Shown here: positions 1 through 64,000 of the stretch, one piece after another | Layout of the letters: the number at the start of each line of letters is the position of its first letter | How positions within the stretch are numbered: the stretch's first letter is position 1 | Assembly (NCBI RefSeq): GCF_945956965.1 | Contig: NZ_CAMFJS010000006.1 | Coordinates: forward strand, 62,001-126,000 | DNA length: 64,000 nucleotides | Reading direction: 5' to 3' | Source of the DNA: an uncultured Roseateles sp. | GTDB lineage: Bacteria; Pseudomonadota; Gammaproteobacteria; Burkholderiales; Burkholderiaceae_C | The notes under the pieces: model-generated | Database searches by the model: none | Told to the model about the DNA's origin: nothing | Seen by the model: the letters and a program-made list of their open reading frames with translations, nothing else | Made by a program: the position numbers and the translations under genes

Positions 1-149
1 TGGCCTGGGCCATGCTGATGGCCCCGGACAAGCTGGAACAGGTGGCGCATGAAATTTCGCCGCAAGCCTCGCTGGATGAGACCTTGGTGCTGCGTGCTGC
101 ACGCCGTGTCGGCGAGCAGTTGCAGCAGGCGCAGGAACACGGCCGCTAA
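1..149 (+). CDS. C-terminal fragment of an unrecognised protein
   Basis: The reading frame that starts at base 3 is open to a TAA at 147-149 and gives about 48 residues, ending QLQQAQEHGR. The start lies outside the window. The piece is mostly predicted helix, rich in Gln, Glu and Arg, with no motif I recognise. The next gene lies on the other strand and converges on it, so it says nothing about function. The call as coding rests on the open frame and codon use typical of this genome. Confidence 0.45.
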   Translation, partial: AWAMLMAPDKLEQVAHEISPQASLDETLVLRAARRVGEQLQQAQEHGR

Positions 150-201
150 GAGCGATTAATGCGGCTAAAGCGCTTGAGCCGTTTGCCTGGCTGGTCGGTG
201 T

Positions 202-1308
202 TCAGGCTTTGCGGCCGCCCAGATCGGCCTGGGTCGGCCGTGGCGAGGCCTTGGAAAGTGCCGCACGGCTGAGGCGGTCACGCCCCGTGTGCTTGGCCAG
301 ATATAGGGCTTCATCGGCCGCTTGCATCAGCGCTTGAGGGCTCAGATAGGGCTGTTGGGGGCTGTAGGCGGCCAGGCCCACGCTGACGCTCAGCGTGAGG
401 CTGTCGTTGACGCCGCCGGCATGCGCAATCTGCAAGCCACGCAAGTCCTCGCGCAACTGCTCCAGCAATTGCTGGCTGGCTTGCGGCTCAAAGCCCGGCA
501 GCAGGGCCACAAACTCTTCGCCACCCAGGCGGGCGACCAGATCGGTGTCGCGTTTGAAGCGCTCGGCCAGCAAGCCGGCGAAACGTTGCAAGGCAGCATC
601 GCCAGCGGCCTGACCATAGCGTTCATTGAAGTTCTTGAATTGGTCCAGATCCAGTACCGCCAGGGACAGGCAGCCGCGCTGGCGCTGGGCGCGCTTGAAC
701 TCGCGCCGCAGGGCTTCCTCGAATTCACGCCGGTTGGGTAGGCCGGTCAGCCCATCCACGCGGCTGAGCTCGCTGAGTTCACGCGTCGTGCTCGCGTGGG
801 CTTGCTGCGCCTGTTGCAAGGCCTCATGCTGCTCTTCGGCTTGTTGGCGCAGCATCGCGCTGCGTTGCCGCTCGGATTGCAGCTCCTCGTGCAGGCTGCG
901 GGCCTGGCCTTCCAGCGCCTGCATAGGCCGCAACAGCATCCGCCTGAGCACGCCGTGCAGGGCCAGGCTCAATAGCAAGACCAGGCTGAGGTCGCGCGCC
1001 AGCCATTTCAGCCATGGCTGATCTGGCGCCGTGGCTTGTTGATCAGTGGGCCCAGCGCTGCTGGGCTCAAACTGCAGTTCTTGCTGATTGCTGCGGGCCT
1101 GGGCTGGCAGAGCTTGAGCCGCGGTCCGAAACGGCTGCGCCCAGCGCGCGGCTTGAGAGTCGGGCAGATTCAGCCATTCGGTCAAGCCAACGGCCAAGCT
1201 GCAAGTCAGCAAGACGACCAGTCCTAAACGCCAACCCAGCGCGCGCACCGGTTTGGCTGGCTGCGGCGTGGCATCAAGAGGGAGGTCGGTTTGAATGCTG
1301 GAACTCAC
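202..1308 (-). CDS. Membrane-bound diguanylate cyclase (GGDEF domain)
   Basis: Predicted to make cyclic di-GMP from two GTP at the inner membrane. Two hydrophobic segments (about residues 25-43 and 104-122) bracket a short periplasmic loop. A coiled-coil-like Glu/Gln-rich linker (about 130-180) follows, then a GGDEF domain (about 181-350). The active-site signature is GGEEF at 262-266. An RDTD product-inhibition site (RxxD) lies exactly five residues before it, so an active, feedback-inhibited enzyme is expected. The start codon is GTG at 1306-1308; no in-frame ATG occurs before the second membrane segment. The sensor loop has no recognisable ligand domain, so the input signal is unknown. Confidence 0.9.
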   Translation of the reverse strand: MSSSIQTDLPLDATPQPAKPVRALGWRLGLVVLLTCSLAVGLTEWLNLPDSQAARWAQPFRTAAQALPAQARSNQQELQFEPSSAGPTDQQATAPDQPWLKWLARDLSLVLLLSLALHGVLRRMLLRPMQALEGQARSLHEELQSERQRSAMLRQQAEEQHEALQQAQQAHASTTRELSELSRVDGLTGLPNRREFEEALRREFKRAQRQRGCLSLAVLDLDQFKNFNERYGQAAGDAALQRFAGLLAERFKRDTDLVARLGGEEFVALLPGFEPQASQQLLEQLREDLRGLQIAHAGGVNDSLTLSVSVGLAAYSPQQPYLSPQALMQAADEALYLAKHTGRDRLSRAALSKASPRPTQADLGGRKA

Positions 1309-1395
1309 GTGGACTCAATACTGCACGGCGCGCCCCAAGCGCGCCCTATGGGCATTGATTCTGCACGTCAAGTGCCACTTTGCGGGCTCGATCTT

Positions 1396-1414
1396 GCCAG
1401 GGTATATCCCTGGC
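1396..1414. repeat. 7-bp inverted repeat upstream of the diguanylate cyclase
   Basis: Arms GCCAGGG and CCCTGGC are perfect and flank TATAT. The element lies in the 132-bp gap between the FHA gene stop and the cyclase start. It could be an operator for the cyclase or a weak hairpin after the FHA gene. It lacks a T-tract on either strand. Confidence 0.4.
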
Positions 1415-1440
1415 TGAGCCACTCAATCGCGGGGACTGAT

Positions 1441-2100
1441 TCAGCCGTGCACAAACTGCATCTGAGTGCCGGCCAGCTCGATCACGTCGCCATTCTTCAG
1501 GGCCACCGATTCACCGGTCAGCGGGCTGCCGTTGACGCTGGGTCGGGCCAGGCCTTCCACATGGGCAAACACATAGCCGCTGGGGCGCTTGGTGATGGAG
1601 GCCACCTGCACGCCGGGCTTGCCCACGGTGGTGACGACCTTGGTCAGGCTGACCTCGCGGCCGGCGGCGGCGCCCGTCAGCACCTTGATGGTGGCTGGCA
1701 AGGCGGTGGCGGCGGTGGGCAGTGAGGCAAAAGCCGAAGGCAGGCCGAAGCCGCTGGGCGTGGCCCCGGCAGCGCCCGACTTCAGGATCATGGTCTTCTC
1801 GTAGTCGCCGTTGTCTTCCAGCAAAAACTTGATCTTGTACTTGCCGATTTCGACCGTGTCATTGTTGGCCAGCAACTGCTTCTTGATGGCTTTGCCATTG
1901 ATGTAGGTGCCGTTGGTGGAGTTGAGGTCTTCGATGAAGACGTCGGCGCCCACCATTTGCAGTACGGCGTGCTCGCCGCTCACCGCCAGGTTGTCGATGA
2001 CGATGTCGTTGTAAGGTCGGCGCCCGAGCGTGGTCTTGTCCTTTGTAATCTGGACATCTTTGATCACCACACCATCGAGCGAAACCACCAGCTTGCCCAT
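1441..2100 (-). CDS. FHA-domain phosphothreonine-binding protein
   Basis: FHA domains bind phosphothreonine peptides and usually read the output of Ser/Thr kinases such as the one encoded 1 kb upstream. The N-terminal FHA fold (about residues 5-90) carries the expected GR pair (26-27), the SGEH segment (41-44) and STNGT (61-65). A linker rich in Ala, Ser and Gly leads to a second FHA-like beta-domain (about 140-219) with a degenerate phosphopeptide site. The start is set by a GAGGT Shine-Dalgarno six bases before ATG 2098-2100; an in-frame ATG nine codons upstream has no such site. With the PP2C phosphatase and kinase genes it forms a phospho-signalling cassette. Confidence 0.88.
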   Translation of the reverse strand: MGKLVVSLDGVVIKDVQITKDKTTLGRRPYNDIVIDNLAVSGEHAVLQMVGADVFIEDLNSTNGTYINGKAIKKQLLANNDTVEIGKYKIKFLLEDNGDYEKTMILKSGAAGATPSGFGLPSAFASLPTAATALPATIKVLTGAAAGREVSLTKVVTTVGKPGVQVASITKRPSGYVFAHVEGLARPSVNGSPLTGESVALKNGDVIELAGTQMQFVHG

Positions 2101-2287
2101 CTTTGACCTCAAATTCTGTTGTTGCATGCCACGAGTGCGGCGCGCCCGCTCAAGCCGTGGCAGATTTGAGCGTGAAATCTTGCCGGGCGGCGCGCCTGAT
2201 TCGCAGAGCGTCTACGGCAGCGATGATAGCCGCCCCGAATGTCGCTTCGCAGCGCTTTGACTTCTCGGCAACCCTTGTTGACGCCTG

Positions 2288-3076
2288 TTAGCGACGCCCA
2301 AACGGCCACCAAGTACGACCTTCGGGCTTGAGGCGGCCCTCGACGCGCACCAAGACCAGGGCGATATTGTCCCGGCCCCCCATGTCGTTCGCAGCGTCGA
2401 TCAGGGCTTGCGCGGCCTCTGGCAAGGTCGGATGAGCGAGCAAGAGCTGGCGCATGGCCTCGTCTTCCAGCATGTCCGAGAGACCGTCGGAGCAAAACAG
2501 GTAAACATCACCAGGCTGTACCTCGTGTTGGTGCAACTCCAACATCACGGTGTCTTCCACGCCCACGGCGCGTGTGACCAGGTTCTTGTTGCTGGAGTAA
2601 GCGGCTTCTTCCGGGGTCAGCAAGCCGGCGTCCAGTTGCTCTTGCAGCAGGGAATGGTCGCGGGTGATTTGGATGAACTGGCCGCCACGCAGGCGGTAGC
2701 CGCGTGAATCACCGACATGGCCGAGCAGCAGTCCGTCCTCGCGGAACACGCCCAAGACCAGGGTGGTGCCCATGCCGGCATAGCGCGGGTTGGTGTTGGC
2801 GGCGTTGAAGATGGCGCGGTTGGCGTTGTCCACGCAGATGTCCATGGCGCGCCGCAGATCAACTTGGGTCGCCTCGGCGCTGGACTCTTTCAGCCAGCGG
2901 CCCAATTCGGCGCGGATGAAGCTGGTCAGCATCTGGCTGGCCACCTCACCGGCGTTGTAGCCGCCCATGCCGTCGGCCAGCACGGCCAGGCCCACGTTCT
3001 CGTCCAAAGCCACCGAGTCTTCGTTGTTGTTGCGCGCGCGCCCGACATCGGTGGCGCTGAAAAACTCCAAACTCAT
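2288..3076 (-). CDS. PP2C-family Ser/Thr protein phosphatase
   Basis: A cytoplasmic metal-dependent phosphatase of the bacterial Stp/PppA type, 262 residues, which is the usual length. The metal ligands are visible: Asp20 in NNNED, DGMGG at 35-39, CSDGLSD around Asp197 and GGRDN with Asp236. It has no membrane segment. Its ATG overlaps the kinase stop by four bases (ATGA), so the pair is translationally coupled. It most likely removes the phosphates that the kinase adds, and the FHA protein downstream would read them. Confidence 0.93.
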   Translation of the reverse strand: MSLEFFSATDVGRARNNNEDSVALDENVGLAVLADGMGGYNAGEVASQMLTSFIRAELGRWLKESSAEATQVDLRRAMDICVDNANRAIFNAANTNPRYAGMGTTLVLGVFREDGLLLGHVGDSRGYRLRGGQFIQITRDHSLLQEQLDAGLLTPEEAAYSSNKNLVTRAVGVEDTVMLELHQHEVQPGDVYLFCSDGLSDMLEDEAMRQLLLAHPTLPEAAQALIDAANDMGGRDNIALVLVRVEGRLKPEGRTWWPFGRR

Positions 3077-4146
3077 GGCAATTCTGTGTGGTTAGCTGGT
3101 GGGGGATTCTGCCCTGCTTCCTTCAGCTGAAGGCGCACAGTTTGGGCGAATCCGGGGTCCAATTTGGCAGATTCGGCGCTGGCATCCTGGCCTTCAAGCT
3201 TGGCGGCACTGGCGCCACCGGCTTCGCCGGTTTGTTCCAGCACGGCGCCCAGGTCCTGCGCCATTTGCTGGCCGCTGGCATAACGCAGCTCGGGGCGCTT
3301 TTCCAGCGCCAGGGCCAACACCAGGGCCAGGCTTTCCGGCAAGTCGGGCCGGTAGTGGCGCACATCGGCCGGCGGCTCGTTGGCGATCTGGTACATCAGC
3401 TGGGCCATCGAATCGGTCTGGTGGGGCAGGCGGCCGGTCAGCAGCTGATACAGCATGGCGCCCAGCGAATACAGATCGCTGCGCCCGTCCACCTTGAGCC
3501 CGGCTAATTGCTCGGGCGACATGAAGGAGGGCGTGCCCAGCACCAAGCCTGTGCGGGTGCGGCTGCCGTCGGCAATGCGGGCAATGCCGAAGTCCATGAT
3601 CTTGAGCACGCCGCGGCCGCGGTCCAGCATCACATTGGCGGGCTTGATGTCGCGATGCACCACGCCTTGCTGGTGCGCATAGTCCAGCGCCAGGGCCAGG
3701 CGTTGCCCCAGGCGCAGCACCTCATTGACGGGCAGCAAGGTGCCGGAGCGGGTGAAGTGGCTGAGGTCTTGGCCTTGCACATACTCCATCGCGATCCAGG
3801 TGTCCTGCCCGTCCACGCCGGCGTCCAGCACTTGCAGGATGTCGGGGTGTTGCAGGTGGCGGGCGGCTCTGGCTTCGCGCATAAAGCGCTGGCGCACATC
3901 GGCCAGGTCTTCGGCCGCGAATTCGCGCTGCAAAGCCAGGCGCTTGATCGCCAGGGTGCGGCCGCTTTTGCGTTCGACGGCCAGGTTCACCACCGCCATT
4001 GCGCCGCGCCCGAGTTCGCCTTGCAACTCGTAGGCAGCCAGCCCGTCGCTGGCTTTGGGGGCTTGAGCGTCTGCCGGAGTCAGGTCTTGACCGGCGGCCT
4101 CCGTCGCTTGGGGGCGACCGAGTAGGCGTTGCCAGAAGCCGCTCAT
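3073..4146 (-). CDS. Hanks-type serine/threonine protein kinase
   Basis: A soluble eukaryotic-like kinase of 357 residues. The domain spans about residues 38-310: glycine loop GRGAMAV (47-53), catalytic Lys68 in AIKR, HRDIKPAN with Asp166, DFG at 185-187 and the GTPSFMSPEQ activation-segment end. The last 50 residues are a polar tail without a transmembrane helix or PASTA repeat, unlike PknB. The chosen ATG (4144-4146) begins MSGFWQRLLG and clears the TerC gene stop at 4160; a longer in-frame reading would run into that gene. Phosphatase and FHA genes follow. Such trios often control type VI secretion, but no T6SS gene is in view. Confidence 0.92.
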   Translation of the reverse strand: MSGFWQRLLGRPQATEAAGQDLTPADAQAPKASDGLAAYELQGELGRGAMAVVNLAVERKSGRTLAIKRLALQREFAAEDLADVRQRFMREARAARHLQHPDILQVLDAGVDGQDTWIAMEYVQGQDLSHFTRSGTLLPVNEVLRLGQRLALALDYAHQQGVVHRDIKPANVMLDRGRGVLKIMDFGIARIADGSRTRTGLVLGTPSFMSPEQLAGLKVDGRSDLYSLGAMLYQLLTGRLPHQTDSMAQLMYQIANEPPADVRHYRPDLPESLALVLALALEKRPELRYASGQQMAQDLGAVLEQTGEAGGASAAKLEGQDASAESAKLDPGFAQTVRLQLKEAGQNPPPANHTELP

Positions 4147-4159
4147 GCTGGGTGGCCTG

Positions 4160-4903
4160 TCAGCCGGCTGAGGCCGGTGCTGACTGGCGAGACGCCAGCC
4201 ATTTGCCCAGGGCCAACACCAGCAATGCGCCAAGGACGCCGCAGCCGTAATGCCACAGCGGCAGCACATGGTTGGGCGTGCCTGGCTGGTCACCCGCTTG
4301 GGTGGGCACCCAGGCGGCCAGCGCGGGGTCGCCCACCATCATGGTGCCGGCGATCCAGCCCAGCAACATGGCGCCCACCGTGATGACCACGGGGAAGCGA
4401 TCCATCAGCTTGATCACCAACTGGCTACCCCAGACGATGATGGGGATAGACACCAGCAAACCGAAGATCACGAGCGGCATCTGGTGTTCGCCACCAGCGG
4501 CCTGGGCCGCGCCAGCGATGGCGATGACGTTGTCCAGGCTCATCACAAAGTCGGCCACGATGACGGTTTTGACGGCGGCCCAGAGCTTGTCGCTGGCCTG
4601 GATGCTGTCGTGCTCGTCTTCATCCTCAGGCATCAGCAGCTTGACGCCGATCCAGAGCAGCAAGACGCCACCCAGCAGTTTCAGATAAGGCAGTTGCAGC
4701 AGCGTCAGGGCAAAGAAGATCAGCACGACGCGCAAGACGATGGCGCCCGCTGTGCCCCACAAAATGCCCTTGGTGCGTTGCGCGTCGGGCAGCTTGCGGC
4801 AAGCCAGGGCGATCACCACGGCGTTATCGCCACCCAAAAGGATGTCGATCATGATGATCTGGCCGACGGCCAGCCAGAAGTCCGGGCTGAGGAAATTGTC
4901 CAT
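4160..4903 (-). CDS. TerC/YjbE-family integral membrane protein
   Basis: A 247-residue polytopic protein of the TerC family, YjbE branch. It shows the paired acidic signatures of the family in membrane segments: ILLGGDNAVV near residue 25 and VMSLDNVIAI near 120. Family members take part in metal-ion handling, notably Mn2+ export, and tellurite or pH stress. A His/Asp/Glu-rich cytoplasmic loop (EDEDEHDS) could bind metal. Only 13 bp separate its stop from the kinase start, so the two may share a transcript. A second TerC-type gene at 57.8 kb has a riboswitch leader; this one does not. Confidence 0.88.
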   Translation of the reverse strand: MDNFLSPDFWLAVGQIIMIDILLGGDNAVVIALACRKLPDAQRTKGILWGTAGAIVLRVVLIFFALTLLQLPYLKLLGGVLLLWIGVKLLMPEDEDEHDSIQASDKLWAAVKTVIVADFVMSLDNVIAIAGAAQAAGGEHQMPLVIFGLLVSIPIIVWGSQLVIKLMDRFPVVITVGAMLLGWIAGTMMVGDPALAAWVPTQAGDQPGTPNHVLPLWHYGCGVLGALLVLALGKWLASRQSAPASAG

Positions 4904-4964
4904 TGGTTTTTCTAAATCGCTGCCCGGCCACTATACCGACAGGCACGGTGGCGCGGACGCCATG

Positions 4965-4987
4965 AAAAAAGGGGCCTGAGCCCCTTT
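4965..4987 (-). terminator. Rho-independent terminator after sucD
   Basis: On the minus strand an 8-bp stem (AAAGGGGC/GCCCCTTT, loop TCAG) is followed at once by a T-tract. It lies about 55 bp past the sucD stop and separates the suc genes from the TerC gene. Confidence 0.88.
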
Positions 4988-5040
4988 GGTGTTCCCGATC
5001 GAACCGGGCCGCGTTGGCCCGGGTCTGCAGCGGAAAAGGT

Positions 5041-5934
5041 TTACAGCAAAGCCTTCAGCAGCTTGGCCATTTCGGAAGGATTGCGGGTCACGGTGAAGCC
5101 GCACTCTTCCATGATGGCCAGCTTGGCATCGGCCGTGTCGGCGCCGCCAGAGATCAAGGCACCTGCGTGGCCCATGCGCTTGCCCGGAGGGGCAGTCACG
5201 CCGGCGATGAAGCCAACGACCGGCTTCTTCATGTTCAGCTTGCACCAGCGAGCGGCTTCGGCTTCGTCCGGGCCACCGATCTCACCGATCATGATGACGG
5301 CGTCGGTATCCGGGTCGTCGTTGAAGGCTTGCATCACGTCGATGTGCTTCAGACCGTTGATCGGGTCGCCACCGATACCGACGGCCGAGGACTGGCCCAG
5401 GCCGATTTCGGTCAGCTGTGCCACGGCTTCATACGTCAGCGTGCCGGAGCGCGAGACCACGCCGATGCGGCCCTTGCGGTGGATGTGGCCGGGCATGATG
5501 CCGATCTTGATTTCTTCGGGCGTGATCAGGCCGGGGCAGTTGGGGCCCAGCAGCAGCGTCTTCTTGCCGCCGGCGGCTTCCTTGGCCTTCATCTTGTTGC
5601 GGATTTCCAGCATGTCACGGACAGGGATGCCTTCCGTGATGCAGATGGCCAGATCCAGATCGGCTTCCACAGCTTCCCAGATGGCCGCAGCGGCGCCTGC
5701 GGGCGGCACATAGATCACCGACACGGTGGCGCCGGTCTGGTGAGCGGCTTCCTTGACGGTGGCGTAGATTGGGATGTCCGAGAACTTCTCGCCCGCCTTC
5801 TTGGGGTTCACGCCAGCGACGAAGGCGTTCTTGCCGTTCGCGTAAGCCTGGCAGCCCAGGGTGTGGAACTGACCGGTCTTGCCCGTGATGCCTTGGGTGA
5901 TGACCTTGGTGTCTTTGTTGATGTAAATGCTCAT
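5041..5934 (-). CDS. sucD: Succinyl-CoA ligase, alpha subunit
   Basis: Catalyses, with SucC, the reversible succinyl-CoA + ADP (or GDP) + Pi to succinate + NTP step of the TCA cycle. The 297-residue length is that of SucD. Visible signatures are the N-terminal CoA-binding Rossmann fold (TQGITGKTGQFHT), the LLGPNCPGLI segment and GHAGALI with the histidine that is phosphorylated in catalysis. It follows sucC by 73 bp on the same strand and is closed by a terminator, so it is the last gene of the transcription unit. Confidence 0.98.
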   Translation of the reverse strand: MSIYINKDTKVITQGITGKTGQFHTLGCQAYANGKNAFVAGVNPKKAGEKFSDIPIYATVKEAAHQTGATVSVIYVPPAGAAAAIWEAVEADLDLAICITEGIPVRDMLEIRNKMKAKEAAGGKKTLLLGPNCPGLITPEEIKIGIMPGHIHRKGRIGVVSRSGTLTYEAVAQLTEIGLGQSSAVGIGGDPINGLKHIDVMQAFNDDPDTDAVIMIGEIGGPDEAEAARWCKLNMKKPVVGFIAGVTAPPGKRMGHAGALISGGADTADAKLAIMEECGFTVTRNPSEMAKLLKALL

Positions 5935-6007
5935 TGCGAATTCTTCCTAGTCAGTTGGGGACAGAGCGACTCGCTAATACGCTCGGTCGGTCTGTCCCGC
6001 AAGGTCT

Positions 6008-7168
<1,161 letters not shown>

Positions 7169-7193
7169 AGGGGTCTCGCTTTTCTGGAGGAAG

Positions 7194-7799
7194 TCAGGAA
7201 GAGGAAGCAGGCAACGCTTGCGGCTCGGCGGCTTGCGCCGCTTCTGCCATCTTGCGATACCAGCGAGGGTAGTGAGTTTCGACGACCGAGCCGTCACTGC
7301 GCAAGGCATGGCAACGGTCAATCTGGAACGGCGGGTGACCTTCGGGCGTGCCTTCGCGGGTGTCGATCACGGTGCCGGCAAAGGCTTGGATCACCGCGGT
7401 AGGCAAGACCTGGCACAACTCGGTCAGATGCGTGCAGCCCTTGATGCCGCTGAGGCGGTCTTTGACGCCGAGGCGGAAGCCCCGCATCAGGTTCAGGCCG
7501 ACTAGCTTGGCATAGGCATCGCCATGCGACTCGCACGCGCCGGGATAAGGCATCCAGCGCGTGGCCGAGCTGGCTTGGCGAATCGTCATCTGACGGTCAA
7601 TGACCAGACTTAAGGTCATATCGTGGATCGGATCACCGGCGCGACGGATGCCGTCGGCCAGGGGAATGTCCTGCGTCTTGCTGTCGACCAGTCCGGCCTC
7701 AACCTCGAACAACTCATCATCGCGTGCAAAAACTTGCACATCGATGGCGCGGCGGTGGATCAGTCGGCGCGAAGAGTTGGGGATGGGTGAGGAGGACAT
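7194..7799 (-). CDS. DUF2889-domain protein
   Basis: A 201-residue soluble protein belonging to the uncharacterised DUF2889 family, which commonly sits beside recX and sucC in Burkholderiales. It has no signal peptide or membrane segment. Conserved-looking stretches include [18 protein letters not shown] near the start and GCTHLTEL in the middle, with scattered His, Cys and Asp. The start [12 protein letters not shown] (ATG 7797-7799) is preferred because upstream codons read as low-quality Arg/Cys-rich sequence. Function is unknown; the neighbourhood is conserved rather than informative. Confidence 0.85.
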
Positions 7800-7971
7800 G
7801 GGCAAAAAACAGCTGAGCGCAGGGACGAAACCCGGATGAAATAAGTCGACGGGCCGTTCGCTGCGCAGACGGCAATGTAGCATGTTGCGCTGCCGCAAGC
7901 CTTTCACGGAACTGTCAGCGGCCCATCAAATGCCCCAAATTGGGCTGATTTCAAGGCGTTTCCGGTGAATT

Positions 7972-8544
7972 TCAGTCCTCGCCTGCGCCGCTGCTGCCGC
8001 CGCCACGCAAGACTTGGCGTATCACCTCCGGCGCGAAGCCGCGCTGCACCAGGAAGCGGCCTTGCTTGGCACGCATGGCGGCCAACTCGGCGCCGCTGGG
8101 CGAGGCGCCGTCAGAGTCAGCCTCCGCATCAAGCTCAGCCGCAGCTCCGAATTTGCGCCGCCAGACTTGCCGGGCGCGATCGAGTTCGGTGGCTTTCAGG
8201 GTCTGCCACTGTTCCGCGTTCAGGCTCAGGCGATGCTGGGCTAACTCCTGCTTGATGCGGCTATTACCAAACCGGCTGGCGCGGGCATGAAGGCGCGACT
8301 CCACGAAGCGGCCTTCATCCAGATAGCCCTGCGCTTGCAGCCAGGTCAGCAAATCGTCGACGACTTGCGGTGCAGCATCGCAGCTGTCCTCGTCCGCCAT
8401 GTCTTCGCCTTCCTTGAGCCCTTCCTGACGGCGCCGTTCGTGCTCGATGCGCAGCAGTTTGCGGCGCAACTCGCTGGGGCTGTGCTCGCGCTGGGCCAGC
8501 AAGGCGATGGCGCGAGCCTTCAGGGAAAGGGGTTTGTGATTCAT
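7972..8544 (-). CDS. recX: Regulatory protein RecX
   Basis: RecX binds RecA filaments and limits their activity. This 190-residue protein shows the three-helix repeats of the family: LKARAIALLAQREHSPSELR at the start, LQAQGYLDEGRFVESRLHAR in the middle and GFAPEVIRQVL at the end. Acidic inserts around residues 45-60 and 135-150 make it somewhat longer than E. coli RecX (166). The ATG at 8542-8544 begins MNHKPLSLKAR. It lies downstream of recA on the same strand, but with an NTF2-like gene in between. Confidence 0.93.
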   Translation of the reverse strand: MNHKPLSLKARAIALLAQREHSPSELRRKLLRIEHERRRQEGLKEGEDMADEDSCDAAPQVVDDLLTWLQAQGYLDEGRFVESRLHARASRFGNSRIKQELAQHRLSLNAEQWQTLKATELDRARQVWRRKFGAAAELDAEADSDGASPSGAELAAMRAKQGRFLVQRGFAPEVIRQVLRGGGSSGAGED

Positions 8545-8649
8545 GGGCGCTGTGCGCACAGGTGGGCGACGATTCGTGGCTAGCAATCGCAGCAACTCGC
8601 TGCAATTCGCGGTTGGTCGGCGTGATTCGCTGCGAACGGCCTTGCGACC

Positions 8650-9024
8650 TCAGTACCGTTCGATGCAAGCGCAGGCGCGCGCGGGCGGCTCGTAAGGTGC
8701 TGGCCAGTGGTCGGTGATGCGGGCGATGCGGCCGCCAGCATCAAACTCGAACACCGAAATGCCGGTCTCAGTCGTGCCATCCACATGAAAGGCGATCACC
8801 GAAACGGCTTGGTGATCGTCAGCCACGAGTTGCTGGATCTCAGCGCGCCAAAGGCCCGGCCAAGTGCGGTTGAACTCAAGGTAGTGGCCGCGGCCGCGTA
8901 CCCGCTCGCGGGTTTGCGGCACTTCATAAACGATGTGCTCGGCCAGCAACTCGGCAAAGGCCTGCCAGTCACGGGCGTTGGCCGCCTGCCAGTAGCGCAG
9001 TACCTGCTCACGTGGCGTGTTCAT
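8650..9024 (-). CDS. NTF2-like (SnoaL-type) small protein between recA and recX
   Basis: A 124-residue cytoplasmic protein with the cone-fold pattern of the NTF2/SnoaL superfamily: an N-terminal helix pair (REQVLRYWQAANARDWQAF), a YEVPQTRERVRG turn and beta-strands ending in GGRIARITDHWP. SnoaL-like proteins include isomerases, hydrolases and simple binding proteins; the substrate cannot be read from sequence. It sits 51 bp downstream of recA and 105 bp upstream of recX, in the same direction, so it may be expressed with the SOS-controlled recA transcript. Confidence 0.82.
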   Translation of the reverse strand: MNTPREQVLRYWQAANARDWQAFAELLAEHIVYEVPQTRERVRGRGHYLEFNRTWPGLWRAEIQQLVADDHQAVSVIAFHVDGTTETGISVFEFDAGGRIARITDHWPAPYEPPARACACIERY

Positions 9025-9075
9025 GAGGCAGGTTCCAGTGCTGCGACGGGGTGCTGATCCGAGCCCTAGGTCGAT

Positions 9076-10116
9076 TTACTCGGCTTGGCCGCCCGCCAGC
9101 AGCGGAACGCCCAGTGAGTCACGCACCTTGTTCTCGATTTCGCGGGCGATGTCGCTGTTCTCGCGCAGGAATTCGCGGGCGTTGTCCTTGCCTTGGCCGA
9201 TCTTCTCGCCGTTATAGGCGTACCAGGAACCGGACTTCTCGACCACCTTGGCGACCACGCCCATGTCAATGATCTCGCCTTCGCGGCTGATGCCTTCGCC
9301 GTAGAGGATGTCGAACTCGGCGGTCTTGAAGGGGGAGGCCACCTTGTTCTTCACTACCTTGACCTTGGTTTCGCTGCCGATGACTTCATCGCCCTTCTTG
9401 ATCGAGCCAATGCGGCGGATGTCCAGGCGCACCGAGGCGTAGAACTTCAGCGCATTGCCGCCGGTGGTGGTTTCTGGGCTGCCGAACATCACACCAATCT
9501 TCATGCGGATCTGGTTGATGAAGATGACCATGCAGTTGGTCTTCTTGATGGTGGCCGTCAGCTTGCGCAGGGCCTGGCTCATCAAACGGGCTTGCAAACC
9601 CGGCAATGAATCGCCCATTTCGCCTTCCAGCTCGGCCTTGGGCGTCAGTGCCGCCACCGAGTCGACGACGATCAGGTCCACGGAGCCGGAGCGCACCAGC
9701 GCGTCCACGATCTCCAGGGCTTGCTCGCCGGTGTCGGGCTGGCTGATCAGGAGGTCTTGCAGATTGACGCCCAGCTTTTGCGCGTACTGAATGTCCAGAG
9801 CGTGCTCGGCGTCAATGAAGGCGCAGACGCCATTGACCTTTTGCATCTCGGCGATGACTTGCAGGGTCAGCGTGGTCTTGCCCGAGGATTCAGGGCCGTA
9901 GATTTCCACCACACGGCCGCGCGGCAGGCCGCCAACGCCCAGGGCGATGTCCAGACCCAGCGAACCGGTGGAGACCACCTGGATGTCTTCAATCACTTCG
10001 CCCTCGCCCAGGCGCATGATGGAGCCCTTGCCGAATTGCTTTTCGATCTGCGACAGGGCGGCCTGCAAGGCCTTGGCTTTTTCGGCGTTGACGGTGGGTT
10101 TGACTGGGGCGTCCAT
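9076..10116 (-). CDS. recA: Recombinase RecA
   Basis: DNA strand-exchange ATPase and LexA co-protease, 346 residues. Walker A is GPESSGKTT, and the region [19 protein letters not shown] is the conserved DNA-binding L2 area. The ATG is preceded by a strong GAGGAGA Shine-Dalgarno. A perfect LexA box lies 40-55 bp upstream of the start codon and a CATAAT -10-like hexamer between it and the gene, so SOS control is clear from sequence. Confidence 0.99.
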
Positions 10117-10155
10117 GAATTTCTCCTCGATGAGCTGGGCGGATTATGGCGCAAT

Positions 10156-10171
10156 CTGTATGTTTGTACAG
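10156..10171 (-). promoter_or_regulatory. LexA (SOS) box of recA
   Basis: The site reads CTGTATGTTTGTACAG, a full CTGT-N8-ACAG match to the gammaproteobacterial/betaproteobacterial LexA consensus. It lies 40 bp before the recA ATG, just upstream of a CATAAT -10-like element at 10143-10148 (minus strand). Confidence 0.95.
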
Positions 10172-10312
10172 TGGTCTTGAAAACTCTTGCGCGGAACGGT
10201 CACCACATTGATGGATGTGGAGATGGGCTGTCAGGCCTGATGCAGGTCCGTCCTGGCAGCTTGCGCAAGAGGGTCGCTGTTACAAGCTGGATTGCAAACG
10301 AATCTTAGGCAG

Positions 10313-10339
10313 TTGCTAGCTCACTGGGTGAGCTAGCAA
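10313..10339. repeat. Perfect 12-bp inverted repeat between recA and the two-component genes
   Basis: Arms TTGCTAGCTCAC and GTGAGCTAGCAA match at all twelve positions around a TGG loop. The 470-bp divergent gap between recA and the response regulator (10117-10586) otherwise holds the LexA box and no supported gene. There is no T-tract on either side, so a terminator is unlikely. It could be a dimeric operator or a transcript hairpin. Confidence 0.6.
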
Positions 10340-10586
10340 GATCAGGCGCGGCGCTGGGACCAAAAGAAGTGCGCTGGGTTGCAGAGGCAGTCTGCTCATG
10401 CAGCCTATTCGGCGGGCCGCGTTCGGCCCGGCCCCCTCATTCATCACGCCATCGCCAGCCCAGCGCAGGGTGAACAGTCCTGTACTTGCGGGTAGACCCT
10501 CAGCCGGGAAATTCAAAGCGCATGCAGCCGGGCTCAGTGGCAAACCTAGAATGCGCTGACAACAAATCGAACTGCCGGAGACCGCC

Positions 10587-11258
10587 ATGCGTATTTTGAT
10601 CGCCGAAGACGACCAGGTTTTGGCGGACGCCTTGCTGCGTTCATTGCGGGCCTCGGGCTATGCGGTGGACCAGGTGGGCACAGGCACCGAGGCCGACGCG
10701 GCCCTGGCCTCGCATGAGTTTGATCTGGTCATTCTCGACCTCGGCCTGCCGCGTCTGCATGGCCTGGAGGTGCTGCGCAAGCTGCGGGCACGGGGTTCGT
10801 CGATGCCGGTGTTGATCCTGACGGCGGCTGATAGCGTGGAGCAGCGCGTCAAAGGTCTGGACCTGGGCGCTGACGATTACATGGCCAAGCCCTTCTCGCT
10901 GCAGGAGCTGGAGGCGCGGGTGCGTGCCCTCACGCGGCGCGGCTTGGGCACGGCGTCTAGCGTCATCAAGCATGGGCCGCTGTCCTTCGATGCCACCGGG
11001 CGTGTGGCTTATATCAATGAGCAGATGGTGGAGCTCTCGGCCCGCGAACTGAGCTTGCTCGAGGTGCTGTTGCAGCGCGCCGGCCGCCTGGTCAGCAAGG
11101 ATCAGCTGGTCGAGCGCTTGTGCGAGTGGGGCGAGGAAGTGAGCAATAACGCCATCGAGGTCTATATCCACCGCCTGCGCAAGAAGATCGAGCAGGGGCC
11201 GATCCGCATCGCCACCGTGCGAGGCCTGGGTTATTGCCTCGAGAAAATTCCCGGCTGA
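10587..11258 (+). CDS. OmpR/PhoB-family response regulator
   Basis: A 223-residue two-domain regulator. The receiver (1-115) has the acidic pocket EDD (7-9), phosphoacceptor Asp51 in LVILDLGLP, Thr79 and Lys101. The C-terminal winged helix (about 125-220) ends in IRIATVRGLGYCL, typical of OmpR-like DNA-binding domains and closest by eye to the QseB/TctD/PmrA group. A CGGAGA ribosome site precedes the ATG. The histidine-kinase gene follows 30 bp later and is its likely partner. Confidence 0.95.
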   Translation: MRILIAEDDQVLADALLRSLRASGYAVDQVGTGTEADAALASHEFDLVILDLGLPRLHGLEVLRKLRARGSSMPVLILTAADSVEQRVKGLDLGADDYMAKPFSLQELEARVRALTRRGLGTASSVIKHGPLSFDATGRVAYINEQMVELSARELSLLEVLLQRAGRLVSKDQLVERLCEWGEEVSNNAIEVYIHRLRKKIEQGPIRIATVRGLGYCLEKIPG

Positions 11259-11288
11259 TGCGCATTCGCTTGGCAGTGAGGGATTGCC

Positions 11289-12800
11289 ATGGCCGCTGAA
11301 TCCGGCCAACGCTCGCTGTTCGGCGAGATCCTGGATTGGATGCTGGCGCCGCTCTTGCTGATCTGGCCCATCAGCGTGGCGCTGACCTGGCTGGTGGCGC
11401 AGGGCATTGCTGCCAAGCCTTACGACCGCGAGCTGGGCGAGATGGCCCGCACCTTGGGCCTGCAAGTGGCTTCCACCTCGGCGGCGCTGGCGGCTGGCCG
11501 CACTGGCCGGGCGCAGTACGCGCTGGCGCCCGAAGCGGCCGCCTTGCTGCGCGCGGACGAGAGCGACACGGTGTTCTACCAAGTGCTGGGCCTGCGCGGC
11601 GAGCTGCTCAATGGCGACGCCAAACTGCCGCAGCCCACGGATGACGATCTGATCGTGCCCTGGGAGCTGCACTTCCGCGACGATGAAGTGGGCAATGAAC
11701 GGGTGCGTGTGGCGTATTTGTGGGTCTCACCCGAAGGCATGGCCGGCAGCAGCAAGACCATGCTGGTGCAGGTGGCCGAGACCTTGGGCAAGCGCGGCAA
11801 GCTGACCAATGAAATCATCAAGGGCGTGATCCTGCCGCAGTTCGTCATCCTGCCCCTGGCCGTGCTGCTGGTGTGGCTGGCTCTGGCGCGCGGTATCGCG
11901 CCACTCAACGAATTGCAGCGCCGCATCCGCTCGCGCGACAGCTCCGACCTCAGCCCCATCGATGAGCGCCGCATTCCCGAGGAGGTGGCGCCGCTGGTGG
12001 GGGCCATCAATGATTTGCTGGCGCGGCTGGATCAGTCGATCAGCAGCCAAAAACACTTTCTGGCCGATGCCGCCCATCAGCTGAAAACGCCGCTGGCGGG
12101 CCTGCGTGCGCAGGCGGAATTCGTGCAGCGTGAAATTGATGAGGGCCGCAGCGAGCCCGCTGATTTGAAGCGTTCGCTGCAGCAGATCTCGCTTAGCAGC
12201 CAGCGTGCCGCGCATATGGTCAATCAGTTGCTGGCGATGGCCCGAGCCGAAGACCAGGAACATGCGGCGCGGCGCGAGTTGGTCAACCTGCCCGAGTTGG
12301 CCATTGAGACGGTGCGCGACTTCGTGCCGCGTGCTTTTGACAAACGCATCGACCTCGGTTTTGAAGGGCCTGACCAAGAGCAAAGCGGCTTGCGCGTGCT
12401 GGGCCACCCGCTCTTGATCCGCGAGCTGATTCGCAATCTGGTGGACAACGCCCTGCTCTACACCCCGGTGGGTGGCACGGTGACGGTGCGGGTGGTGGAA
12501 GACCCCTTCGGTCAGGTCAGCGTCTTGCAGGTGGAAGACTCTGGCCCTGGCGTGCCCGAGGCCGAGCGCGAGAAGGTGTTCCAGCCCTTTTACCGGGCCC
12601 TGGGCACCAATGTGGATGGCTCCGGCCTTGGCCTGGCCATCGTGCGCGAGATCGCGCAGCAGCATGATGCGGATCTGACTTTGGATGAAACCCGGCCCAA
12701 GCGCTCAACGCCGCTGGAAACCGATAGCGGCGGCCCGGGAGCGCGTTTCACGGTGCGCTTCCATGCGCAGGCAGCCGACGAGCTTGTGGATCAGGCCTGA
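11289..12800 (+). CDS. Sensor histidine kinase (TctE/QseC-like)
   Basis: A 503-residue inner-membrane kinase. Membrane helices lie at about 19-40 and 180-200, enclosing a periplasmic sensor of about 140 residues of the kind seen in TctE-like kinases. The dimerisation domain holds ADAAHQLKTPLAG with His263. The ATPase domain follows with NLVDNALLYTP (N box), VEDSGPGVP (G1) and GSGLGLAIV (G2). It phosphorylates the preceding regulator, by gene pairing. The TctE resemblance would suggest a carboxylate ligand, but no transporter gene is nearby, so the signal is open. Confidence 0.94.
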   Translation: MAAESGQRSLFGEILDWMLAPLLLIWPISVALTWLVAQGIAAKPYDRELGEMARTLGLQVASTSAALAAGRTGRAQYALAPEAAALLRADESDTVFYQVLGLRGELLNGDAKLPQPTDDDLIVPWELHFRDDEVGNERVRVAYLWVSPEGMAGSSKTMLVQVAETLGKRGKLTNEIIKGVILPQFVILPLAVLLVWLALARGIAPLNELQRRIRSRDSSDLSPIDERRIPEEVAPLVGAINDLLARLDQSISSQKHFLADAAHQLKTPLAGLRAQAEFVQREIDEGRSEPADLKRSLQQISLSSQRAAHMVNQLLAMARAEDQEHAARRELVNLPELAIETVRDFVPRAFDKRIDLGFEGPDQEQSGLRVLGHPLLIRELIRNLVDNALLYTPVGGTVTVRVVEDPFGQVSVLQVEDSGPGVPEAEREKVFQPFYRALGTNVDGSGLGLAIVREIAQQHDADLTLDETRPKRSTPLETDSGGPGARFTVRFHAQAADELVDQA

Positions 12801-12837
12801 GCGGCCTTGTTGGTGCTGGTTCCTGCTTCTACGCGCC

Positions 12838-13992
12838 TCAGTAACGCACGCGCCGCGTCTTGGCGATGGACATCAAAAGCCCGAGGCCGATGCCCAGCGT
12901 CACCATCGCGGTGCCGCCGTAGCTGATGTAGGGCAAGGGCACGCCCACCACCGGCAAGATGCCGCTGACCATGCCCATATTGACAAACACATAGGTGAAG
13001 AAGGACATGGTCACCGCGCCCGCCATCAGGCGTGAGAACAGGGTCGGCGCGTCCGAGGCAATCATCAGCCCGCGCAGAATCAGGGCGGTGAAACCGGCCA
13101 GCAGAGCCAGGGCGCCGGCCAGGCCGAACTCCTCGCCGAAGGCGGCGAAGATGAAGTCGGTGGTGCGCTCGGGGATGAACTCCAGATGGGTTTGCGTGCC
13201 CTTCATAAAGCCTTTGCCGGTGATGCCGCCGCTGCCGATGGCGATTTCGCCCTGAATGATGTGGAAGCCCTTGCCCAGAGGGTCTTTGGTGGGGTCCAGC
13301 AGGGTGCAGACGCGGTTCTTCTGGTACTCGCGCAGCACCGGCCACTCCACATCGGGTTGGCAGATTTTTTCCTCGCTCATCACCAAGGTCGTGATGCTGG
13401 CCGCGCCGATGACGAAGGCCGGAATGATCAGCTTCCAGGACAGGCCGGCAAAAAAGATCACATACAGGCCGGCCGACATCACCAGGATGGCGGTGCCCAG
13501 GTCCGGCTGCTTGGCCACCAGCAGGGTCGGTATGGCCAGCAGCGCGAAGGCGGCGATGAAGTCCGGCAGGCGCAGCAAGCCCTCCCGCTTCTGGAACCAC
13601 CAAGCCAGCATCAAGGGCGTGGCGATCTTGAGCAACTCAGACGGTTGAATCTGCGTCACGCCGATGCTGAGCCAGCGCGTGGCGCCCTTTTTGGTGATGC
13701 CGAACAGCGCCGTGGCCAGCAGCAGCACGATGCCCACGGTGTAGAGCGGAATCGCCAGCTGCATGATGCGCTGCGGCGGAATCTGCGCCACCAGGAAGAT
13801 CAGGGCGATGGAGATCAGCATATTGCGGCTGTGATCCACAAAGCGGGTGCCGTGGTCGTAGCCGGCCGAATACATGCTGAGCAGGCCCAGGCCCATCATC
13901 CAGCCGATTGCCAGCAGCAGGGGCAGATCGAAGCCGCTGAACATGGGCTTGAGGCGTTGCCACAAGCTGGGCTTGTTGAACACGGCGTTCAT
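12838..13992 (-). CDS. rodA: Rod-shape peptidoglycan glycosyltransferase RodA
   Basis: SEDS-family polytopic enzyme, 384 residues, that polymerises lipid II into glycan strands during cell elongation together with PBP2. About ten hydrophobic segments are visible, with the family's C-terminal signature VPLPYISYGGTAMV. The start ATG overlaps the stop of mrdA by four bases (13989-13992), so the two partners are coupled. It ends 37 bp from the convergent histidine-kinase gene. Confidence 0.97.
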   Translation of the reverse strand: MNAVFNKPSLWQRLKPMFSGFDLPLLLAIGWMMGLGLLSMYSAGYDHGTRFVDHSRNMLISIALIFLVAQIPPQRIMQLAIPLYTVGIVLLLATALFGITKKGATRWLSIGVTQIQPSELLKIATPLMLAWWFQKREGLLRLPDFIAAFALLAIPTLLVAKQPDLGTAILVMSAGLYVIFFAGLSWKLIIPAFVIGAASITTLVMSEEKICQPDVEWPVLREYQKNRVCTLLDPTKDPLGKGFHIIQGEIAIGSGGITGKGFMKGTQTHLEFIPERTTDFIFAAFGEEFGLAGALALLAGFTALILRGLMIASDAPTLFSRLMAGAVTMSFFTYVFVNMGMVSGILPVVGVPLPYISYGGTAMVTLGIGLGLLMSIAKTRRVRY

Positions 13993-16118
13993 GGTGTGGA
14001 GGCTCCTCGCTGCGGGGCGGAGGCCCGGCTGGCTGCGGGTGCAATTGGGCGGGCCGCGGCAGGTGTCGTGGCGGCCTGGCTTGCGGCGGTGGCGGGCGGC
14101 GCTGACGCGGCGGCAGCGGCGGCGGCTGCTGAAGCAGCGGCAGAAGCTGCTGCGGCCAAGGTGGTGGGCGCGCCCGGCAAAGGCACTTCGGCGATGGGGC
14201 GGGGCTTGCCGACCGGCAAGGTGCTCTTGCCCGACTGGGTCAGGGCAATGTCTTCCTCACTGGGGTAGACGCCGGTGAGCAAATAGTCGAAGACCCGGCG
14301 CGCAATCGGCGCGGCCGAGGTGGACCCGAAGCCGGCGTTCTCCACAATCACCGCCAGGGCCACGGTGGGGGCCTCCAGCGGCGCGAAGGCGACGTAGAGC
14401 GAATGGTCGCGCTTGCGTTCGTCGGCCTTGATGTCCTTGTACTTCTCGCCCAGCTTCAGGCCAATGGCCTGGGCCGTGCCGGTCTTGCCGCCGCTTTGGT
14501 AGGGGGCACCCACGAAGACCGCGCGCGAGGTGCCTTCCAGCGTCACACCATGCATGGCGTTACGGATCACCGCCACATCGGCGGGCTTGAGCGGCAGTGG
14601 CGTCAGCGCGTCGTTGGACATCTGGCGCTGTTCGCGCTTGACCACATCTTCAATCTGCCGCACCAGCCGGGGCTTGTAGCGCTGGCCGCCGGTGGCCAGG
14701 GTGGACATGGCGGTGGCCAGCTGCAACATGGTGAAGTTGTTATAGCCCTGGCCGATGCCCAGCGAAATCGTCTCGCCGGCGAACCACTTCTGGTTGGCCG
14801 GGCTCTTGGCAAAGTAGCGGCGCTTCCACTCAGTGCTGGGCAGCAGGCCGCCGACCTCGCCTTGCACGTCGATGCCGGTCTTGCGGCCAAAGCCGAAGGG
14901 CTCCAGCTCGTCGTGAATCAGGTCCACCCCCATCTCATTGGCCAAGGTGTAGAAGTACACATTGCTGGACTGCACGATGGCCAGGCGCATGTCCTTGGGG
15001 CCGGGGCGGTCGGTCTCGGGGCTGCCGAAAGTGCGGCCGCCGAAGCTGAAGGTCAGGTTGTCCTGGATGATGGTGTTGGGCCCGCGCTTGCCCGAGTCCA
15101 GCGCCGCCATGGCCATGAAGGGCTTGAAGGTCGAGCCCGGCGGGTAAGTGCCACGCAGGGCGCGGTTCAGCAGGGGCTTGTCGAGGTTGTCGTTGAGTTC
15201 GCGCCAGCTGTCGGCATCGATGCCGTCAACGAATAGATTCGGGTCAAAGGTCGGCTTGGACACAAAGGCCAGCACCTCGCCATTGCGCGGGTCAATCGCC
15301 ACCAGGGCGCCGCGGCGGTCTTTGTACAGCTCTTCCACCAGGGCTTGCAGGCGGATGTCGATCGACAACTGCAAGGTATTGCCCGGCGTGGGCGGCCGGT
15401 AGGCCAGGCGGCGCACGGCGCGGCCGGCGGCGCTGGTTTCCATCTCTTCAAAGCCGGTCAGGCCGTGCAGCTCTTTTTCGTAGCTCTGCTCAATGCCGAG
15501 CTTGCCGATGTACTCGGTGCCGCGGTAGTTGGCGATGTCTTCCTCTTCCCACTCATCCATGGCCTTTTTCTCGGCCTGGTTGATGCGGCCGATATACCCC
15601 AGCAAATGCGCGCCGACTTCGCCCAGCGGGTAGTTGCGGAACAGGCGAGCCTTGATCTCCACGCCGGGGAAGCGAAAACGCTGGGCGGTGAAGCGTGACA
15701 CCTCCGCCTCGTTGAGCTTGGTGCGGATGGGCAAGGACTCGAAGTTCTTGCTCTCGTCCATCAGGCGCTTGAAGCGGCGGCGGTCGCGCGGCTGGATCTC
15801 GATGACCTGGGCCAACTGGTCGATGGTGCTTTCCAGATCGGGCACTTTGGAGGGCGTGATCTCCAGCGTGTAGGCCGAGTAATTGCTGGCCAGCACAATG
15901 CCATTGCGGTCTTTGATCAGGCCACGATTGGGCACGATGGGCACCACGCTGACGCGATTGCTCTCGGCGCGGTCCAACAGGCTGTCGTGCTGGATCACTT
16001 GCAAAAAGATCAGCCGCGCCACCAGCAGGCCGAAGCAGAACAGCACAAAGCCCGCCGCCGCGATCAGGCGCAGGCGAAAGCGTGACAGCTCCTGTTCGAC
16101 GTTTTTGAGAACGGTCAT
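13989..16118 (-). CDS. mrdA: Penicillin-binding protein 2 with an alanine-rich C-terminal tail
   Basis: Elongation-specific transpeptidase, anchored by one N-terminal helix (about residues 17-40). A non-catalytic dimerisation region follows, then the transpeptidase domain with STFK (Ser329-Lys332), SSN (384-386) and KTG (545-547). At 709 residues it is about 75 longer than E. coli PBP2 (633). The excess is partly a tail from about residue 645 made mostly of Ala, with Pro, Ser, Thr and Arg. The start overlaps the mreD stop by one base (TAATG). The tail is encoded by GCC/GCG/GCA repeats at about 13992-14186. Confidence 0.97.
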   Translation of the reverse strand: MTVLKNVEQELSRFRLRLIAAAGFVLFCFGLLVARLIFLQVIQHDSLLDRAESNRVSVVPIVPNRGLIKDRNGIVLASNYSAYTLEITPSKVPDLESTIDQLAQVIEIQPRDRRRFKRLMDESKNFESLPIRTKLNEAEVSRFTAQRFRFPGVEIKARLFRNYPLGEVGAHLLGYIGRINQAEKKAMDEWEEEDIANYRGTEYIGKLGIEQSYEKELHGLTGFEEMETSAAGRAVRRLAYRPPTPGNTLQLSIDIRLQALVEELYKDRRGALVAIDPRNGEVLAFVSKPTFDPNLFVDGIDADSWRELNDNLDKPLLNRALRGTYPPGSTFKPFMAMAALDSGKRGPNTIIQDNLTFSFGGRTFGSPETDRPGPKDMRLAIVQSSNVYFYTLANEMGVDLIHDELEPFGFGRKTGIDVQGEVGGLLPSTEWKRRYFAKSPANQKWFAGETISLGIGQGYNNFTMLQLATAMSTLATGGQRYKPRLVRQIEDVVKREQRQMSNDALTPLPLKPADVAVIRNAMHGVTLEGTSRAVFVGAPYQSGGKTGTAQAIGLKLGEKYKDIKADERKRDHSLYVAFAPLEAPTVALAVIVENAGFGSTSAAPIARRVFDYLLTGVYPSEEDIALTQSGKSTLPVGKPRPIAEVPLPGAPTTLAAAASAAASAAAAAAAASAPPATAASQAATTPAAARPIAPAASRASAPQRGASTP

Positions 16119-16639
16119 TACAGCGGGCGATTGGCGTCGCGATCAGGCGCGCGGCGTTGCGGCGCCAAGAGCAGGATGGTGGCCAGCGGCCACAGCGCCG
16201 CCTCAAACAGCGGCGCCCAGGCCAGGGTCCAGCCAGGCCACATGCCGCCTACCAGCATGCGCACCAGCAGCGACACGGCGTGCGCGGCGGCAAACAGCGG
16301 CAAGACATGCAGGGCCTGGCCGATCAGGCCGAAGGCCGGAATGCGGCGATGCAGGCTCACCGCACCATAAACCAAGGTGCTGTAGGCCAGAGCGTGCTGA
16401 CCCAGCAGCGAGCCATGGTGCACATCGATCAAGAGCCCGAAGGCAAAGGCCCAGCCCACGCCGACGCGGCGCGGTTGATGCACGCCCCAGAACACCAACA
16501 CCACGGCCAGCAGGTCCGGCATCATTGGTGAGCGGCCGATCGGCACCATATCGGCCACCAGGGCCAGGATCAGCGTCAGGGCGATGAAGAGGGGATTGGC
16601 CGGCAGCAAGAGCTGGCCCGAGCCACGCGGCATGATCAT
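16118..16639 (-). CDS. mreD: Rod shape-determining protein MreD
   Basis: A 173-residue inner-membrane protein with about five or six hydrophobic helices, the usual MreD size. It belongs to the elongasome and links MreC with the RodA/PBP2 synthase. Sequence conservation is low in this family; the call rests on length, membrane pattern, the PIGRSPMMPDLLAVVLVFWG region and position between mreC and mrdA. Start and stop overlap both neighbours (4 bp with mreC, 1 bp with mrdA). Confidence 0.94.
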   Translation of the reverse strand: MIMPRGSGQLLLPANPLFIALTLILALVADMVPIGRSPMMPDLLAVVLVFWGVHQPRRVGVGWAFAFGLLIDVHHGSLLGQHALAYSTLVYGAVSLHRRIPAFGLIGQALHVLPLFAAAHAVSLLVRMLVGGMWPGWTLAWAPLFEAALWPLATILLLAPQRRAPDRDANRPL

Positions 16640-17691
16640 GGCTTGGCTCCGGAGGCGGGTTTGGCGGCGGCTTTGCCTGCGGGTTTGGCGGCGGCCTTGG
16701 GTGCCGCGCTGGCGGCATGGCCTGCCGTTGATGCCGCAGCGGCGGCACTGCTGGCGGCGGACTTGCGGGCCGACTTCGCGCTGGCGGCGGCCGCTGCGGC
16801 TGAGGCTGCGGCCTCGGCCGCTTCGGCCTGCGCGGCTTCATGCTGTGCCAGTGGCTGCAGCACCAGCACATGGCGCACGCTGTCCAGGCGCGCCACCGGT
16901 TGCAGGCTGACGCGGGCGAAGCTGCTGTCGCCGCGCCGCTCCACTACCGTGACCTTGGCGACAGGCAAGCCGGGCGGGTAAACGCCGTCCAGCCCCGAGG
17001 TCGTCAAGGCGTCGCCTTCTTTGACGTCGGCGTTGGCGGCCAGAAAGCGCAGCTCCATGCCGCTGCCGTCGCTATTGCCAAAGGCGGCGTTGCGTTGTTC
17101 GGTGCGGGTGTTGAGCACGGGAATGGCGGCGTCTTTGTCGCTCAGCAGCGTGACCTCGGCCGAGAGCTTGTACAGCCGCGTCACCTGGCCAAGCACGCCC
17201 TCTTCATTGATCACCGGTGCACCGAGTTGCACGCCGTTGAAGCTGCCGCGGTCGATCACGACGCGGCGCGAGTAAGGGTCCGGTGCCTCGTACAGCACCT
17301 CGGCCGAGAGTGAACTCACCTGCAGGGCCGGGCGCAGGTCCAGCAAGGCCCGCAGGCGCTGGTTTTCTTGGTGCAGCTGTTCGGCGCGGGAGAGCCGTTC
17401 GGCTTGGCGCACCAACTGCTGGCGGGCTTGGTTCTCGGCCGCCATGGCGCGTTCGGTACCGCGCAGATAGTCCTGGAAAGTCTCCCAGGCATCGACCGGT
17501 GTCAGCAGCAAGCGCTGCACCGGATGCAAGGCCAGGGCCAGGGTTTGGCGGGCCGGCTCCACCACCTTGAAGCGCGCATCTGCCACCATCAGAAAAACAG
17601 CGGCGGCGGCGCACAGCAGCAGCTTGGTCAGGGCCGAGGGGCCTTGACGGAAGATGGGCGGTGTCGTGCGATCTGGTGGGCCGAGGGGCAT
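16636..17691 (-). CDS. mreC: Rod shape-determining protein MreC with Ala/Lys-rich tail
   Basis: Bitopic periplasmic scaffold of the elongasome, 351 residues. It has one membrane helix (about 21-40), a coiled coil (about 70-115) and the two beta-barrel domains typical of MreC, including VINEEGVLGQV and LTTSGLDGVYPPG. From about residue 285 to the end the protein turns into low-complexity Ala-Ser-Lys-Pro sequence ending in histone-H1-like KPA/KAA repeats. That extension of roughly 67 residues is not part of the MreC fold. The gene lies 136 bp after mreB. Confidence 0.96.
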   Translation of the reverse strand: MPLGPPDRTTPPIFRQGPSALTKLLLCAAAAVFLMVADARFKVVEPARQTLALALHPVQRLLLTPVDAWETFQDYLRGTERAMAAENQARQQLVRQAERLSRAEQLHQENQRLRALLDLRPALQVSSLSAEVLYEAPDPYSRRVVIDRGSFNGVQLGAPVINEEGVLGQVTRLYKLSAEVTLLSDKDAAIPVLNTRTEQRNAAFGNSDGSGMELRFLAANADVKEGDALTTSGLDGVYPPGLPVAKVTVVERRGDSSFARVSLQPVARLDSVRHVLVLQPLAQHEAAQAEAAEAAASAAAAAASAKSARKSAASSAAAAASTAGHAASAAPKAAAKPAGKAAAKPASGAKP

Positions 17692-17758
17692 GGCGAAGTC
17701 GTGCGCCGAAAGAATGTCCGCCTAGCGGGCCGTTGCGAGCGGCCGCGAGCTTGGGGGG

Positions 17759-17815
17759 CTGCCGCTGCTGCAGCTGCCGCCGTGCTGCTCAGCAGCACAG
17801 CAGGGCTGCGCAGCG
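17759..17815. repeat. GCTGC-rich low-complexity patch between mreB and mreC
   Basis: The 136-bp gap after mreB contains overlapping GCTGC/GCAGC words. They include the exact hairpin GTGCTGC-TCA-GCAGCAC at 17782-17798. There is no T-tract, so it may attenuate or process the mreB-mreC transcript rather than end it. Confidence 0.45.
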
Positions 17816-17827
17816 GGCCACATGGCT

Positions 17828-19227
<1,400 letters not shown>

Positions 19228-19527
19228 ATGGCTCTGACCCCTCAAGACGTAAGCCGCATCGCCCATCTGGCGCGGCTGGAATTGCAGCCCGCCGAAAGCG
19301 CCGAACTGCTGACCCAGTTGAACGGGTTTTTCAAGATCGTTGAACAGATGAGCGCGGTGGACACCAGCGGTGTCGAACCGCTCTACACACCTCTGTCAGC
19401 GGTGCAGGAAGTGTCCCTGCGCCTGCGCGAAGACGCGGTCACGGAAAGCAATCAACGCGAGCTCAATCAACGCAGCGCACCGGCGATTGAAGACGGTTTG
19501 TTCCTGGTTCCCAAGGTCATCGAATAA
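19228..19527 (+). CDS. gatC: Aspartyl/glutamyl-tRNA amidotransferase subunit C
   Basis: Small stabilising subunit of GatCAB, which converts Glu-tRNA(Gln) and Asp-tRNA(Asn) to the amidated forms. It is 99 residues long, the normal size. The N-terminus [19 protein letters not shown] is typical, as is the C-terminal FLVPKVIE. Codons in frame upstream of this ATG are not conserved-looking. The stop overlaps the gatA start by one base (TAATG). Confidence 0.96.
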
Positions 19528-21026
19528 TGACAAAGACTTCTAGTTCCCTGCATGACTTGGGCGTGGCCCAACTCAGCCGCGCCCTCGCGGCCAAAGAGGT
19601 CTCCAGCCTCGAAGTGACTCAACATCTGCTTGCGCGTGTTACCGCTGCTGACGCATTGGGCGCTTTTCTGCATGTTGACGAGGCGCAGGCCCTGGCCGCG
19701 GCCCAAGCTGCCGATGCGCGCCGCGCCGCCGGTGAAACCGGTGCCCTGATCGGTGTGCCCCTGGCGCACAAGGACATCTTCGTCACCCGCGATATGCCCA
19801 CCACCGCCGGCTCCAAAATCTTGGGCGGCTACCTCAGCCCCTTCGATGCCACCGTGGTGGCGCGCCTGAATGCGGCCGGCACGGTCAGCCTGGGTAAGCT
19901 CAACTGCGATGAGTTCGCCATGGGCTCGGCGAATGAGAACTCGGCCTATCGCCCGGTGATGAACCCCTGGGACCACGATCGCGTGCCCGGCGGCTCCTCC
20001 GGCGGCTCGGCCGCGGCTGTGGCGGCTCGCTTGGTGCCCGGCGCCACTGGCACCGACACGGGCGGCTCCATCCGCCAACCCGCCAGCTTCACCGGCATTA
20101 CCGGTATCAAGCCGACCTACGGCGTGTGCTCGCGCTACGGCATGATCGCCTTTGCCTCCAGCCTGGACCAAGCCGGCCCCATGGCCCGCTCGGCCGAGGA
20201 CTGCGCCCTGCTGCTCTCCGCCATGAGCGGCTTTGACGAGCGCGATGCCACCAGCATCCAGCAGGCGCCGCAGGACTTCCATGCGCAGATGCTGCAAGCG
20301 CGCGAAGGCGCCACCGCTGCCCAGCCCTTGAAGGGCTTGCGCATCGGCCTGCCGCGGGAGTTCTTCCCCGAAGCCCTGTCGGCCGACGTCAACAGTGCTG
20401 TGCGTCAAGGCCTGGCCGAGCTGGAAAAGCTCGGCGCCACCCTGGTGGACGTGAGCCTGCCGCGCACCGAGCTGGCGATTCCGGTGTACTACATCATTGC
20501 CCCGGCCGAGGCCAGCTCCAATCTGAGCCGCTTTGATGGCGTGCGTTTCGGTCATCGCGCGGCCCAGTACGACGATTTGCTGGACATGTACAAAAAGACC
20601 CGCGCCGAGGGCTTTGGCGCCGAGGTCAAGCGCCGCATCATGATCGGCAGCTATGTGCTCAGCCACGGCTACTACGATGCCTACTATCTGCAAGCGCAAA
20701 AGTTGCGCCGCATGATTGCCGACGATTTCCAACAAGCCTTCACCCAGTGCGATCTGATCGCCGGCCCGGTGGCACCCACCGTGGCTTGGAAGCATGGCGA
20801 AGGCAAGGATGATCCGGTCAAGGCCTATCTGGCCGACATCTTCACCCTGCCCGGCTCGCTGGCCGGCCTGCCCGGCATGAGCGTGCCGGTCGGTGTGGGC
20901 GAAGGTGGCATGCCCGTGGGCCTGCAATTGCTGGGCAACTATTTCAAGGAAGGCCAGCTGCTGCACGCAGCCCACGCCTTGCAACAAGCGACAGCCTGGC
21001 ACGCCTCGGCGCCGGGAGGCATCTGA
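19527..21026 (+). CDS. gatA: Aspartyl/glutamyl-tRNA amidotransferase subunit A
   Basis: Glutaminase subunit of the amidase-signature family, 499 residues. The Ser-cisSer-Lys triad segments are visible: HKDIF (Lys), [14 protein letters not shown] and [11 protein letters not shown] (both serines). It releases ammonia from glutamine and channels it to GatB. It is coupled to gatC by a one-base overlap and followed by gatB after one base. Confidence 0.98.
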
Positions 21027-21027
21027 T

Positions 21028-22530
21028 ATGAGCAATACCGCAAGCAGCAAACTCGTCCGTGGCTATGAGGTCGTGATCGGCCTGGAAAACCACGTCCAGC
21101 TTTCCACCCAGTCCAAGATCTTCAGCGGTTCGTCCACCGCCTTCGGTGCTGAGCCGAATACGCAAGCCTCGCCGGTTGATCTGGCCTTGCCGGGCACCCT
21201 GCCGGTGCTGAACCGCGGTGCCGTCGAGCGCGCCATCCGCTTCGGCCTGGCCGTGGGCGCCAAGGTGGCGCCGCTGTCCATCTTCGCGCGCAAGAACTAC
21301 TTCTACCCCGACCTGCCCAAGGGCTACCAGATCAGCCAGTTCGAGATCCCGGTGGTGCAAGGCGGCCAGGTGGAGTTCTACGTGGGCGAGACCAAGCATG
21401 TGGTGCAGCTGACTCGTGCCCACCTCGAGGAAGACGCAGGCAAGAGCCTGCACGAGGACTATCACGGCCTCACCGGCATCGACCTGAATCGCGCCGGCAC
21501 GCCGCTGCTGGAAATCGTTAGCGAGCCCGATATGCGCTCCGGCGCCGAGGCCTGCGAGTACGCCAAGACCCTGCACGCCCTGGTGATGTGGCTGGGCATT
21601 TGCGACGGCAATATGCAAGAAGGTTCCTTCCGCTGCGACGTCAACGTCTCGGTGCGCAAGCCCGGCAACCCCTACGGCACGCGGCGTGAAATCAAGAACC
21701 TGAACAGCTTCCGCAACCTGATCCAGGCGGTGGACTTTGAGGTGAACTGGCAGATCGACGAGATCGAAGACGGCCGCACGATTCAACAAGCCACCGTGCT
21801 GTTCAATCCCGACACGGGCGAGACCCGCGCCATGCGCAGCAAGGAAGACTCGGCCGATTACCGCTACTTCCCCGACCCCGATCTGCCGCCGCTGGTGATT
21901 GCGCCGGAATGGGTGGCGCGGGTGCGCGGCGAGATGCCCGAGCTGCCGGCAGTGATGGCGGCGCGTTTCGAGCGCGATTACCTACTGCCGGCTTATGACG
22001 CCAACATGATGACGCAGTCGCTGGCAGTTGCCCGCTTCTTTGAGGGGGCTGTCGTCAAAGTTTCTAGCACTAATGCGGACAAGGTTGGTGGGAACAATGC
22101 TTCGCACGCTGCAAAGCTGGTGGCCAACTGGCTGCAAGGCGAGTTCTCGCGCCGCTTGAACGCCGAGGAGCGCAGCATCGAGTCCAGCCCGGTGTCGGCC
22201 GCCACGCTGGCCGCACTGATTGGCCGCATTCAGGACGGCACCATTTCCAACAACGCTGCGCGTCAGGTCTTTGAAGCGCTGTGGACCGGCGAAGGCCAGG
22301 ATGTGGACGCCCTGATCGATGCCAAGGGCTTGAAGCAGATGAGCGATAGCGGCGAGCTCGAGCGCATCCTCGACGAGGTGCTGGCCGCCAATGCCAAGTC
22401 GGTGGAAGAGTTCCGCGCCGGCAAGGAAAAGGCCTTCAACGCCCTGGTCGGTCAGGCCATGAAAGCCACCAAGGGCAAGGCCAATCCGAGCGCGGTGAAT
22501 GAGTTGCTGAAGAAGAAGCTGGCGGGCTAA
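21028..22530 (+). CDS. gatB: Aspartyl/glutamyl-tRNA amidotransferase subunit B
   Basis: Kinase/amidotransferase subunit, 500 residues, that activates the tRNA-bound Glu or Asp. The family signatures are [23 protein letters not shown] and [13 protein letters not shown], with a C-terminal helical YqeY-like domain for tRNA binding. The start at 21028 has GGGAGG ten bases upstream. A longer in-frame reading would overlap most of the end of gatA and is not supported. A stretch near 22030-22110 uses more A/T-rich codons than the rest. Confidence 0.98.
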
Positions 22531-22535
22531 GGTCA

Positions 22536-22567
22536 GCAGCGGCCGGGCGTTGACGTCCGGCTGCTGC
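22536..22567 (+). terminator. Possible terminator hairpin after gatB
   Basis: An 11-bp stem with one G-T pair (GCAGCGGCCGG/CCGGCTGCTGC) starts six bases after the gatB stop. It lacks a T-tract, so it is either a weak or Rho-assisted end. Confidence 0.4.
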
Positions 22568-22587
22568 GCTTGGCTGCCGAGCTGAGG

Positions 22588-23400
22588 TCAGCGGCCGCTG
22601 GCTGCAGCCGTGGCCGCTTCGCCGGCATTGCTGCCGCTGATACCGTTCGTGGCCTTGCTATCGCCTGCCGGCCCAAGCGTTCCGGGGGCGGCGCCGCCCC
22701 AGAGCTTTTTCAGGCGCGCCAGTTCGGCGTCAAAGCGGCTGTTGATGCGCACCAACTCGGCCTTCTGGTTTTCAATCAACTGCTGCTGGGCCTCGACGGC
22801 CGCGTCATTGGCGTCCATTTGCTGCTTGAGCTTGGCGGGCAGGGGCCGGCCCTTGTAGAACTCGGCCTCGTCCGTCAGCGGCTTGCGCTCTTGCGCCAAT
22901 TCCTTGATGCGGCGCTCTGAGCTCAGGCGCGCCTTGTTGGCATCGTCCAAAGCCTGGCTGCGGCCTTGCTGATGGGCCGCTTCGTTCGGGAAACGCAGCA
23001 TCAGCGTGCGGTCACGCCGGATGGCGTCGCGCAAGGTGGCGCGTTCGGCGGCTAGGCGGCGCTCTTGTGCTTCTTGCAGCACCTTTTCTTCCGGCGAGAG
23101 CGCCGGTGGCAAGGTCGCGCGCTGCGAGCCGTCGGGGTTCAGGATGCGCTGCTCCCGCGTATTGCATTCGGCAATCGGGCGATCCGAGGTCAGGCGCCGG
23201 CCATCGGCGGTGGTGCAGCTGTAGATGCCGGCGTTCTTCTTGCCATCAGCGGGCGGGATTTGCGCCTGCGCCGTCGTTGCTGCCGCAGTCAGCGCCGCGC
23301 CACTGAGGCAGGCACTCGCCAACATGCTGCCGCCGGCCAGCGAGGCCTGGCGCCGCAGCAATGTGGCAATCGACGAAAACGCGGCGCAGAGATGGCGCAT
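22588..23400 (-). CDS. DUF4124-domain secreted protein
   Basis: A 270-residue probable periplasmic protein. A signal-like N-terminus ends near AQAQ (about residue 47). A short DUF4124 domain follows (GIYSCTTADGRRLTSDRPI) with two Cys residues flanking it, then a long Glu/Arg/Gln-rich helical region likely to be coiled coil and a Gly/Ala/Ser tail. DUF4124 proteins are common in Betaproteobacteria and have no agreed function. The ATG shares one base with the pyrE stop, so it is co-translated with pyrE. An ATG at codon 26 would give a shorter, cleaner signal peptide. Confidence 0.8.
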   Translation of the reverse strand: MRHLCAAFSSIATLLRRQASLAGGSMLASACLSGAALTAAATTAQAQIPPADGKKNAGIYSCTTADGRRLTSDRPIAECNTREQRILNPDGSQRATLPPALSPEEKVLQEAQERRLAAERATLRDAIRRDRTLMLRFPNEAAHQQGRSQALDDANKARLSSERRIKELAQERKPLTDEAEFYKGRPLPAKLKQQMDANDAAVEAQQQLIENQKAELVRINSRFDAELARLKKLWGGAAPGTLGPAGDSKATNGISGSNAGEAATAAASGR

Positions 23401-24077
23401 CAGACCCCGTAGCTGTCTCGGTAAGCTTGAACAGCCGCCGCATGGGCGGTCACGGCACTATCGTCCGCCGAGCTCAAATACTGAAGCAGATCGGCCAGGC
23501 CAGCGATGGCCACCACCGGCATTTGCAGCTCTTGTGTGACGTACTGCACCGCGGAGTGAGGCAGATCGACGCCGTTCTCGGCCCCCTTTTCCTGGCGGTC
23601 CAGCGCAATCGTGACGCCGCAGGGCGTGGCGCCAGCGGCCTTGATCATGGCGATGGACTCGCGCACCGAGGTGCCGGCGGAGATCACGTCGTCAATGATC
23701 AGCACGCGGCCTTGCACCGGGGCGCCGACCAGGGTGCCGCCTTCGCCGTGGTCCTTGGCTTCCTTGCGGTTGTAGGCAAAGGGCTTGTTGTGACCCAGGC
23801 GCGCCAGTTCGATCGACAGGGCTGCGGCCAGGGTGATGCCCTTGTAGGCGGGGCCGAAGATCATGTCGAATTCCAGGCCCGAGGCAATCAGGCGCTGGGC
23901 ATAGAACTGTGCCAGGCGGCCGAGTTTGGCGCCGTCATCGAAGAGGCCGGCGTTGAAGAAATAGGGGCTCAGGCGGCCCGCCTTGGTCTTGAATTGGCCG
24001 AAGCGCAGCACGCCGGATTCGACCGCGAATGCGACGAATTCCTGGGCCAGTTGATCGGGGGTTGGTGCAGTGCTCAT
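23400..24077 (-). CDS. pyrE: Orotate phosphoribosyltransferase
   Basis: Makes orotidine 5'-phosphate from orotate and PRPP in UMP synthesis. The PRPP-binding motif VLIIDDVISAGTS is present, with the FGPAYKGI and AYNRKEAKDHGEGG segments of the family. From ATG 24075-24077 (MSTAPTPDQL) it is 225 residues; an ATG two codons upstream is possible. The coding sequence overlaps the DUF4124 gene by one base. Confidence 0.97.
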   Translation of the reverse strand: MSTAPTPDQLAQEFVAFAVESGVLRFGQFKTKAGRLSPYFFNAGLFDDGAKLGRLAQFYAQRLIASGLEFDMIFGPAYKGITLAAALSIELARLGHNKPFAYNRKEAKDHGEGGTLVGAPVQGRVLIIDDVISAGTSVRESIAMIKAAGATPCGVTIALDRQEKGAENGVDLPHSAVQYVTQELQMPVVAIAGLADLLQYLSSADDSAVTAHAAAVQAYRDSYGV

Positions 24078-24117
24078 GGGCATAAGGGCTGAAACGTGTA
24101 TCTGATTGTAGGGGTGC

Positions 24118-24154
24118 AAAAAAGCCCGATCCCCCAAAAGAAGGATCGGGCTTT
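24118..24154 (-). terminator. Strong terminator after the TonB receptor gene
   Basis: A perfect 12-bp stem (AAAGCCCGATCC/GGATCGGGCTTT, ten-base loop) with a run of T on the minus strand. It lies 27 bp past the receptor stop and 40 bp before the pyrE start, isolating the two. Confidence 0.95.
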
Positions 24155-24180
24155 GTCACCCAAAGCCAACAGGGATTGGC

Positions 24181-26421
24181 TTAGAACAATGCCTTGAACT
24201 GCACGCCGTACGTGCGTGGGTCGTTGATGAAGCCGGTCAGGTTGTTGAAGTCAATGGCACCGGTGACGCGCACCTGGTTGGTGATGTTGCGCACAAAACC
24301 GGCCGCTTCATACTTGCCTTGGTTCCAGATGTAGCCGGCGCGCAGGCCGCCTTCGGTCAGGGCCTTGCCGGTGAACTCCACCGATTCCTGCAGGAAGAAG
24401 TTGACCTTGCTGCGGTAAGCCCAGTCGGTGTAGACGTAGAACTCATTGCCGTCCTTGGTCGGGATGCCGTAGCGGGCCGTCAGGTTGGCGATCCACTTCG
24501 GTGCGTTGGGCAGCGGGTTGTCGTAGATGCTGTAGTTGCCGCTGGCATTGATCGGGTCCAGCACGGTCGGGTTGCTGCCGGAGCGTGGCAGGGCCAGGCT
24601 GCGATCCTTGATGGCGGTGTCGTTATAGCTGCCGCCCAGGGTCAGCAAGAGGTTGTCGACGGGGATCAGGTCCAGGTTGAACTCAAAGCCACGGCCCTCG
24701 CCCTTGCTGGCGTTGAGCAGGGTGTTGGAGTTGTTGGTGCCACCGACGGCGGTGAGTTGCTGGTCCTTGACCGTGTAGGCGAACACATTGGCGGACAAGC
24801 GCGCGCGGCGGTCCCAGAACTCCGACTTCACGCCCGCCTCGTAGGAGGTGGTGTTCTCCGGGCGGGCCTTGGACTGCGGGCCGAAGCCGCTGGCCGGGTA
24901 GATCGACGCGGCGCGGAAGCCGGTGGCCACGCGGGCGTACAGATTGGTTTCCGGGGTCAGGATATAGGTGGCCGAGGCATCCCAGTTGACCTTGTTGTCG
25001 TCCGTGCTGTCGCTGGTGCCGGCGCTGGTGTTGACCTTGCCCACCGTGGCCAAGGTCTTCTTGTCCTGGGTGTAACGCAGGCCGCCGCGCAGTTTCAGAT
25101 TGGGGCTGACTTCGTAGTTGACCGAACCAAACAAGGCCCAGGCGCGGTTGGTTTGGTGGGTGGACACCAGGGCGTCGGCGGGGGCGGCCAGATAGTCGAT
25201 GCTCTCCATGTCGTAGCGCTCATCGAACAGATAGAGGCCGGCTTGCCAGCGCAGCGGGCCCGCAGCCGTCGACTCAGCGCGGAACTCTTGCGAGAGCTGG
25301 CGGTGGTTCTTCAGCGCGTCAGAGGTCTCGGCGCTCCAGAACACATTGCCTTCGGCGGCGAATGGTGGCGGCTTGACGAAGTTGTTGATGTAGCCGCCAT
25401 CGACGTCGGCGCGGCTGAACGGCTGCACCGTTTCAATGCCGGTGATGGAGTGCAGGGTGATGCCGCTCAATGCCCACTTCAGGCGCATGCTGCCGCCGGT
25501 GGCCTTGAGGGTCTGCTCGTTGGTGGCGTCGATATACATCTTGGCCGGATCGAAGCCGTCCACCAGATCATTGGTGCCGGGCTTGATGATGCTGGAGCGG
25601 AACAGGCGCGGGCTGCCCTTCAGATCGCGGTTGTGAATATTGAACAGAGCGCTGAAGTCCTTGTTCGGCTCGTACAGGGCCTGCAGGCGCACGGCGCGGT
25701 CGTCGTAGCCCTCGGTGTCTTGGGTGCCCTTGGTGTTGACGTTCTTGACCCAGTTGTCACGGTGCTGAACTTGCGCAGAGATGCGCGCGGCCCAGTCGCC
25801 ACCCAGCGGCAGATTGAAGGCGCCTTCGATGCTGCTGGTGCCGTATGTGCCGTAGGACAGGTTGACATAGCCTTCTTGCGTCTTGCCGGGCTTGACCGAG
25901 TCAAACTTCACCACGCCGGCAGGTGTGTTGCGGCCAAACAGCGTGCCTTGCGGGCCGGCGATCACTTCGACGGCCTTCATGTCGAACACCGGGAAGCCCT
26001 TCAGGATCGGGTTCTCTTGCACCACATCGTCGTAAATCAGCGAGACGGGCTGCGAGGCATTCAGGCGGAAGTCGGTATTGCCGTAGCCGCGGATGTAGAA
26101 GCGCGGGAAGGCGCGGCCGAAGGAGGATTCGATGTTCAGACTGGGCACGCGGCCGGATAGGAAACGCACGTCCTGGCCGCCGGAGTTCAGCACATCGAGC
26201 TTCTCGCCGCTGATGCTGGTGACGGCGGTGGGCACTTCCTTGATGTTCTCGGTGCGACGCTCGGCCGTGATGGTGACGGTTTCCAGCTGAGTCTTGTCGG
26301 CCGTCTTTTCCTGGGCCACGGCTTGCGCTGCCGGCCAAGCCGCCAGGGCCATGGCGATGGACAGGGCCAGGTGTTGAGGGCGCCGAGCGGCGGCAAAGGG
26401 CGATGAGTGGAAGAGGCTCAT
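24181..26421 (-). CDS. TonB-dependent outer-membrane receptor
   Basis: A 746-residue ligand-gated porin. The signal peptide ends near AVAQEK (about residue 36). A TonB-box-like ETVTITAERR follows, then the plug domain (SGRVPSLNIESSFGRAFPRF, AVEVIAGPQGTLFGRNTPAG) and a beta-barrel ending in Phe. The plug resembles the large group of receptors often labelled pesticin/FyuA-like; the ligand cannot be assigned. GGAG precedes the start at 26419-26421. No TonB/ExbBD, Fur box, transport or degradation genes adjoin it, and it is bounded by a terminator, so it is a single-gene unit. Confidence 0.9.
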   Translation of the reverse strand: MSLFHSSPFAAARRPQHLALSIAMALAAWPAAQAVAQEKTADKTQLETVTITAERRTENIKEVPTAVTSISGEKLDVLNSGGQDVRFLSGRVPSLNIESSFGRAFPRFYIRGYGNTDFRLNASQPVSLIYDDVVQENPILKGFPVFDMKAVEVIAGPQGTLFGRNTPAGVVKFDSVKPGKTQEGYVNLSYGTYGTSSIEGAFNLPLGGDWAARISAQVQHRDNWVKNVNTKGTQDTEGYDDRAVRLQALYEPNKDFSALFNIHNRDLKGSPRLFRSSIIKPGTNDLVDGFDPAKMYIDATNEQTLKATGGSMRLKWALSGITLHSITGIETVQPFSRADVDGGYINNFVKPPPFAAEGNVFWSAETSDALKNHRQLSQEFRAESTAAGPLRWQAGLYLFDERYDMESIDYLAAPADALVSTHQTNRAWALFGSVNYEVSPNLKLRGGLRYTQDKKTLATVGKVNTSAGTSDSTDDNKVNWDASATYILTPETNLYARVATGFRAASIYPASGFGPQSKARPENTTSYEAGVKSEFWDRRARLSANVFAYTVKDQQLTAVGGTNNSNTLLNASKGEGRGFEFNLDLIPVDNLLLTLGGSYNDTAIKDRSLALPRSGSNPTVLDPINASGNYSIYDNPLPNAPKWIANLTARYGIPTKDGNEFYVYTDWAYRSKVNFFLQESVEFTGKALTEGGLRAGYIWNQGKYEAAGFVRNITNQVRVTGAIDFNNLTGFINDPRTYGVQFKALF

Positions 26422-26745
26422 GCGGGGCTCCGGAAAAGTTTGGAAAAGGGGAGAAAGAGGGGGAATTGAGCTTGGGCGACGAGCGTGGGCGTTGGATTTG
26501 ATTCGGGGTGCTGGGTGGCTGCCCACCCGCTCGTCCACGACGCGCATCTTGGCAAGGCTTCGAATCTAGCAAGTCGCGTGCCGGAAAGTTAGAGCTTGCC
26601 TTCGATCCGTGGGCTTCTGGCCTTGATTGTTGTCAAAAAACAGCGGACAGCGTGTCCCTCAGCGCTGGGGCTTGCGGCGCGACGCGGCCGCGCCCTGCTG
26701 CGATACTGCGCAGCCCCAGTGACCAGCAAGAACGGCTTCTCCACC
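26422..26745. other. Divergent intergenic region, TonB receptor / exonuclease III
   Basis: These 324 bp separate the divergent receptor and xth genes. A GGGTGG...CCACCC inverted repeat lies near 26510-26530. A relatively A/T-rich patch around 26620-26640 could carry a promoter. I find no Fur-like site and no convincing small gene. Confidence 0.45.
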
Positions 26746-27546
26746 ATGCGCTTCATCACCGCCAATCTGAACGGCATTCGCTCCGCCGCCACCAAGGGCT
26801 TTTTTGACTGGCTGCCCCAGCAGCAAGCCGATGCTTTGGGCGTGCAAGAAGTCAAAGCCCAAGACGAACATGTGGCCGGCACCTTTTGCAGCTCGGGCGA
26901 TCTGAAGGGCCACTTCCACTACGCCCAGAAAAAGGGCTACTCCGGCGTGGGCCTCTACACCCGCGAGACCCCCAGCGAGATCATCACGGGCATCGGCGTG
27001 CAGGAGTTCGACGACGAAGGCCGCTACATCGAAAAGCGCTTCGACAAGCCCGGCCGCAAGCTCAGCCTGATCAGCTGCTATTTCCCCAGCGGCAGCAGCG
27101 GCCCCGAGCGCCAGGAAGCCAAGTACCGCTTTCTTGACGCCATGCGCCCCCACCTGGCCGCCTTGAAGGCCGAGCGCGAATTCATTCTGGTGGCTGACGT
27201 CAACATCGCCCACAAGCCCGCCGACCTGAAAAACTGGAAAGGCAATCTGAAGAACAGCGGCTTCCTGCCCGAGGAGCGCGCCTGGCTGGACCAGCTCTTC
27301 GGCAGCAGCGCGGAGCAAGGCGGCCTGGTCGATGTGTACCGCCAACTCCATCCCGACACCACCGACGAGTGCTACACATGGTGGAGCAACCGCGGCCAGG
27401 CCTATGCCAAGAACGTGGGCTGGCGTCTGGACTATCACTTCGCCACCCCCAAGCTTGCGGCCCTGGCCAAAAGTGCCTCGATCTACAAAGATCAGAAGTT
27501 CAGCGACCATGCGCCGCTGACCATCGACTACGACTTTGCGCTTTGA
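26746..27546 (+). CDS. xth: Exodeoxyribonuclease III
   Basis: Class II AP endonuclease and 3'-5' exonuclease of base-excision repair, 266 residues. The metal-dependent phosphoesterase motifs appear in order: TANLNGIRSA, GVQEVKAQ (Glu), VADVNIAH (Asp/Asn), DYHFATP and SDHAPLTIDY (Asp-His). The start MRFITANLNG is conventional for the family. The beta-lactamase gene follows 50 bp later in the same direction. Confidence 0.96.
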   Translation: MRFITANLNGIRSAATKGFFDWLPQQQADALGVQEVKAQDEHVAGTFCSSGDLKGHFHYAQKKGYSGVGLYTRETPSEIITGIGVQEFDDEGRYIEKRFDKPGRKLSLISCYFPSGSSGPERQEAKYRFLDAMRPHLAALKAEREFILVADVNIAHKPADLKNWKGNLKNSGFLPEERAWLDQLFGSSAEQGGLVDVYRQLHPDTTDECYTWWSNRGQAYAKNVGWRLDYHFATPKLAALAKSASIYKDQKFSDHAPLTIDYDFAL

Positions 27547-27596
27547 GGCGATCCGCTGAGGGCGGTCTGCGCCAGTGGCCGCCCAGCCGGGGCGGC

Positions 27597-28805
27597 ATGT
27601 CATCAACCGCGTCCCAAGAGTTGCGTGTGCCAGTCCCTCGTTCCCACGGTTTTCTGAGCGTCTTCGGTGCTGCTGTGCTGGTCCTTCTGGGTCACCAAGC
27701 CGCTGTGGCCGACGAGGCGGCGCGCGTCCGCAGCGTGGTGGCGCCCATCATTGGCCCCTTGATGGCTCAATACGCCGTGCCCGGCATGGCGGTCGCAATT
27801 TCGCTGCATGGGCAAGCCCATGTCCTCAATTTCGGCGTGGCGTCCAAGGCCTCGGGTCAAGCGGTCGGCGACGCCACCATTTTTGAGATCGGCTCCATCA
27901 GCAAGACGCTGACCGCCACGCTGGGCGCCTATGCCGAGGCCACGGGCAAGCTCTCCTTGTCCGATCATCCCGGGAAATACATCTCCGAGCTGCGCGGCAA
28001 GGCCATCGACCGGGCGACGCTGCTGCACTTCGGCACCTACACGGCGGGTGGCTTACCCTTGCAGTTTCCCGAGGCCGTGGTCGGTCAAAAAGCCATGCTG
28101 GCCTACTACGCCGACTGGCGACCGGCGGCGCCACCGGCCAGCATCCGGGAGTACTCCAACCCGAGCCTGGGCCTGTTCGGCCTGGCCGCCAGCCATGCCT
28201 TGGGCATGGGCTTTGCCAGCGCGATGGAGTCCCTGGTGTTCCCCGCCTTCGGCATGACGAGCACGTTCATCCATGTGCCCGAGCGTGCTGCCGCCAACTA
28301 CGCCTGGGGCTACCGCGGTGAGCAAGCGGTGCGGGTCAATCCAGGCCCGATGGATGAGCAGACTTACGGTGTGAAAACCACGGCCGCAGACTTGCTGCGC
28401 TTTGTGCAGGCCAATTTGGATCCCGCCACGCTCAGCGGCGCGATGAAGCGCGCGGTGCTGTCGACCCAGGTCGGGCGCTTCCGTGCCGGCCCTTTGGTGC
28501 AGGGCTTGGGTTGGGAGCAATACGGCTACCCCACCAGCCGCGAGTGGCTCTTGGGTGGCAATGCGGAGGAGGTTCTCTTCGACCCCCTGCCGGTGCAAAA
28601 GGTCGTGGCCGGCCAGCAGCAAGGGCCGCGCTTGTTCAACAAGACCGGTTCAACCGGTGGCTTTGGTGCGTACCTGCTTTTTGTCCCGGCCGAACAGTTC
28701 GGCCTAGTGATTCTGGCGAACAGGAACTATCCGATCCCGGCGCGGGTTGAGGCCGCGCATGCCATCTTGACGGCCTTGGTGGGGGAGCGCCCCGAGGCGA
28801 AGTGA
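27597..28805 (+). CDS. Class C (AmpC-type) serine beta-lactamase
   Basis: A 402-residue periplasmic serine hydrolase. A signal peptide ends near AAVADEA (about residue 38). All class C motifs are present with usual spacing: SISK (Ser100-Lys103), YSN (186-188) and KTG (349-351). The AmpC-specific LHFGTYTAGGLPLQFP segment separates it from ordinary esterases and D-Ala-D-Ala carboxypeptidases. Hydrolysis of cephalosporins is expected from the family but is not shown here. The enzyme lacks an adjacent ampR, so expression may be constitutive or use the xth transcript. Confidence 0.93.
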   Translation: MSSTASQELRVPVPRSHGFLSVFGAAVLVLLGHQAAVADEAARVRSVVAPIIGPLMAQYAVPGMAVAISLHGQAHVLNFGVASKASGQAVGDATIFEIGSISKTLTATLGAYAEATGKLSLSDHPGKYISELRGKAIDRATLLHFGTYTAGGLPLQFPEAVVGQKAMLAYYADWRPAAPPASIREYSNPSLGLFGLAASHALGMGFASAMESLVFPAFGMTSTFIHVPERAAANYAWGYRGEQAVRVNPGPMDEQTYGVKTTAADLLRFVQANLDPATLSGAMKRAVLSTQVGRFRAGPLVQGLGWEQYGYPTSREWLLGGNAEEVLFDPLPVQKVVAGQQQGPRLFNKTGSTGGFGAYLLFVPAEQFGLVILANRNYPIPARVEAAHAILTALVGERPEAK

Positions 28806-28934
28806 TGGTGCGCTGGGTTGTGCTGCGCTGAACAGGCGCGACGCCTTCCGCATGCCTGAGTTGGCAGTCTTCGCCAAGCACACCTCACGCGGCCAAGTGC
28901 CTCCGTTCAGCGACTTTGTGTTGCTGGCGGTGAA

Positions 28935-29630
28935 TCAGGGCTTCGCGCGCGGCGCGGCCGCCTTGGGCTTGCGTGTTGATGCCGCCTTGGTCGCTGGTGG
29001 CGCCGCCATCTCAGCGCGTGCGCTCAAGCCATCAAAGCAGGTGCTCAGCACGAGTTCGATGATCTCTTCATCGCTGTACTGGCCGCCCATTTTCAGGAAC
29101 TCCAGCACCGGGTCGCAGGCCCGCGCGAACAAGGTGTAGAGCACGGCGATGGGGGGCAGCTTGGGGTTCAGGCTGCCTTCGGCTTGCGCCGCTTCGATCC
29201 ATTCGCCCAGGCGCTCGCTCACTTCCATCAGCCCGTCCATGTAGGGGCGGCAGCCCATCAAGGCGGTGCGCAGGCTGGAGTTCTGGCTCGGCAAGGCCGG
29301 CATTTCGCCCACCAGTTTCAGGCCCATGGTCCAGGCCACCACGGCGCGCAGCTGCGCCATCGGGGCGGCCTCGGCCGGCAACTCGGCCAGAAAGGTCTGT
29401 GCCCGCTGCATCACCGAGGCCATGGCCGCTGCGGCCAGGTCTTCTTTGCTGGCGAAGTGCTTGTACAAGCTGGCTTTGGCGATGCCGACCTCGGCCGCCA
29501 CCTCATCCACCGTCATGGCTTCGAAGCCTTTTTCCGCCAACAGGCGGTTGACCACCTGAATGATGGCGCCCTCCCGGGCTTGCAGCATCTGCGCTTTGAA
29601 AGAGAGTTTGGGGGCGAGGCGGGTAAGCAT
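28935..29630 (-). CDS. TetR-family transcriptional regulator
   Basis: A 231-residue repressor-type protein. The N-terminal helix-turn-helix (about 18-64) reads VDEVAAEVGIAKASLYKHFASKEDL, the TetR signature being split here for brevity. A helical ligand domain follows, and the last 25 residues are an Ala/Lys/Pro-rich tail. It is transcribed away from the eight-gene oxidoreductase/fatty-acid operon across a 94-bp gap, the usual arrangement for a local TetR repressor of the divergent operon and itself. The start at 29628-29630 (MLTRLAPKLS) fits; the preceding codons fall in the A/T-rich promoter. Confidence 0.9.
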   Translation of the reverse strand: MLTRLAPKLSFKAQMLQAREGAIIQVVNRLLAEKGFEAMTVDEVAAEVGIAKASLYKHFASKEDLAAAAMASVMQRAQTFLAELPAEAAPMAQLRAVVAWTMGLKLVGEMPALPSQNSSLRTALMGCRPYMDGLMEVSERLGEWIEAAQAEGSLNPKLPPIAVLYTLFARACDPVLEFLKMGGQYSDEEIIELVLSTCFDGLSARAEMAAPPATKAASTRKPKAAAPRAKP

Positions 29631-29672
29631 GGCGAAATTGTAGTCGAGTCGGTAAAGAATCGAATGCGCTGG

Positions 29673-29691
29673 CTGTAAAAATACTATACAG
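29673..29691. promoter_or_regulatory. Candidate TetR operator in the divergent promoter
   Basis: The 19-bp site CTGTA-N9-TACAG lies midway between the regulator and the oxidoreductase operon, in the only strongly A/T-rich patch of the area. A TACTAT -10-like hexamer overlaps it. Spacing fits an operator for a TetR dimer, but binding is inferred. Confidence 0.55.
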
Positions 29692-29724
29692 TTCACAAAA
29701 GACTGATTAGTAATAAATTTAACT

Positions 29725-31068
29725 ATGCCGCTCAAAGTCGCCATCATTGGTTCAGGAATCTCAGGCCTGGCCGCCGCGCACGCGCTCTCGGCCCAGGGCG
29801 GCGCGGTGCAGCTGACCCTGCTGGAGGCAGGGGCCTACTTCGGCGGCCACGCCAACACCGTGGACATCACTCTGCCCACGCCGCAGGGCCCGGTGACCCA
29901 TGGGGTGGACACCGGCTTTCTGGTGCTCAATGAGCGCACTTACCCGAACTTGATCGGCTTGCTGAAGCAGCTGGGCGTGGCCAGTGCCAAGTCCGAGATG
30001 TCTTTTTCGGTGCAGTCCGAGCGCGCGGCCGGCCAGGCGCCGCTGGAATGGGGCGGCAGCAATTTGGCCTCTTTGTTTGCCCAGCGTGGCAATCTGTTCA
30101 GCCCGCGCTTCTGGGGCATGTTGAAAGATCTGCTGCGCTTCAATGCCTTGTGCACCCGCATTGCCGAGCAAGGCACCGAGCAGCAGCTGAGCCAGACCCT
30201 GGGTGACTTTCTGTGCGAGCAGCGCTTCGGCGACGCCTTTTGCGAGGACTATCTGCTGCCCATGATGGCCTGCATCTGGAGCTGCCCAACCCGCCAAATG
30301 CTGGCCTTCCCGGTGGCCACCATGCTGCGCTTTTGCCATAACCACGGCCTGCTGCAGATCAGCGGCCGGCCGCAGTGGTACACGGTGCAGGGCGGCTCCA
30401 AGCACTATGTTCAGAAGATCGTGGCCGGCATTGCCGACAAGCGCCTGAACACCCCGGTGCGCCGCATCACCCGCCTGAGCGGGCCAAGCGGCGGGGTGCT
30501 CTTGAGCCTGGACAGTGGCACCGAGCGTTTTGACAAAGTCATCATCGCTACCCATTCCGACCAGGCCCTGGCCTTGCTGGCCGAACCCACCGCCGCGGAA
30601 CGCTCCACGCTAGGCAAGATCCGCTACCAAAGCAATAAGGCCGTCTTGCATACCGATGCCAGCGTGCTGCCGCGCCATCAATCGGCCTGGGCGGCGTGGA
30701 ACTACGAGCGCAGCGCGGTGCAAGCCGAGGGCGCAAAGGGTGTTGAAGCGACCGAGCAGCGTGTTTGCCTGCACTACTACCTCAACCGCTTGCAGCCGCT
30801 GCCCTGGACGCAGCCGGTGCTGGTGTCACTCAACCCCCTGCGGCCCATCGACCCGACCAAGATCTTGGGCGAGTTTGACTATGCCCACCCGGTGCTGGAT
30901 CTGGCCGCCGTGGCCGCGCAGGCCCGCATGCCGCATTTGCAGGGCTGGGAGCATTGCTACTTCGCCGGCGCCTGGATGGGCTACGGCTTCCATGAAGACG
31001 GGCTCAAGGCTGGCTTGGCCGCAGCCAAGCAATTGCTGCACGATTGCGCCGTGGCGGTGTACGCATGA
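29725..31068 (+). CDS. FAD-dependent amine-oxidase-like oxidoreductase (COG2907 type)
   Basis: A 447-residue flavoprotein. The N-terminal dinucleotide fold reads VAIIGSGISGLAAAHALSAQ, followed by a substrate domain and a closing FAD segment (CYFAGAWMGYGFHEDGLKAG). It belongs to the predicted NAD/FAD-binding family found beside DUF1365 and cyclopropane-synthase-like genes in many Proteobacteria. Relatives in such clusters are linked to desaturation or oxidation of methylated fatty acids. The precise reaction here is unproven. It is the first gene of the operon; its stop overlaps the DUF1365 start by four bases. Confidence 0.9.
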   Translation: MPLKVAIIGSGISGLAAAHALSAQGGAVQLTLLEAGAYFGGHANTVDITLPTPQGPVTHGVDTGFLVLNERTYPNLIGLLKQLGVASAKSEMSFSVQSERAAGQAPLEWGGSNLASLFAQRGNLFSPRFWGMLKDLLRFNALCTRIAEQGTEQQLSQTLGDFLCEQRFGDAFCEDYLLPMMACIWSCPTRQMLAFPVATMLRFCHNHGLLQISGRPQWYTVQGGSKHYVQKIVAGIADKRLNTPVRRITRLSGPSGGVLLSLDSGTERFDKVIIATHSDQALALLAEPTAAERSTLGKIRYQSNKAVLHTDASVLPRHQSAWAAWNYERSAVQAEGAKGVEATEQRVCLHYYLNRLQPLPWTQPVLVSLNPLRPIDPTKILGEFDYAHPVLDLAAVAAQARMPHLQGWEHCYFAGAWMGYGFHEDGLKAGLAAAKQLLHDCAVAVYA

Positions 31069-31919
31069 ACACCGGCAGCCCTGTCGCCATGTTGGGCTTT
31101 GGCCAAGTGCGCCACACCCGCTTGCGGCCGGTGCTGCATGCCTTTGCCTACCCCAGCTACTTCCTGATGCTGCCGCTGCGCAGCTTGAAGCGCCAGGCGG
31201 CCCAAGCCGAGGGCGAAGGCAAGAAGGGCTGGCGCATCAACCAGCCCGGCCTGCTGAGCTTTTTTGAGGCCGACCATGGCGATGGCCGCCCGCTGGCGCA
31301 AGGCGGCGCCCTGGCCTGGCTGGACGAGTTGCTGCAGCGCGAAGGCATTCACGACGCTACCGGCGAAGCCTGGTTGCACTGCTTCCCGCGCGTGCTGGGC
31401 TACACCTTCAAGCCGGTGAGCTTCTGGTACTGCCACCGTGCCGCTGACGACCAAGGCGGCGCGTTGCGCGCCATCGTGGTGGAGGTGAACAACACCTTCG
31501 GCGAGCGCCATTGCTATTTGCTCGACGCCCCGCGCTGGGGTGCGGAACTGAGGGCGGACAAGGTCTTCCACGTCTCGCCCTTCTTCAAGGTGGAGGGCCA
31601 CTACCGCTTCCGCTTCATGCGCAGCCAGGATCGCTGCGTCGCCCGCATCGACCTGTGCGAGGGCGACGGTGCTGGCTCTGACGAGCAGCCCGTGCTGCTG
31701 CAGACCAGCCTGAGCGGCCGGCTGGAAGCGCTGAACCCGCAGACCCTGCGCCGTGCCTTTTGGCGCTACCCCGTCATGACCCTGGGTGTGCTGGTGCGCA
31801 TCCATCTGCACGCCTGGCAGCTCTGGCGCAAGAAGAAGCTGCCCTTCTTCAGCAAGCCCGCAGCGCCCCAAGCTTTTGTATCGCGTCAGCTCTCGCCCAA
31901 CCCTGCCGAACCCAGTTGA
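31065..31919 (+). CDS. DUF1365-family protein
   Basis: A 284-residue soluble protein of DUF1365 (COG3496), whose members almost always lie between a COG2907 flavoprotein and a cyclopropane-synthase-like methyltransferase. Characteristic parts are RHTRLRPVLHAFAYPSYFLM, FNPVSFWY-like FKPVSFWYC, VVEVNNTFGERHCYLL and a C-terminal WQLWRKKK region. Biochemical role is unknown; co-occurrence suggests a part in modifying membrane fatty acids. ATG 31065 overlaps the previous stop (ATGA). Confidence 0.9.
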   Translation: MNTGSPVAMLGFGQVRHTRLRPVLHAFAYPSYFLMLPLRSLKRQAAQAEGEGKKGWRINQPGLLSFFEADHGDGRPLAQGGALAWLDELLQREGIHDATGEAWLHCFPRVLGYTFKPVSFWYCHRAADDQGGALRAIVVEVNNTFGERHCYLLDAPRWGAELRADKVFHVSPFFKVEGHYRFRFMRSQDRCVARIDLCEGDGAGSDEQPVLLQTSLSGRLEALNPQTLRRAFWRYPVMTLGVLVRIHLHAWQLWRKKKLPFFSKPAAPQAFVSRQLSPNPAEPS

Positions 31920-31931
31920 ACCTTGCCGAGC

Positions 31932-33191
31932 ATGAACACCACCACCCTCCCCACACGCACCCACGCCCTGCCTAGCGATGCTCCCGCTGCCGCCCGCAGC
32001 GCCCTGCGTCTGCTGCAGAAAATTCAACATGGCGAGCTGAGCTTGCAGTTGCCCGATGGCACGCTGCGGCGCTTCGGTGAACACCCGCAGCAAAACGCCC
32101 TGGCCGGCCACCACTACCCCTGCGCCCATCTGGTGCTGCATAACTGGCGGGTGTTTGGTGCGGCGCTGAAGTCGGGCGACATCGGCTTTGCCGAGTCCTA
32201 TATCGCCGGCGACTGGAGCACGCCTGACCTGACCGAGTTGATCAAGCTCTTCTCGGTCAACCGCCAGGCGATTGATGCGGTGATCTTCGGCAGCTGGGTC
32301 GGCCGCTTGTTCTACCGCGTCAAGCATCTGTTGCAGCACAACAGCCGCGCCAATAGCCGCAAGAACATCCATGCGCATTACGACCTGGGCAATGCGTTCT
32401 ACAAGCTCTGGCTGGACGAGAGCATGAACTACTCCAGCGCCTGGTTCGAGGGCGACCTGAGCCGGCCGCTGCGCCCGGCCCAGGACGCCAAGGTGCGCCG
32501 CGCCCTGCGCATGGCCCAGGTCAAGCCGGGCGACCGGGTGCTGGAAATCGGCTGCGGCTGGGGCGCTTTGGCCGAGGCGGCCAGCCAGGAATTCGGGGCC
32601 AGCGTGGTGGGCGTGACCCTGAGCACCGAGCAGCTCAAGTACGCCCAGGCCCGCGTGCCAGATCGGGCCGATCTGCGCCTGCAGGACTATCGCGACATTC
32701 GCGACGAGCCCTTCGACGCCATCTGCTCCATCGAAATGGTCGAGGCCGTGGGCCAGCGCTATTGGCCGGTCTATTTTCAAACCGTGGCCCGCTTGCTCAA
32801 GCCCGGCGGCCAGGCCTGCGTGCAGAGCATCGTCATCGATGACAAGCTGTTTGAGCGTTACCTCAGCTCCACCGATTTCATCCAGCAATACATCTTCCCC
32901 GGCGGCTGCCTGCCCAGCCCGAGTGAGTTCCGCCGCCAGGCCACCGCCGCGGGCTTGGAGGTGGTGGACGAGTTTTCCTTCGGCCCGGACTATGCCGAGA
33001 CCCTGCGGCGCTGGCGTGATGCCTTCCTGGCGCGCCAGGCCGAAGTCGCAGCGCTGGGCTTCGACGAGCGCTTCATGCGCATCTGGGAGTTCTACCTGGC
33101 CTATTGCGAGGCCGCCTTCGATACCGGCGACATCAGCCTGACCCAGTTCACCTTGCGCAAGCCCGCTGCGCACGCAAAGGCTAGGTCATGA
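31932..33191 (+). CDS. Cyclopropane-fatty-acyl-phospholipid synthase-like methyltransferase
   Basis: A 419-residue SAM-dependent enzyme of the CFA family. The N-terminal domain (about 1-130) is followed by the methyltransferase fold with SAM motif VLEIGCGWGALAEAA, HYDLGNAFYKLWLDESMNYS upstream of it, SIEMVEAVG and YIFPGGCLPS near the lipid site. CFA enzymes methylate double bonds of phospholipid acyl chains. Placed with COG2907 and DUF1365 genes, a member of the group that makes mid-chain methyl-branched or furan fatty acids is as likely as a cyclopropane maker. ATG 31932 is preferred over a TTG nine bases earlier. Confidence 0.93.
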   Translation: MNTTTLPTRTHALPSDAPAAARSALRLLQKIQHGELSLQLPDGTLRRFGEHPQQNALAGHHYPCAHLVLHNWRVFGAALKSGDIGFAESYIAGDWSTPDLTELIKLFSVNRQAIDAVIFGSWVGRLFYRVKHLLQHNSRANSRKNIHAHYDLGNAFYKLWLDESMNYSSAWFEGDLSRPLRPAQDAKVRRALRMAQVKPGDRVLEIGCGWGALAEAASQEFGASVVGVTLSTEQLKYAQARVPDRADLRLQDYRDIRDEPFDAICSIEMVEAVGQRYWPVYFQTVARLLKPGGQACVQSIVIDDKLFERYLSSTDFIQQYIFPGGCLPSPSEFRRQATAAGLEVVDEFSFGPDYAETLRRWRDAFLARQAEVAALGFDERFMRIWEFYLAYCEAAFDTGDISLTQFTLRKPAAHAKARS

Positions 33192-33748
33192 AACGCCGCG
33201 ATGCTGCGGCGCTGATGCTGGCGGCCGTGGCCATGCCGCTGCGCGCCAGCGAGAGCGGCGCTGCCACCCAGACGCCTGAGCTGCGAAGCGCCTTGCCCCA
33301 GGCCGAGCTGGCCGGGCAAGCCACGCTGAGCTTCTGGGGCTTCGAGGTTTACCGCGCCCGCCTGTGGGTGGCGCCGGGCTTCAAGAGCAGCGATTACGCC
33401 AAACATAACTTCGCACTGGAGCTGACCTATCTGCGCGACTTCAGCGGCGCCGACATTGCTAGCCGCTCGATCAAAGAGATGCGCCGCCAAGGCCCCATCG
33501 CCGCCGCACAGGAAGCCGGCTGGGAAGCGCAGATGCGCACGCTCTTCCCCGATGTGAAGACCAATCAGCGCCTCACCGGCATTCATCAGGTGGGCCGCGG
33601 CGCGCAATTCTTGTACAACGGCCAGCCCCTGGGCGAGATCCGCGACCCGATCTTTGCCAAGCTCTTCTTCGGCATCTGGCTGGCGCCACAAACTTCGGAG
33701 CCCCGCATGCGCAGCAGCTTGCTGGGCGCAGCCGCCGAGGCGCCATGA
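33188..33748 (+). CDS. Chalcone-isomerase-like periplasmic protein
   Basis: A 186-residue protein with a short signal-like N-terminus (MKRRDAAALMLAAVAMPLRA) and the bacterial chalcone-isomerase-like fold. Signatures are LSFWGFEVYRARLWVAPGF, ALELTYLRDFSGADIASRS and DPIFAKLFFGIWL. Bacterial members lack evidence for flavonoid chemistry and are thought to bind or isomerise fatty acids; plant relatives (FAP proteins) bind fatty acids. It overlaps both neighbours by four bases, so tight co-expression is clear. Confidence 0.85.
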   Translation: MKRRDAAALMLAAVAMPLRASESGAATQTPELRSALPQAELAGQATLSFWGFEVYRARLWVAPGFKSSDYAKHNFALELTYLRDFSGADIASRSIKEMRRQGPIAAAQEAGWEAQMRTLFPDVKTNQRLTGIHQVGRGAQFLYNGQPLGEIRDPIFAKLFFGIWLAPQTSEPRMRSSLLGAAAEAP

Positions 33749-34998
33749 ACACCGCAGGCTTGAGTTGGCGGGACGGCCTGCGCTACGGCCTGCTGGGCCT
33801 GCCCTTGGCCTTCTGCGCCCTGCCGCTCTATATGCTGATGCCCAATCTGTATGCGCGCGAATGGGGCGTTCCTCTTGGCGCGCTGGGCGCGCTGCTCTTG
33901 GCCACACGCTTGCTCGATGCGCTGGTGGACCCCTGGTTGGGGCGCTGGAGCGACCGCTTGTTCGGGCGCTCGCGCCGCGCCGTGCTGGGCTTTGGCGCGG
34001 CGGCTGCCGCCTTGCTGGCGCTGAGTTTTGGCCTGCTCTTCATGCCGCAGGTGCGCGGTGCCACCGCGCTGCTGGTCTGGGCTGGGGCCTGCTTGCTGGG
34101 CACTTATCTGGCCTATAGCGCGCTGATGGTGGTGCACCAATCCTGGGGCGCGCGCCTGGGCGGCGGCGAGGCTAGGCAAGGCCATATCGTGGCCTGGCGT
34201 GAAGGTCTGGGCCTCTTGGGCGTTTTGCTTGCCGCGGCCACCCCGGCGCTGCTGGGGGAGCCGGCCTTGGTTGCCCTGCTGGTGGGCGGCCTGGCGCTGG
34301 GCTTTTGGGCCTGGACGCGGGCGCTTTATCCGGCAGCGCAAGCTCAATCACAGGTGCGGGCGACGGATGCCTGGCGACCCTGGCGCCAAGCCGCCTTCCG
34401 CCGCTTGCTGCTGGTCTATTTGCTCAACGGCATTGCCAGCGCCATTCCGGCCACCTTGGTGCTGTTCTTTGTGCAAGATCGCCTGCAGGGCGATGCGGCT
34501 TGGCAGTCGGCCAGCTTGGGCCTTTACTTTGTTTGCGCCGCGATTTCCATGCCGCTGTGGCTGCGCCTGGTGGTGCGGCTGGGCCTGCGGCGCAGCTGGT
34601 TGCTCGGCATGTTGCTGTCGATCGCGGTCTTTCTCGGCGCGGCGCAGCTGGGTGCGGGGGATATGCCGGCCTTCTTGCTGGTCTGTGCCTTGTCAGGCCT
34701 GGCCCTGGGCAGCGATCTCACCATGCCCAGCGCCTTGCTGGCCGGCGTGATCCACGCGGCTGGCGAGCGCGGGCGCTCAGAAGGCAGCTACTTCGGCTGG
34801 TGGAACTTCGCCAGCAAGCTCAATCTGGCCCTGGCCGCGGGCCTGACGCTGCCCCTGCTGGCCTGGCTGGGCTATCAGCCCGGTACGCGCGACCCCGAGG
34901 CTTTGCAGATGCTCAGCCTGGCCTATTGCCTGCTGCCTTGCTTGCTCAAGGCGCTGGCGGCGCTGGCGCTGCGCTTTTCATTCACGTCCAACACTTAA
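33745..34998 (+). CDS. MFS transporter (GPH/MelB-like)
   Basis: A 417-residue inner-membrane carrier with about twelve hydrophobic helices. The loop ATRLLDALVDPWLGRWSDR matches the glycoside-pentoside-hexuronide symporter group (COG2211). The ATG overlaps the preceding stop. Sugar import seems unlikely here; members in similar clusters have been suggested to move lipids or their precursors, though I know of no direct proof. Substrate unknown. Confidence 0.87.
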   Translation: MNTAGLSWRDGLRYGLLGLPLAFCALPLYMLMPNLYAREWGVPLGALGALLLATRLLDALVDPWLGRWSDRLFGRSRRAVLGFGAAAAALLALSFGLLFMPQVRGATALLVWAGACLLGTYLAYSALMVVHQSWGARLGGGEARQGHIVAWREGLGLLGVLLAAATPALLGEPALVALLVGGLALGFWAWTRALYPAAQAQSQVRATDAWRPWRQAAFRRLLLVYLLNGIASAIPATLVLFFVQDRLQGDAAWQSASLGLYFVCAAISMPLWLRLVVRLGLRRSWLLGMLLSIAVFLGAAQLGAGDMPAFLLVCALSGLALGSDLTMPSALLAGVIHAAGERGRSEGSYFGWWNFASKLNLALAAGLTLPLLAWLGYQPGTRDPEALQMLSLAYCLLPCLLKALAALALRFSFTSNT

Positions 34999-35010
34999 GG
35001 CTTGCCCATC

Positions 35011-35544
35011 ATGAAACGACGCCATTGGCTCACGCTGCTGCTCACGGCCAGCTTGCTGCAAGGCTGCGGCAGCCCGCCGCCAGTCACCCACTACGCGCAG
35101 GAAAAGCCGCGCCTGGAATTGCGCGAGTACTTCAACGGCACGCTGGATGCCTACGGCATCTTCACCGACCGTTCGGGCCAAGTCGTCAAGCGCTTCACAG
35201 TGGTGATGAACTGCAGCTGGAATGGTGACCAAGGCGTGTTGGACGAGTTGTTCACCTACTCCGACGGCAGCACCCAGCGCCGCGTCTGGCGCCTGCAACG
35301 CCAGGCCGATGGCCGCTACACGGGCAGTGCCGACGATGTGATCGGCACCGCCCAGGGCCAGCAAAGCGGCAATGCCTTCCAGTGGGCCTACACCCTGGCC
35401 CTGCCGGTGGATGGCCGGGTGATAGAGGTGCAGTTCGATGACTGGATGTATCTGATGGATCAGCGGGTGATGCTGAACAAGGCCGCCATGAGCAAATGGG
35501 GCGTCCATCTGGGCGAAGTCACGCTGTCCTTCGTCAAACGCTGA
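35011..35544 (+). CDS. DUF3833-family lipoprotein
   Basis: A 177-residue predicted lipoprotein. The signal peptide ends in a lipobox LLQGC (Cys at about residue 18), so it should be lipidated and held at the outer or inner membrane. The mature part matches DUF3833, a family found with the DUF1365/CFA cluster: LELREYFNGTLDAYGIFTD, MNCSWNGDQGVLDE and LPVDGRVIEVQFDDWMYLMD. No catalytic motif is evident. ATG 35011 gives the MKRRHWLTLLL signal. Confidence 0.87.
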   Translation: MKRRHWLTLLLTASLLQGCGSPPPVTHYAQEKPRLELREYFNGTLDAYGIFTDRSGQVVKRFTVVMNCSWNGDQGVLDELFTYSDGSTQRRVWRLQRQADGRYTGSADDVIGTAQGQQSGNAFQWAYTLALPVDGRVIEVQFDDWMYLMDQRVMLNKAAMSKWGVHLGEVTLSFVKR

Positions 35545-35564
35545 ACGACTAGCAGCGCAGAGCG

Positions 35565-36356
35565 ATGTCAAGCAACCCTCGAATCCACGATTGGGCCGGC
35601 CGCCGGGTCTGGCTGGTGGGCGCCTCCACCGGCATTGGCCGCGCCACGGCCTCGGCCCTGCACGCTGCTGGCGCGCGGGTGATTGTGTCGGCGCGGGGTG
35701 CTGGCGCGCTGGCTGAGTTCGTCAGCGTCCATCCGGGTGCCGAGGCGCTGGCGCTGGATGTGACCGACCCGCAAGCCATGCAGGCGACCGTGGCCCAAGT
35801 GCTGGCCGGCGGCCCGCTGGACTGGGTGGTTTACTGCGCCGGTCACTACCGGGCGATGGAGGCCGATCAGCTCGACCTGCCCGATCTGCTGCGCCATAAC
35901 GAGGTCAACTACCTCGGCGCGCTCTACCTGTTGGATGCCTTGCTGCCGCCACTGCTGGCGCAGCCGGTCAACCCCGCCACCGGTCAGCGCGCCCACATCA
36001 GCTTGATGGCCAGTGTGGCCGGTTACCGCGGCCTGCCCAAGAGTCTGGCTTACGGGCCCACCAAGGCGGCCTTGATCAATCTGGCCGAAACGCTTTACCT
36101 GGATTTGCATCGCCAGGGTGTGGCGGTGTCGGTGATCAACCCTGGCTTTGTCGACACCCCGCTGACGGCGCAGAATGATTTCAAAATGCCCGCGCTGATC
36201 AGCCCGGCCCAGGCCGCCCGCGCGATTTTGCGCGGCTGGGCGCGCGGCGCGTTTGAGATTCACTTTCCGCGCCGCTTCACCGTTTGGCTCAAGCTGCTGC
36301 AGCTCTTGCCTTATCCCGCTTACTTCGCCATCACCCGGCGCTTGAATCGCCCTTGA
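35565..36356 (+). CDS. Short-chain dehydrogenase/reductase
   Basis: A 263-residue classical SDR. The cofactor site reads VGASTGIGRATASAL (GxxxGxG), with the YGPTKAAL active site (Tyr-x-x-x-Lys) and NPGFVDTPLTA after it. A C-terminal hydrophobic stretch (VWLKLLQLLPYPAYFAI) may touch the membrane, which fits a lipid substrate. It is the seventh gene of the operon, 20 bp after the DUF3833 gene. Confidence 0.93.
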   Translation: MSSNPRIHDWAGRRVWLVGASTGIGRATASALHAAGARVIVSARGAGALAEFVSVHPGAEALALDVTDPQAMQATVAQVLAGGPLDWVVYCAGHYRAMEADQLDLPDLLRHNEVNYLGALYLLDALLPPLLAQPVNPATGQRAHISLMASVAGYRGLPKSLAYGPTKAALINLAETLYLDLHRQGVAVSVINPGFVDTPLTAQNDFKMPALISPAQAARAILRGWARGAFEIHFPRRFTVWLKLLQLLPYPAYFAITRRLNRP

Positions 36357-36365
36357 GAGTCAGCC

Positions 36366-36833
36366 ATGACGAGCGCAAACGTATCTACTGCCACCACCAC
36401 TGCCAACACCGCGGCCATCGACGCCATCGTGCACTTCTTTGAAACCCTCAGCCCCGCACAAGTCGAGCAGCTGGGCGAGATCTATGCACCTAACGCTGAA
36501 TTCAAAGACCCCTTCAACAGCGTTCGCGGCGTGCCGGCGATCCAGGCGATTTTTCGCCATATGTTCGTCAATCTGGAGTCGCCGCACTTTGTCATCACCG
36601 AGCGCATCGTCGACGGCGCGCAATGCTTTCTGGCCTGGGAGTTCCGCTTCCGCTTCAAGAGCTTCCTGCGCGAGCAGGAGCAGTGCATCATCGGCGGCTC
36701 GCAGCTGCGACTCGATGCGCAAGGCCGCATCACCGTGCACCGCGACTACTGGGACGCGGCCGAAGAGCTGTACGAAAGAATCCCCGTGTTGGGCGGCCTG
36801 ATGCGCTGGCTCAAGCGGCGCGTGAATTCCTGA
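36366..36833 (+). CDS. NTF2-like (SnoaL-type) protein, last gene of the operon
   Basis: A 155-residue protein of the nuclear-transport-factor-2-like superfamily. It has a Thr/Ala-rich start, then IVHFFETLSPAQVEQLGEIY, FKDPFNSVRGVPAIQAIF, ITVHRDYWDAAEELYERIP and a basic C-terminus. Members of this exact type recur in DUF1365/CFA clusters and resemble small isomerases or binding proteins. It ends one base before the convergent HD-GYP stop codon, so the two transcription units run into each other. Confidence 0.87.
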   Translation: MTSANVSTATTTANTAAIDAIVHFFETLSPAQVEQLGEIYAPNAEFKDPFNSVRGVPAIQAIFRHMFVNLESPHFVITERIVDGAQCFLAWEFRFRFKSFLREQEQCIIGGSQLRLDAQGRITVHRDYWDAAEELYERIPVLGGLMRWLKRRVNS

Positions 36834-36834
36834 T

Positions 36835-37968
36835 TCAGTCTCCGCCGATCAGGCTGACGATGCGCTCATCGCTCAGGCGCATGGGCAAGGATTGCGCGGA
36901 GAGCAGCGCCACCACCGTGTGCTCGCTGCGAGCGCTGTCGCGGGTCAGCGGCTGCTTGCGTGACTCACCCTGCGCATTGGTCAGGGCGGCCACCACCGGG
37001 TGATAAGCCTTGGCGCCATTGCGCAGCACCACGCCAATCTCGCCCGAGGCCAGCTTGACCATGCAGCCCGGCGGGAAAATGCCGAAGGCCTTGATCAGCG
37101 CGGCAGCCAGCGGGCTGGAGGCGGCCATTTGCAAAATCTCGCGACCGGCTTGTTGGGCGCTCATGGCGGGGCGATTGCTGCGTGCGCTCAGGCGCGCGGT
37201 GTAGACATCGGCAAAGCGCAGCAGTTCCGCCAGCTCGCCAATATCGCTGCTGCCGCGCGGGTAGCCCGAGCCGTCGCTCAGCTCGTGGTGCTGCAGCACG
37301 GCTTCGAGCCAGTCGGAGTCGTCGATGCCGGCTTGGCTGAGCATCTCGGCCCCCTTCTCGGGGTGCTCGCGAATGGTCTCGCGCTGCAAATTGGTGAGGG
37401 CTGAGACCTGATGCGCCAAGCGTGCTTGCAGGTCCAGCATGGCCACATTCATGGTCAGTGCGGCTTGGAAGGCACGGCGCTGCTCGGCCTCGTTCCAGCC
37501 CAGGTAGCGGGCCGAGGCCAGGCAGGCGGTGGCGGCATGGATGGAGTGATTGACGCCGTAATGCCCGGCGCCGGCTTCGGGCTGACGCACCACTTGCGAC
37601 AAAGCCACATCGGGCGAGAGCTCGATCAGGCTGAGCAGATGGTCGGTGCAGTCATCCACCGCCGCAGCCAACTCGGCCACCGGCGCGCTGAGGGCTTGGC
37701 GCACCTGCTGCTTGCTATTGTCCCAATCGCTTGGCAAGCGCATCAGGCGCTGCGCCTTGGAGGCCGGGCGCGGCGCTTGCGCTGAGACGGCCAGCTCCTC
37801 GATCTCCACCAAGGCGCCGCGCTGGAACAGCTCGGTCAACTGCGCTTCATCGGCAATCACCTGGCCGCGCGCCAGCAAGAGCATATGGGCCGCGTCGCGC
37901 ACGCTGAAAGGCAGGGGTGCGCCGAGCACGATGCGATTCTTGACCGACGACAGTGAGCAAACTCGCAT
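36835..37968 (-). CDS. Degenerate HD-GYP-type protein
   Basis: A 377-residue cytoplasmic protein. The first 130 residues are a family-specific region. An HD-GYP-like domain (about 135-330) follows. Late motifs are kept: REHPEKGAEML (201-210), HHE (227-229) and DGSGYP (232-237). The HD dyad is not: where HDIGK should stand the protein reads MNVAML (173-178), so His and Asp are Met and Asn. Loss of these metal ligands should abolish cyclic di-GMP hydrolysis, and binding or signalling is more likely. The start ATG 37966-37968 is preferred, because upstream codons are Arg/Cys-rich and lie in a structured leader. Confidence 0.85.
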   Translation of the reverse strand: MRVCSLSSVKNRIVLGAPLPFSVRDAAHMLLLARGQVIADEAQLTELFQRGALVEIEELAVSAQAPRPASKAQRLMRLPSDWDNSKQQVRQALSAPVAELAAAVDDCTDHLLSLIELSPDVALSQVVRQPEAGAGHYGVNHSIHAATACLASARYLGWNEAEQRRAFQAALTMNVAMLDLQARLAHQVSALTNLQRETIREHPEKGAEMLSQAGIDDSDWLEAVLQHHELSDGSGYPRGSSDIGELAELLRFADVYTARLSARSNRPAMSAQQAGREILQMAASSPLAAALIKAFGIFPPGCMVKLASGEIGVVLRNGAKAYHPVVAALTNAQGESRKQPLTRDSARSEHTVVALLSAQSLPMRLSDERIVSLIGGD

Positions 37969-37998
37969 GGCACGCAGGGACCGGCTAAAGAAGGGTTG

Positions 37999-38051
37999 GT
38001 GACAGAGCGCTGCCTTCGCGCGAATGAAGGCAAGCTCGGGCGGTCTGTCAC
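37999..38051 (-). other. Nested hairpin in the leader of the HD-GYP gene
   Basis: Outer arms GTGACAGA/TCTGTCAC (37999-38006 and 38044-38051) enclose an inner hairpin TGCCTTC/GAAGGCA (38011-38017 and 38026-38032). All pairs are exact. The element would be transcribed 31-83 bases before the HD-GYP start codon. It is inside the 374-bp divergent gap between this gene and arsC, which holds no other supported gene. Confidence 0.5.
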
Positions 38052-38109
38052 GCCATCTTGTCGGGCAACAGGCCAAGTCCACCCGCTGACTGCGGCGGCA
38101 TCTCGCTGC

Positions 38110-38137
38110 ACATCGGCGGAAACTACGCCTAACTTGA
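38110..38137 (-). promoter_or_regulatory. Sigma-28-like promoter candidate for the HD-GYP gene
   Basis: The minus strand shows TCAAGTT, 13 bases, then GCCGATGT. The FliA consensus is TAAAGTTT-N11-GCCGATAA (equivalently N12 after AAGTT), so both hexamers fit but the spacing is one base long. An inverted repeat CGCCTAAC/GTTAGGTG (38126-38147) overlaps the -35 part. No motility gene is in the window, so this is tentative. Confidence 0.3.
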
Positions 38138-38342
38138 GGGTTAGGTGCGGGGCGAGTGTACGCGAGGGCGGTGAGCGCACGAAGTCGATCTGGGGTGGCG
38201 AAATTAGGGGGGTGTGGCACTGGAGGAAAATGGCGTGCATCAAAGGCAGCCGCATTCAGCTCAGCGCGGCTCGTGCCCCCGGCCCGCCGCGCTTGCCCGC
38301 AGCAAAAACCCATCTCAACCCTTCACGTCCCCCGCTTCCGCC

Positions 38343-38771
38343 ATGTCCTCCATCACGATTTATCACAATCCGGCCTGCGGCACCTCGCGCAATACCTTGG
38401 CCCTGATCCGTCATGCCGGCATCGAGCCTGAGGTGGTGGAGTATTTGAAGACACCCTTGACGGCGGCCCAGCTGGCCGAGTTGGTGGCGGCGCTGGGCAT
38501 TCCGGTGCGTGACTTGCTGCGCGAGAAGGGCACGCCCTTCACCGAACTGGGCTTGGCCGACGCCAAGTGGAGCGATGCCGAATTGCTGGGCTTCATCGAG
38601 CAGCACCCCATTTTGATGAACCGCCCTGTGGTGGTGACGCCCTTGGGCGCCAAGCTCTGCCGGCCCTCGGAAGCGGTGCTGGACTTGCTGCCCGTGGGCC
38701 CGCTGCCGCCCTTCACCAAGTCGGATGGTGAGCAGGTGATCGATTCAGGCCAGCGCCGGGCTCGCGCCTAA
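38343..38771 (+). CDS. arsC: Arsenate reductase (glutaredoxin type), ArsC family
   Basis: Thioredoxin-fold reductase, 142 residues, that reduces arsenate to arsenite with glutaredoxin. The active Cys lies in NPACGTSRNTL (about residue 12), as in E. coli ArsC, and the NRPVVVTPLGAKLCRPSE segment follows. No arsR, arsB or acr3 is nearby, so a stand-alone housekeeping or YffB-like role is possible. Its last 27 bases overlap the convergent amidohydrolase gene. Confidence 0.93.
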   Translation: MSSITIYHNPACGTSRNTLALIRHAGIEPEVVEYLKTPLTAAQLAELVAALGIPVRDLLREKGTPFTELGLADAKWSDAELLGFIEQHPILMNRPVVVTPLGAKLCRPSEAVLDLLPVGPLPPFTKSDGEQVIDSGQRRARA

Positions 38772-40517
38772 GCCAGGCTTGCGCCGTAAGAATCGCCCGA
38801 AGCGCGGCGCCTGGCCCAACTCGGGGTGAGGCTTGTCGTCCTCAAAGGCGATGTGGCCATTGATCACTGTCGCTTTGATGATGCCGTCGTTGCGGTTGAC
38901 CATGCGCTGCATGCCGCCCATCACGTCGAAGCTGGCTTCGGCATAGGCATCCAGCTTGGCGCGGCGCAAGGCCTCGGGGTCCAGCACCACCAAGTCGGCC
39001 TGCGCGCCGACGCGCAGGCGGCCGGCGTCGATCTCATACCAGTCTGCAATCTCGCCGCTCAAGCGCCACACGGCCTTCTCGGGCGATAGGGTGGGCCGTG
39101 GCAAGAGGCTTTGCTGCAACATGGCCAAGCCGAAGTTGTAGAACGCCATATTGCGCAGATGCGCGCCGGCGTCGGAGAAACCGACCAGGCTGCAAGGCTC
39201 GCGCAGATTGCTGGCCATGCGCTCGGGCCGGTGGTTAGCGATGACGGTGGACCAGCGCAGGGCGCGGCCGTGGTCGATGATCAGGTCCAAAAAGGTGTCG
39301 ACCTCATGCTGACCGCGCTCGGCCGCGATCTGCTGCACCGTCTTGCCCACCAGGCCGGGCTCGGGGCAGGCGATCACATGGGCGTCGCTGAAGTCACGGT
39401 GCCAGACCTTGCCGCCCCATTTGCGCCGGTACTCGGCCTTGAACTGGCTGCGGTAGGCGGGGTCGGCAAAGAGCTTGTTGCGGTCGAAGTCGTGCTTGAG
39501 GTGCAGGGCCGCTTCACCGGCCGGGAACTCCTCGAAGATGATGAAGTCTATGCCATCGGCATAGACCTGGAAGGGCTGGGGCAAGGCCTGCCAGCGGAAG
39601 TTGGCGCCCAGGCAGCGATTGAAGAAATTGGTGGCCCGGGCGACCAAGCGGTCCAGACCCGGCTTGGCCTTCACGTCCATCAAAGTGATCAAGGTGGTTT
39701 TGAGCGTTTTGCGAAGGCCCAGGCTGGCGGAGCTGAAGAGGTAGAAGACCGCGTTGACGGGGTTGTTCAAGTTGGGCGCGCTTTGCAGAATCGCACCGCG
39801 CCGCCGCAGCAGCTTGTGCAGGCGGCGGTACTCGCTCCAGCGCGCGTACACCGAGGGCAGTGCGCTGGAGCGGTAGCGCTCGCCGTCCACCTTGTCCCAG
39901 GGGTTGGTCATGCCCGACATGCCCAAGAGGCCTTGGCTGATGCCTTCGTCGAGATGGCGCTCCATGGCCTGCATTTCGGCCTCGCTGGGGCAGGCCTCGG
40001 GGTCCACCGCGCGGCCCAGACCCATCACGGCGGTGCGCAGATCGGAGTGGCCCATATAGCTGCAGATATTCGGCCCCAGGGGCAGGGACTCCAGTTTGGC
40101 GATATAGCCGGCGGCGTCCGTCCAGGTCTTGTCTTTTTGCAGCGTGGGCAACACGTATTCGCGCGGGATGGACTCGACCCGGGTGAAGATGTCCGAAGCG
40201 TCTTCGGCCTCGGTGTAAATCATGCTGATGGAGCAGCTGCCGATGAAGGCGGTGGTCACGCCGTGCCGCACCGACTCGGGCAGGCCGGGCGCCATCAGCA
40301 CCTCGGCGTCGTAGTGGGTGTGGATGTCGATAAAACCCGGCGTGACCCACAGCCCTTGCGCGGGCAACACGCGCGCCGCGCGCTCGGTGGGCAGGGGGGC
40401 GCGGCTGATCTCCACCACCTTGCCCTGCCGCAGGGCCACATCGGCCACAAAGGCCGGTGCACCGCTGCCGTCCATCACGGTGCCACCTTGAATGAGCAGG
40501 TCGTAGCTGAAGTCCAT
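38745..40517 (-). CDS. D-aminoacylase-type amidohydrolase
   Basis: A 590-residue metal-dependent amidohydrolase of the N-acyl-D-amino-acid deacylase group. The metal-binding signature GFIDIHTHYDAE lies near residue 60; later come FSDAGAHLRNM and the C-terminal ADLVVLDPE. It would release an acyl group from an N-acyl-D-amino acid, but related proteins act on other amides, so the substrate is open. It is 80-100 residues longer than typical D-aminoacylases, mainly in the middle. Its end overlaps arsC by 27 bp on the other strand, and its start diverges from the AraC gene. Confidence 0.88.
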   Translation of the reverse strand: MDFSYDLLIQGGTVMDGSGAPAFVADVALRQGKVVEISRAPLPTERAARVLPAQGLWVTPGFIDIHTHYDAEVLMAPGLPESVRHGVTTAFIGSCSISMIYTEAEDASDIFTRVESIPREYVLPTLQKDKTWTDAAGYIAKLESLPLGPNICSYMGHSDLRTAVMGLGRAVDPEACPSEAEMQAMERHLDEGISQGLLGMSGMTNPWDKVDGERYRSSALPSVYARWSEYRRLHKLLRRRGAILQSAPNLNNPVNAVFYLFSSASLGLRKTLKTTLITLMDVKAKPGLDRLVARATNFFNRCLGANFRWQALPQPFQVYADGIDFIIFEEFPAGEAALHLKHDFDRNKLFADPAYRSQFKAEYRRKWGGKVWHRDFSDAHVIACPEPGLVGKTVQQIAAERGQHEVDTFLDLIIDHGRALRWSTVIANHRPERMASNLREPCSLVGFSDAGAHLRNMAFYNFGLAMLQQSLLPRPTLSPEKAVWRLSGEIADWYEIDAGRLRVGAQADLVVLDPEALRRAKLDAYAEASFDVMGGMQRMVNRNDGIIKATVINGHIAFEDDKPHPELGQAPRFGRFLRRKPGLGASPALA

Positions 40518-40645
40518 GGCCGCTGTCTCGCTTTGCTTTTTGAGTGTGGGCGCATTGTTCCCCGGGCGGGTCCGGGCCGATTGACTTGCGACCTCAAACT
40601 TTTAACATTTCGCATCACCCGTGGAAGCCCTAGTCTCCAGCCCTT

Positions 40646-41698
40646 ATGACCGCACTTGTCCGCGCCGCCAGCCTGAGCTCTTATGAAAATCTGGCCGCCA
40701 GTCTGGGGCTGGACGTGGCGCGCGAGCTGCGGCGGGTTGGCCTCTCACGCCGCAGTCTGGCCCAGCCCGAGGCCTTGATCCCTTATCTCTCCCTGATTCA
40801 TCTGCTGGAGCATTCGGCGGTGGCCGCCGCCTGCCCGGACTTTGGCCAGCGTCTGGCCCGGCTGCAAAACCTGGACGTCTTGGGGCCGCTGGCGGTTTTG
40901 CTGCGCCATGCCGCGACCTTGGGCGAGGCGGTGAGCCTGGCTTCCAGCTATATCTTTGTCCACAGCCCGGCCGTGCGCTTTGTGCTGCGGGACGTGGCCG
41001 GCCGGCCCACTCAGGTGGATCTGTGCTTTGCGATTGAAATGCCCGCGCTGCCGCCCCATGCGCAGACGCTGGAGTTGTCGCTGGGGGTGATGCTGCAAGG
41101 CCTGCGCATGCTGCGCCCGGGTGAGGCCCAGCCCTTGCTGGCCCTGTTCCCCCATGCCCGGCAAGGGCCGCTGGCCAGCTATGCCGAGAGCTATGGCTGC
41201 GATTGCCGTTTTGACGCCGACCGCTGCGCCCTGCGCTTGTGGCGGCGCGATCTGGAGCGCCCCATCCTGAGCCACGACCCCCATGTGCGCGCCATGGCAG
41301 AGACCTATCTGGCCCAGCAGTTCCCGGCGCCCGAGCAAGCGGTGGCCGATCGGGTGCGGGCGCTGTTGCGGCATCTGCTGGACGCTGGGCAGGCCAGCCA
41401 GCGGCATGTGGCCGAGGCCATGTCCATCCACCCCAGCACCTTGCAGCGCCGCTTGGCGGCCGAGGGCTGGCATTTCGAGCAGATCCTGGACGAGCTGCGG
41501 CGCGACAAGCTGCTGGACCTGCTGCGCCCTGCCACCCGCCTGAGCCTGACCCAGATCGCCCTGATGCTGGGCTACTCCGAGCAGGCCGCCTTGACGCGCA
41601 GCTGCAAGCGCTGGTATGGCTGCACGCCCAGCGCCTTGCGCAAGGACGAGGCCTACTTGGTCAAGAACGCCAGCATGCGGTCGGCAAACTTGCCATAG
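40646..41698 (+). CDS. AraC-family regulator (OruR/ArgR-like architecture)
   Basis: A 350-residue activator-type protein. The N-terminal 200 residues match the arabinose-binding-like domain shared by OruR- and AraC-type regulators. The C-terminal 100 carry two helix-turn-helices (VAEAMSIHPSTLQRRLAAEG and QIALMLGYSEQAALTRSCKR). Its 3' end overlaps the convergent aldehyde dehydrogenase gene by 46 bp, which ties the two loci together. Candidate targets are that dehydrogenase or the divergent amidohydrolase. Confidence 0.92.
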   Translation: MTALVRAASLSSYENLAASLGLDVARELRRVGLSRRSLAQPEALIPYLSLIHLLEHSAVAAACPDFGQRLARLQNLDVLGPLAVLLRHAATLGEAVSLASSYIFVHSPAVRFVLRDVAGRPTQVDLCFAIEMPALPPHAQTLELSLGVMLQGLRMLRPGEAQPLLALFPHARQGPLASYAESYGCDCRFDADRCALRLWRRDLERPILSHDPHVRAMAETYLAQQFPAPEQAVADRVRALLRHLLDAGQASQRHVAEAMSIHPSTLQRRLAAEGWHFEQILDELRRDKLLDLLRPATRLSLTQIALMLGYSEQAALTRSCKRWYGCTPSALRKDEAYLVKNASMRSANLP

Positions 41699-43095
41699 GG
41701 CGGCATCATGAATTTCAAGCTGGAGAAGCGCGCCTGGTAGAACACCGGGCGCAGCTTGGAGAAGGTGTCGAAGCCTTCGCGGCCGTGGTAATGGCCCATG
41801 CCCGAATCGCCCACGCCGCCGAAGGGCAGGTCGTGCTGGCCGACGTGGAAGAGCGCGTCATTGACCGACACGCCGCCCGACATCACCCGGTCCAGCAAGG
41901 TCTGCACCTGGCGGGCGTCGTAGCTGAAGGGGTAGAGCGCCAGCGGGCGCGGGCCGCTGTTGATGGCGGTGATCACTTGCTCCAGCGTCGCGTAGCTGTG
42001 GATGGGCAAGATGGGGCCGAAGATCTCGCGCTGGTTCAGCGCGCAATCAGCCGGCGCATTCAGCACGATGTGCGGCGCGATCTTGCGGCTGGTTTCGTCA
42101 AAAGCGGGGCCTGGGATCAGCTGGATCAGCTCTGCGCCCGCGGCGCGCGCTTCCTCCATGGCGGCCAGCAGGCGGCGGAAGGCACGCTCGTCGATGATGG
42201 CGGTGTAGTCCGGCGAGTCCAGGCTGGGGTAGCGCTTGCTGACGATCTCGCGCGCGGCCTGCACAAACTCGGCCACCCGTGGCTGGCTCATCCACAGATG
42301 GTCCACCGTGGTGCAGATCTGGCCGGCGTTGAGGCATTTGACGAACATGATGCGTTCGGTCGCCAGGCGCAGCGGAAAGTCGTCCAGCAGCACGGCCGGG
42401 GCCTTGCCGCCTAACTCCAAGGTCACCGGGCAGAGGTTTTTGGCGGCGGCGGCCATCACGGCGCGGCCAGTCTGGCCCGAGCCGGTGAACAGCAGGTGGT
42501 CGAAGTGCAGCTGGGAGAACTCAACGCCGACGCCACCGGTCTCGTCAAACACCTGCAACTTCTCGGGCGGGAAGTAGGCCGGCAAGCGTTCGATCAGCAA
42601 GGCGGCCAGGTGGCGTGAGTTCTCACTCATCTTCACCATGGCGCGGTTGCCGGCGGCGAAGATGAAGCTCAGCGGCACCAGGCTCAGGTTGATGGGGAAG
42701 TTCCAGGGCACGATCACGCCCACCACGCCCAGGGGCTGCGGAATCACGCGGTTGCGCGCGCCGAGGAAGTTGCGGATGTCGACGCTGCGGCGCTGCGGCT
42801 TCATCCAGCTTTTGAGGTGCTTGAGGATTTGATCGATGCCGTCGATGGCCGGGAAGATTTCGGCCAGCAGGGTCTCGTGCTTAGAGCGGTGGCCGTAGTC
42901 GGCGCTGACCGCCTCGCACAGAGCGTCTTTGTTTTCACGGATGAAGCGCTGCAGGGTTTTCAGGTCGCTGCGGCGTTGCGCCAGCGTCGGCACCGGGTCG
43001 GCGTGATAAGCCTGGCGCTGCTTGGCCAGGCAGGCTTGCAACTGGGCCTGGACCACGTCGGCGGGAATTGCAAAGTTCTGGAGATTGGGGCTCAT
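41653..43095 (-). CDS. Coniferyl-aldehyde-dehydrogenase-like ALDH
   Basis: NAD(P)-dependent aldehyde dehydrogenase, 480 residues. Catalytic Cys261 lies in NAGQICTTVDH and the general-base Glu227 in VTLELGGKAP; the cofactor segment is VIVPWNFPINLS. Overall features (short N-terminus, C-terminal FMMPPYGK..DRML) match the coniferyl aldehyde dehydrogenase (CalB) group, which also includes long-chain aldehyde enzymes. The start MSPNLQNFAIP (43093-43095) is chosen since upstream codons look non-coding. It overlaps the AraC gene end. Confidence 0.93.
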   Translation of the reverse strand: MSPNLQNFAIPADVVQAQLQACLAKQRQAYHADPVPTLAQRRSDLKTLQRFIRENKDALCEAVSADYGHRSKHETLLAEIFPAIDGIDQILKHLKSWMKPQRRSVDIRNFLGARNRVIPQPLGVVGVIVPWNFPINLSLVPLSFIFAAGNRAMVKMSENSRHLAALLIERLPAYFPPEKLQVFDETGGVGVEFSQLHFDHLLFTGSGQTGRAVMAAAAKNLCPVTLELGGKAPAVLLDDFPLRLATERIMFVKCLNAGQICTTVDHLWMSQPRVAEFVQAAREIVSKRYPSLDSPDYTAIIDERAFRRLLAAMEEARAAGAELIQLIPGPAFDETSRKIAPHIVLNAPADCALNQREIFGPILPIHSYATLEQVITAINSGPRPLALYPFSYDARQVQTLLDRVMSGGVSVNDALFHVGQHDLPFGGVGDSGMGHYHGREGFDTFSKLRPVFYQARFSSLKFMMPPYGKFADRMLAFLTK

Positions 43096-43395
43096 GGCGT
43101 GTTCCTGGCTGGCGCGCACGCAGTGGCGGGCGCTCTTCATCTCAAGGATGACGGATGGCGACACAGATTGCACGGGCTTTGCCGGACAAATTATTGTCAT
43201 TTGGCGACAGGCCGGGAAAGTCCCAGGGTGTGCGCATGCCGATCGCCGGCTCCCGGCGAGCGGGGTGAACGGGCTGCGCAAAGCTGGCTGCCAAGGGTTT
43301 GACACGGCACTGAATGCTCAAGGCTTGGCGTCTAGATGACAGGTGATGTCGGCCCGGGCCGCGCAGAATGGGCGCACAACACCGGAGACCAAGCC
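43096..43395. other. Divergent intergenic region with a GACAA/TTGTC repeat
   Basis: Three hundred bases separate the dehydrogenase from the HD-domain gene. At 43185-43198 an inverted repeat GACAA-ATTA-TTGTC lies in an A/T-rich patch, with a further TTGGCGACA copy just to the right (43201-43209). These could be sites for the nearby AraC-type regulator. No gene is apparent. Confidence 0.4.
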
Positions 43396-43986
43396 ATGAA
43401 CCAGCGTGCCAGTTTCACCCGCATGGAAGACAGCGTGGCCGCCGATTGGCGCCTGATTGCTGCCGAGTTCATGCAGTTCGCCGGCCAGCTGCCGGATCGT
43501 CTGATGGCCCACCTCAAGCTGCTGGAGAACGACTACGGCGGCTTTCCCATCGACCGCTACACCCACTGCCTGCAAACCGCCACCCGCGCCTTGCGTGATG
43601 GTCGTGATGAGGAATATGTGGTGTGCGCCCTGCTGCACGATATCGGCGACACCTTGGGCAGCTTCAACCATGCCGATATTGCTGCGGCCATCCTCAAGCC
43701 CTTTGTCAGCGAAGAGAACCACTGGATGGTGGCCCACCACGCGATCTTTCAGGGCCACTACTTTTTCCATCATCTGGGCATGGACCGCGATATGCGCGAG
43801 CAGTTCAAAGACCACCCGGCTTACGCGCGCACAGCTGAGTTTTGCGAGCTGTACGACAACCCCTCTTTCGACCCCGCGGCAGAGACTTTGCCGATCAGCG
43901 CCTTCGAGCCCATGCTGCGCCGCGTGCTGGCCCAGCCCAAGCAGTCGCTTTACAAGGCGGCGCTGACGCAGCGGCAATCGGCCTGA
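43396..43986 (+). CDS. HD-domain protein (COG4341, PhnZ/MIOX-like)
   Basis: A 196-residue soluble HD-superfamily protein. Metal-site residues are visible: His57 in YTHCLQTA, HD at 81-82 in LLHDIGD, His92 in FNHAD and a HH pair in VAHHAIFQGH. This all-helical architecture is shared by phosphohydrolases and by the mixed-valent di-iron oxygenases PhnZ and MIOX; sequence alone does not decide. It lies 57 bp before a class II aldolase in the same direction, suggesting a short catabolic pathway. CGGAGA precedes the ATG. Confidence 0.85.
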   Translation: MNQRASFTRMEDSVAADWRLIAAEFMQFAGQLPDRLMAHLKLLENDYGGFPIDRYTHCLQTATRALRDGRDEEYVVCALLHDIGDTLGSFNHADIAAAILKPFVSEENHWMVAHHAIFQGHYFFHHLGMDRDMREQFKDHPAYARTAEFCELYDNPSFDPAAETLPISAFEPMLRRVLAQPKQSLYKAALTQRQSA

Positions 43987-44042
43987 GGCGTTCACCGAAC
44001 TTTGTACCGCGCATATCAACAAGACAAGAAAGGCCCGCCACC

Positions 44043-44816
44043 ATGAACATCAATGAATCCCTCAACATCCCCTCGCTGCAAGGCAAGGTCAGCCCGGCTG
44101 AATGGCAGTTGCGCTGCGACCTGGCCGCCGCCTACCGCCTGGTGGCCTTGTATGGCTGGAGCGATTTGGTGTTCACCCACATCAGCGCCCGCATCCCCGG
44201 GCCAGAACATCATTTCCTGATCAATCCCTACGGCCTGATGTTCGATGAGATCACCGCCTCCAGCCTGATCAAGGTGGATCAGGCTTGCAACAAGCTCAGC
44301 GCGTCGCCCTTCCCGGTCAACCCGGCCGGCTTCACCATCCACAGCTGCGTGCATCAGGCGCGTGAGGATGCCGGCTGCGTTTTGCACACCCACAGCCGCG
44401 CGGGCGTGGCGGTCTCGGCGCAGAAGTGTGGCGTGTTGCCGATCAGCCAGCAGTCCACCTTTGTGCTGGGCGCGCTGGCTTATCACGACTATGAAGGCGT
44501 GGCCCTGCGCGAGGACGAACAGCCGCGCTTGCAAGCGGACCTGGGCGACAAGCGCTTTCTGATGCTGCGCAATCACGGCCTGCTGACCGTGGGCAAGAGC
44601 ATCCCGGATGCGTTCTTGAATATGTATATCTTCGAGTCCACCTGCCGCATACAGCTCGACGCGCAGGCCGGCGGTGAGCTGCATCAGGTGAACCCGCAAA
44701 TCCTGCAAGGCATGGCGACGGTGATGAAAACGGTGACCGTGGGCATGGGCTCCGACCTGGCCTGGCCGGCGCTGCTGCGCAAGCTGGAGCGCCTGGACCC
44801 CAGCTATCGCAGCTGA
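44043..44816 (+). CDS. Class II aldolase/adducin-family protein
   Basis: A 257-residue metal-dependent enzyme of the class II aldolase/adducin family. The Zn ligands are visible as HTHSRAG in the centre and RNHGLLTVG near residue 180. Members cleave or decarboxylate phosphosugars and sugar acids; the substrate is not defined here. The preceding HD protein is probably in the same operon. Longer in-frame reading back to about 43842 overlaps that gene and is not real. Confidence 0.88.
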   Translation: MNINESLNIPSLQGKVSPAEWQLRCDLAAAYRLVALYGWSDLVFTHISARIPGPEHHFLINPYGLMFDEITASSLIKVDQACNKLSASPFPVNPAGFTIHSCVHQAREDAGCVLHTHSRAGVAVSAQKCGVLPISQQSTFVLGALAYHDYEGVALREDEQPRLQADLGDKRFLMLRNHGLLTVGKSIPDAFLNMYIFESTCRIQLDAQAGGELHQVNPQILQGMATVMKTVTVGMGSDLAWPALLRKLERLDPSYRS

Positions 44817-44832
44817 GCCGCTACGGGCCGGT

Positions 44833-44878
44833 GGGCCGACTGAGCCGCGTTTTCCTCGGGAAAACCCCAGTTCGGCCC
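44833..44878. other. Extended two-part hairpin after the aldolase gene
   Basis: Outer arms GGGCCGA-CTG and CAG-(T)-TCGGCCC pair with one bulge, and inside them GTTTTCC/GGAAAAC (44849-44855, 44859-44865) pairs exactly around a TCG loop. It starts 17 bp after the aldolase stop and 188 bp before the peptide transporter. There is no T-tract, so it may be a Rho-assisted end, an RNA-stability hairpin or part of the transporter leader. Confidence 0.55.
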
Positions 44879-45065
44879 GGCCGGAATCGCGGCAGTGCAG
44901 CGGTGACAATGCGCCCTCGCTGCGTGGCCACAAGCCAGGCTGTTGCGTGCTCAACATCAGGGAATTCGGCTTTGCCGCGATGAGTGAACGCTGCGCCATC
45001 ACGCACACCGCAGGCTCGAGCACACCCAGGCCCGGCCACCTTTCAGACCAAGCACGGAGAATCGC

Positions 45066-46607
45066 TTGAGCACCAACATCCCAGTTAAGACCACGGGTGG
45101 GCAGACCATCCTGGGCCATCCGAACAGCCTGTTTGTCCTGTTCTTCACAGAAATGTGGGAACGCTTTTCCTACTACGGCATGCGCGCCCTGCTGGTGCTC
45201 TTCCTGATCTCGGAAACCGCCAAGGGCGGCTGGGGCTGGAGCCGCGCCGACGCCACCTCGCTTTACGCCTGGTACACCATGCTGGTGTACTTCACCCCCA
45301 TCCTGGGTGGCTATGTGGCCGATCGCTATCTGGGTACGCGTCGCGCCGTTTTGCTGGGCGGCTTCATCATCGCCGCAGGTCACATCTCGCTGTTCCTGGA
45401 GACGATTCCTTCCTTCTACCTGGGCCTGGGCCTTGTGATTGCCGGTACAGGCCTGTTCAAGCCGAACATCTCGGCCATCGTGGGCCAGCTTTACGGCAAG
45501 GACAACGAAGGCAGCCGTGACGGCGGCTACACCTTGTTTTATATGGGCGTGAACGCCGGTGCCTTCTTCGGCATCTCGCTGTGCGGCTATATCGGTGAAA
45601 AAGTGTCCTGGAACCTGGGCTTCGGTCTGGCCGGTGTCTTCATGATTCTGGGCGCCTTGCAGTTCTTCTTCAGCCAGAAGGTGTTCGGCGACATCGGTAC
45701 CGCGCCGAGCAAGGAAAAAGCCGCCGCCGCTCAGGCCGCTGACGACACGCCCGCCCATGTGGTGGCCGATCGCCTGAAGGCCGTTTTTGTGTTCGCCTTC
45801 TTCACCATCTTCTTCTGGTTCGCTTTCGAGCAGGCCGGCGGCTCCATGACCATCTTCGCGGCCGACTACACCGACCGCACCCTGGTCGGCACCAGTGGCC
45901 TGGTCTTCAAGATCGTCAACACCCTGATGACGGTGATTCCGGCGGGCGTTCTGACCTGGCTGCTGTTCCAACTGCACCGCGCCACGGGCAAGAGCCAGTG
46001 GTTGGGCAATCTGCTGCTGGTTGCGGCCTTCGCCCTGATCTGGGGCTTGGTGATCTGGATGCTGGGCCGCGAGTTCGCCATGGACCAAAGCGAAGTGCCA
46101 GCCACCTGGTTCGGCGTGCTGAACTCCTTCTTCATCGTGATCCTGGCGCCAGCCTTTTCCAAGTTGTGGGAAAAGCACTGGAACCCCAGTGGCCCGGTCA
46201 AGTTCGGCGTCGGCCTGGTGCTGCTGGGCCTGGGCTTTGCCGCCCTGGCGTTTGGTGCGGCCGGCATTCCTTCGGGCGCCAAGACTGCCCAGGTCAGCAT
46301 GCTCTTCTTGTGCCTGGCCTATCTGCTGCACACCATGGGTGAGTTGTGCGTGTCGCCGGTGGGTCTGTCCTACATCTCCAAGCTGGCGCCCGCGCGCTTG
46401 CTGGGCCTGATGTTCGGCGTCTGGTTCCTGAACTCGGCCATTGCCAACTTCATCGCCGGCAAGACGGGTGCCTACATCGACTACATCTCGGCCACGTATT
46501 CGATGTCCACCTTCTTCCTGATCTTCACCCTGATCCCCATCGGCGCCGGTGTGGTCTTGATGCTGTTGACGCCCTGGATGAAGAAGAAGATGCACGGCGT
46601 GCATTGA
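45066..46607 (+). CDS. Proton-coupled oligopeptide transporter (POT/PTR family)
   Basis: A 513-residue inner-membrane symporter for di- and tripeptides, with about fourteen helices. The family signature ExxERFxYYG is present as EMWERFSYYG (residues 29-38), and FYMGVNAGAFFG matches the second PTR motif. The start is TTG 45066-45068: GGAGA lies six bases before it, and the next in-frame ATG would remove the signature. Regulation is not evident, though a strong hairpin lies upstream. Confidence 0.95.
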   Translation: MSTNIPVKTTGGQTILGHPNSLFVLFFTEMWERFSYYGMRALLVLFLISETAKGGWGWSRADATSLYAWYTMLVYFTPILGGYVADRYLGTRRAVLLGGFIIAAGHISLFLETIPSFYLGLGLVIAGTGLFKPNISAIVGQLYGKDNEGSRDGGYTLFYMGVNAGAFFGISLCGYIGEKVSWNLGFGLAGVFMILGALQFFFSQKVFGDIGTAPSKEKAAAAQAADDTPAHVVADRLKAVFVFAFFTIFFWFAFEQAGGSMTIFAADYTDRTLVGTSGLVFKIVNTLMTVIPAGVLTWLLFQLHRATGKSQWLGNLLLVAAFALIWGLVIWMLGREFAMDQSEVPATWFGVLNSFFIVILAPAFSKLWEKHWNPSGPVKFGVGLVLLGLGFAALAFGAAGIPSGAKTAQVSMLFLCLAYLLHTMGELCVSPVGLSYISKLAPARLLGLMFGVWFLNSAIANFIAGKTGAYIDYISATYSMSTFFLIFTLIPIGAGVVLMLLTPWMKKKMHGVH

Positions 46608-46666
46608 TGGCGGCAGTCGCTTGACCCGGCCCAAAACGCGGCCGCGTAAGCTGGCCCGCGCCTTGC

Positions 46667-46695
46667 AAAAGGCCCCGCGATGCGGGGCCTTTTTT
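46667..46695 (+). terminator. Rho-independent terminator after the peptide transporter
   Basis: Perfect 12-bp stem AAAAGGCCCCGC/GCGGGGCCTTTT with a GAT loop and T-tract, 60 bp past the stop. Confidence 0.96.
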
Positions 46696-46696
46696 A

Positions 46697-47005
46697 TGGC
46701 CTGAGTCAGGTCGATCAATGGCGCGCGCCCCATGCGTACGAGTCGTTCTGAGATCAAGCGAGCATTCAACTCAAGACTGGCATAACGGGGAAAAAGAGCG
46801 GATGAACGGTGCGCCCGCCCGATGGCATTTGTCGCCATTTACCCGCCTCTTGCCGCGTGCTTGCACTGAAATGATGGCAAAAGTTTCCGCATGGCCAGTG
46901 AATTGCTCACAAAGTACCGCTTGAAGATTTACGGCTTCGCGTGCGAATAGCGCCCTAATCTGTGGCGGCGTTGTGCGAGTCCAAACGCGCACTGAGGAGA
47001 TCGGT
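46697..47005. other. Intergenic region before the LuxR-type gene
   Basis: These 309 bp hold no convincing gene; short open stretches on both strands lack ribosome sites and typical codon use. Composition is less GC-rich than the neighbours around 46790-46930. It must contain the promoter for the LuxR-type gene. Confidence 0.45.
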
Positions 47006-47671
47006 ATGGAAGTAGCAATCGGGTCCATGGTGAGTGCTTTCACTCCTGCGCCAGGCAAAACTGAACGACGGCAGGCTGATTCGCTCAGCAGCCACTGGCT
47101 GAGCTTGGTCTTGGAGGAACTGGATTACGGCGTTCTGCTCTTGAATGCCTCGGGCCGTGTGCTGCACTGCAATCTCTCGGCGCGGCGTGGTCTGGATGAC
47201 AACCACCCCCTGGAAATCAATGGCAATCAATTGCGTTGCCGCGATCTGCGCGATGCGGCGCCCTTTTCCGAGGCTTTGCAGAATGCCGAGCGCGATGGCC
47301 GGCGCTGCTTGCTGCGCCTGGGTGAAGGCGAGCGGCGAACCAATGTGGTGGTGGTGCCCTTGAATCGCGATGTGTCGCGCGCCGCTGTCTTGCTGGTGCT
47401 CGAACGGGGGCAGCTTTGCGGTGATTTGGCCGCGCAATGGTTCGCCCTGCGCTACGGCCTCACGCCCACGGAAACCGAGGTGCTCAAAGCGCTCAGTGCT
47501 GGCGTGCGGCCCAATTTCGTGGCGGAGCAGCAGGGCGTGGCCATCTCGACCGTGCGCACCCAGATTCAAAGCATCCGTGCCAAATCCGGTGCTGACAGCA
47601 TCGGTGAGCTGATGCGCCAACTGGCGATGCTGCCGCCCTTGATGTCGGCTTTGCGCATGGAGTTCAATTAG
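47006..47671 (+). CDS. LuxR-type HTH regulator with a PAS-like N-terminus
   Basis: A 221-residue regulator. Residues 40-135 resemble a PAS sensor fold (LEELDYGVLLLNASGRVLHC is typical of a PAS start). The C-terminal part (about 150-205) is a GerE/LuxR helix-turn-helix: YGLTPTETEVLKALSAGVRP and GVAISTVRTQIQSIRAKSG. A GAGGAGA ribosome site sets the ATG at 47006. Ligand and targets are unknown; no partner kinase lies nearby. Confidence 0.88.
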   Translation: MEVAIGSMVSAFTPAPGKTERRQADSLSSHWLSLVLEELDYGVLLLNASGRVLHCNLSARRGLDDNHPLEINGNQLRCRDLRDAAPFSEALQNAERDGRRCLLRLGEGERRTNVVVVPLNRDVSRAAVLLVLERGQLCGDLAAQWFALRYGLTPTETEVLKALSAGVRPNFVAEQQGVAISTVRTQIQSIRAKSGADSIGELMRQLAMLPPLMSALRMEFN

Positions 47672-47770
47672 ACCCTTACGTGCCGGGTCGCCCAAGGCTG
47701 TCTCTAGGCTTCAAGCCCTCTTATCGACAGCGCTGCTCGCGCCCTCTCTAGCCCAAAACCACCGCCAACG

Positions 47771-47801
47771 GGCCCTATACCCACCGAATGGGGATAGGGC
47801 C
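47771..47801 (+). terminator. Hairpin after the LuxR-type gene
   Basis: Arms GGCCCTAT and ATAGGGCC (with three inner C-G pairs) flank a short loop, about 100 bp past the stop. The trailing sequence TGTTTG is only weakly T-rich, so termination is likely but not certain. Confidence 0.5.
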
Positions 47802-47889
47802 TGTTTGTCGCATCAGCGCGACGAGAACGCGGAGGTCTGTCTCGTAATATGCGGGCGCGACCACGACTCTCTTCCGTGGCGCCTTTCGT

Positions 47890-48531
47890 ATGGAAACTGA
47901 AGCTTTACAGGCTGCGGCCTCGGATTACACGGACCTGCCAGCGAGCTTGCGCGCCCTGGCTGCGCGCGGCGTGGCGCGCAATTACCGTCGTGGCACTTTG
48001 CTGATCGAAGAAGGCTCGCAGGGCGATGCCATCTATCTGGTGCTCTCGGGCAGTCTGCGGGTGTACGGCTGCGATGCGCGCGGTCGTGAAGTCACCTACG
48101 GCATTTACGGCGCTGGTGAGTATGTGGGCGAGATGAGCTTGGACGGCGGCGCGCGTTCGGCCAGCGTCATCACCGAACAGAACTCACGCTGCGTGATGCT
48201 GACTCGCGCCAGCTTGCTGGCGCATATCAGCGAGCATCCCGAGTTCGCGTTTGAGCTCTTGACCAAGGTGATCCGCCGCGCCCGCGCCGCCACTTTGTCG
48301 ACCAAGCAGTTGGCGCTCAACGATGTGTACGGCCGCCTCAAGGCTTTGCTGGAAACAGCCACCCTGACGACCGACGAAGTGCAGCTGACCCATCAGGCCA
48401 TGGCCCAGCGCCTGGGTTGCTCGCGCGAAATGGTGTCCAAGCTGGTGAAGGACCTGGAGCTGGGCGGCTACCTGATGCGGGTGTCCAACGGCCGTTACCG
48501 CAAGCTGCGCGCCTTGCCGGCGCGCTGGTAA
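47890..48531 (+). CDS. Crp/Fnr-family transcriptional regulator
   Basis: A 213-residue regulator with an N-terminal cyclic-nucleotide-binding fold (about 18-130) and a C-terminal winged helix (about 150-205: HQAMAQRLGCSREMVSKLVK). The phosphate-binding stretch GEYVGEMSLDGGARSASV keeps the Gly-Glu and Arg-Ser pair used by CRP for cAMP. FNR-type cysteines are absent. A CRP/Clp-like protein responding to a cyclic nucleotide is likely; which one is not visible. Confidence 0.92.
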   Translation: METEALQAAASDYTDLPASLRALAARGVARNYRRGTLLIEEGSQGDAIYLVLSGSLRVYGCDARGREVTYGIYGAGEYVGEMSLDGGARSASVITEQNSRCVMLTRASLLAHISEHPEFAFELLTKVIRRARAATLSTKQLALNDVYGRLKALLETATLTTDEVQLTHQAMAQRLGCSREMVSKLVKDLELGGYLMRVSNGRYRKLRALPARW

Positions 48532-48559
48532 GCGAAGCGCCCTCGCGCTTCGCTCAGCC

Positions 48560-49498
48560 CTAGCGGCTGGGCTGAGCCACATCAAAGCGCTGCTTGGGCT
48601 TGTCGGCCCGGGCATACAGCGGCTCCACCTTGGGCAGATTGGCCTGAATGTCCTTGATGCGGGTCGGGCCTGCCGGGTGGGTGGACAGCCATTGCGGCGG
48701 CGCGCCTTTCGAGGCCGCGCCCATCTTCTGCCACAGCGTGACGCCAGCCTCCGGGTCATAGCCGGCGCGTGCGGCCAACTCCATGCCGACCAGATCGGCC
48801 TCGCTTTCATCCTCGCGGCTGAAGGTCAGGGTGAGCAATTGGCTGCCCATATTCAGCAAGGTGTCGCCCACGCCGCCCAGACCGAAAACGCTGGAGATCA
48901 GGCTGGCGCCCAAGCGCGTGGCCTGCGTCTTGGCCATGCGTTCGCGGGCATGTTCGCGCAAGGCGTGCGCCACCTCGTGGCCCATGATGGTTGCCACCTC
49001 ATCGTCACTGAGCTTGAGCTTTTCGAGAATGCCGGTGTAGAAGGCGATCTTGCCGCCTGGCATGCAAAAGGCATTGAGCTGCGGGCTGGCGATCAGGTTG
49101 ACCTCCCAGCGCCATTGCTTGGCGCGCGGGTTCCAGGGTTCTGATTGCGGAATGATGCGCTTGGCAATCTCGCGCAAGCGGATCAGCTGCGGGTGACTCA
49201 TCGGGGCCAGGGCGCGTTGGTTGGCGGCCTCGCGCATCATCTGCTGATATTGCTGTGCGCCGGCCGCCTCCACCTGCTCGGCCGGCACCAGCTTGGCCAA
49301 GCTGCTGGTGCCACCCACCTCAACGCCTTCGCGGGCGCTGGCCGGGGTCGGCAAAGCGGGCGCCAGCGCCACCGCGCCCAGCAGGCCGGTGAACAAGCGC
49401 CGTGAGGGCAGTTGCGGGTGGCAGGCGCAGCGGCCAAAGCCATGCAGGGGCGCGCTTGGCAGAATGGGGTCGGCGTGGGGATCAAATCTTGCGGTCAT
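48560..49498 (-). CDS. M48-family metalloprotease (LoiP/YcaL-like)
   Basis: A 312-residue zinc metalloprotease. The N-terminus has a long polar lead with Cys24-Cys26 (CACHP) before a hydrophobic signal-like stretch (FTGLLGAVALAPALPTPASA), so export is likely. The active site HEVAH sits near residue 172, and EADLVGMELA supplies the third Zn ligand. It may act in envelope protein quality control. It converges on the Crp-type gene. Confidence 0.9.
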   Translation of the reverse strand: MTARFDPHADPILPSAPLHGFGRCACHPQLPSRRLFTGLLGAVALAPALPTPASAREGVEVGGTSSLAKLVPAEQVEAAGAQQYQQMMREAANQRALAPMSHPQLIRLREIAKRIIPQSEPWNPRAKQWRWEVNLIASPQLNAFCMPGGKIAFYTGILEKLKLSDDEVATIMGHEVAHALREHARERMAKTQATRLGASLISSVFGLGGVGDTLLNMGSQLLTLTFSREDESEADLVGMELAARAGYDPEAGVTLWQKMGAASKGAPPQWLSTHPAGPTRIKDIQANLPKVEPLYARADKPKQRFDVAQPSR

Positions 49499-49590
49499 GG
49501 CCTAGAGCTTAATGCCTCGGTGGGCTCCCCTATTTGGGGTTAATTTCGCCCGCTGCAAGACGAGATCGGCTTCAGCCCCGACAATGCGCC

Positions 49591-50097
49591 ATGCTTCAAA
49601 CGTCTAACCCCAGCCCAGCCGAACAGCAGCAGGAATTCCGTGCTGCGCTGGGCATGTTCGCCACCGGGGTGACCATCGTCACCGCACGCGCGCCTGATGG
49701 CAGCCTGGTCGGCCTGACCGCCAACTCGTTCAACTCCGTGTCGCTGTCACCGCGCTTGGTGCTTTGGAGCCTGGCGCAGCGCGCCGGTTCCATGCCCGTG
49801 TTCAGCCGCGGCTCGCATTACGCCATCAACATCCTTGCGGCTGACCAGAAAGAGCTGGCCCAGCGCTTTGCCACCCGGGACATCGACCGCTTTGCCGGCG
49901 TGTCCTGGCGCGAGGGCGCCGGTGGTGCGCCGGTGCTGGACGGTGTGGCCGCCGTGTTCGAGTGCGCCAACCGCAGCCAGTACGAAGAGGGCGACCACGT
50001 CATCTTTGTCGGCGAAGTGGAAAGCTGCGCCTGGCGCGCCGGTGCCCAGCCGCTGATCTTCCACGGCGGACGCTACTTCACCGAACTGCCGCTTTGA
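49591..50097 (+). CDS. Flavin reductase (FMN-binding, DIM6/NTAB type)
   Basis: A 168-residue flavoprotein of the flavin-reductase-like domain family. Signatures: FRAALGMFATGVTIVTA, GLTANSFNSVSLSP and GDHVIFVGEVESC with HGGRYFTEL at the end. Such proteins pass reduced FMN/FAD to a separate monooxygenase or reduce substrates directly. No monooxygenase gene is adjacent, so its partner is elsewhere. Confidence 0.92.
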   Translation: MLQTSNPSPAEQQQEFRAALGMFATGVTIVTARAPDGSLVGLTANSFNSVSLSPRLVLWSLAQRAGSMPVFSRGSHYAINILAADQKELAQRFATRDIDRFAGVSWREGAGGAPVLDGVAAVFECANRSQYEEGDHVIFVGEVESCAWRAGAQPLIFHGGRYFTELPL

Positions 50098-50116
50098 GCG
50101 CGCGCAGGCGGCCGGC

Positions 50117-51595
50117 CTAGCCCCAGCGCCCCACCGGCATCGCCGAGCGGCTGCGCAGCACACAGGCCTGCCAACGCCAGCGCCAGAGGGCCAGGCTGAG
50201 CAGCACGGCGGCCACAGCCATCGGCCACAAGCTCAGCCCGAGCCATTGCAGCCCGGCCATGGCGAGCGCCAACACCACCACGCCGAAGAACACCAACACG
50301 GCCGGGCCTTGGCCCGGCGCGGGCAGCTTGGACCAATCGCGCAGCAACAAGGTGCCCGCCGGCAGGCTGGCCAGCAGCAGATGCAGGCCGGAGAAGCGCA
50401 TGCCGGCCAGGGCCTCAGGCCCGCCCGCCACCAGCGCCAAGGCGGCAAGCGCGATCAGCCATTGCGCCAGGAATTGGAGCGCATTGCGGCGCGCCAGCAG
50501 CGCGTTCAGCGCGCGGCCGCGCGGCATGCCCGGCAGCAGCATCAGCAAGGCCTGCTCACGGCGGGTGCGGTAGAAGTTGGCGGCCAGGCCGAACAAAGGG
50601 TTCATGGCCATGCTGACGATGCCGATTTGCAGGCCCAAATTGCCGCCCTGGCGGGCATGCTGCCAGTCGATGGGGCCTAGCCAAGCCTGCATCGCCAGCA
50701 TCACCAACACCGAGAGGCTGATGACCATGCTCAGCGCGCCCAGCATGGCTGCCCAATGCAGATTGCCCAGGGTCACCAGGTCGGCCCGCGCCATGGCGCT
50801 GGCCGCCGTCGGGCGGGCCTGGCGCAGCAAACGGCGGGTCCACAGCGGCACTGGCCAGCTGAACAATTCCCAGAGCCACAAGCCAACGGGGCTGAAATGT
50901 TTGGGCGTGTATTTGGCGCCCGTCATTTGCTCGCGGAACATCTGGCGCGCCCTCGCGCGGCGCTGATAGTTGGCCGCGTGGCGGCTGCCGCCCGCTTGCA
51001 GCAAGCGGCTGGTGCACCAGGGCAGCAGCAAAGCTGCCGCCAGCGCCAGGGTGGCGGGCTGCAATGTGTACCAAGCCAGCAAGGCTTGCCAGGGCGCCTG
51101 CACCCAGGGACTTTGTAGATGCTCGACCACCACCATAAAGCCCAACCACACCAGCACATTCATCTGCCACCAGCGCAAGCAAGTCGCAATCACCAGCATC
51201 AACAAGCCTGCACCCAAGCCCCAGGCCAGCGCATGGCCCTGGCTCAAGCCCATCAGCAGAGCGATGGCGGCCGCCAGCGTGAGTAGGCTGGCTGCTACGG
51301 TGGCGCGCAAGCTCGCCAGCTGCAGCGGCATCAGACGTGCGTGGTGCGGGTGGTTTTGCAGGCACAGATTGGCGAACAGCAGCGCCCACAGCCCGAGCAA
51401 GCCGGCGCTGGCCAGGGCGGCCGCGGTTTGCAGTGCCGCGCCCCAGCTGGCTTTCAGGCCAATGCCGAGCAGCAGCAAAGCCGCCAAGCCGGCCAGCAGC
51501 GGCAAAAACAAGCGCCAGCGGCCGTTGCGGTGCTGCTGCCAGGCGGCGAGCAGCACGGGGCGGTAGCGCAGGGCGAGGGCGTGGTGGGCGGCCAT
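50117..51595 (-). CDS. ABC transporter permease-like membrane protein
   Basis: A 492-residue inner-membrane protein with roughly ten to twelve hydrophobic segments and a basic cytoplasmic loop near residues 215-250 (RRARARQMFREQMTGAKYTP). No family name is recognised from sequence. It starts one base after the ATPase gene stop on the same strand, so it is probably the membrane half of a GntR-ABC (YtrA-like) exporter involved in envelope or peptide stress. Confidence 0.78.
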   Translation of the reverse strand: MAAHHALALRYRPVLLAAWQQHRNGRWRLFLPLLAGLAALLLLGIGLKASWGAALQTAAALASAGLLGLWALLFANLCLQNHPHHARLMPLQLASLRATVAASLLTLAAAIALLMGLSQGHALAWGLGAGLLMLVIATCLRWWQMNVLVWLGFMVVVEHLQSPWVQAPWQALLAWYTLQPATLALAAALLLPWCTSRLLQAGGSRHAANYQRRARARQMFREQMTGAKYTPKHFSPVGLWLWELFSWPVPLWTRRLLRQARPTAASAMARADLVTLGNLHWAAMLGALSMVISLSVLVMLAMQAWLGPIDWQHARQGGNLGLQIGIVSMAMNPLFGLAANFYRTRREQALLMLLPGMPRGRALNALLARRNALQFLAQWLIALAALALVAGGPEALAGMRFSGLHLLLASLPAGTLLLRDWSKLPAPGQGPAVLVFFGVVVLALAMAGLQWLGLSLWPMAVAAVLLSLALWRWRWQACVLRSRSAMPVGRWG

Positions 51596-51596
51596 A

Positions 51597-52475
51597 TCAA
51601 GTCAACTCCATGAACAGGTCTTCCAGATTGACGGCCTGCAGGCGCTCGTCCTGTGCGGCGCTTGTTTCAGCAGGCAAGCGAATCAGGCGGCGCTCTTGGC
51701 CGCCGTCCAGCGCATGGCTGCGCAGCACTTGGGCGCCGCAAGCCTGTGTCAGCGCCTGCACCTCGGCCGCTGAGCCCTGCACGCTGCGCACTTGTTCGAT
51801 CAATTCGTCCAGCGGCGCTTGCACCGCGATGCGGCCGGCCTGCAAAAAGGCCAGGTTGAAGGCAACCCGTTCCAGGTCCGAGAGGATGTGGGTGCTGAAC
51901 ACCACGGTGGTGCCGCGGTCCAGCACCTGATCCACCAACTCGCGCAGAAAGTCGCGCCGGCCGGCGGGGTCCAGGCTGGCCACCGGTTCGTCCAGCACCA
52001 GCAGGTCGGGCTCATGCGCCAGGGCGCGGATGATGCTCAGGCGCTGCTGTTGGCCGCCGGAGAGTTTGGCGATGGGCTTGTCGCGGGCAATGTCCCAGCG
52101 TGACATCAGCCCCTCCACCTTGGCCTCGTTCCAGCGCGGGTAGAAGCTCTTGAAATAGCTCAGCAACTGCGCGGGGGTGAAGCCCTCGAACAAATCGCTT
52201 TGCTGCGGCACATAGCCAATGCGGGCGCGGGTGGCGTCGTCAATCTCGGCAGCGGCTTGGCCGAACAGGCGCACCTGGCCGGCTTGCGGTTCGCGCAGAC
52301 CCAGCAGGGCTTCCAGCAGCGTGGTCTTGCCCGCGCCATTGCGGCCCAGCAAGCCCACCACTTGGCCGGGTAGCAGCTGCCAACTCAAGCCCCGCAGCAC
52401 CGGCGCCTGGCCGGGGTAATGGAGTTCAAGCTGATCCAAGGTGGCCGTGGGCTGCGGCAAAGAAGCGTTGCTCAT
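51597..52475 (-). CDS. ABC transporter ATP-binding protein
   Basis: A 292-residue ATPase. It has Walker A GRNGAGKTT, the LSGGQQQRLS signature, Walker B DLLVLDEP and the switch His in VFSTHILSD. The C-terminal 70 residues form an extension common to drug/antibiotic export ATPases of the CcmA group. Its ATG overlaps the GntR stop by four bases, and the permease gene follows directly. Confidence 0.94.
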   Translation of the reverse strand: MSNASLPQPTATLDQLELHYPGQAPVLRGLSWQLLPGQVVGLLGRNGAGKTTLLEALLGLREPQAGQVRLFGQAAAEIDDATRARIGYVPQQSDLFEGFTPAQLLSYFKSFYPRWNEAKVEGLMSRWDIARDKPIAKLSGGQQQRLSIIRALAHEPDLLVLDEPVASLDPAGRRDFLRELVDQVLDRGTTVVFSTHILSDLERVAFNLAFLQAGRIAVQAPLDELIEQVRSVQGSAAEVQALTQACGAQVLRSHALDGGQERRLIRLPAETSAAQDERLQAVNLEDLFMELT

Positions 52476-52873
52476 TCCGGTTCTCCCTCTTTGAGAATTT
52501 GTTCAAACAGATGCAGGGCCTGCGCAGGCTTGAGTTCGAGCTCACGCGTCTGCGCGGCAGCGCGTTCCAGGCTGGGGCGCAGCAGGTCGATGCGTGAGGC
52601 GGTGGGTTGGGCCTTGCTGTGTTGCGGGGCGATGCGCATGGCCAGGCCGCGGCGGCGTTCCAGCAAGCCTTCGGCTTCCAGCAAGCTATAGGCCTTGGAG
52701 ATGGTCATGGGGTGCACGGCCAGCACCTGGGCCAGTTCGCGCACCGAAGGAATCTCCTGGCCGGCGCTCAAGCTGCCGCTGGCCACGCGCCGGCGCAGCT
52801 GTTCCATCAGCTGGCGGTAGATCGGCTCGGTGGAGCCGGTGTTGATGCGAAAGAAGAACGCGTCGCTAGTCAA
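52472..52873 (-). CDS. GntR-family regulator (YtrA subfamily)
   Basis: A 133-residue regulator: a winged helix (IYRQLMEQLRRRVASGSLSA, then VRELAQVLAVHPMTISKAYS) with only a short helical tail instead of a large ligand domain, as in YtrA. The start is TTG 52871-52873, set by AAGGAGA seven bases upstream. A perfect palindrome lies a few bases further up, so it almost certainly represses its own operon of ATPase and permease. Confidence 0.92.
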   Translation of the reverse strand: MTSDAFFFRINTGSTEPIYRQLMEQLRRRVASGSLSAGQEIPSVRELAQVLAVHPMTISKAYSLLEAEGLLERRRGLAMRIAPQHSKAQPTASRIDLLRPSLERAAAQTRELELKPAQALHLFEQILKEGEPE

Positions 52874-52885
52874 AGTGATCTCCTT

Positions 52886-52909
52886 GGTGTACTGGTATCG
52901 TAGTACACC
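52886..52909. promoter_or_regulatory. YtrA/GntR operator
   Basis: Arms GGTGTACT and AGTACACC are a perfect inverted repeat eight bases apart, placed 13 bp upstream of the regulator start codon. The spacing and GTACTxxxxAGTAC-type core match operators of YtrA-subfamily regulators. Confidence 0.85.
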
Positions 52910-53036
52910 TATTCGCTAAAGGTCAACTGATGTGCCGCCTGATGGTTGACGCATTCCTTGAGTGCAGCACCTTTCAGCGGCTCGGCTGTTGCATGCACGA
53001 TCTCGGCCGGCCCGGCGCCATGTGATGATTCGGCCC

Positions 53037-54779
53037 ATGACACGTTTGAATTCCCCCCACTTTTCCTTGTCACCTGCGGCGGCGGTGGCCATGTTGTTGG
53101 CCTGCACCGTGGCGCCCCTGCTGGCCTATAACCTGACGCCGTCGGCCACCTTGTTCAATCAGCTGGCGGCTTTGGCGGCTTGGGGTGGCGTGCTGGCGCT
53201 GCTGGCGGCGGCCCAGCCGCGGCTGCGCATGACGGCCGCGCTGGGCGCCATGCTTTTGTTGCTGCTGGCGCCGCTGGTCTCGCATTTCTGGGCGGGCCTG
53301 CCGCTGTCGCTGGCGCTGTCGAACACGGCCTTGATTGGCGCGGCGACCTTGCTGCTGCTCGCCGCGCAGGGCTTGCAGGCCGAGGCGCGCTCGGCATGGT
53401 TCGAGGTCTTTTGCTGGGGTCTGCTGCTCGCTGGCCTGCTGAGCGTGATCGTTAGCGTGGTGCAGGTATTCGCGCCGCAATGGGCGGACGGCAGCGTGAT
53501 CGCTCGCAGCGGCGTACCGGGCCGGGCGGTGGGCAATATGCGCCAGCCCAATCATCTGGCCAGCTGGCTGATGTGGTCTTGCGTCGCGGCGGTGTATTTG
53601 GCGGAGTCGGGGCGGCGCTGGTCCTTGCGGCCGGCCTGGGTCTTGCCGGCGCTGCTGTTTGCTTTGGTCTTTGCGGTGATGCTGAGCGGCTCGCGCACCG
53701 GTGTGATTGGCGTGCTCATCCTCGCGGTTTGGGGCTTGCTGGATCGGCGCTTGAGCCGTGCCACCAAGTTCTCGCTGCTGGCGACGCCCATCATGCTGGG
53801 CTTTTGCGGCTGGTTGCTGGCGATCTGGTCGGCCAGCAGCGGCCATGCGCTGGGGGTGGAGTCGCGCTTGGCGGAGGGCGCGGGCTCGCCCTCGCGGCTG
53901 GCGATTCTGGCCAATAGCTGGGCCTTGCTCAAACTCAATCCCTGGACGGGCGTGGGCTGGGGTGAGTTCAATCTGGCCTGGACCATGAGCGAATTCCCGC
54001 AGCGCCCGGTGGCCTTCTTCGACCATTGCCATAACCTGCCCATGCAGCTGGCGGTGGAGTTGGGCCTGCCCTGGAGCTTGAGCATTCTGGCCCTGCTCAG
54101 CTGGTCTTTGTGGCGGGCCTTCCGGCTCAGCATTCAAGAAGCCGATGCGGGGCAGGCAATGGTGCGCCGCAGCGCCTTCATGCTGGTGCTGATGATCGGC
54201 CTGCACAGCTTGTTGGAATACCCGCTCTGGTACGCCTACTTCCTCTTGCCCACTGCTTTTGCCTTCGGGCTGGCGCTGGGTGCGCCGCAGCGTGATGGCG
54301 CGCGCGCGCCGGCCAAGGTCGATCTCGCGCCGGCCCTGCGTGTGGCGGGCTTGGCTCTGGTGGTGGGCGTGGTGTTCGCGGTGTGGGACTATCACCGCGT
54401 GGTGGTGATCTATGCGCCCGGCGAGAACGCCGGCCCCTTGACGGAGCGGATCAGCGATGGGCAGCAGTCGGTGTTCTTTGCCACGCAGGCTGACTACGCG
54501 GCGGCCACCAGCTTGGCCCCCGGGCCACAAGCGCTGGTGGCGGCCAAGCGCAGCGCGCATCAACTCATCGATGCGCGTCTGATGATGGCTTGGGCCAAAT
54601 CGCTACACCGCGTTGGTGACGATGAAAAAGCCCGTTATGTCGTGGCGCGCCTGCGCGAGTTCCGTAATGCCAGCGCAGCCAGCTTCCTCAGCGAATGCGA
54701 TGAGCCCGATCTGGGCGCTTTCCAATTCTTCCAGTGCGAGCCGCCCAAGCAGACGTTGGCGTGGCGCGAGCTGCGCTGA
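53037..54779 (+). CDS. O-antigen ligase family / PglL-like O-oligosaccharyltransferase
   Basis: A 580-residue inner-membrane protein with about twelve helices. The motif GNMRQPNHLASWLMW and the Wzy_C-type periplasmic loop (VGWGEFNLAWTMSEFP..FDHCHNLPMQLAVELG) mark the Wzy/WaaL/PglL fold. The QPNHLA motif and a C-terminal soluble domain of about 130 residues favour PglL, which moves a lipid-linked glycan onto proteins (often pilin). No glycan-synthesis gene adjoins it. ATG 53037 is used; 53025 is an alternative. Confidence 0.86.
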   Translation: MTRLNSPHFSLSPAAAVAMLLACTVAPLLAYNLTPSATLFNQLAALAAWGGVLALLAAAQPRLRMTAALGAMLLLLLAPLVSHFWAGLPLSLALSNTALIGAATLLLLAAQGLQAEARSAWFEVFCWGLLLAGLLSVIVSVVQVFAPQWADGSVIARSGVPGRAVGNMRQPNHLASWLMWSCVAAVYLAESGRRWSLRPAWVLPALLFALVFAVMLSGSRTGVIGVLILAVWGLLDRRLSRATKFSLLATPIMLGFCGWLLAIWSASSGHALGVESRLAEGAGSPSRLAILANSWALLKLNPWTGVGWGEFNLAWTMSEFPQRPVAFFDHCHNLPMQLAVELGLPWSLSILALLSWSLWRAFRLSIQEADAGQAMVRRSAFMLVLMIGLHSLLEYPLWYAYFLLPTAFAFGLALGAPQRDGARAPAKVDLAPALRVAGLALVVGVVFAVWDYHRVVVIYAPGENAGPLTERISDGQQSVFFATQADYAAATSLAPGPQALVAAKRSAHQLIDARLMMAWAKSLHRVGDDEKARYVVARLREFRNASAASFLSECDEPDLGAFQFFQCEPPKQTLAWRELR

Positions 54780-54782
54780 GGC

Positions 54783-55265
54783 TCAAGCTGCGGACCAGTC
54801 GCCGCTCTTGCCGCCCTTTTTTTCCAGCACGCGGATGGCGCCCATCACCATGCCGCGGTCCACGGCTTTACACATGTCGTAGATGGTCAGCAGGCCGATT
54901 TGCACGGCGGTCAGGGCCTCCATCTCGACGCCGGTCTGGCCCAGGGTTTCAACCTGGGCCATGCAGCTGACGCGGTTAGTTGCGGCGTCGATCTCGAAGT
55001 CCACCGTCACCCGCGTCAGGGGCAGGGGGTGGCAAAGTGGAATCAAGTCGGACGTGCGCTTGGCGGCTTGAATGGCGGCGATGCGGGCGATGCCCAGCAC
55101 ATCGCCCTTTTTGGCCGTGCCAGCGCTGATCATGGCCAGGGTGGCGGGCAGCATCTCGATGTGGCCGGCGGCGCGTGCCACGCGATGGGTGACGGCTTTG
55201 GCCGCCACGTCCACCATATGGGCTTGGCCCTGGGCGTCAAAATGGGTCAGATGTGCGCTGGTCAT
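54783..55265 (-). CDS. moaC: Cyclic pyranopterin monophosphate synthase MoaC
   Basis: Second step of molybdenum-cofactor synthesis, 160 residues, the normal size. Motifs: [20 protein letters not shown] with the catalytic His region, [20 protein letters not shown] and KAVDRGMVM. The start [10 protein letters not shown] (55263-55265) fits; the gene converges on the glycan ligase with a three-base gap. Other moa genes are not in this window. Confidence 0.97.
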
Positions 55266-55374
55266 GGTGCGAGTCTTCAAAGTGCAGCAACAATTGAGTT
55301 GCATATGGGGACGATACTGGCCTCATCATAGTGAGTGTGCTCATGGCGGCGCCCTTGGAGATTCTTTCTTGTTG

Positions 55375-57003
55375 ATGCAAACACCTCGCCTTTTTTCGCG
55401 CCGCGGCAGCGTGCCGCGCAGCGTTTTGCCGCGCAAACTGGCGCTGAGCGTGCTGGCGGCCTTGATGCTGGTCAGTGGGCCGCGGCCCGGCGTGGCGCAA
55501 GTGAATCTGCCCACGCTGGGCGACTCGGTCTCGGCCGATTTGGATGTGGGCGCGGAGCGGCGTTTCGGCGACCAGATCATGCGCCAGATTCGCCCCGACC
55601 CCGACCTGCTGGACGACCCCATCCTGCTGGAGTATGTGCAGGGCGTGTGGGCGCCGCTGGTGGCGGCCGGGGTGAGGCTGGGCAATATCGGTGACGAGAC
55701 CAAGGATCACTTCGCCTGGGAGATCTTTCTGGTGCGCGACAAGACGGTCAACGCCTTCGCGCTGCCGGGCGGCTTTGTGGGCGTGCACCTGGGTTTGATC
55801 GCCATGACCGTGTCGCGTGATGAACTGGCCTCGGTGCTGGGCCACGAGTTGTCGCATGTGACGCAGCGGCATATCGCCCGCCGCATTGTTGGCGACTCGC
55901 GCAATAGCTTGCTGGCCACGGCAGCCATGGTGGCCGGGCTGATCATCGCAGCGCGCAGCGGCAGCGTGGACGGTGCCAATGCGGCCATTGTTGGCAGCCA
56001 GGCAGCGGCCGCCGCAGCGTCCCTGGCCTTCTCGCGTGACATGGAGCGCGAGGCCGACCGGGTGGGCTTCCAGGTGATGACGCAGGCGGGTTATGCGCCA
56101 GCCGGCATGTTCAGCATGTTCGAGCGCATGGAACAGAGCTACCACCTGATGGACGCGGGCAACTACCCCTATCTGCGTTCGCACCCGCTGACCAGCGAGC
56201 GCATCGGTGACGCCCGCACCCGCATGGGCACCGAGGCCTTTGTGCGCCCGCAGGGCGTGGCCGAGCATGCCTTGATGGCGGCGCGGGCCAAGGTCTTGAT
56301 GGACCCGCGCGCCGAAGCCTGGGCGGCGTTGCAAAACCTGGACGCCGGCGTGCGCGACACCAGCAGCAAGGACGGCGGCAAGGGCTATGAGCAGCTCGGT
56401 GCCCGCTACGCCAGCGCCCTGGCCTCCATCAAGATGCGTGATTTCGCGCGCGCCGAGAACGCCTTGCGCAGCGCCGAACTGACGCTTCAGTTATTGGGCC
56501 CCGACGAGCGCGCCAGCCGCGATCTGCGTTATCTGCGCGCCGAACTCGCCACGGCCAAGGGCCAGGCCGGCGATGGTTTTGCGGCACTGGCGGGCCTAGC
56601 GGGTGAGCGCTCAAGGCCCATGCTGATGCAGCGCGCTCAGCTGGCCATGGTGGACAGCAGCGGCATCGAATCGGCCCGCCAGGCGGCCGATGATTTGCAA
56701 ACCTATGTGAGCCTCAATCCCCGCGATCCCGGCGCTTGGGCCCAGCTGGCCCAGCTGTGGGATCGTTTGAACCAGCCCTTGCGCGCGCTGCGTGCGCAAG
56801 GCGAGGTGCGTGCCGCCATGGGCGATTTGAATGGGGCGATTGACCGCTTGCGCTCGGGCCTGCGCCAATCGCGTGGCCGTGATGCCGATCAGATCGAGGC
56901 GGCGGTGATTGATTCCCGCCTGCGGGCGCTCACCTACGAGCGCCGCCAATTGCTGGCCGAGATGTACCCGCGTGGCGTGCCTCCCGGCGCCGAGTTGCCC
57001 TGA
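55375..57003 (+). CDS. BepA-type M48 metalloprotease with TPR domain
   Basis: A 542-residue periplasmic zinc protease. After a signal peptide (ending near GVAQVN) the protease domain has HELSH (near residue 160) and EADRVGFQVM. The C-terminal half is helical TPR-like sequence. This is the BepA/YfgC architecture, which assembles or degrades outer-membrane proteins such as LptD. ATG 55375 is used; TTG codons just upstream sit at better distance from a GGAG, so the start is uncertain by two codons. Confidence 0.92.
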   Translation: MQTPRLFSRRGSVPRSVLPRKLALSVLAALMLVSGPRPGVAQVNLPTLGDSVSADLDVGAERRFGDQIMRQIRPDPDLLDDPILLEYVQGVWAPLVAAGVRLGNIGDETKDHFAWEIFLVRDKTVNAFALPGGFVGVHLGLIAMTVSRDELASVLGHELSHVTQRHIARRIVGDSRNSLLATAAMVAGLIIAARSGSVDGANAAIVGSQAAAAAASLAFSRDMEREADRVGFQVMTQAGYAPAGMFSMFERMEQSYHLMDAGNYPYLRSHPLTSERIGDARTRMGTEAFVRPQGVAEHALMAARAKVLMDPRAEAWAALQNLDAGVRDTSSKDGGKGYEQLGARYASALASIKMRDFARAENALRSAELTLQLLGPDERASRDLRYLRAELATAKGQAGDGFAALAGLAGERSRPMLMQRAQLAMVDSSGIESARQAADDLQTYVSLNPRDPGAWAQLAQLWDRLNQPLRALRAQGEVRAAMGDLNGAIDRLRSGLRQSRGRDADQIEAAVIDSRLRALTYERRQLLAEMYPRGVPPGAELP

Positions 57004-57010
57004 GGTCGGC

Positions 57011-57367
57011 TCAGTCCAGCGAGGGGAACAGCCGCTCCATCAGCACATCGATCAACATGCCGCACAGGCTGTAAATCAGTGAGCCGATCAGCGCGGCGGT
57101 GAAGTTGACGACCACAAAGCCATTGAGCAAGTAAGCGGCGGCCCAGAACATCAATGCGTTGATGACGAACAGGAACAGGCCCATGCTGATGACTGTGACC
57201 GGCAGGGTCAGCAGCACCAGAATGGGCCGCAGCAAGGTGTTGAGCAAGCCCAGCACCAGCGCGGCGATCAGCGCCGAGGTGAAGCTGGTGACCATCACGC
57301 CCGAATAGAGGTGGGCCACCAAGAGCAGGGCTCCGGCCAGCAAAAGCCAGCGTATCAATATCTTCAT
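57011..57367 (-). CDS. Phage-holin-superfamily-IV-like membrane protein
   Basis: A 118-residue protein with four hydrophobic helices, matching the small PF04020-type family named after mycobacterial phage holins. Chromosomal members are widespread and are not thought to lyse cells; function is unknown. It converges on bepA with seven bases between stops. Confidence 0.85.
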   Translation of the reverse strand: MKILIRWLLLAGALLLVAHLYSGVMVTSFTSALIAALVLGLLNTLLRPILVLLTLPVTVISMGLFLFVINALMFWAAAYLLNGFVVVNFTAALIGSLIYSLCGMLIDVLMERLFPSLD

Positions 57368-57549
57368 AGGCCTCCAGCCTGTTTGTTGGGTGCGCAGGGC
57401 GCGTGTTGCAAGGCGCAGTCAGCGCCGTGCTGCTAAGCGTACTTCATCTGCCGGCTTGAGCTGGGCATCAGACCCTGACTTGTGGCAAGCGTCACGCAGC
57501 GCACTGGCCCGAAGTCCTCATTGGGGGCCAGGTCTTGCGCGGGCTCAGG

Positions 57550-57555
57550 CATAAT
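57550..57555 (+). promoter_or_regulatory. -10-like element ahead of the riboswitch
   Basis: CATAAT lies ten bases before the predicted 5' end of the aptamer, so a transcript starting about 57562 would include the whole riboswitch. A matching -35 is not clear. Confidence 0.4.
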
Positions 57556-57564
57556 CCGGCTTTC

Positions 57565-57708
57565 CGAAAGGGGAGTAGCTACGCGGCATGGGCCCAATCC
57601 ATGTCGTGGCGGTGGCCCGTCAACACGGTGTCTGTGAAGATACCCGGGCGCCGCAGCTGGTGAGTGGATGCTGAAAGCCATCCGCGCCCTGTCCCGCAAG
57701 ACCTTTCG
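57565..57708 (+). ncRNA. yybP-ykoY (Mn2+) riboswitch
   Basis: The leader of the TerC/Alx gene begins CGAAAGGGGAGTAGCT and ends GCAAGACCTTTCG, both hallmark parts of the yybP-ykoY aptamer. The closing helix P1 pairs CGAAAGG (57565-57571) with CCTTTCG (57702-57708) exactly, and an internal CCCGGGCG region fits a side helix. In E. coli the same element controls alx and mntP in response to Mn2+ and pH. About 90 bases lie between the aptamer and the start codon, room for an expression platform. Confidence 0.9.
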
Positions 57709-57797
57709 ACCTTGGCCTTTTGCGTGCCTTCAGTCAGACTCTGCCTGAAGCACTCGGATGGCATGTCTGGTCGTTTTGTTTTTGCAGGAGATTCTTG

Positions 57798-58763
57798 ATG
57801 GATACAGTCGCGCCACTCTGGCTTTGGTACTTTTTCGTGGGCTCGGTCATCGTGGCCCTGTTTGTGGACTTTGTCGTGCTGCGCAAGCAGGGCGCGCATG
57901 AAGTCTCGGTCAAAGAGGCTCTCAACTGGTCTTTGGTCTGGGTGGGCTTGAGCCTGGCCTTTAACGGCCTGTTCTGGTGGGCCGTCAAAGACAGCACGGG
58001 TGATGTGGTTCTGGCCAATACCAAGGCGCTGGAATTCCTGACCGGTTATCTGATTGAGAAATCACTCGCGGTCGACAACATCTTTGTCTTCCTGATGATC
58101 TTCACCTACTTCTCGGTGCCTGCGGCGTACCAGAAGCGGGTGCTGATGTACGGCATCATCGGCGCCATCATTCTGCGCACCGTGATGATTCTGGTGGGCA
58201 GCTGGTTGATCGAAGAGTTCCACTGGGTCCTGTACATCTTCGGCGCCTTCTTGCTGCTGACAGGTATCAAGATGTGGTGGGCCTCGGGCAAAGAGCCTGA
58301 TCTGGAATCCAACCCGGCCCTCAAGCTGCTGCGCAAGACCATGCCGGTGAGCAAGAACTTCGACGGTGAGAAGTTCCTGACGATGGAGAACGGCAAGCGC
58401 GTGGCCACGCCGCTGCTGCTGGTGATTGCCTTGGTGGGCATGACCGACGTGATCTTCGCGGTGGACTCGATCCCCGCGATCTTCGCCATCACCAAGGATC
58501 CCTTCATCGTGCTGACCTCGAACATCTTCGCGATCCTGGGTCTGCGCGCCATGTACTTCCTGCTGGCGGCGATGGCTTCCAAGTTCCATTTGCTGAGCTA
58601 CGGCCTGGCGGTGGTGCTGGCCTTCATCGGCACCAAGATGATGTTGATCGATATCTACAAGATCCCGGTCCTAGTGTCTCTGGGTGTGGTGGTGCTGATT
58701 CTGGCCATCACCATGGTCTGGAGCTTGAAGACCGCGCCGAAGATCGCTGCCGACAAGTCCTGA
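57798..58763 (+). CDS. alx: TerC/Alx-family membrane protein
   Basis: A 321-residue polytopic protein of the Alx branch of TerC. Paired acidic motifs in membrane helices: EKSLAVDNIFVF and DVIFAVDSIPAIFA. Alx has been tied to Mn2+ export and alkaline response, which fits the riboswitch upstream. ATG 57798-57800 follows GCAGGAG at good spacing; the sequence upstream in frame belongs to the leader RNA. Confidence 0.93.
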   Translation: MDTVAPLWLWYFFVGSVIVALFVDFVVLRKQGAHEVSVKEALNWSLVWVGLSLAFNGLFWWAVKDSTGDVVLANTKALEFLTGYLIEKSLAVDNIFVFLMIFTYFSVPAAYQKRVLMYGIIGAIILRTVMILVGSWLIEEFHWVLYIFGAFLLLTGIKMWWASGKEPDLESNPALKLLRKTMPVSKNFDGEKFLTMENGKRVATPLLLVIALVGMTDVIFAVDSIPAIFAITKDPFIVLTSNIFAILGLRAMYFLLAAMASKFHLLSYGLAVVLAFIGTKMMLIDIYKIPVLVSLGVVVLILAITMVWSLKTAPKIAADKS

Positions 58764-58831
58764 TCGGAGTAAGCGGGGTAGCAGTGCCATTGCGCTGTTG
58801 CCGCTGATGCTCCGCCTGGCATCTCATCGCT

Positions 58832-58868
58832 AAAAACCCATCCGCTCACCGCGGGTGGGTTTTTTTTT
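58832..58868 (+). terminator. Rho-independent terminator after alx
   Basis: Stem AACCCATCCGC/GCGGGTGGGTT with one G-T pair and flanking A/T pairs, then eight T, about 70 bp past the stop. Confidence 0.94.
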
Positions 58869-58973
58869 CGTCCATTTGCCGCAGCGCCTGAGCCCGAATT
58901 CCCGAGATCCCAATGGACATGAGCGTGAACTTCAAGCCGCCACGCACCCGACCGCCAGCCCCTTTGAGTTCTT

Positions 58974-58992
58974 GTAATGAGAATCGTTCTTG
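58974..58992 (+). promoter_or_regulatory. Fur box upstream of tonB-exbBD
   Basis: The site GTAATGAGAATCGTTCTTG keeps the core of the Fur consensus (TAATGA-AAT-C-TT) in an otherwise GC-rich region. An A/T-rich TTAATATTT follows as a -10 candidate. It controls the iron-uptake genes downstream by position. Confidence 0.82.
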
Positions 58993-59047
58993 TTTGTGTT
59001 AATATTTGTGTATCGATGACCTCCGCAGCGCGCTGCTCCTTTTCCCC

Positions 59048-59887
59048 GTGAAACCCCTTCTCGCCTTGTCTGACACTGCACCCTCCGCGGCTTGCGATCC
59101 TGTGCCGACGCAGGCCTTGGGTGAGCGGCGTATCGCGGGCGCTCAAGCACCCTCGGGCGCGCGCCGGGCCAAGGTGCAGCCCTTGCATATGGCGCCCCGT
59201 CATGACGGTTTGGACCCGGTGGCGCGCCGCAGCTTGGCCATCGTCGTCGTCCTTTTGCACGCCCTGGCGGGCTGGGCGCTGCTGCAGGTGCGGGAAGTGC
59301 GTGAGGCGGTGGTGGAAGCCGCGCCCATCATGGTCAGCTTGCTGGCGCCGGTGCGGCCTAATGAGCCGGTCAAGCCCCAGCCGGCACCGCCGCAGCCGCA
59401 GCTAAAACCCCAGCCCAGCCAGCCGGTCGCCCGCCCCACCAATTTGTTGGCGGCAGCCCCTCAGCTGTCGCAGCCGACCGACTTTGTCGTTGCCCGTGCG
59501 GAGCCCATCGAGGCCTTGCCGGTGCCCGCCGCCAGCAGCGTGCCCACGGCCTTGTCGACCCCGCCGGCGCCAGCGGCCACCGCCGTTGAGCCGCCGGCCG
59601 CGAAGAAGATCGCCCCCAATGCCTTGCGCTATCTGACCGAGCCGCGGGTGAACGTGCCGCTGCTGTCGCGCCGCCTGGGCGAAAGCGGCATGGTGCATCT
59701 GCGCATCGTGGTCGATGCCAAGGGCAATCTCAAGGAAGCCAGCGTGAAGAAGTCTTCGGGCTTCGAGCGCCTGGACAAGCAAGCCTTGGAAGACATCCGC
59801 AGTGCCCGCTTCGTCGCACATATGGAGAACGGCCAAGCGCTGCAGGTGGAAAGCATTGCCGTGCTGTCTTACGAGTTGGAGCGCTGA
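59048..59887 (+). CDS. tonB: Energy transducer TonB
   Basis: Links the proton-motive force of ExbBD to outer-membrane receptors. One membrane helix (SLAIVVVLLHALAGWALL) precedes a periplasmic Pro-rich spacer (KPQPAPPQPQLKPQPSQP) and a C-terminal TonB domain ending VESIAVLSYELER. The start is uncertain: GTG 59048 is given, but ATG 59189 (MAPRHDG, 15 residues before the helix, the usual TonB layout) is equally plausible. It precedes exbB by 58 bp. Confidence 0.9.
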   Translation: MKPLLALSDTAPSAACDPVPTQALGERRIAGAQAPSGARRAKVQPLHMAPRHDGLDPVARRSLAIVVVLLHALAGWALLQVREVREAVVEAAPIMVSLLAPVRPNEPVKPQPAPPQPQLKPQPSQPVARPTNLLAAAPQLSQPTDFVVARAEPIEALPVPAASSVPTALSTPPAPAATAVEPPAAKKIAPNALRYLTEPRVNVPLLSRRLGESGMVHLRIVVDAKGNLKEASVKKSSGFERLDKQALEDIRSARFVAHMENGQALQVESIAVLSYELER

Positions 59888-59945
59888 GCTTCTCCGCGCC
59901 ACCCTCATCATCAAATCAATCGACTCTGACCCCAATTAAGAAGAT

Positions 59946-60722
59946 ATGGAACCTACTTCCACGGTTGGCTTTGGCCACTTCATTGCGCAGTCCGACTTTG
60001 TCGGCAAGTTCCTGTTCGGCGTGCTGGTGCTGATGTCGGTGGCGTCTTGGGTGCTGATCGCCTCCAAAGGCCTAACGCAGTATTTGCGCGGCAAGCGCAG
60101 CAGCGTGTTTCTGGACTTCTTCTGGAACGCCGGCTCGCTCGATGCGGTGCAGGCCGAACTCAGTGCGAATGGTGCGCGTGACCCCTTCGCCCATCTGAGC
60201 GCCCAGGCCTTGCATGCCCAAGCTCACCATGCCCGCCACGGCTCAGCGCGCCTGGCCGAGGCCGGCAGCAGCAATGACTTCATCACCCGCACGATCAAGA
60301 AGGTGTTGGACGAAGAGACGACGCGCTTGGAATCCGGCCTGACCACCTTGGCCACCATCGGCGCCACTGCGCCTTTCGTGGGTCTGTTCGGCACCGTCTG
60401 GGGCGTGTATCACGCACTGGTGGCCATCGGCATGAGCGGCGCGGGCACGCTGGACAAAGTGGCCGGACCCGTGGGTGAGGCTTTGATCATGACCGGCGTT
60501 GGCCTGGCCGTGGCGATTCCCGCCGTGATGGCCTACAACGCATTTAGCCGCAGCAACCGCGTGCTCGGCGGTCGCCTCGATGCCTTTGCCTACGAGTTGC
60601 ACAGCTTCCTCACCCTGGGCGAAGCACCCGGCGCCAGCGCTGCGGCGCAAGCCCCGAGCGCCGCACAGGCCGCCGCACCGGTGCGCAATCTGCGCGCTGC
60701 CACGAACAACGCGGCGGTCTGA
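59946..60722 (+). CDS. exbB: Biopolymer transport protein ExbB
   Basis: MotA/TolQ/ExbB proton-channel subunit, 258 residues, with three membrane helices. The signature TIGATAPFVGLFGTVWGVYH and GEALIMTGVGLAVAIPAVMA are typical. The C-terminal Ala/Pro-rich tail is not conserved. It forms the TonB motor with ExbD, whose gene starts four bases later. Confidence 0.96.
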   Translation: MEPTSTVGFGHFIAQSDFVGKFLFGVLVLMSVASWVLIASKGLTQYLRGKRSSVFLDFFWNAGSLDAVQAELSANGARDPFAHLSAQALHAQAHHARHGSARLAEAGSSNDFITRTIKKVLDEETTRLESGLTTLATIGATAPFVGLFGTVWGVYHALVAIGMSGAGTLDKVAGPVGEALIMTGVGLAVAIPAVMAYNAFSRSNRVLGGRLDAFAYELHSFLTLGEAPGASAAAQAPSAAQAAAPVRNLRAATNNAAV

Positions 60723-60726
60723 GGCC

Positions 60727-61146
60727 ATGGCTTTCGCGTCTTTTGACAATAAGCGCTCGGCCGGCCCGGTGGCCGAGATCAATATGGTGCCGCTGATCGA
60801 TGTGATGCTGGTGCTGCTGGTGATCTTCATCGTCACCGCCCCGCTTTTGAGCCATGCGGTCAAGCTGGATCTGCCCAAGGTCAGCAGCACGCTCAACCAG
60901 GCTGTGCCCGACAAGATTGAGCTGGCCATCGATGCCACGGGCCAGCGCTTCTGGAACGGCGAGGCGCTGAACCGCGCCGAGGCCGCTGCGCGCTTTGCCG
61001 CCGAAGGCCTCAAGCCCCAGCAGCCCGAAGTGCATTTGCGCGCCGACCAGGCCGTGCCCTATCGCTTTGTGGCCGAGACCTTGGCCGATGCCAGCAAGGC
61101 CGGCCTCAGCAAAGTGGGCTTTGTCAGCGAGCCCGAGCGGCCCTGA
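60727..61146 (+). CDS. exbD: Biopolymer transport protein ExbD
   Basis: Single-pass motor subunit, 139 residues. The proton-path Asp sits in INMVPLIDVMLVLLVIFIV near residue 25, followed by a periplasmic domain. It belongs to the tonB-exbB-exbD operon under the Fur box. Confidence 0.96.
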   Translation: MAFASFDNKRSAGPVAEINMVPLIDVMLVLLVIFIVTAPLLSHAVKLDLPKVSSTLNQAVPDKIELAIDATGQRFWNGEALNRAEAAARFAAEGLKPQQPEVHLRADQAVPYRFVAETLADASKAGLSKVGFVSEPERP

Positions 61147-61280
61147 GGCGCACGTACGCCCAATTCCTTTCATCTTCGCCAGCCTCCAGCCAGCCTTGTT
61201 TTCGAACCCAAGTCCGCCCCTTTGATCGGGCGGCTTCAGGCATCGCCATGCCTGCACATTCCTCCTGGAGTACCACGACC

Positions 61281-63533
61281 ATGCATCCCCGCAATCGCCG
61301 CCTACCTACTTCCGCCTTGCTGCCCTTGGGCGCATTGGCCGCCGGCTTTGGCCTGGCCACTGCCGCTTTGGCGCAGACCGCGCCCGCCGCTGAGCCGGTG
61401 GAAAGCTCGCTGCCCATCGTGCGCGGCAAAGCCAGCGCCGAGCGCGATGGCAAAGAGTCCTATCAAGCGGTGGAGACCCGCATCGGCAAGGGCAAGCAAG
61501 AGCTGCGCGACATCCCGCAATCCGTCACCGTGGTGACCGAAAAGCTGATGGATGACCGCAACCTCGACACCTTGAAAGACGCGCTGCGCAACACCTCGGG
61601 CATCAGCTTCATGGCGGCCGAGGGTGGCGAAGAAGACATCCGCCTGCGCGGCTTCGCCCTGCAAGCCACCGGCGACATCTTTGTTGACGGCGTGCGCGAC
61701 CCCGCTTTCTACGACCGCGACACCTTCTTCGCCGATCGTGTGGAAGTGATGCGTGGCTCGGCCTCCATGCTGTTCGGCCGTGGCTCCACGGGCGGCGCGG
61801 TCAATCTGGTGACCAAGACACCGCGTTTGATCGATGAGCATCAAGTCGACCTGAGCGTGGCCAGCCACAACTCGCTGCGCGCCGTGGGTGACTTCAACGT
61901 CAAGACCGGCGAGAGCTCGGCCCTGCGCGTGGCCGCCATGGTCAACCGCTCGGACAACAACGGTGCCGGCTCCAGCCTGGACAAAAAGGGCGCCATCGTC
62001 GCCTACCGTTTCGGCATTGGCGAGGTGGATGAGTTCACCCTGACCGCCTTCCACCTCAATAACAACAATGGCATGAACTACGGCATGCCTTGGATCGACC
62101 CCAGCCTGACTTCGCCGGACAGCGCCGTGACGCTGACCCCGCTCAAGCCCACGGCCTACTTCGGCATGGCCAGCGACTACAACCGCGGTACCGCCAGCCA
62201 GCTGACCGGCGCTCACACCCACCGCTTCAGCAGCAATGTGGAATTGACCAGCAAGCTGCGCTTCAGCGACTACACCCGCGACCAACGTGCCGGCACGGTG
62301 CGCTTTGCCCGTGCCAATTTGCAGCCCGATGGCAAAGATGTGACGCTGGAAACGCTGAGCGCCAAGACCGTGATTTCGCGCGGCACGCAGCTGAAGATTC
62401 AAGACATGCAAACCGTGCACGCCCAAAGCGACTTGACTGCCAAGTTCAAGGGCTGGGGCCTGGGCCACGAGCTGCAAGCCGGTGTCGACTTCGCGCAGGA
62501 AAAGAAGCAGGTGTTCACGCCGCGCAGCGCGGCACAAGGCGGCGTCAACCTGACCAAGCCCAACACCACGCTGGGCACGCCCGATGACGGCGCCTGGATT
62601 GATGAAGGCTCACGCGTGCTGCGTACCGCCAATGAGTACACCTCGCGTGCGGCAGGCGCCTATGTGCAGGATCTGGTGCAGGTCGCGCCGGCCTGGAAGA
62701 TTCTGGCCGGCTTGCGTTTCGACCACCTGAAGGGCGATTACGACAGCTACGCGATTCCCGCCAATGCTGCCGGCCCGGTGACCACCTCGTCGTACACCAT
62801 GAAGGTCAAGGAATGGAGCAAGCGCCTGGGCGTGCTGTTCCAGCCGAACGAGCGCATGTCTTTCCACGCCTCGGCCGCTACCTCTTTCAATACCTCGGGC
62901 GATGCTTACTCGCTGGGGGCAACGAATGTGGACACGCCGCCCGAGCAGTCCATCAACCTGGAGCTGGGCGCCAAGATCGACAGCGCGGACGGCAAGTTCA
63001 GCAGCCGCTACGCGATCTTCCAGACCACCAAGCTGCATGAGCGCAATACCGACCCGCTGGTGAATCTGGTTGTGCTTTCGGGCAAGCGCCATGTGGCCGG
63101 CTTTGAGATGGACTTCAGTGGCAATCTGGCACCGGGCTGGGAGGTTTACGGTTCCTATATGTGGATGCCGATCGCCCGCATTGATGAAGGCATTGCGGCC
63201 ACGGCCTCGGAGAAGGTCGGTGATCGTCCTTCGTTGACCCCGCGCCACAGCGGCACCATCTGGAGCAGCTACCAGCTGACCCAAAGCCTGCGCATCGGTG
63301 CCGGCCTGACCGCCCGCAGCGAGCAGACGCCTAACCGCAATCCAGGCTGGGCTGCACCGGGCTGGGTCACTGCCGATGTGATGGCCGAGTACGCAATCAT
63401 CCCCAAGCAGTTGCTGCTTAAACTCAATGTCAGCAATGTGGCCGACAAGCTGTATGCCGACTCGCTCTACACCGGTCACTATGTGCCGGGCGCGGGCCGC
63501 ATGGTCAGCCTGACCGGCAGCTATAAGTTCTAA
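61281..63533 (+). CDS. fiu: TonB-dependent siderophore receptor (Fiu-like)
   Basis: A 750-residue outer-membrane receptor; E. coli Fiu has 760. A signal peptide ends near AALAQTA. The plug carries [38 protein letters not shown] and [17 protein letters not shown], all hallmarks of catecholate/monomeric-catechol siderophore receptors, and the barrel ends in Phe. Upstream are exbD and the Fur box; a PiuC-type gene follows 25 bp later, an association known for Fiu/PiuA. GGAG precedes ATG 61281. Confidence 0.92.
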
Positions 63534-63558
63534 AGGGGCCGCAAGGCTTGTCACGCTC

Positions 63559-64000
63559 ATGTTGATCTGCATTCCCGCCGTTCTTGATTCCGACGCTTTG
63601 CAGCAGGCGCAGGCCTTGCTGGCCCAGGCCAGCTGGGAGCACGGGCGCAAGACGGCTGGGGTGCAGGCCGCCCTGGTCAAGAACAACGAGCAGCTCGCGT
63701 CCGGCAGTGAGCTCGCGCGCAGCTTGCAAGCCTTGATCTTGGGCGCGCTGGAGCGCAACACCACCTTCTTCTCGGCTGCCCTGCCCAAGCGGGTGCTGCC
63801 GCCCATATTCAACCGCTACAGCGGCGCGGCGAATACCTACGGCAATCATGTCGACCAGGCGATTCGCTACACGCCGGGCAGCGGCCAGCGTGTGCGCACC
63901 GATCTCTCCTGCACCTTGTTCCTGGCCGAACCGGCCGATTACGAGGGCGGTGAGTTGGTGATTGCAGACACCTACGGCGAGCAACGGGTCAAGCTGGCCG
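63559..64000 (+). CDS. piuC: PKHD-type Fe2+/2-oxoglutarate dioxygenase (PiuC/YbiX), truncated by window
   Basis: The first 147 residues of about 225 are visible. The start [16 protein letters not shown], the [14 protein letters not shown]-like stretch with Fe ligands His97 and Asp99, and [20 protein letters not shown] identify the PiuC/YbiX family; the second His lies beyond the edge. The family accompanies Fiu/PiuA receptors and is iron-regulated; its substrate is not established. The truncation is from the window edge only. Confidence 0.93.

Follow-up and report, generated by a model that had tools for sequence, protein, structure and literature searches.

Furan fatty acids are lipids linked to protection from light damage. 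The operon described here raises the question of which signal governs the synthesis of such lipids when the genes stand behind a TetR-family repressor. The cited work places the furan-fatty-acid genes of bacteria in the responses to singlet oxygen (ChrR) or light (LitR). Finding these enzymes next to a repressor from a different family suggests that a further signal feeds into the pathway, one which is neither light nor singlet oxygen, or is not directly one of these. The explanation that we consider likely as a whole is a furan-lipid operon, repressed by TetR through two operators, which would have arrived by replacement between genera.

Gene organization and sampled relatives

In the window, the 64 kb stretch of DNA analysed here, eight same-direction genes (29725–36833) follow a divergently oriented tetR gene; in the ORF listing, neighbouring genes are separated by -4 to 20 bp. 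The initial annotation had placed eight tightly packed reading frames at these positions, which were borne out, and its gene names agree with the Pfam matches of all eight proteins. The divergent gene that it had assigned to TetR (28935–29630, minus strand) encodes a 231-aa TetR-family repressor with a TetR_N domain (57 bits), relatives of which are found beside 24 further loci.

The operon, on the plus strand, begins with a UfaD-like flavoprotein (29725–31068; Pfam Amino_oxidase/NAD_binding_8; named COG2907 in the initial annotation), by homology the fatty-acyl desaturase of the furan pathway, a function taken from the available part of PMC7380195. The UfaO-like protein (31065–31919; DUF1365, 249 bits), by homology the furan-ring-forming oxygenase, is the sole DUF1365 match in the window genome, and a PDB sequence search gave no useful relative. 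It is followed by a UfaM-type SAM methyltransferase (31932–33191; CMAS family, 278 bits) and a chalcone-isomerase-like protein (33188–33748; Chalcone_3, 40 bits), the N-terminus of which looks signal-peptide-like as judged from its sequence and for which a search of PDB sequences found nothing up to E = 1. Then come an MFS_2 carrier (33745–34998; Pfam MFS_2, 163 bits), with no credible relative among PDB sequences, a DUF3833 lipoprotein (35011–35544; 235 bits; LLQGC lipobox), a short-chain dehydrogenase/reductase (SDR; 35565–36356; Pfam adh_short) and, as final gene, a SnoaL/NTF2-like protein (36366–36833; Pfam SnoaL_2). From first to last gene, the successive gaps are -4, 12, -4, -4, 12, 20 and 9 bp. 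Together, the eight genes look like the Burkholderiales form of a furan-fatty-acid operon, with UfaD-like, UfaO-like and UfaM-type genes and five accessory genes.

For comparison we used 140 stretches (L030–L169), a chosen subset of search hits. L133, a ChrR locus without ufaD, is excluded from counts out of 139, 140 and 117. Class A is the eight-gene form; class B (23 rows), delimited manually on the basis of operon tree and gene content, consists of one clade of 13 rows and another of 10, the latter nested among class A rows in the tree. 'Other' denotes rows in which our queries found no linked switch within the stretch, some stretches ending near ufaD; L144 and L160, with a MerR gene behind the operon, are counted there. 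The complete set of eight genes is present in 81 of the 117 class A rows, window counted. This grouping is thus not due to chance and the operon is ordinary within the order Burkholderiales; the idea of a rare oddity was rejected, since the operon is common among sampled relatives.

A UfaM-type methyltransferase and the putative pathway

Homologs of UfaD and UfaO are adjacent in the window, which we took as the mark of a furan-fatty-acid pathway. The lipid-modification reading of the initial annotation is supported, and so is a relationship of the first and second proteins to the furan-fatty-acid enzymes, UfaO carrying DUF1365 according to PMC7380195.

The third enzyme could instead be a cyclopropane synthase, in which case the operon would yield cyclopropane or merely methyl-branched lipids and no furans. 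CMAS is indeed its best Pfam family and the nearest solved sequences are cyclopropane synthases, but several observations make this improbable. The bicarbonate-binding set of cyclopropane synthases consists of Cys, Glu, His, Ile and Tyr; the window protein retains Glu, Ile and Tyr and has Ser for Cys and Gln for His. It carries Ala and Gln where the cyclopropane synthases 5z9o and 6bqc have His (241 and 267 of the 6bqc chain), positions which we take to be functionally relevant residues of these synthases. Ala/Gln is found at both His positions in 140 of the 141 aligned methyltransferases, the sole exception being L133, whose only CMAS match is of another type; Ser for Cys at the third position occurs in only 119 of the 141 copies. 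The signature is also present in the Rhodopseudomonas pseudopalustris protein adjoining ufaD/ufaO (L237), and it is by this comparison that we call the window enzyme UfaM-type. Its scores on the two best cyclopropane-synthase equivalogs are 251–259 bits, against cut-offs of 400 and 600, and in every one of the 139 loci the methyltransferase lies with homologs of UfaD and UfaO. The third enzyme is probably not a standard cyclopropane synthase.

As judged by homology, the UfaM-type enzyme would methylate a monounsaturated chain on a membrane phospholipid, UfaD would then add a second double bond, and UfaO would close the furan ring by inserting oxygen from O2, giving a methylated furan fatty acid on a membrane phospholipid. 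The product or a by-product may be handled by the five accessory proteins, of which two are probably exported. According to the available part of PMC7380195, UfaM, UfaD and UfaO of Rhodobacter sphaeroides are sufficient for furan fatty acid and the R. palustris homologs can substitute for them, and single deletions of RSP1087–1089, three of the five operon genes, had no effect on the fatty-acid profile. Going only by sizes and order, these would be the MFS, DUF3833 and SDR genes; the absence of an effect argues that synthesis does not require them, and the accessory genes are probably dispensable for synthesis in Rhodobacter. The MFS, chalcone-isomerase-like and SDR proteins may lengthen the pathway or transport a lipid, as the initial annotation suggested. 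Kept in most copies, they point to an unexplored step after ring formation.

Switches linked to the operon

The initial annotation had likened the gene set to RpoE-ChrR clusters, and ECF, ChrR, MFS and DUF3833 genes do occur together in 8 of the 80 named loci that are the best of at least 585 confirmed matches. Its description of RpoE/ChrR as the usual switch found no support. ECF and ChrR adjoin 12 of the 139 loci in the sample, whose gene sets are all shorter, and none of the 117 class A rows of this Burkholderiales sample. Among the linked regulators of class A rows, MerR proteins are the most frequent (55 of 117); 46 of the 49 checked are LitR/CarH-like, with both CarH motifs present. TetR adjoins 25 of the 117, never with MerR, ECF or ChrR matches, and in 37 rows neither a linked TetR nor an upstream MerR nor ECF-ChrR was found. 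The palindrome TTGTC-N3-GACAA, which we infer to be the LitR operator, is present in 33 of the 55 MerR loci and absent from the 64 kb window. Motif counts covered 49 of the 55 MerR loci (L107, L115, L116, L124, L125 and L129 left out) and alignment A2 covered 34. The Pseudomonas PplR consensus gave no such lead, TGTACA-type half-sites being found in 0 of 49 LitR-side stretches.

The lack of RpoE/ChrR extends to the window genome. TIGR02451 gave no match there, with Caulobacter positive as control, and one 149-aa frame has a Cupin_7 match only. No ECF11-like sigma was found among 22 sigma-70 region-4 stretches (tblastn with one 149-residue ECF fragment as query; best match 31% over 64 aa). A ChrR/ECF11 pair elsewhere in this genome was therefore rejected, as was a LitR, the best LitR/CarH match scoring 52 bits and being confined to the HTH part of a protein without Wx9EH and ExHxxG. 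Photosystem genes are absent from the window genome and present in 2 of 18 genus genomes. Some TIGR02451 match, sub-cut-off matches included, was found in 79 of 250 genomes. A full LitR is encoded elsewhere in 5 of the 25 TetR-linked genomes, so light may still reach some TetR-linked operons.

A covarying leader RNA, apparently undescribed, was observed upstream of ufaD in 49 of 140 rows and in 0 of the 25 TetR-linked rows. One locus searched against Rfam gave no match at E up to 1, and Rfam gave no leader match at gathering score in the window. Among leader matches outside the model, 36 of 37 were aligned (L264 left out).

A divergent TetR and two predicted operators

Two copies of a palindrome, ACT-N4-AGT, are predicted operators and are conserved in the sister species. 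The first, ACTATACAGT (29683–29692), extends to the -35 element of a predicted sigma-70-like promoter (TTCACA-16-TAAATT, 29692–29719, plus strand, 9/12 consensus matches); the second, ACTGATTAGT (29702–29711), lies between the predicted -35 and -10. An operator proposed earlier at 29673–29691 overlaps the first of these sites, and the two given here are better supported. Since two sigma-70-like promoters were observed in the region against 0.9 expected, the promoter prediction is weak and near chance; this promoter would give a nearly leaderless ufaD mRNA.

ACT-N4-AGT is present in 23 of the 25 TetR loci, between tetR and ufaD or beside tetR, with 29 sites compared to a shuffle mean of 1.3, the motif having first been spotted by eye in the very sequences later counted. 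Selected on 12 loci, it was then present in 12 of the 13 remaining ones, and over 30 shuffles the best of 832 patterns reached 9 of 25 loci. In L048, the closest TetR relative from outside the genus, ACC-type variants take the place of a strict copy. The motif also lies less than 300 bp from ufaD in 4 of 55 MerR loci and occurs in 2 of 49 LitR-side intergenic stretches, and a TetR-type operator is found within 300 bp of ufaD in 11 of the 37 loci without linked TetR.

The TetR proteins are alignable throughout, with 36–79% identity to the window TetR, and their distances follow those of UfaD (r = 0.92, n = 24, 0 of 2000 permutations; L121 omitted from alignment and test for its short frame). 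In L121 and L163, TetR lies 0.8–1.6 kb away from ufaD with other sequence between. With its TetR_N domain, divergent orientation and a palindromic motif between the genes, the window TetR appears to be of the type that controls its own operon, which supports the local regulator suggested by the initial annotation. Its AF2 model (pLDDT 89.7) retrieved generic TetR neighbours. The comparison with Bacillus FadR, a fatty-acyl TetR protein, comes from 3whc (stearoyl-CoA bound) among the nearest folds (TM 0.63, 18% identity); because TetR proteins in general share this fold, the likeness does not settle the ligand.

We propose that the divergent TetR would hold the operon off via the two operators, about 20 bp apart over the predicted promoter, until a ligand releases it; an acyl-type ligand is our guess. 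Only tentatively do we suggest that TetR directly senses a membrane-derived acyl molecule, such as an oxidised or methylated acyl-CoA, and that the pathway travels as exchangeable cassettes replacing each other between genera. If TetR does sense acyl molecules, the lineage would run furan-lipid synthesis on lipid state and not on light or singlet oxygen. If cassettes are exchanged, the same enzymes would be paired each time with their own sensor and operator (ChrR-sigma, B12-type LitR or TetR), and in relatives the undescribed leader RNA would also be part of them. Since the TetR is divergent and has two predicted operators, a simple screen could find the signal.

Replacement within the genus

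All 11 further genus operons with readable upstream sequence carry a LitR-like gene and gpx. The window genome and one sister species (G396) have no LitR and no LitR-type operon, and hold the TetR operon at another site. At the genus LitR-operon site, G000 and G396 keep the flanks and lack the operon; at the exoIII-HD site, the operon is absent in G262, G397 and G398. UfaD identity to the window is 97% for G396 and 58.5–60.6% for 12 further genus loci. In the UfaD tree, the nearest partners of the window and G396 are L048 and L123, from other genera, and the 12 genus rows group with MerR rows. The gene set, the motif, the failure to find LitR, ChrR or an ECF11-like sigma, presence or absence at both sites and the tree placement are direct observations. 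Their best reading is a horizontal replacement of pathway and switch together: a TetR-linked operon from a different genus would have entered an ancestor shared by the window species and one sister species, displacing there the LitR-linked operon, which most members of the genus retain at another location. The initial annotation was right to see TetR as the local regulator; the switch displaced in this genus seems to be a LitR-type MerR rather than a sigma factor. Close relatives with either type of operon, LitR or TetR, or with no operon at all, make the genus a ready-made comparison.

Two other views of TetR have to be weighed. It could be an unrelated neighbour governing only itself, the operon being constitutive or under a distant regulator. 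The operon can manage without a linked known switch, since the 37 'other' class A rows lack one and LitR is rare in their genomes (31 searched: one full LitR and one more with a 180-bit match). Yet the 25 loci with TetR upstream of ufaD require several separate events on the tree, TetR co-varies with UfaD, and it is common to the window, the sister species and the other-genus loci of one UfaD clade. Nearly all of these 25 loci also have the motif next to tetR or in the interval separating it from ufaD, and an unrelated neighbour is improbable. A somewhat less remote view, still rather unlikely, takes TetR as the ancestral switch of the order and LitR as the newcomer, the pattern reflecting losses of TetR, not gains. 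TetR rows indeed stand in several places of the operon tree, where the label changes 8 times (at least 7 forced), so that repeated loss of an ancestral TetR is conceivable for the order; the alignable TetR proteins and the TetR-type operators at loci without linked TetR fit as well. Within the genus, however, the two operon types occupy different chromosomal sites and different clades, which requires replacement and not the loss of one regulator.

Comparison with known systems

Like ufaM and ufaD-ufaO of R. sphaeroides (RSP2144, RSP1091–1087) and R. palustris (RPA2569–2571), the window has UfaD, UfaO (DUF1365) and a UfaM-type protein. In R. palustris, M adjoins D and O as in the window (available part of PMC7380195; compare L237). 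In R. sphaeroides ufaM lies apart, whereas the window has one eight-gene run with chalcone-isomerase-like, SnoaL and TetR genes; in R. sphaeroides the furan pathway is raised by loss of ChrR. Furan-fatty-acid genes are among the core targets of the ECF11 sigma-E/ChrR regulon of the singlet-oxygen response (PMC6852236, available part), whereas neither ChrR nor an ECF11-like sigma was found in the window genome. Among titles and abstract openings, we found no work linking DUF1365 or furan fatty acid with TetR, and none listed joined CarH with furan fatty acid. As described in the available part of PMC9758184, Pseudomonas PplR/PmlR belong to a LitR-controlled, light-inducible cluster with ufaM, SDR and FAD oxidoreductase genes; its likeness to the window is a DNA-binding repressor over furan-lipid genes. 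The switches themselves differ: Pseudomonas uses a class II LitR with a LOV protein, nearly all checked Burkholderiales MerR proteins carry both CarH motifs, and the window has neither, but a TetR.

Conservation of the eight-gene operon

Eight co-directional genes occupy positions 29725-36833 of the window with intergenic gaps of -4 to 20 bp. In gene order, their Pfam assignments are flavin amine oxidoreductase (UfaD-like), DUF1365 (UfaO-like), CMAS (UfaM-type methyltransferase), Chalcone_3, MFS_2, DUF3833, adh_short and SnoaL_2. On the minus strand, 94 bp from the operon, lies a divergently transcribed TetR gene (28935-29630). The initial annotation had described an eight-gene operon beside a divergent TetR gene, and the reading frames, gaps and Pfam names bear this out. 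Next downstream is a convergent gene for an HD-domain protein (36835-38313), whose true start is probably downstream of the called one: three near genus relatives align only from residue 66, 110 or 114, and the match of residues 11-492 to the sister species G396 is interrupted by stops.

DUF1365 was found in 120/250 genomes of the order, 111/150 of the family and 15/18 of the genus, with a single copy in the window genome. Genes were mapped by blastp in the window and 139 DUF1365 loci (L030-L169 without L133). Twenty-three rows, class B, were set apart by a UfaD and methyltransferase tree and by gene content; they fall into one clade of 13 rows and another of 10, the latter nested within the rest of the tree, and none of the 23 matches the window chalcone, MFS, DUF3833 or SnoaL proteins. 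The remaining 117 rows, window included, constitute class A, and 81 of them carry the complete set, losses at contig ends being scored as absent. The eight-gene operon is therefore a normal, conserved Burkholderiales unit, and the window holds one of its regulatory forms. One TetR-linked operon, L121, is rearranged, with a chalcone-isomerase-like frame between TetR (about -1480 to -850 from ufaD) and ufaD.

Switches linked to the operon

Among the 117 class A rows, the linked switch is TetR in 25, an upstream MerR-type gene in 55 and neither in 37 (hereafter "other" loci). No locus combined TetR with MerR, ECF or ChrR matches. ECF and ChrR adjoin 12 rows, every one of class B (L030-L036, L038-L040, L066 and L126; L037 is not among them). 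A second CFA-like gene is found upstream in 11 of these 12, the exception being L036, and no matches to the chalcone, MFS, DUF3833 and SnoaL genes were seen in them. Across the order, ChrR exceeded the curated cut-off in 2/250 genomes; some ChrR match occurred in 79/250, nearly all weak. We also considered the best 80 named loci of 585 confirmed matches in a genome-collection scan, mostly Alphaproteobacteria by title. ECF and ChrR matches were present in 43 of these 80, eight of which add MFS and DUF3833, and none of the 80 matched the window TetR.

The MerR proteins are LitR/CarH-like as judged by their domains (MerR_1 and B12-binding in 34/34 scanned) and by two signatures described for CarH, Wx9EH and E/DxHxxG, the latter being the start of the B12 motif (PMC8156234, in part), both of which occur in 46/49 sequences. 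A relaxed pattern for the following section of the B12 motif also fitted 40/49. Recurrent upstream neighbours of LitR-type operons (L047, L069, L070, L078 and others) encode glutathione peroxidase, ferritin-like/desaturase-like and photolyase-related proteins, and would be consistent with a role in photo-oxidative stress. The absence of the "usual RpoE/ChrR switch", stressed initially, is better expressed as TetR instead of the LitR/CarH-like switch of the genus; among the Burkholderiales rows mapped, ECF with ChrR adjoins class B alone.

Proposed replacement of the operon within the genus

Thirteen further genus loci carry DUF1365 (L264-L276), and in all 11 with sequence upstream of ufaD a LitR-like gene was found there, with gpx intervening. 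A CorA-like neighbour is common to the 10/10 genus LitR loci compared for flanks. G396 carries the TetR operon between exonuclease III and HD-domain genes as in the window, with a 97% identical UfaD, and no operon was found at this site in G262, G397 or G398. UfaD identity to the window falls to 58.5-60.6% in 12 other genus loci (LitR was seen in 11 of them; the L268 sequence is truncated), although for exonuclease III and the CorA-like protein these genomes show about 91-97% identity to one another. In the UfaD tree, window and G396 group with two TetR loci from outside the genus, L048 and L123, and the 12 genus rows group with MerR rows. At the genus site, both the window genome and G396 keep the flanking genes; no operon genes were found there, and the 2.6 kb between the flanks contains a chemotaxis-receptor-like gene (Pfam on the window copy). 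Taken together, the UfaD divergence, tree placement, differing sites and lack of the operon at the genus site lead us to propose that enzymes and switch were replaced jointly by horizontal transfer. Neither ChrR, an ECF11-like sigma factor nor LitR was found in the window genome; a full LitR is encoded elsewhere in 5/25 TetR-linked genomes (G058, G133, G278, G387 and G134). Across the order as a whole, where exchange may have gone in either direction, the TetR label changes 8 times on the UfaD and methyltransferase tree, at least 7 of these forced by starred branches.

Predicted operators

In 23/25 TetR loci the palindrome ACT-N4-AGT is present either in the tetR-ufaD interval or next to tetR, with 29 sites in all vs a shuffle mean of 1.3 (maximum 5). 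Upstream of ufaD in MerR loci it occurs in 1/55 within 150 bp and 4/55 within 300 bp. Since the motif was first spotted by eye in the same sequences, it was checked in two ways. It ranked top of 832 inverted 3-mer patterns, at 23/25 loci against 11 for the runner-up and 9 for the best pattern in 30 shuffles. When picked on 12 loci, it was present in 12/13 held-out loci. Two copies occur in the window (starts 29683 and 29702, 19 bp apart), the first reaching the predicted -35 and the second lying between the -35 and -10 of a weak sigma-70-like promoter match at 29692-29719.

A different palindrome, TTGTC-N3-GACAA, was found up to 2.2 kb upstream of ufaD in 33/55 LitR-type loci and in 0/25 TetR, 0/37 other and 0/23 class B rows; the background was one occurrence in 1.45 Mb past the ufaD start. 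Its longer form, TTTGTC-N3-GACAAA, lies near the LitR-like gene in L071, L041, L079, L058 and other LitR-type loci and is possibly the operator of the LitR-like protein. The TetR and LitR forms thus each seem to bring their own predicted operator.

The TetR-type motif also lies within 300 bp upstream of ufaD in 11/37 "other" loci (L053, L057, L082, L093, L098, L114, L117, L118, L120, L134 and L160; shuffle mean 1.5, maximum 6), where it is sometimes paired. As no TetR is nearby, this suggests that a TetR encoded elsewhere in the genome may act there. In L046, L062 and others the motif falls slightly beyond 300 bp.

A leader RNA in relatives

A stem directly before ufaD was first noticed in loci without a linked switch. 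It belongs to a leader RNA of ~120 nt comprising an outer stem, a variable hairpin, an inner stem with a mostly pyrimidine, CCUCC-rich loop of ~28 nt, and a U-rich tail. A covariance model was built on 21 loci selected for an exact 9-bp outer stem, which biases the outer stem there. It matched 49/139 loci, 26/37 other and 23/55 MerR (e.g. L046:7235-7359; L053:10757-10884 and L057:10671-10798, both minus strand; 46 more among L030-L169), all on the sense strand 8-198 nt upstream of ufaD. It also matched 9/11 genus LitR loci searched (L264-L267 and L269-L273; absent in L274 and L275). The model found it in 0/24 TetR loci and 0/23 class B rows, and neither in the window nor in G396 (L183); TetR-linked operons of the sample lack this layer. 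The best 80 named loci gave a single match (E 0.54).

In 36 of the 37 non-training matches, which are model-found and hence lean to its structure and include 8 close genus relatives, 17/21 pairs showed two-sided changes, 95.5% of cells pair and the covariation score was 0.54 vs 0.26 shuffled and at most 0.15 slid. By these alignments the leader is a conserved, structured and strongly covarying RNA. No Rfam family matched it in the one locus searched. Its CCUCC-rich loop is reminiscent of the Rhodobacter CcsR RNAs. Passages of PMC10253847 place CcsR RNAs in stress defence and are silent on a CCUCC motif.

Function, proposed regulation and comparison with known systems

The window methyltransferase has Ala and Gln where two aligned solved cyclopropane synthases have His (6bqc chain 241, 267), and Ser where they have Cys. 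In cyclopropane synthases this Cys and the second of the two His bind bicarbonate. Ala and Gln are shared by 140/141 aligned copies, the exception being L133, a ChrR locus without ufaD, and by the methyltransferase adjoining ufaD/ufaO in Rhodopseudomonas pseudopalustris (L237). According to passages of PMC7380195, R. sphaeroides makes methylated furan fatty acid with just UfaM, UfaD and UfaO, DUF1365 being a domain of UfaO; the R. palustris homologs RPA2569-2571 can substitute for the three, and single deletions of RSP1087, RSP1088 or RSP1089 left the fatty-acid profile unaffected. The lipid-modification reading made initially is a good one; any role of the five further operon genes in it is putative.

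TetR and UfaD co-vary (distance correlation 0.92, n=24). TetR would repress the operon and a ligand would release it. The TetR structure model (pLDDT 89.7) has FadR, AibR and DarR as nearest folds, which would fit an acyl ligand; at identities of about 20% they fall short of demonstrating one. Should the predicted promoter be correct, ufaD mRNA would begin at or adjoining the ATG; the absence of an evident ribosome-binding sequence agrees with this.

A literature search, which reached few subscription papers, found no TetR-controlled furan-fatty-acid operon. In Pseudomonas, light-inducible genes including ufaM are under LitR proteins with LOV proteins (PMC9758184, in part), and the LitR-type palindrome TTTGTC-N3-GACAAA differs from the Pseudomonas TGTACA consensus. 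The window operon joins enzymes of a known kind to a switch from another family.
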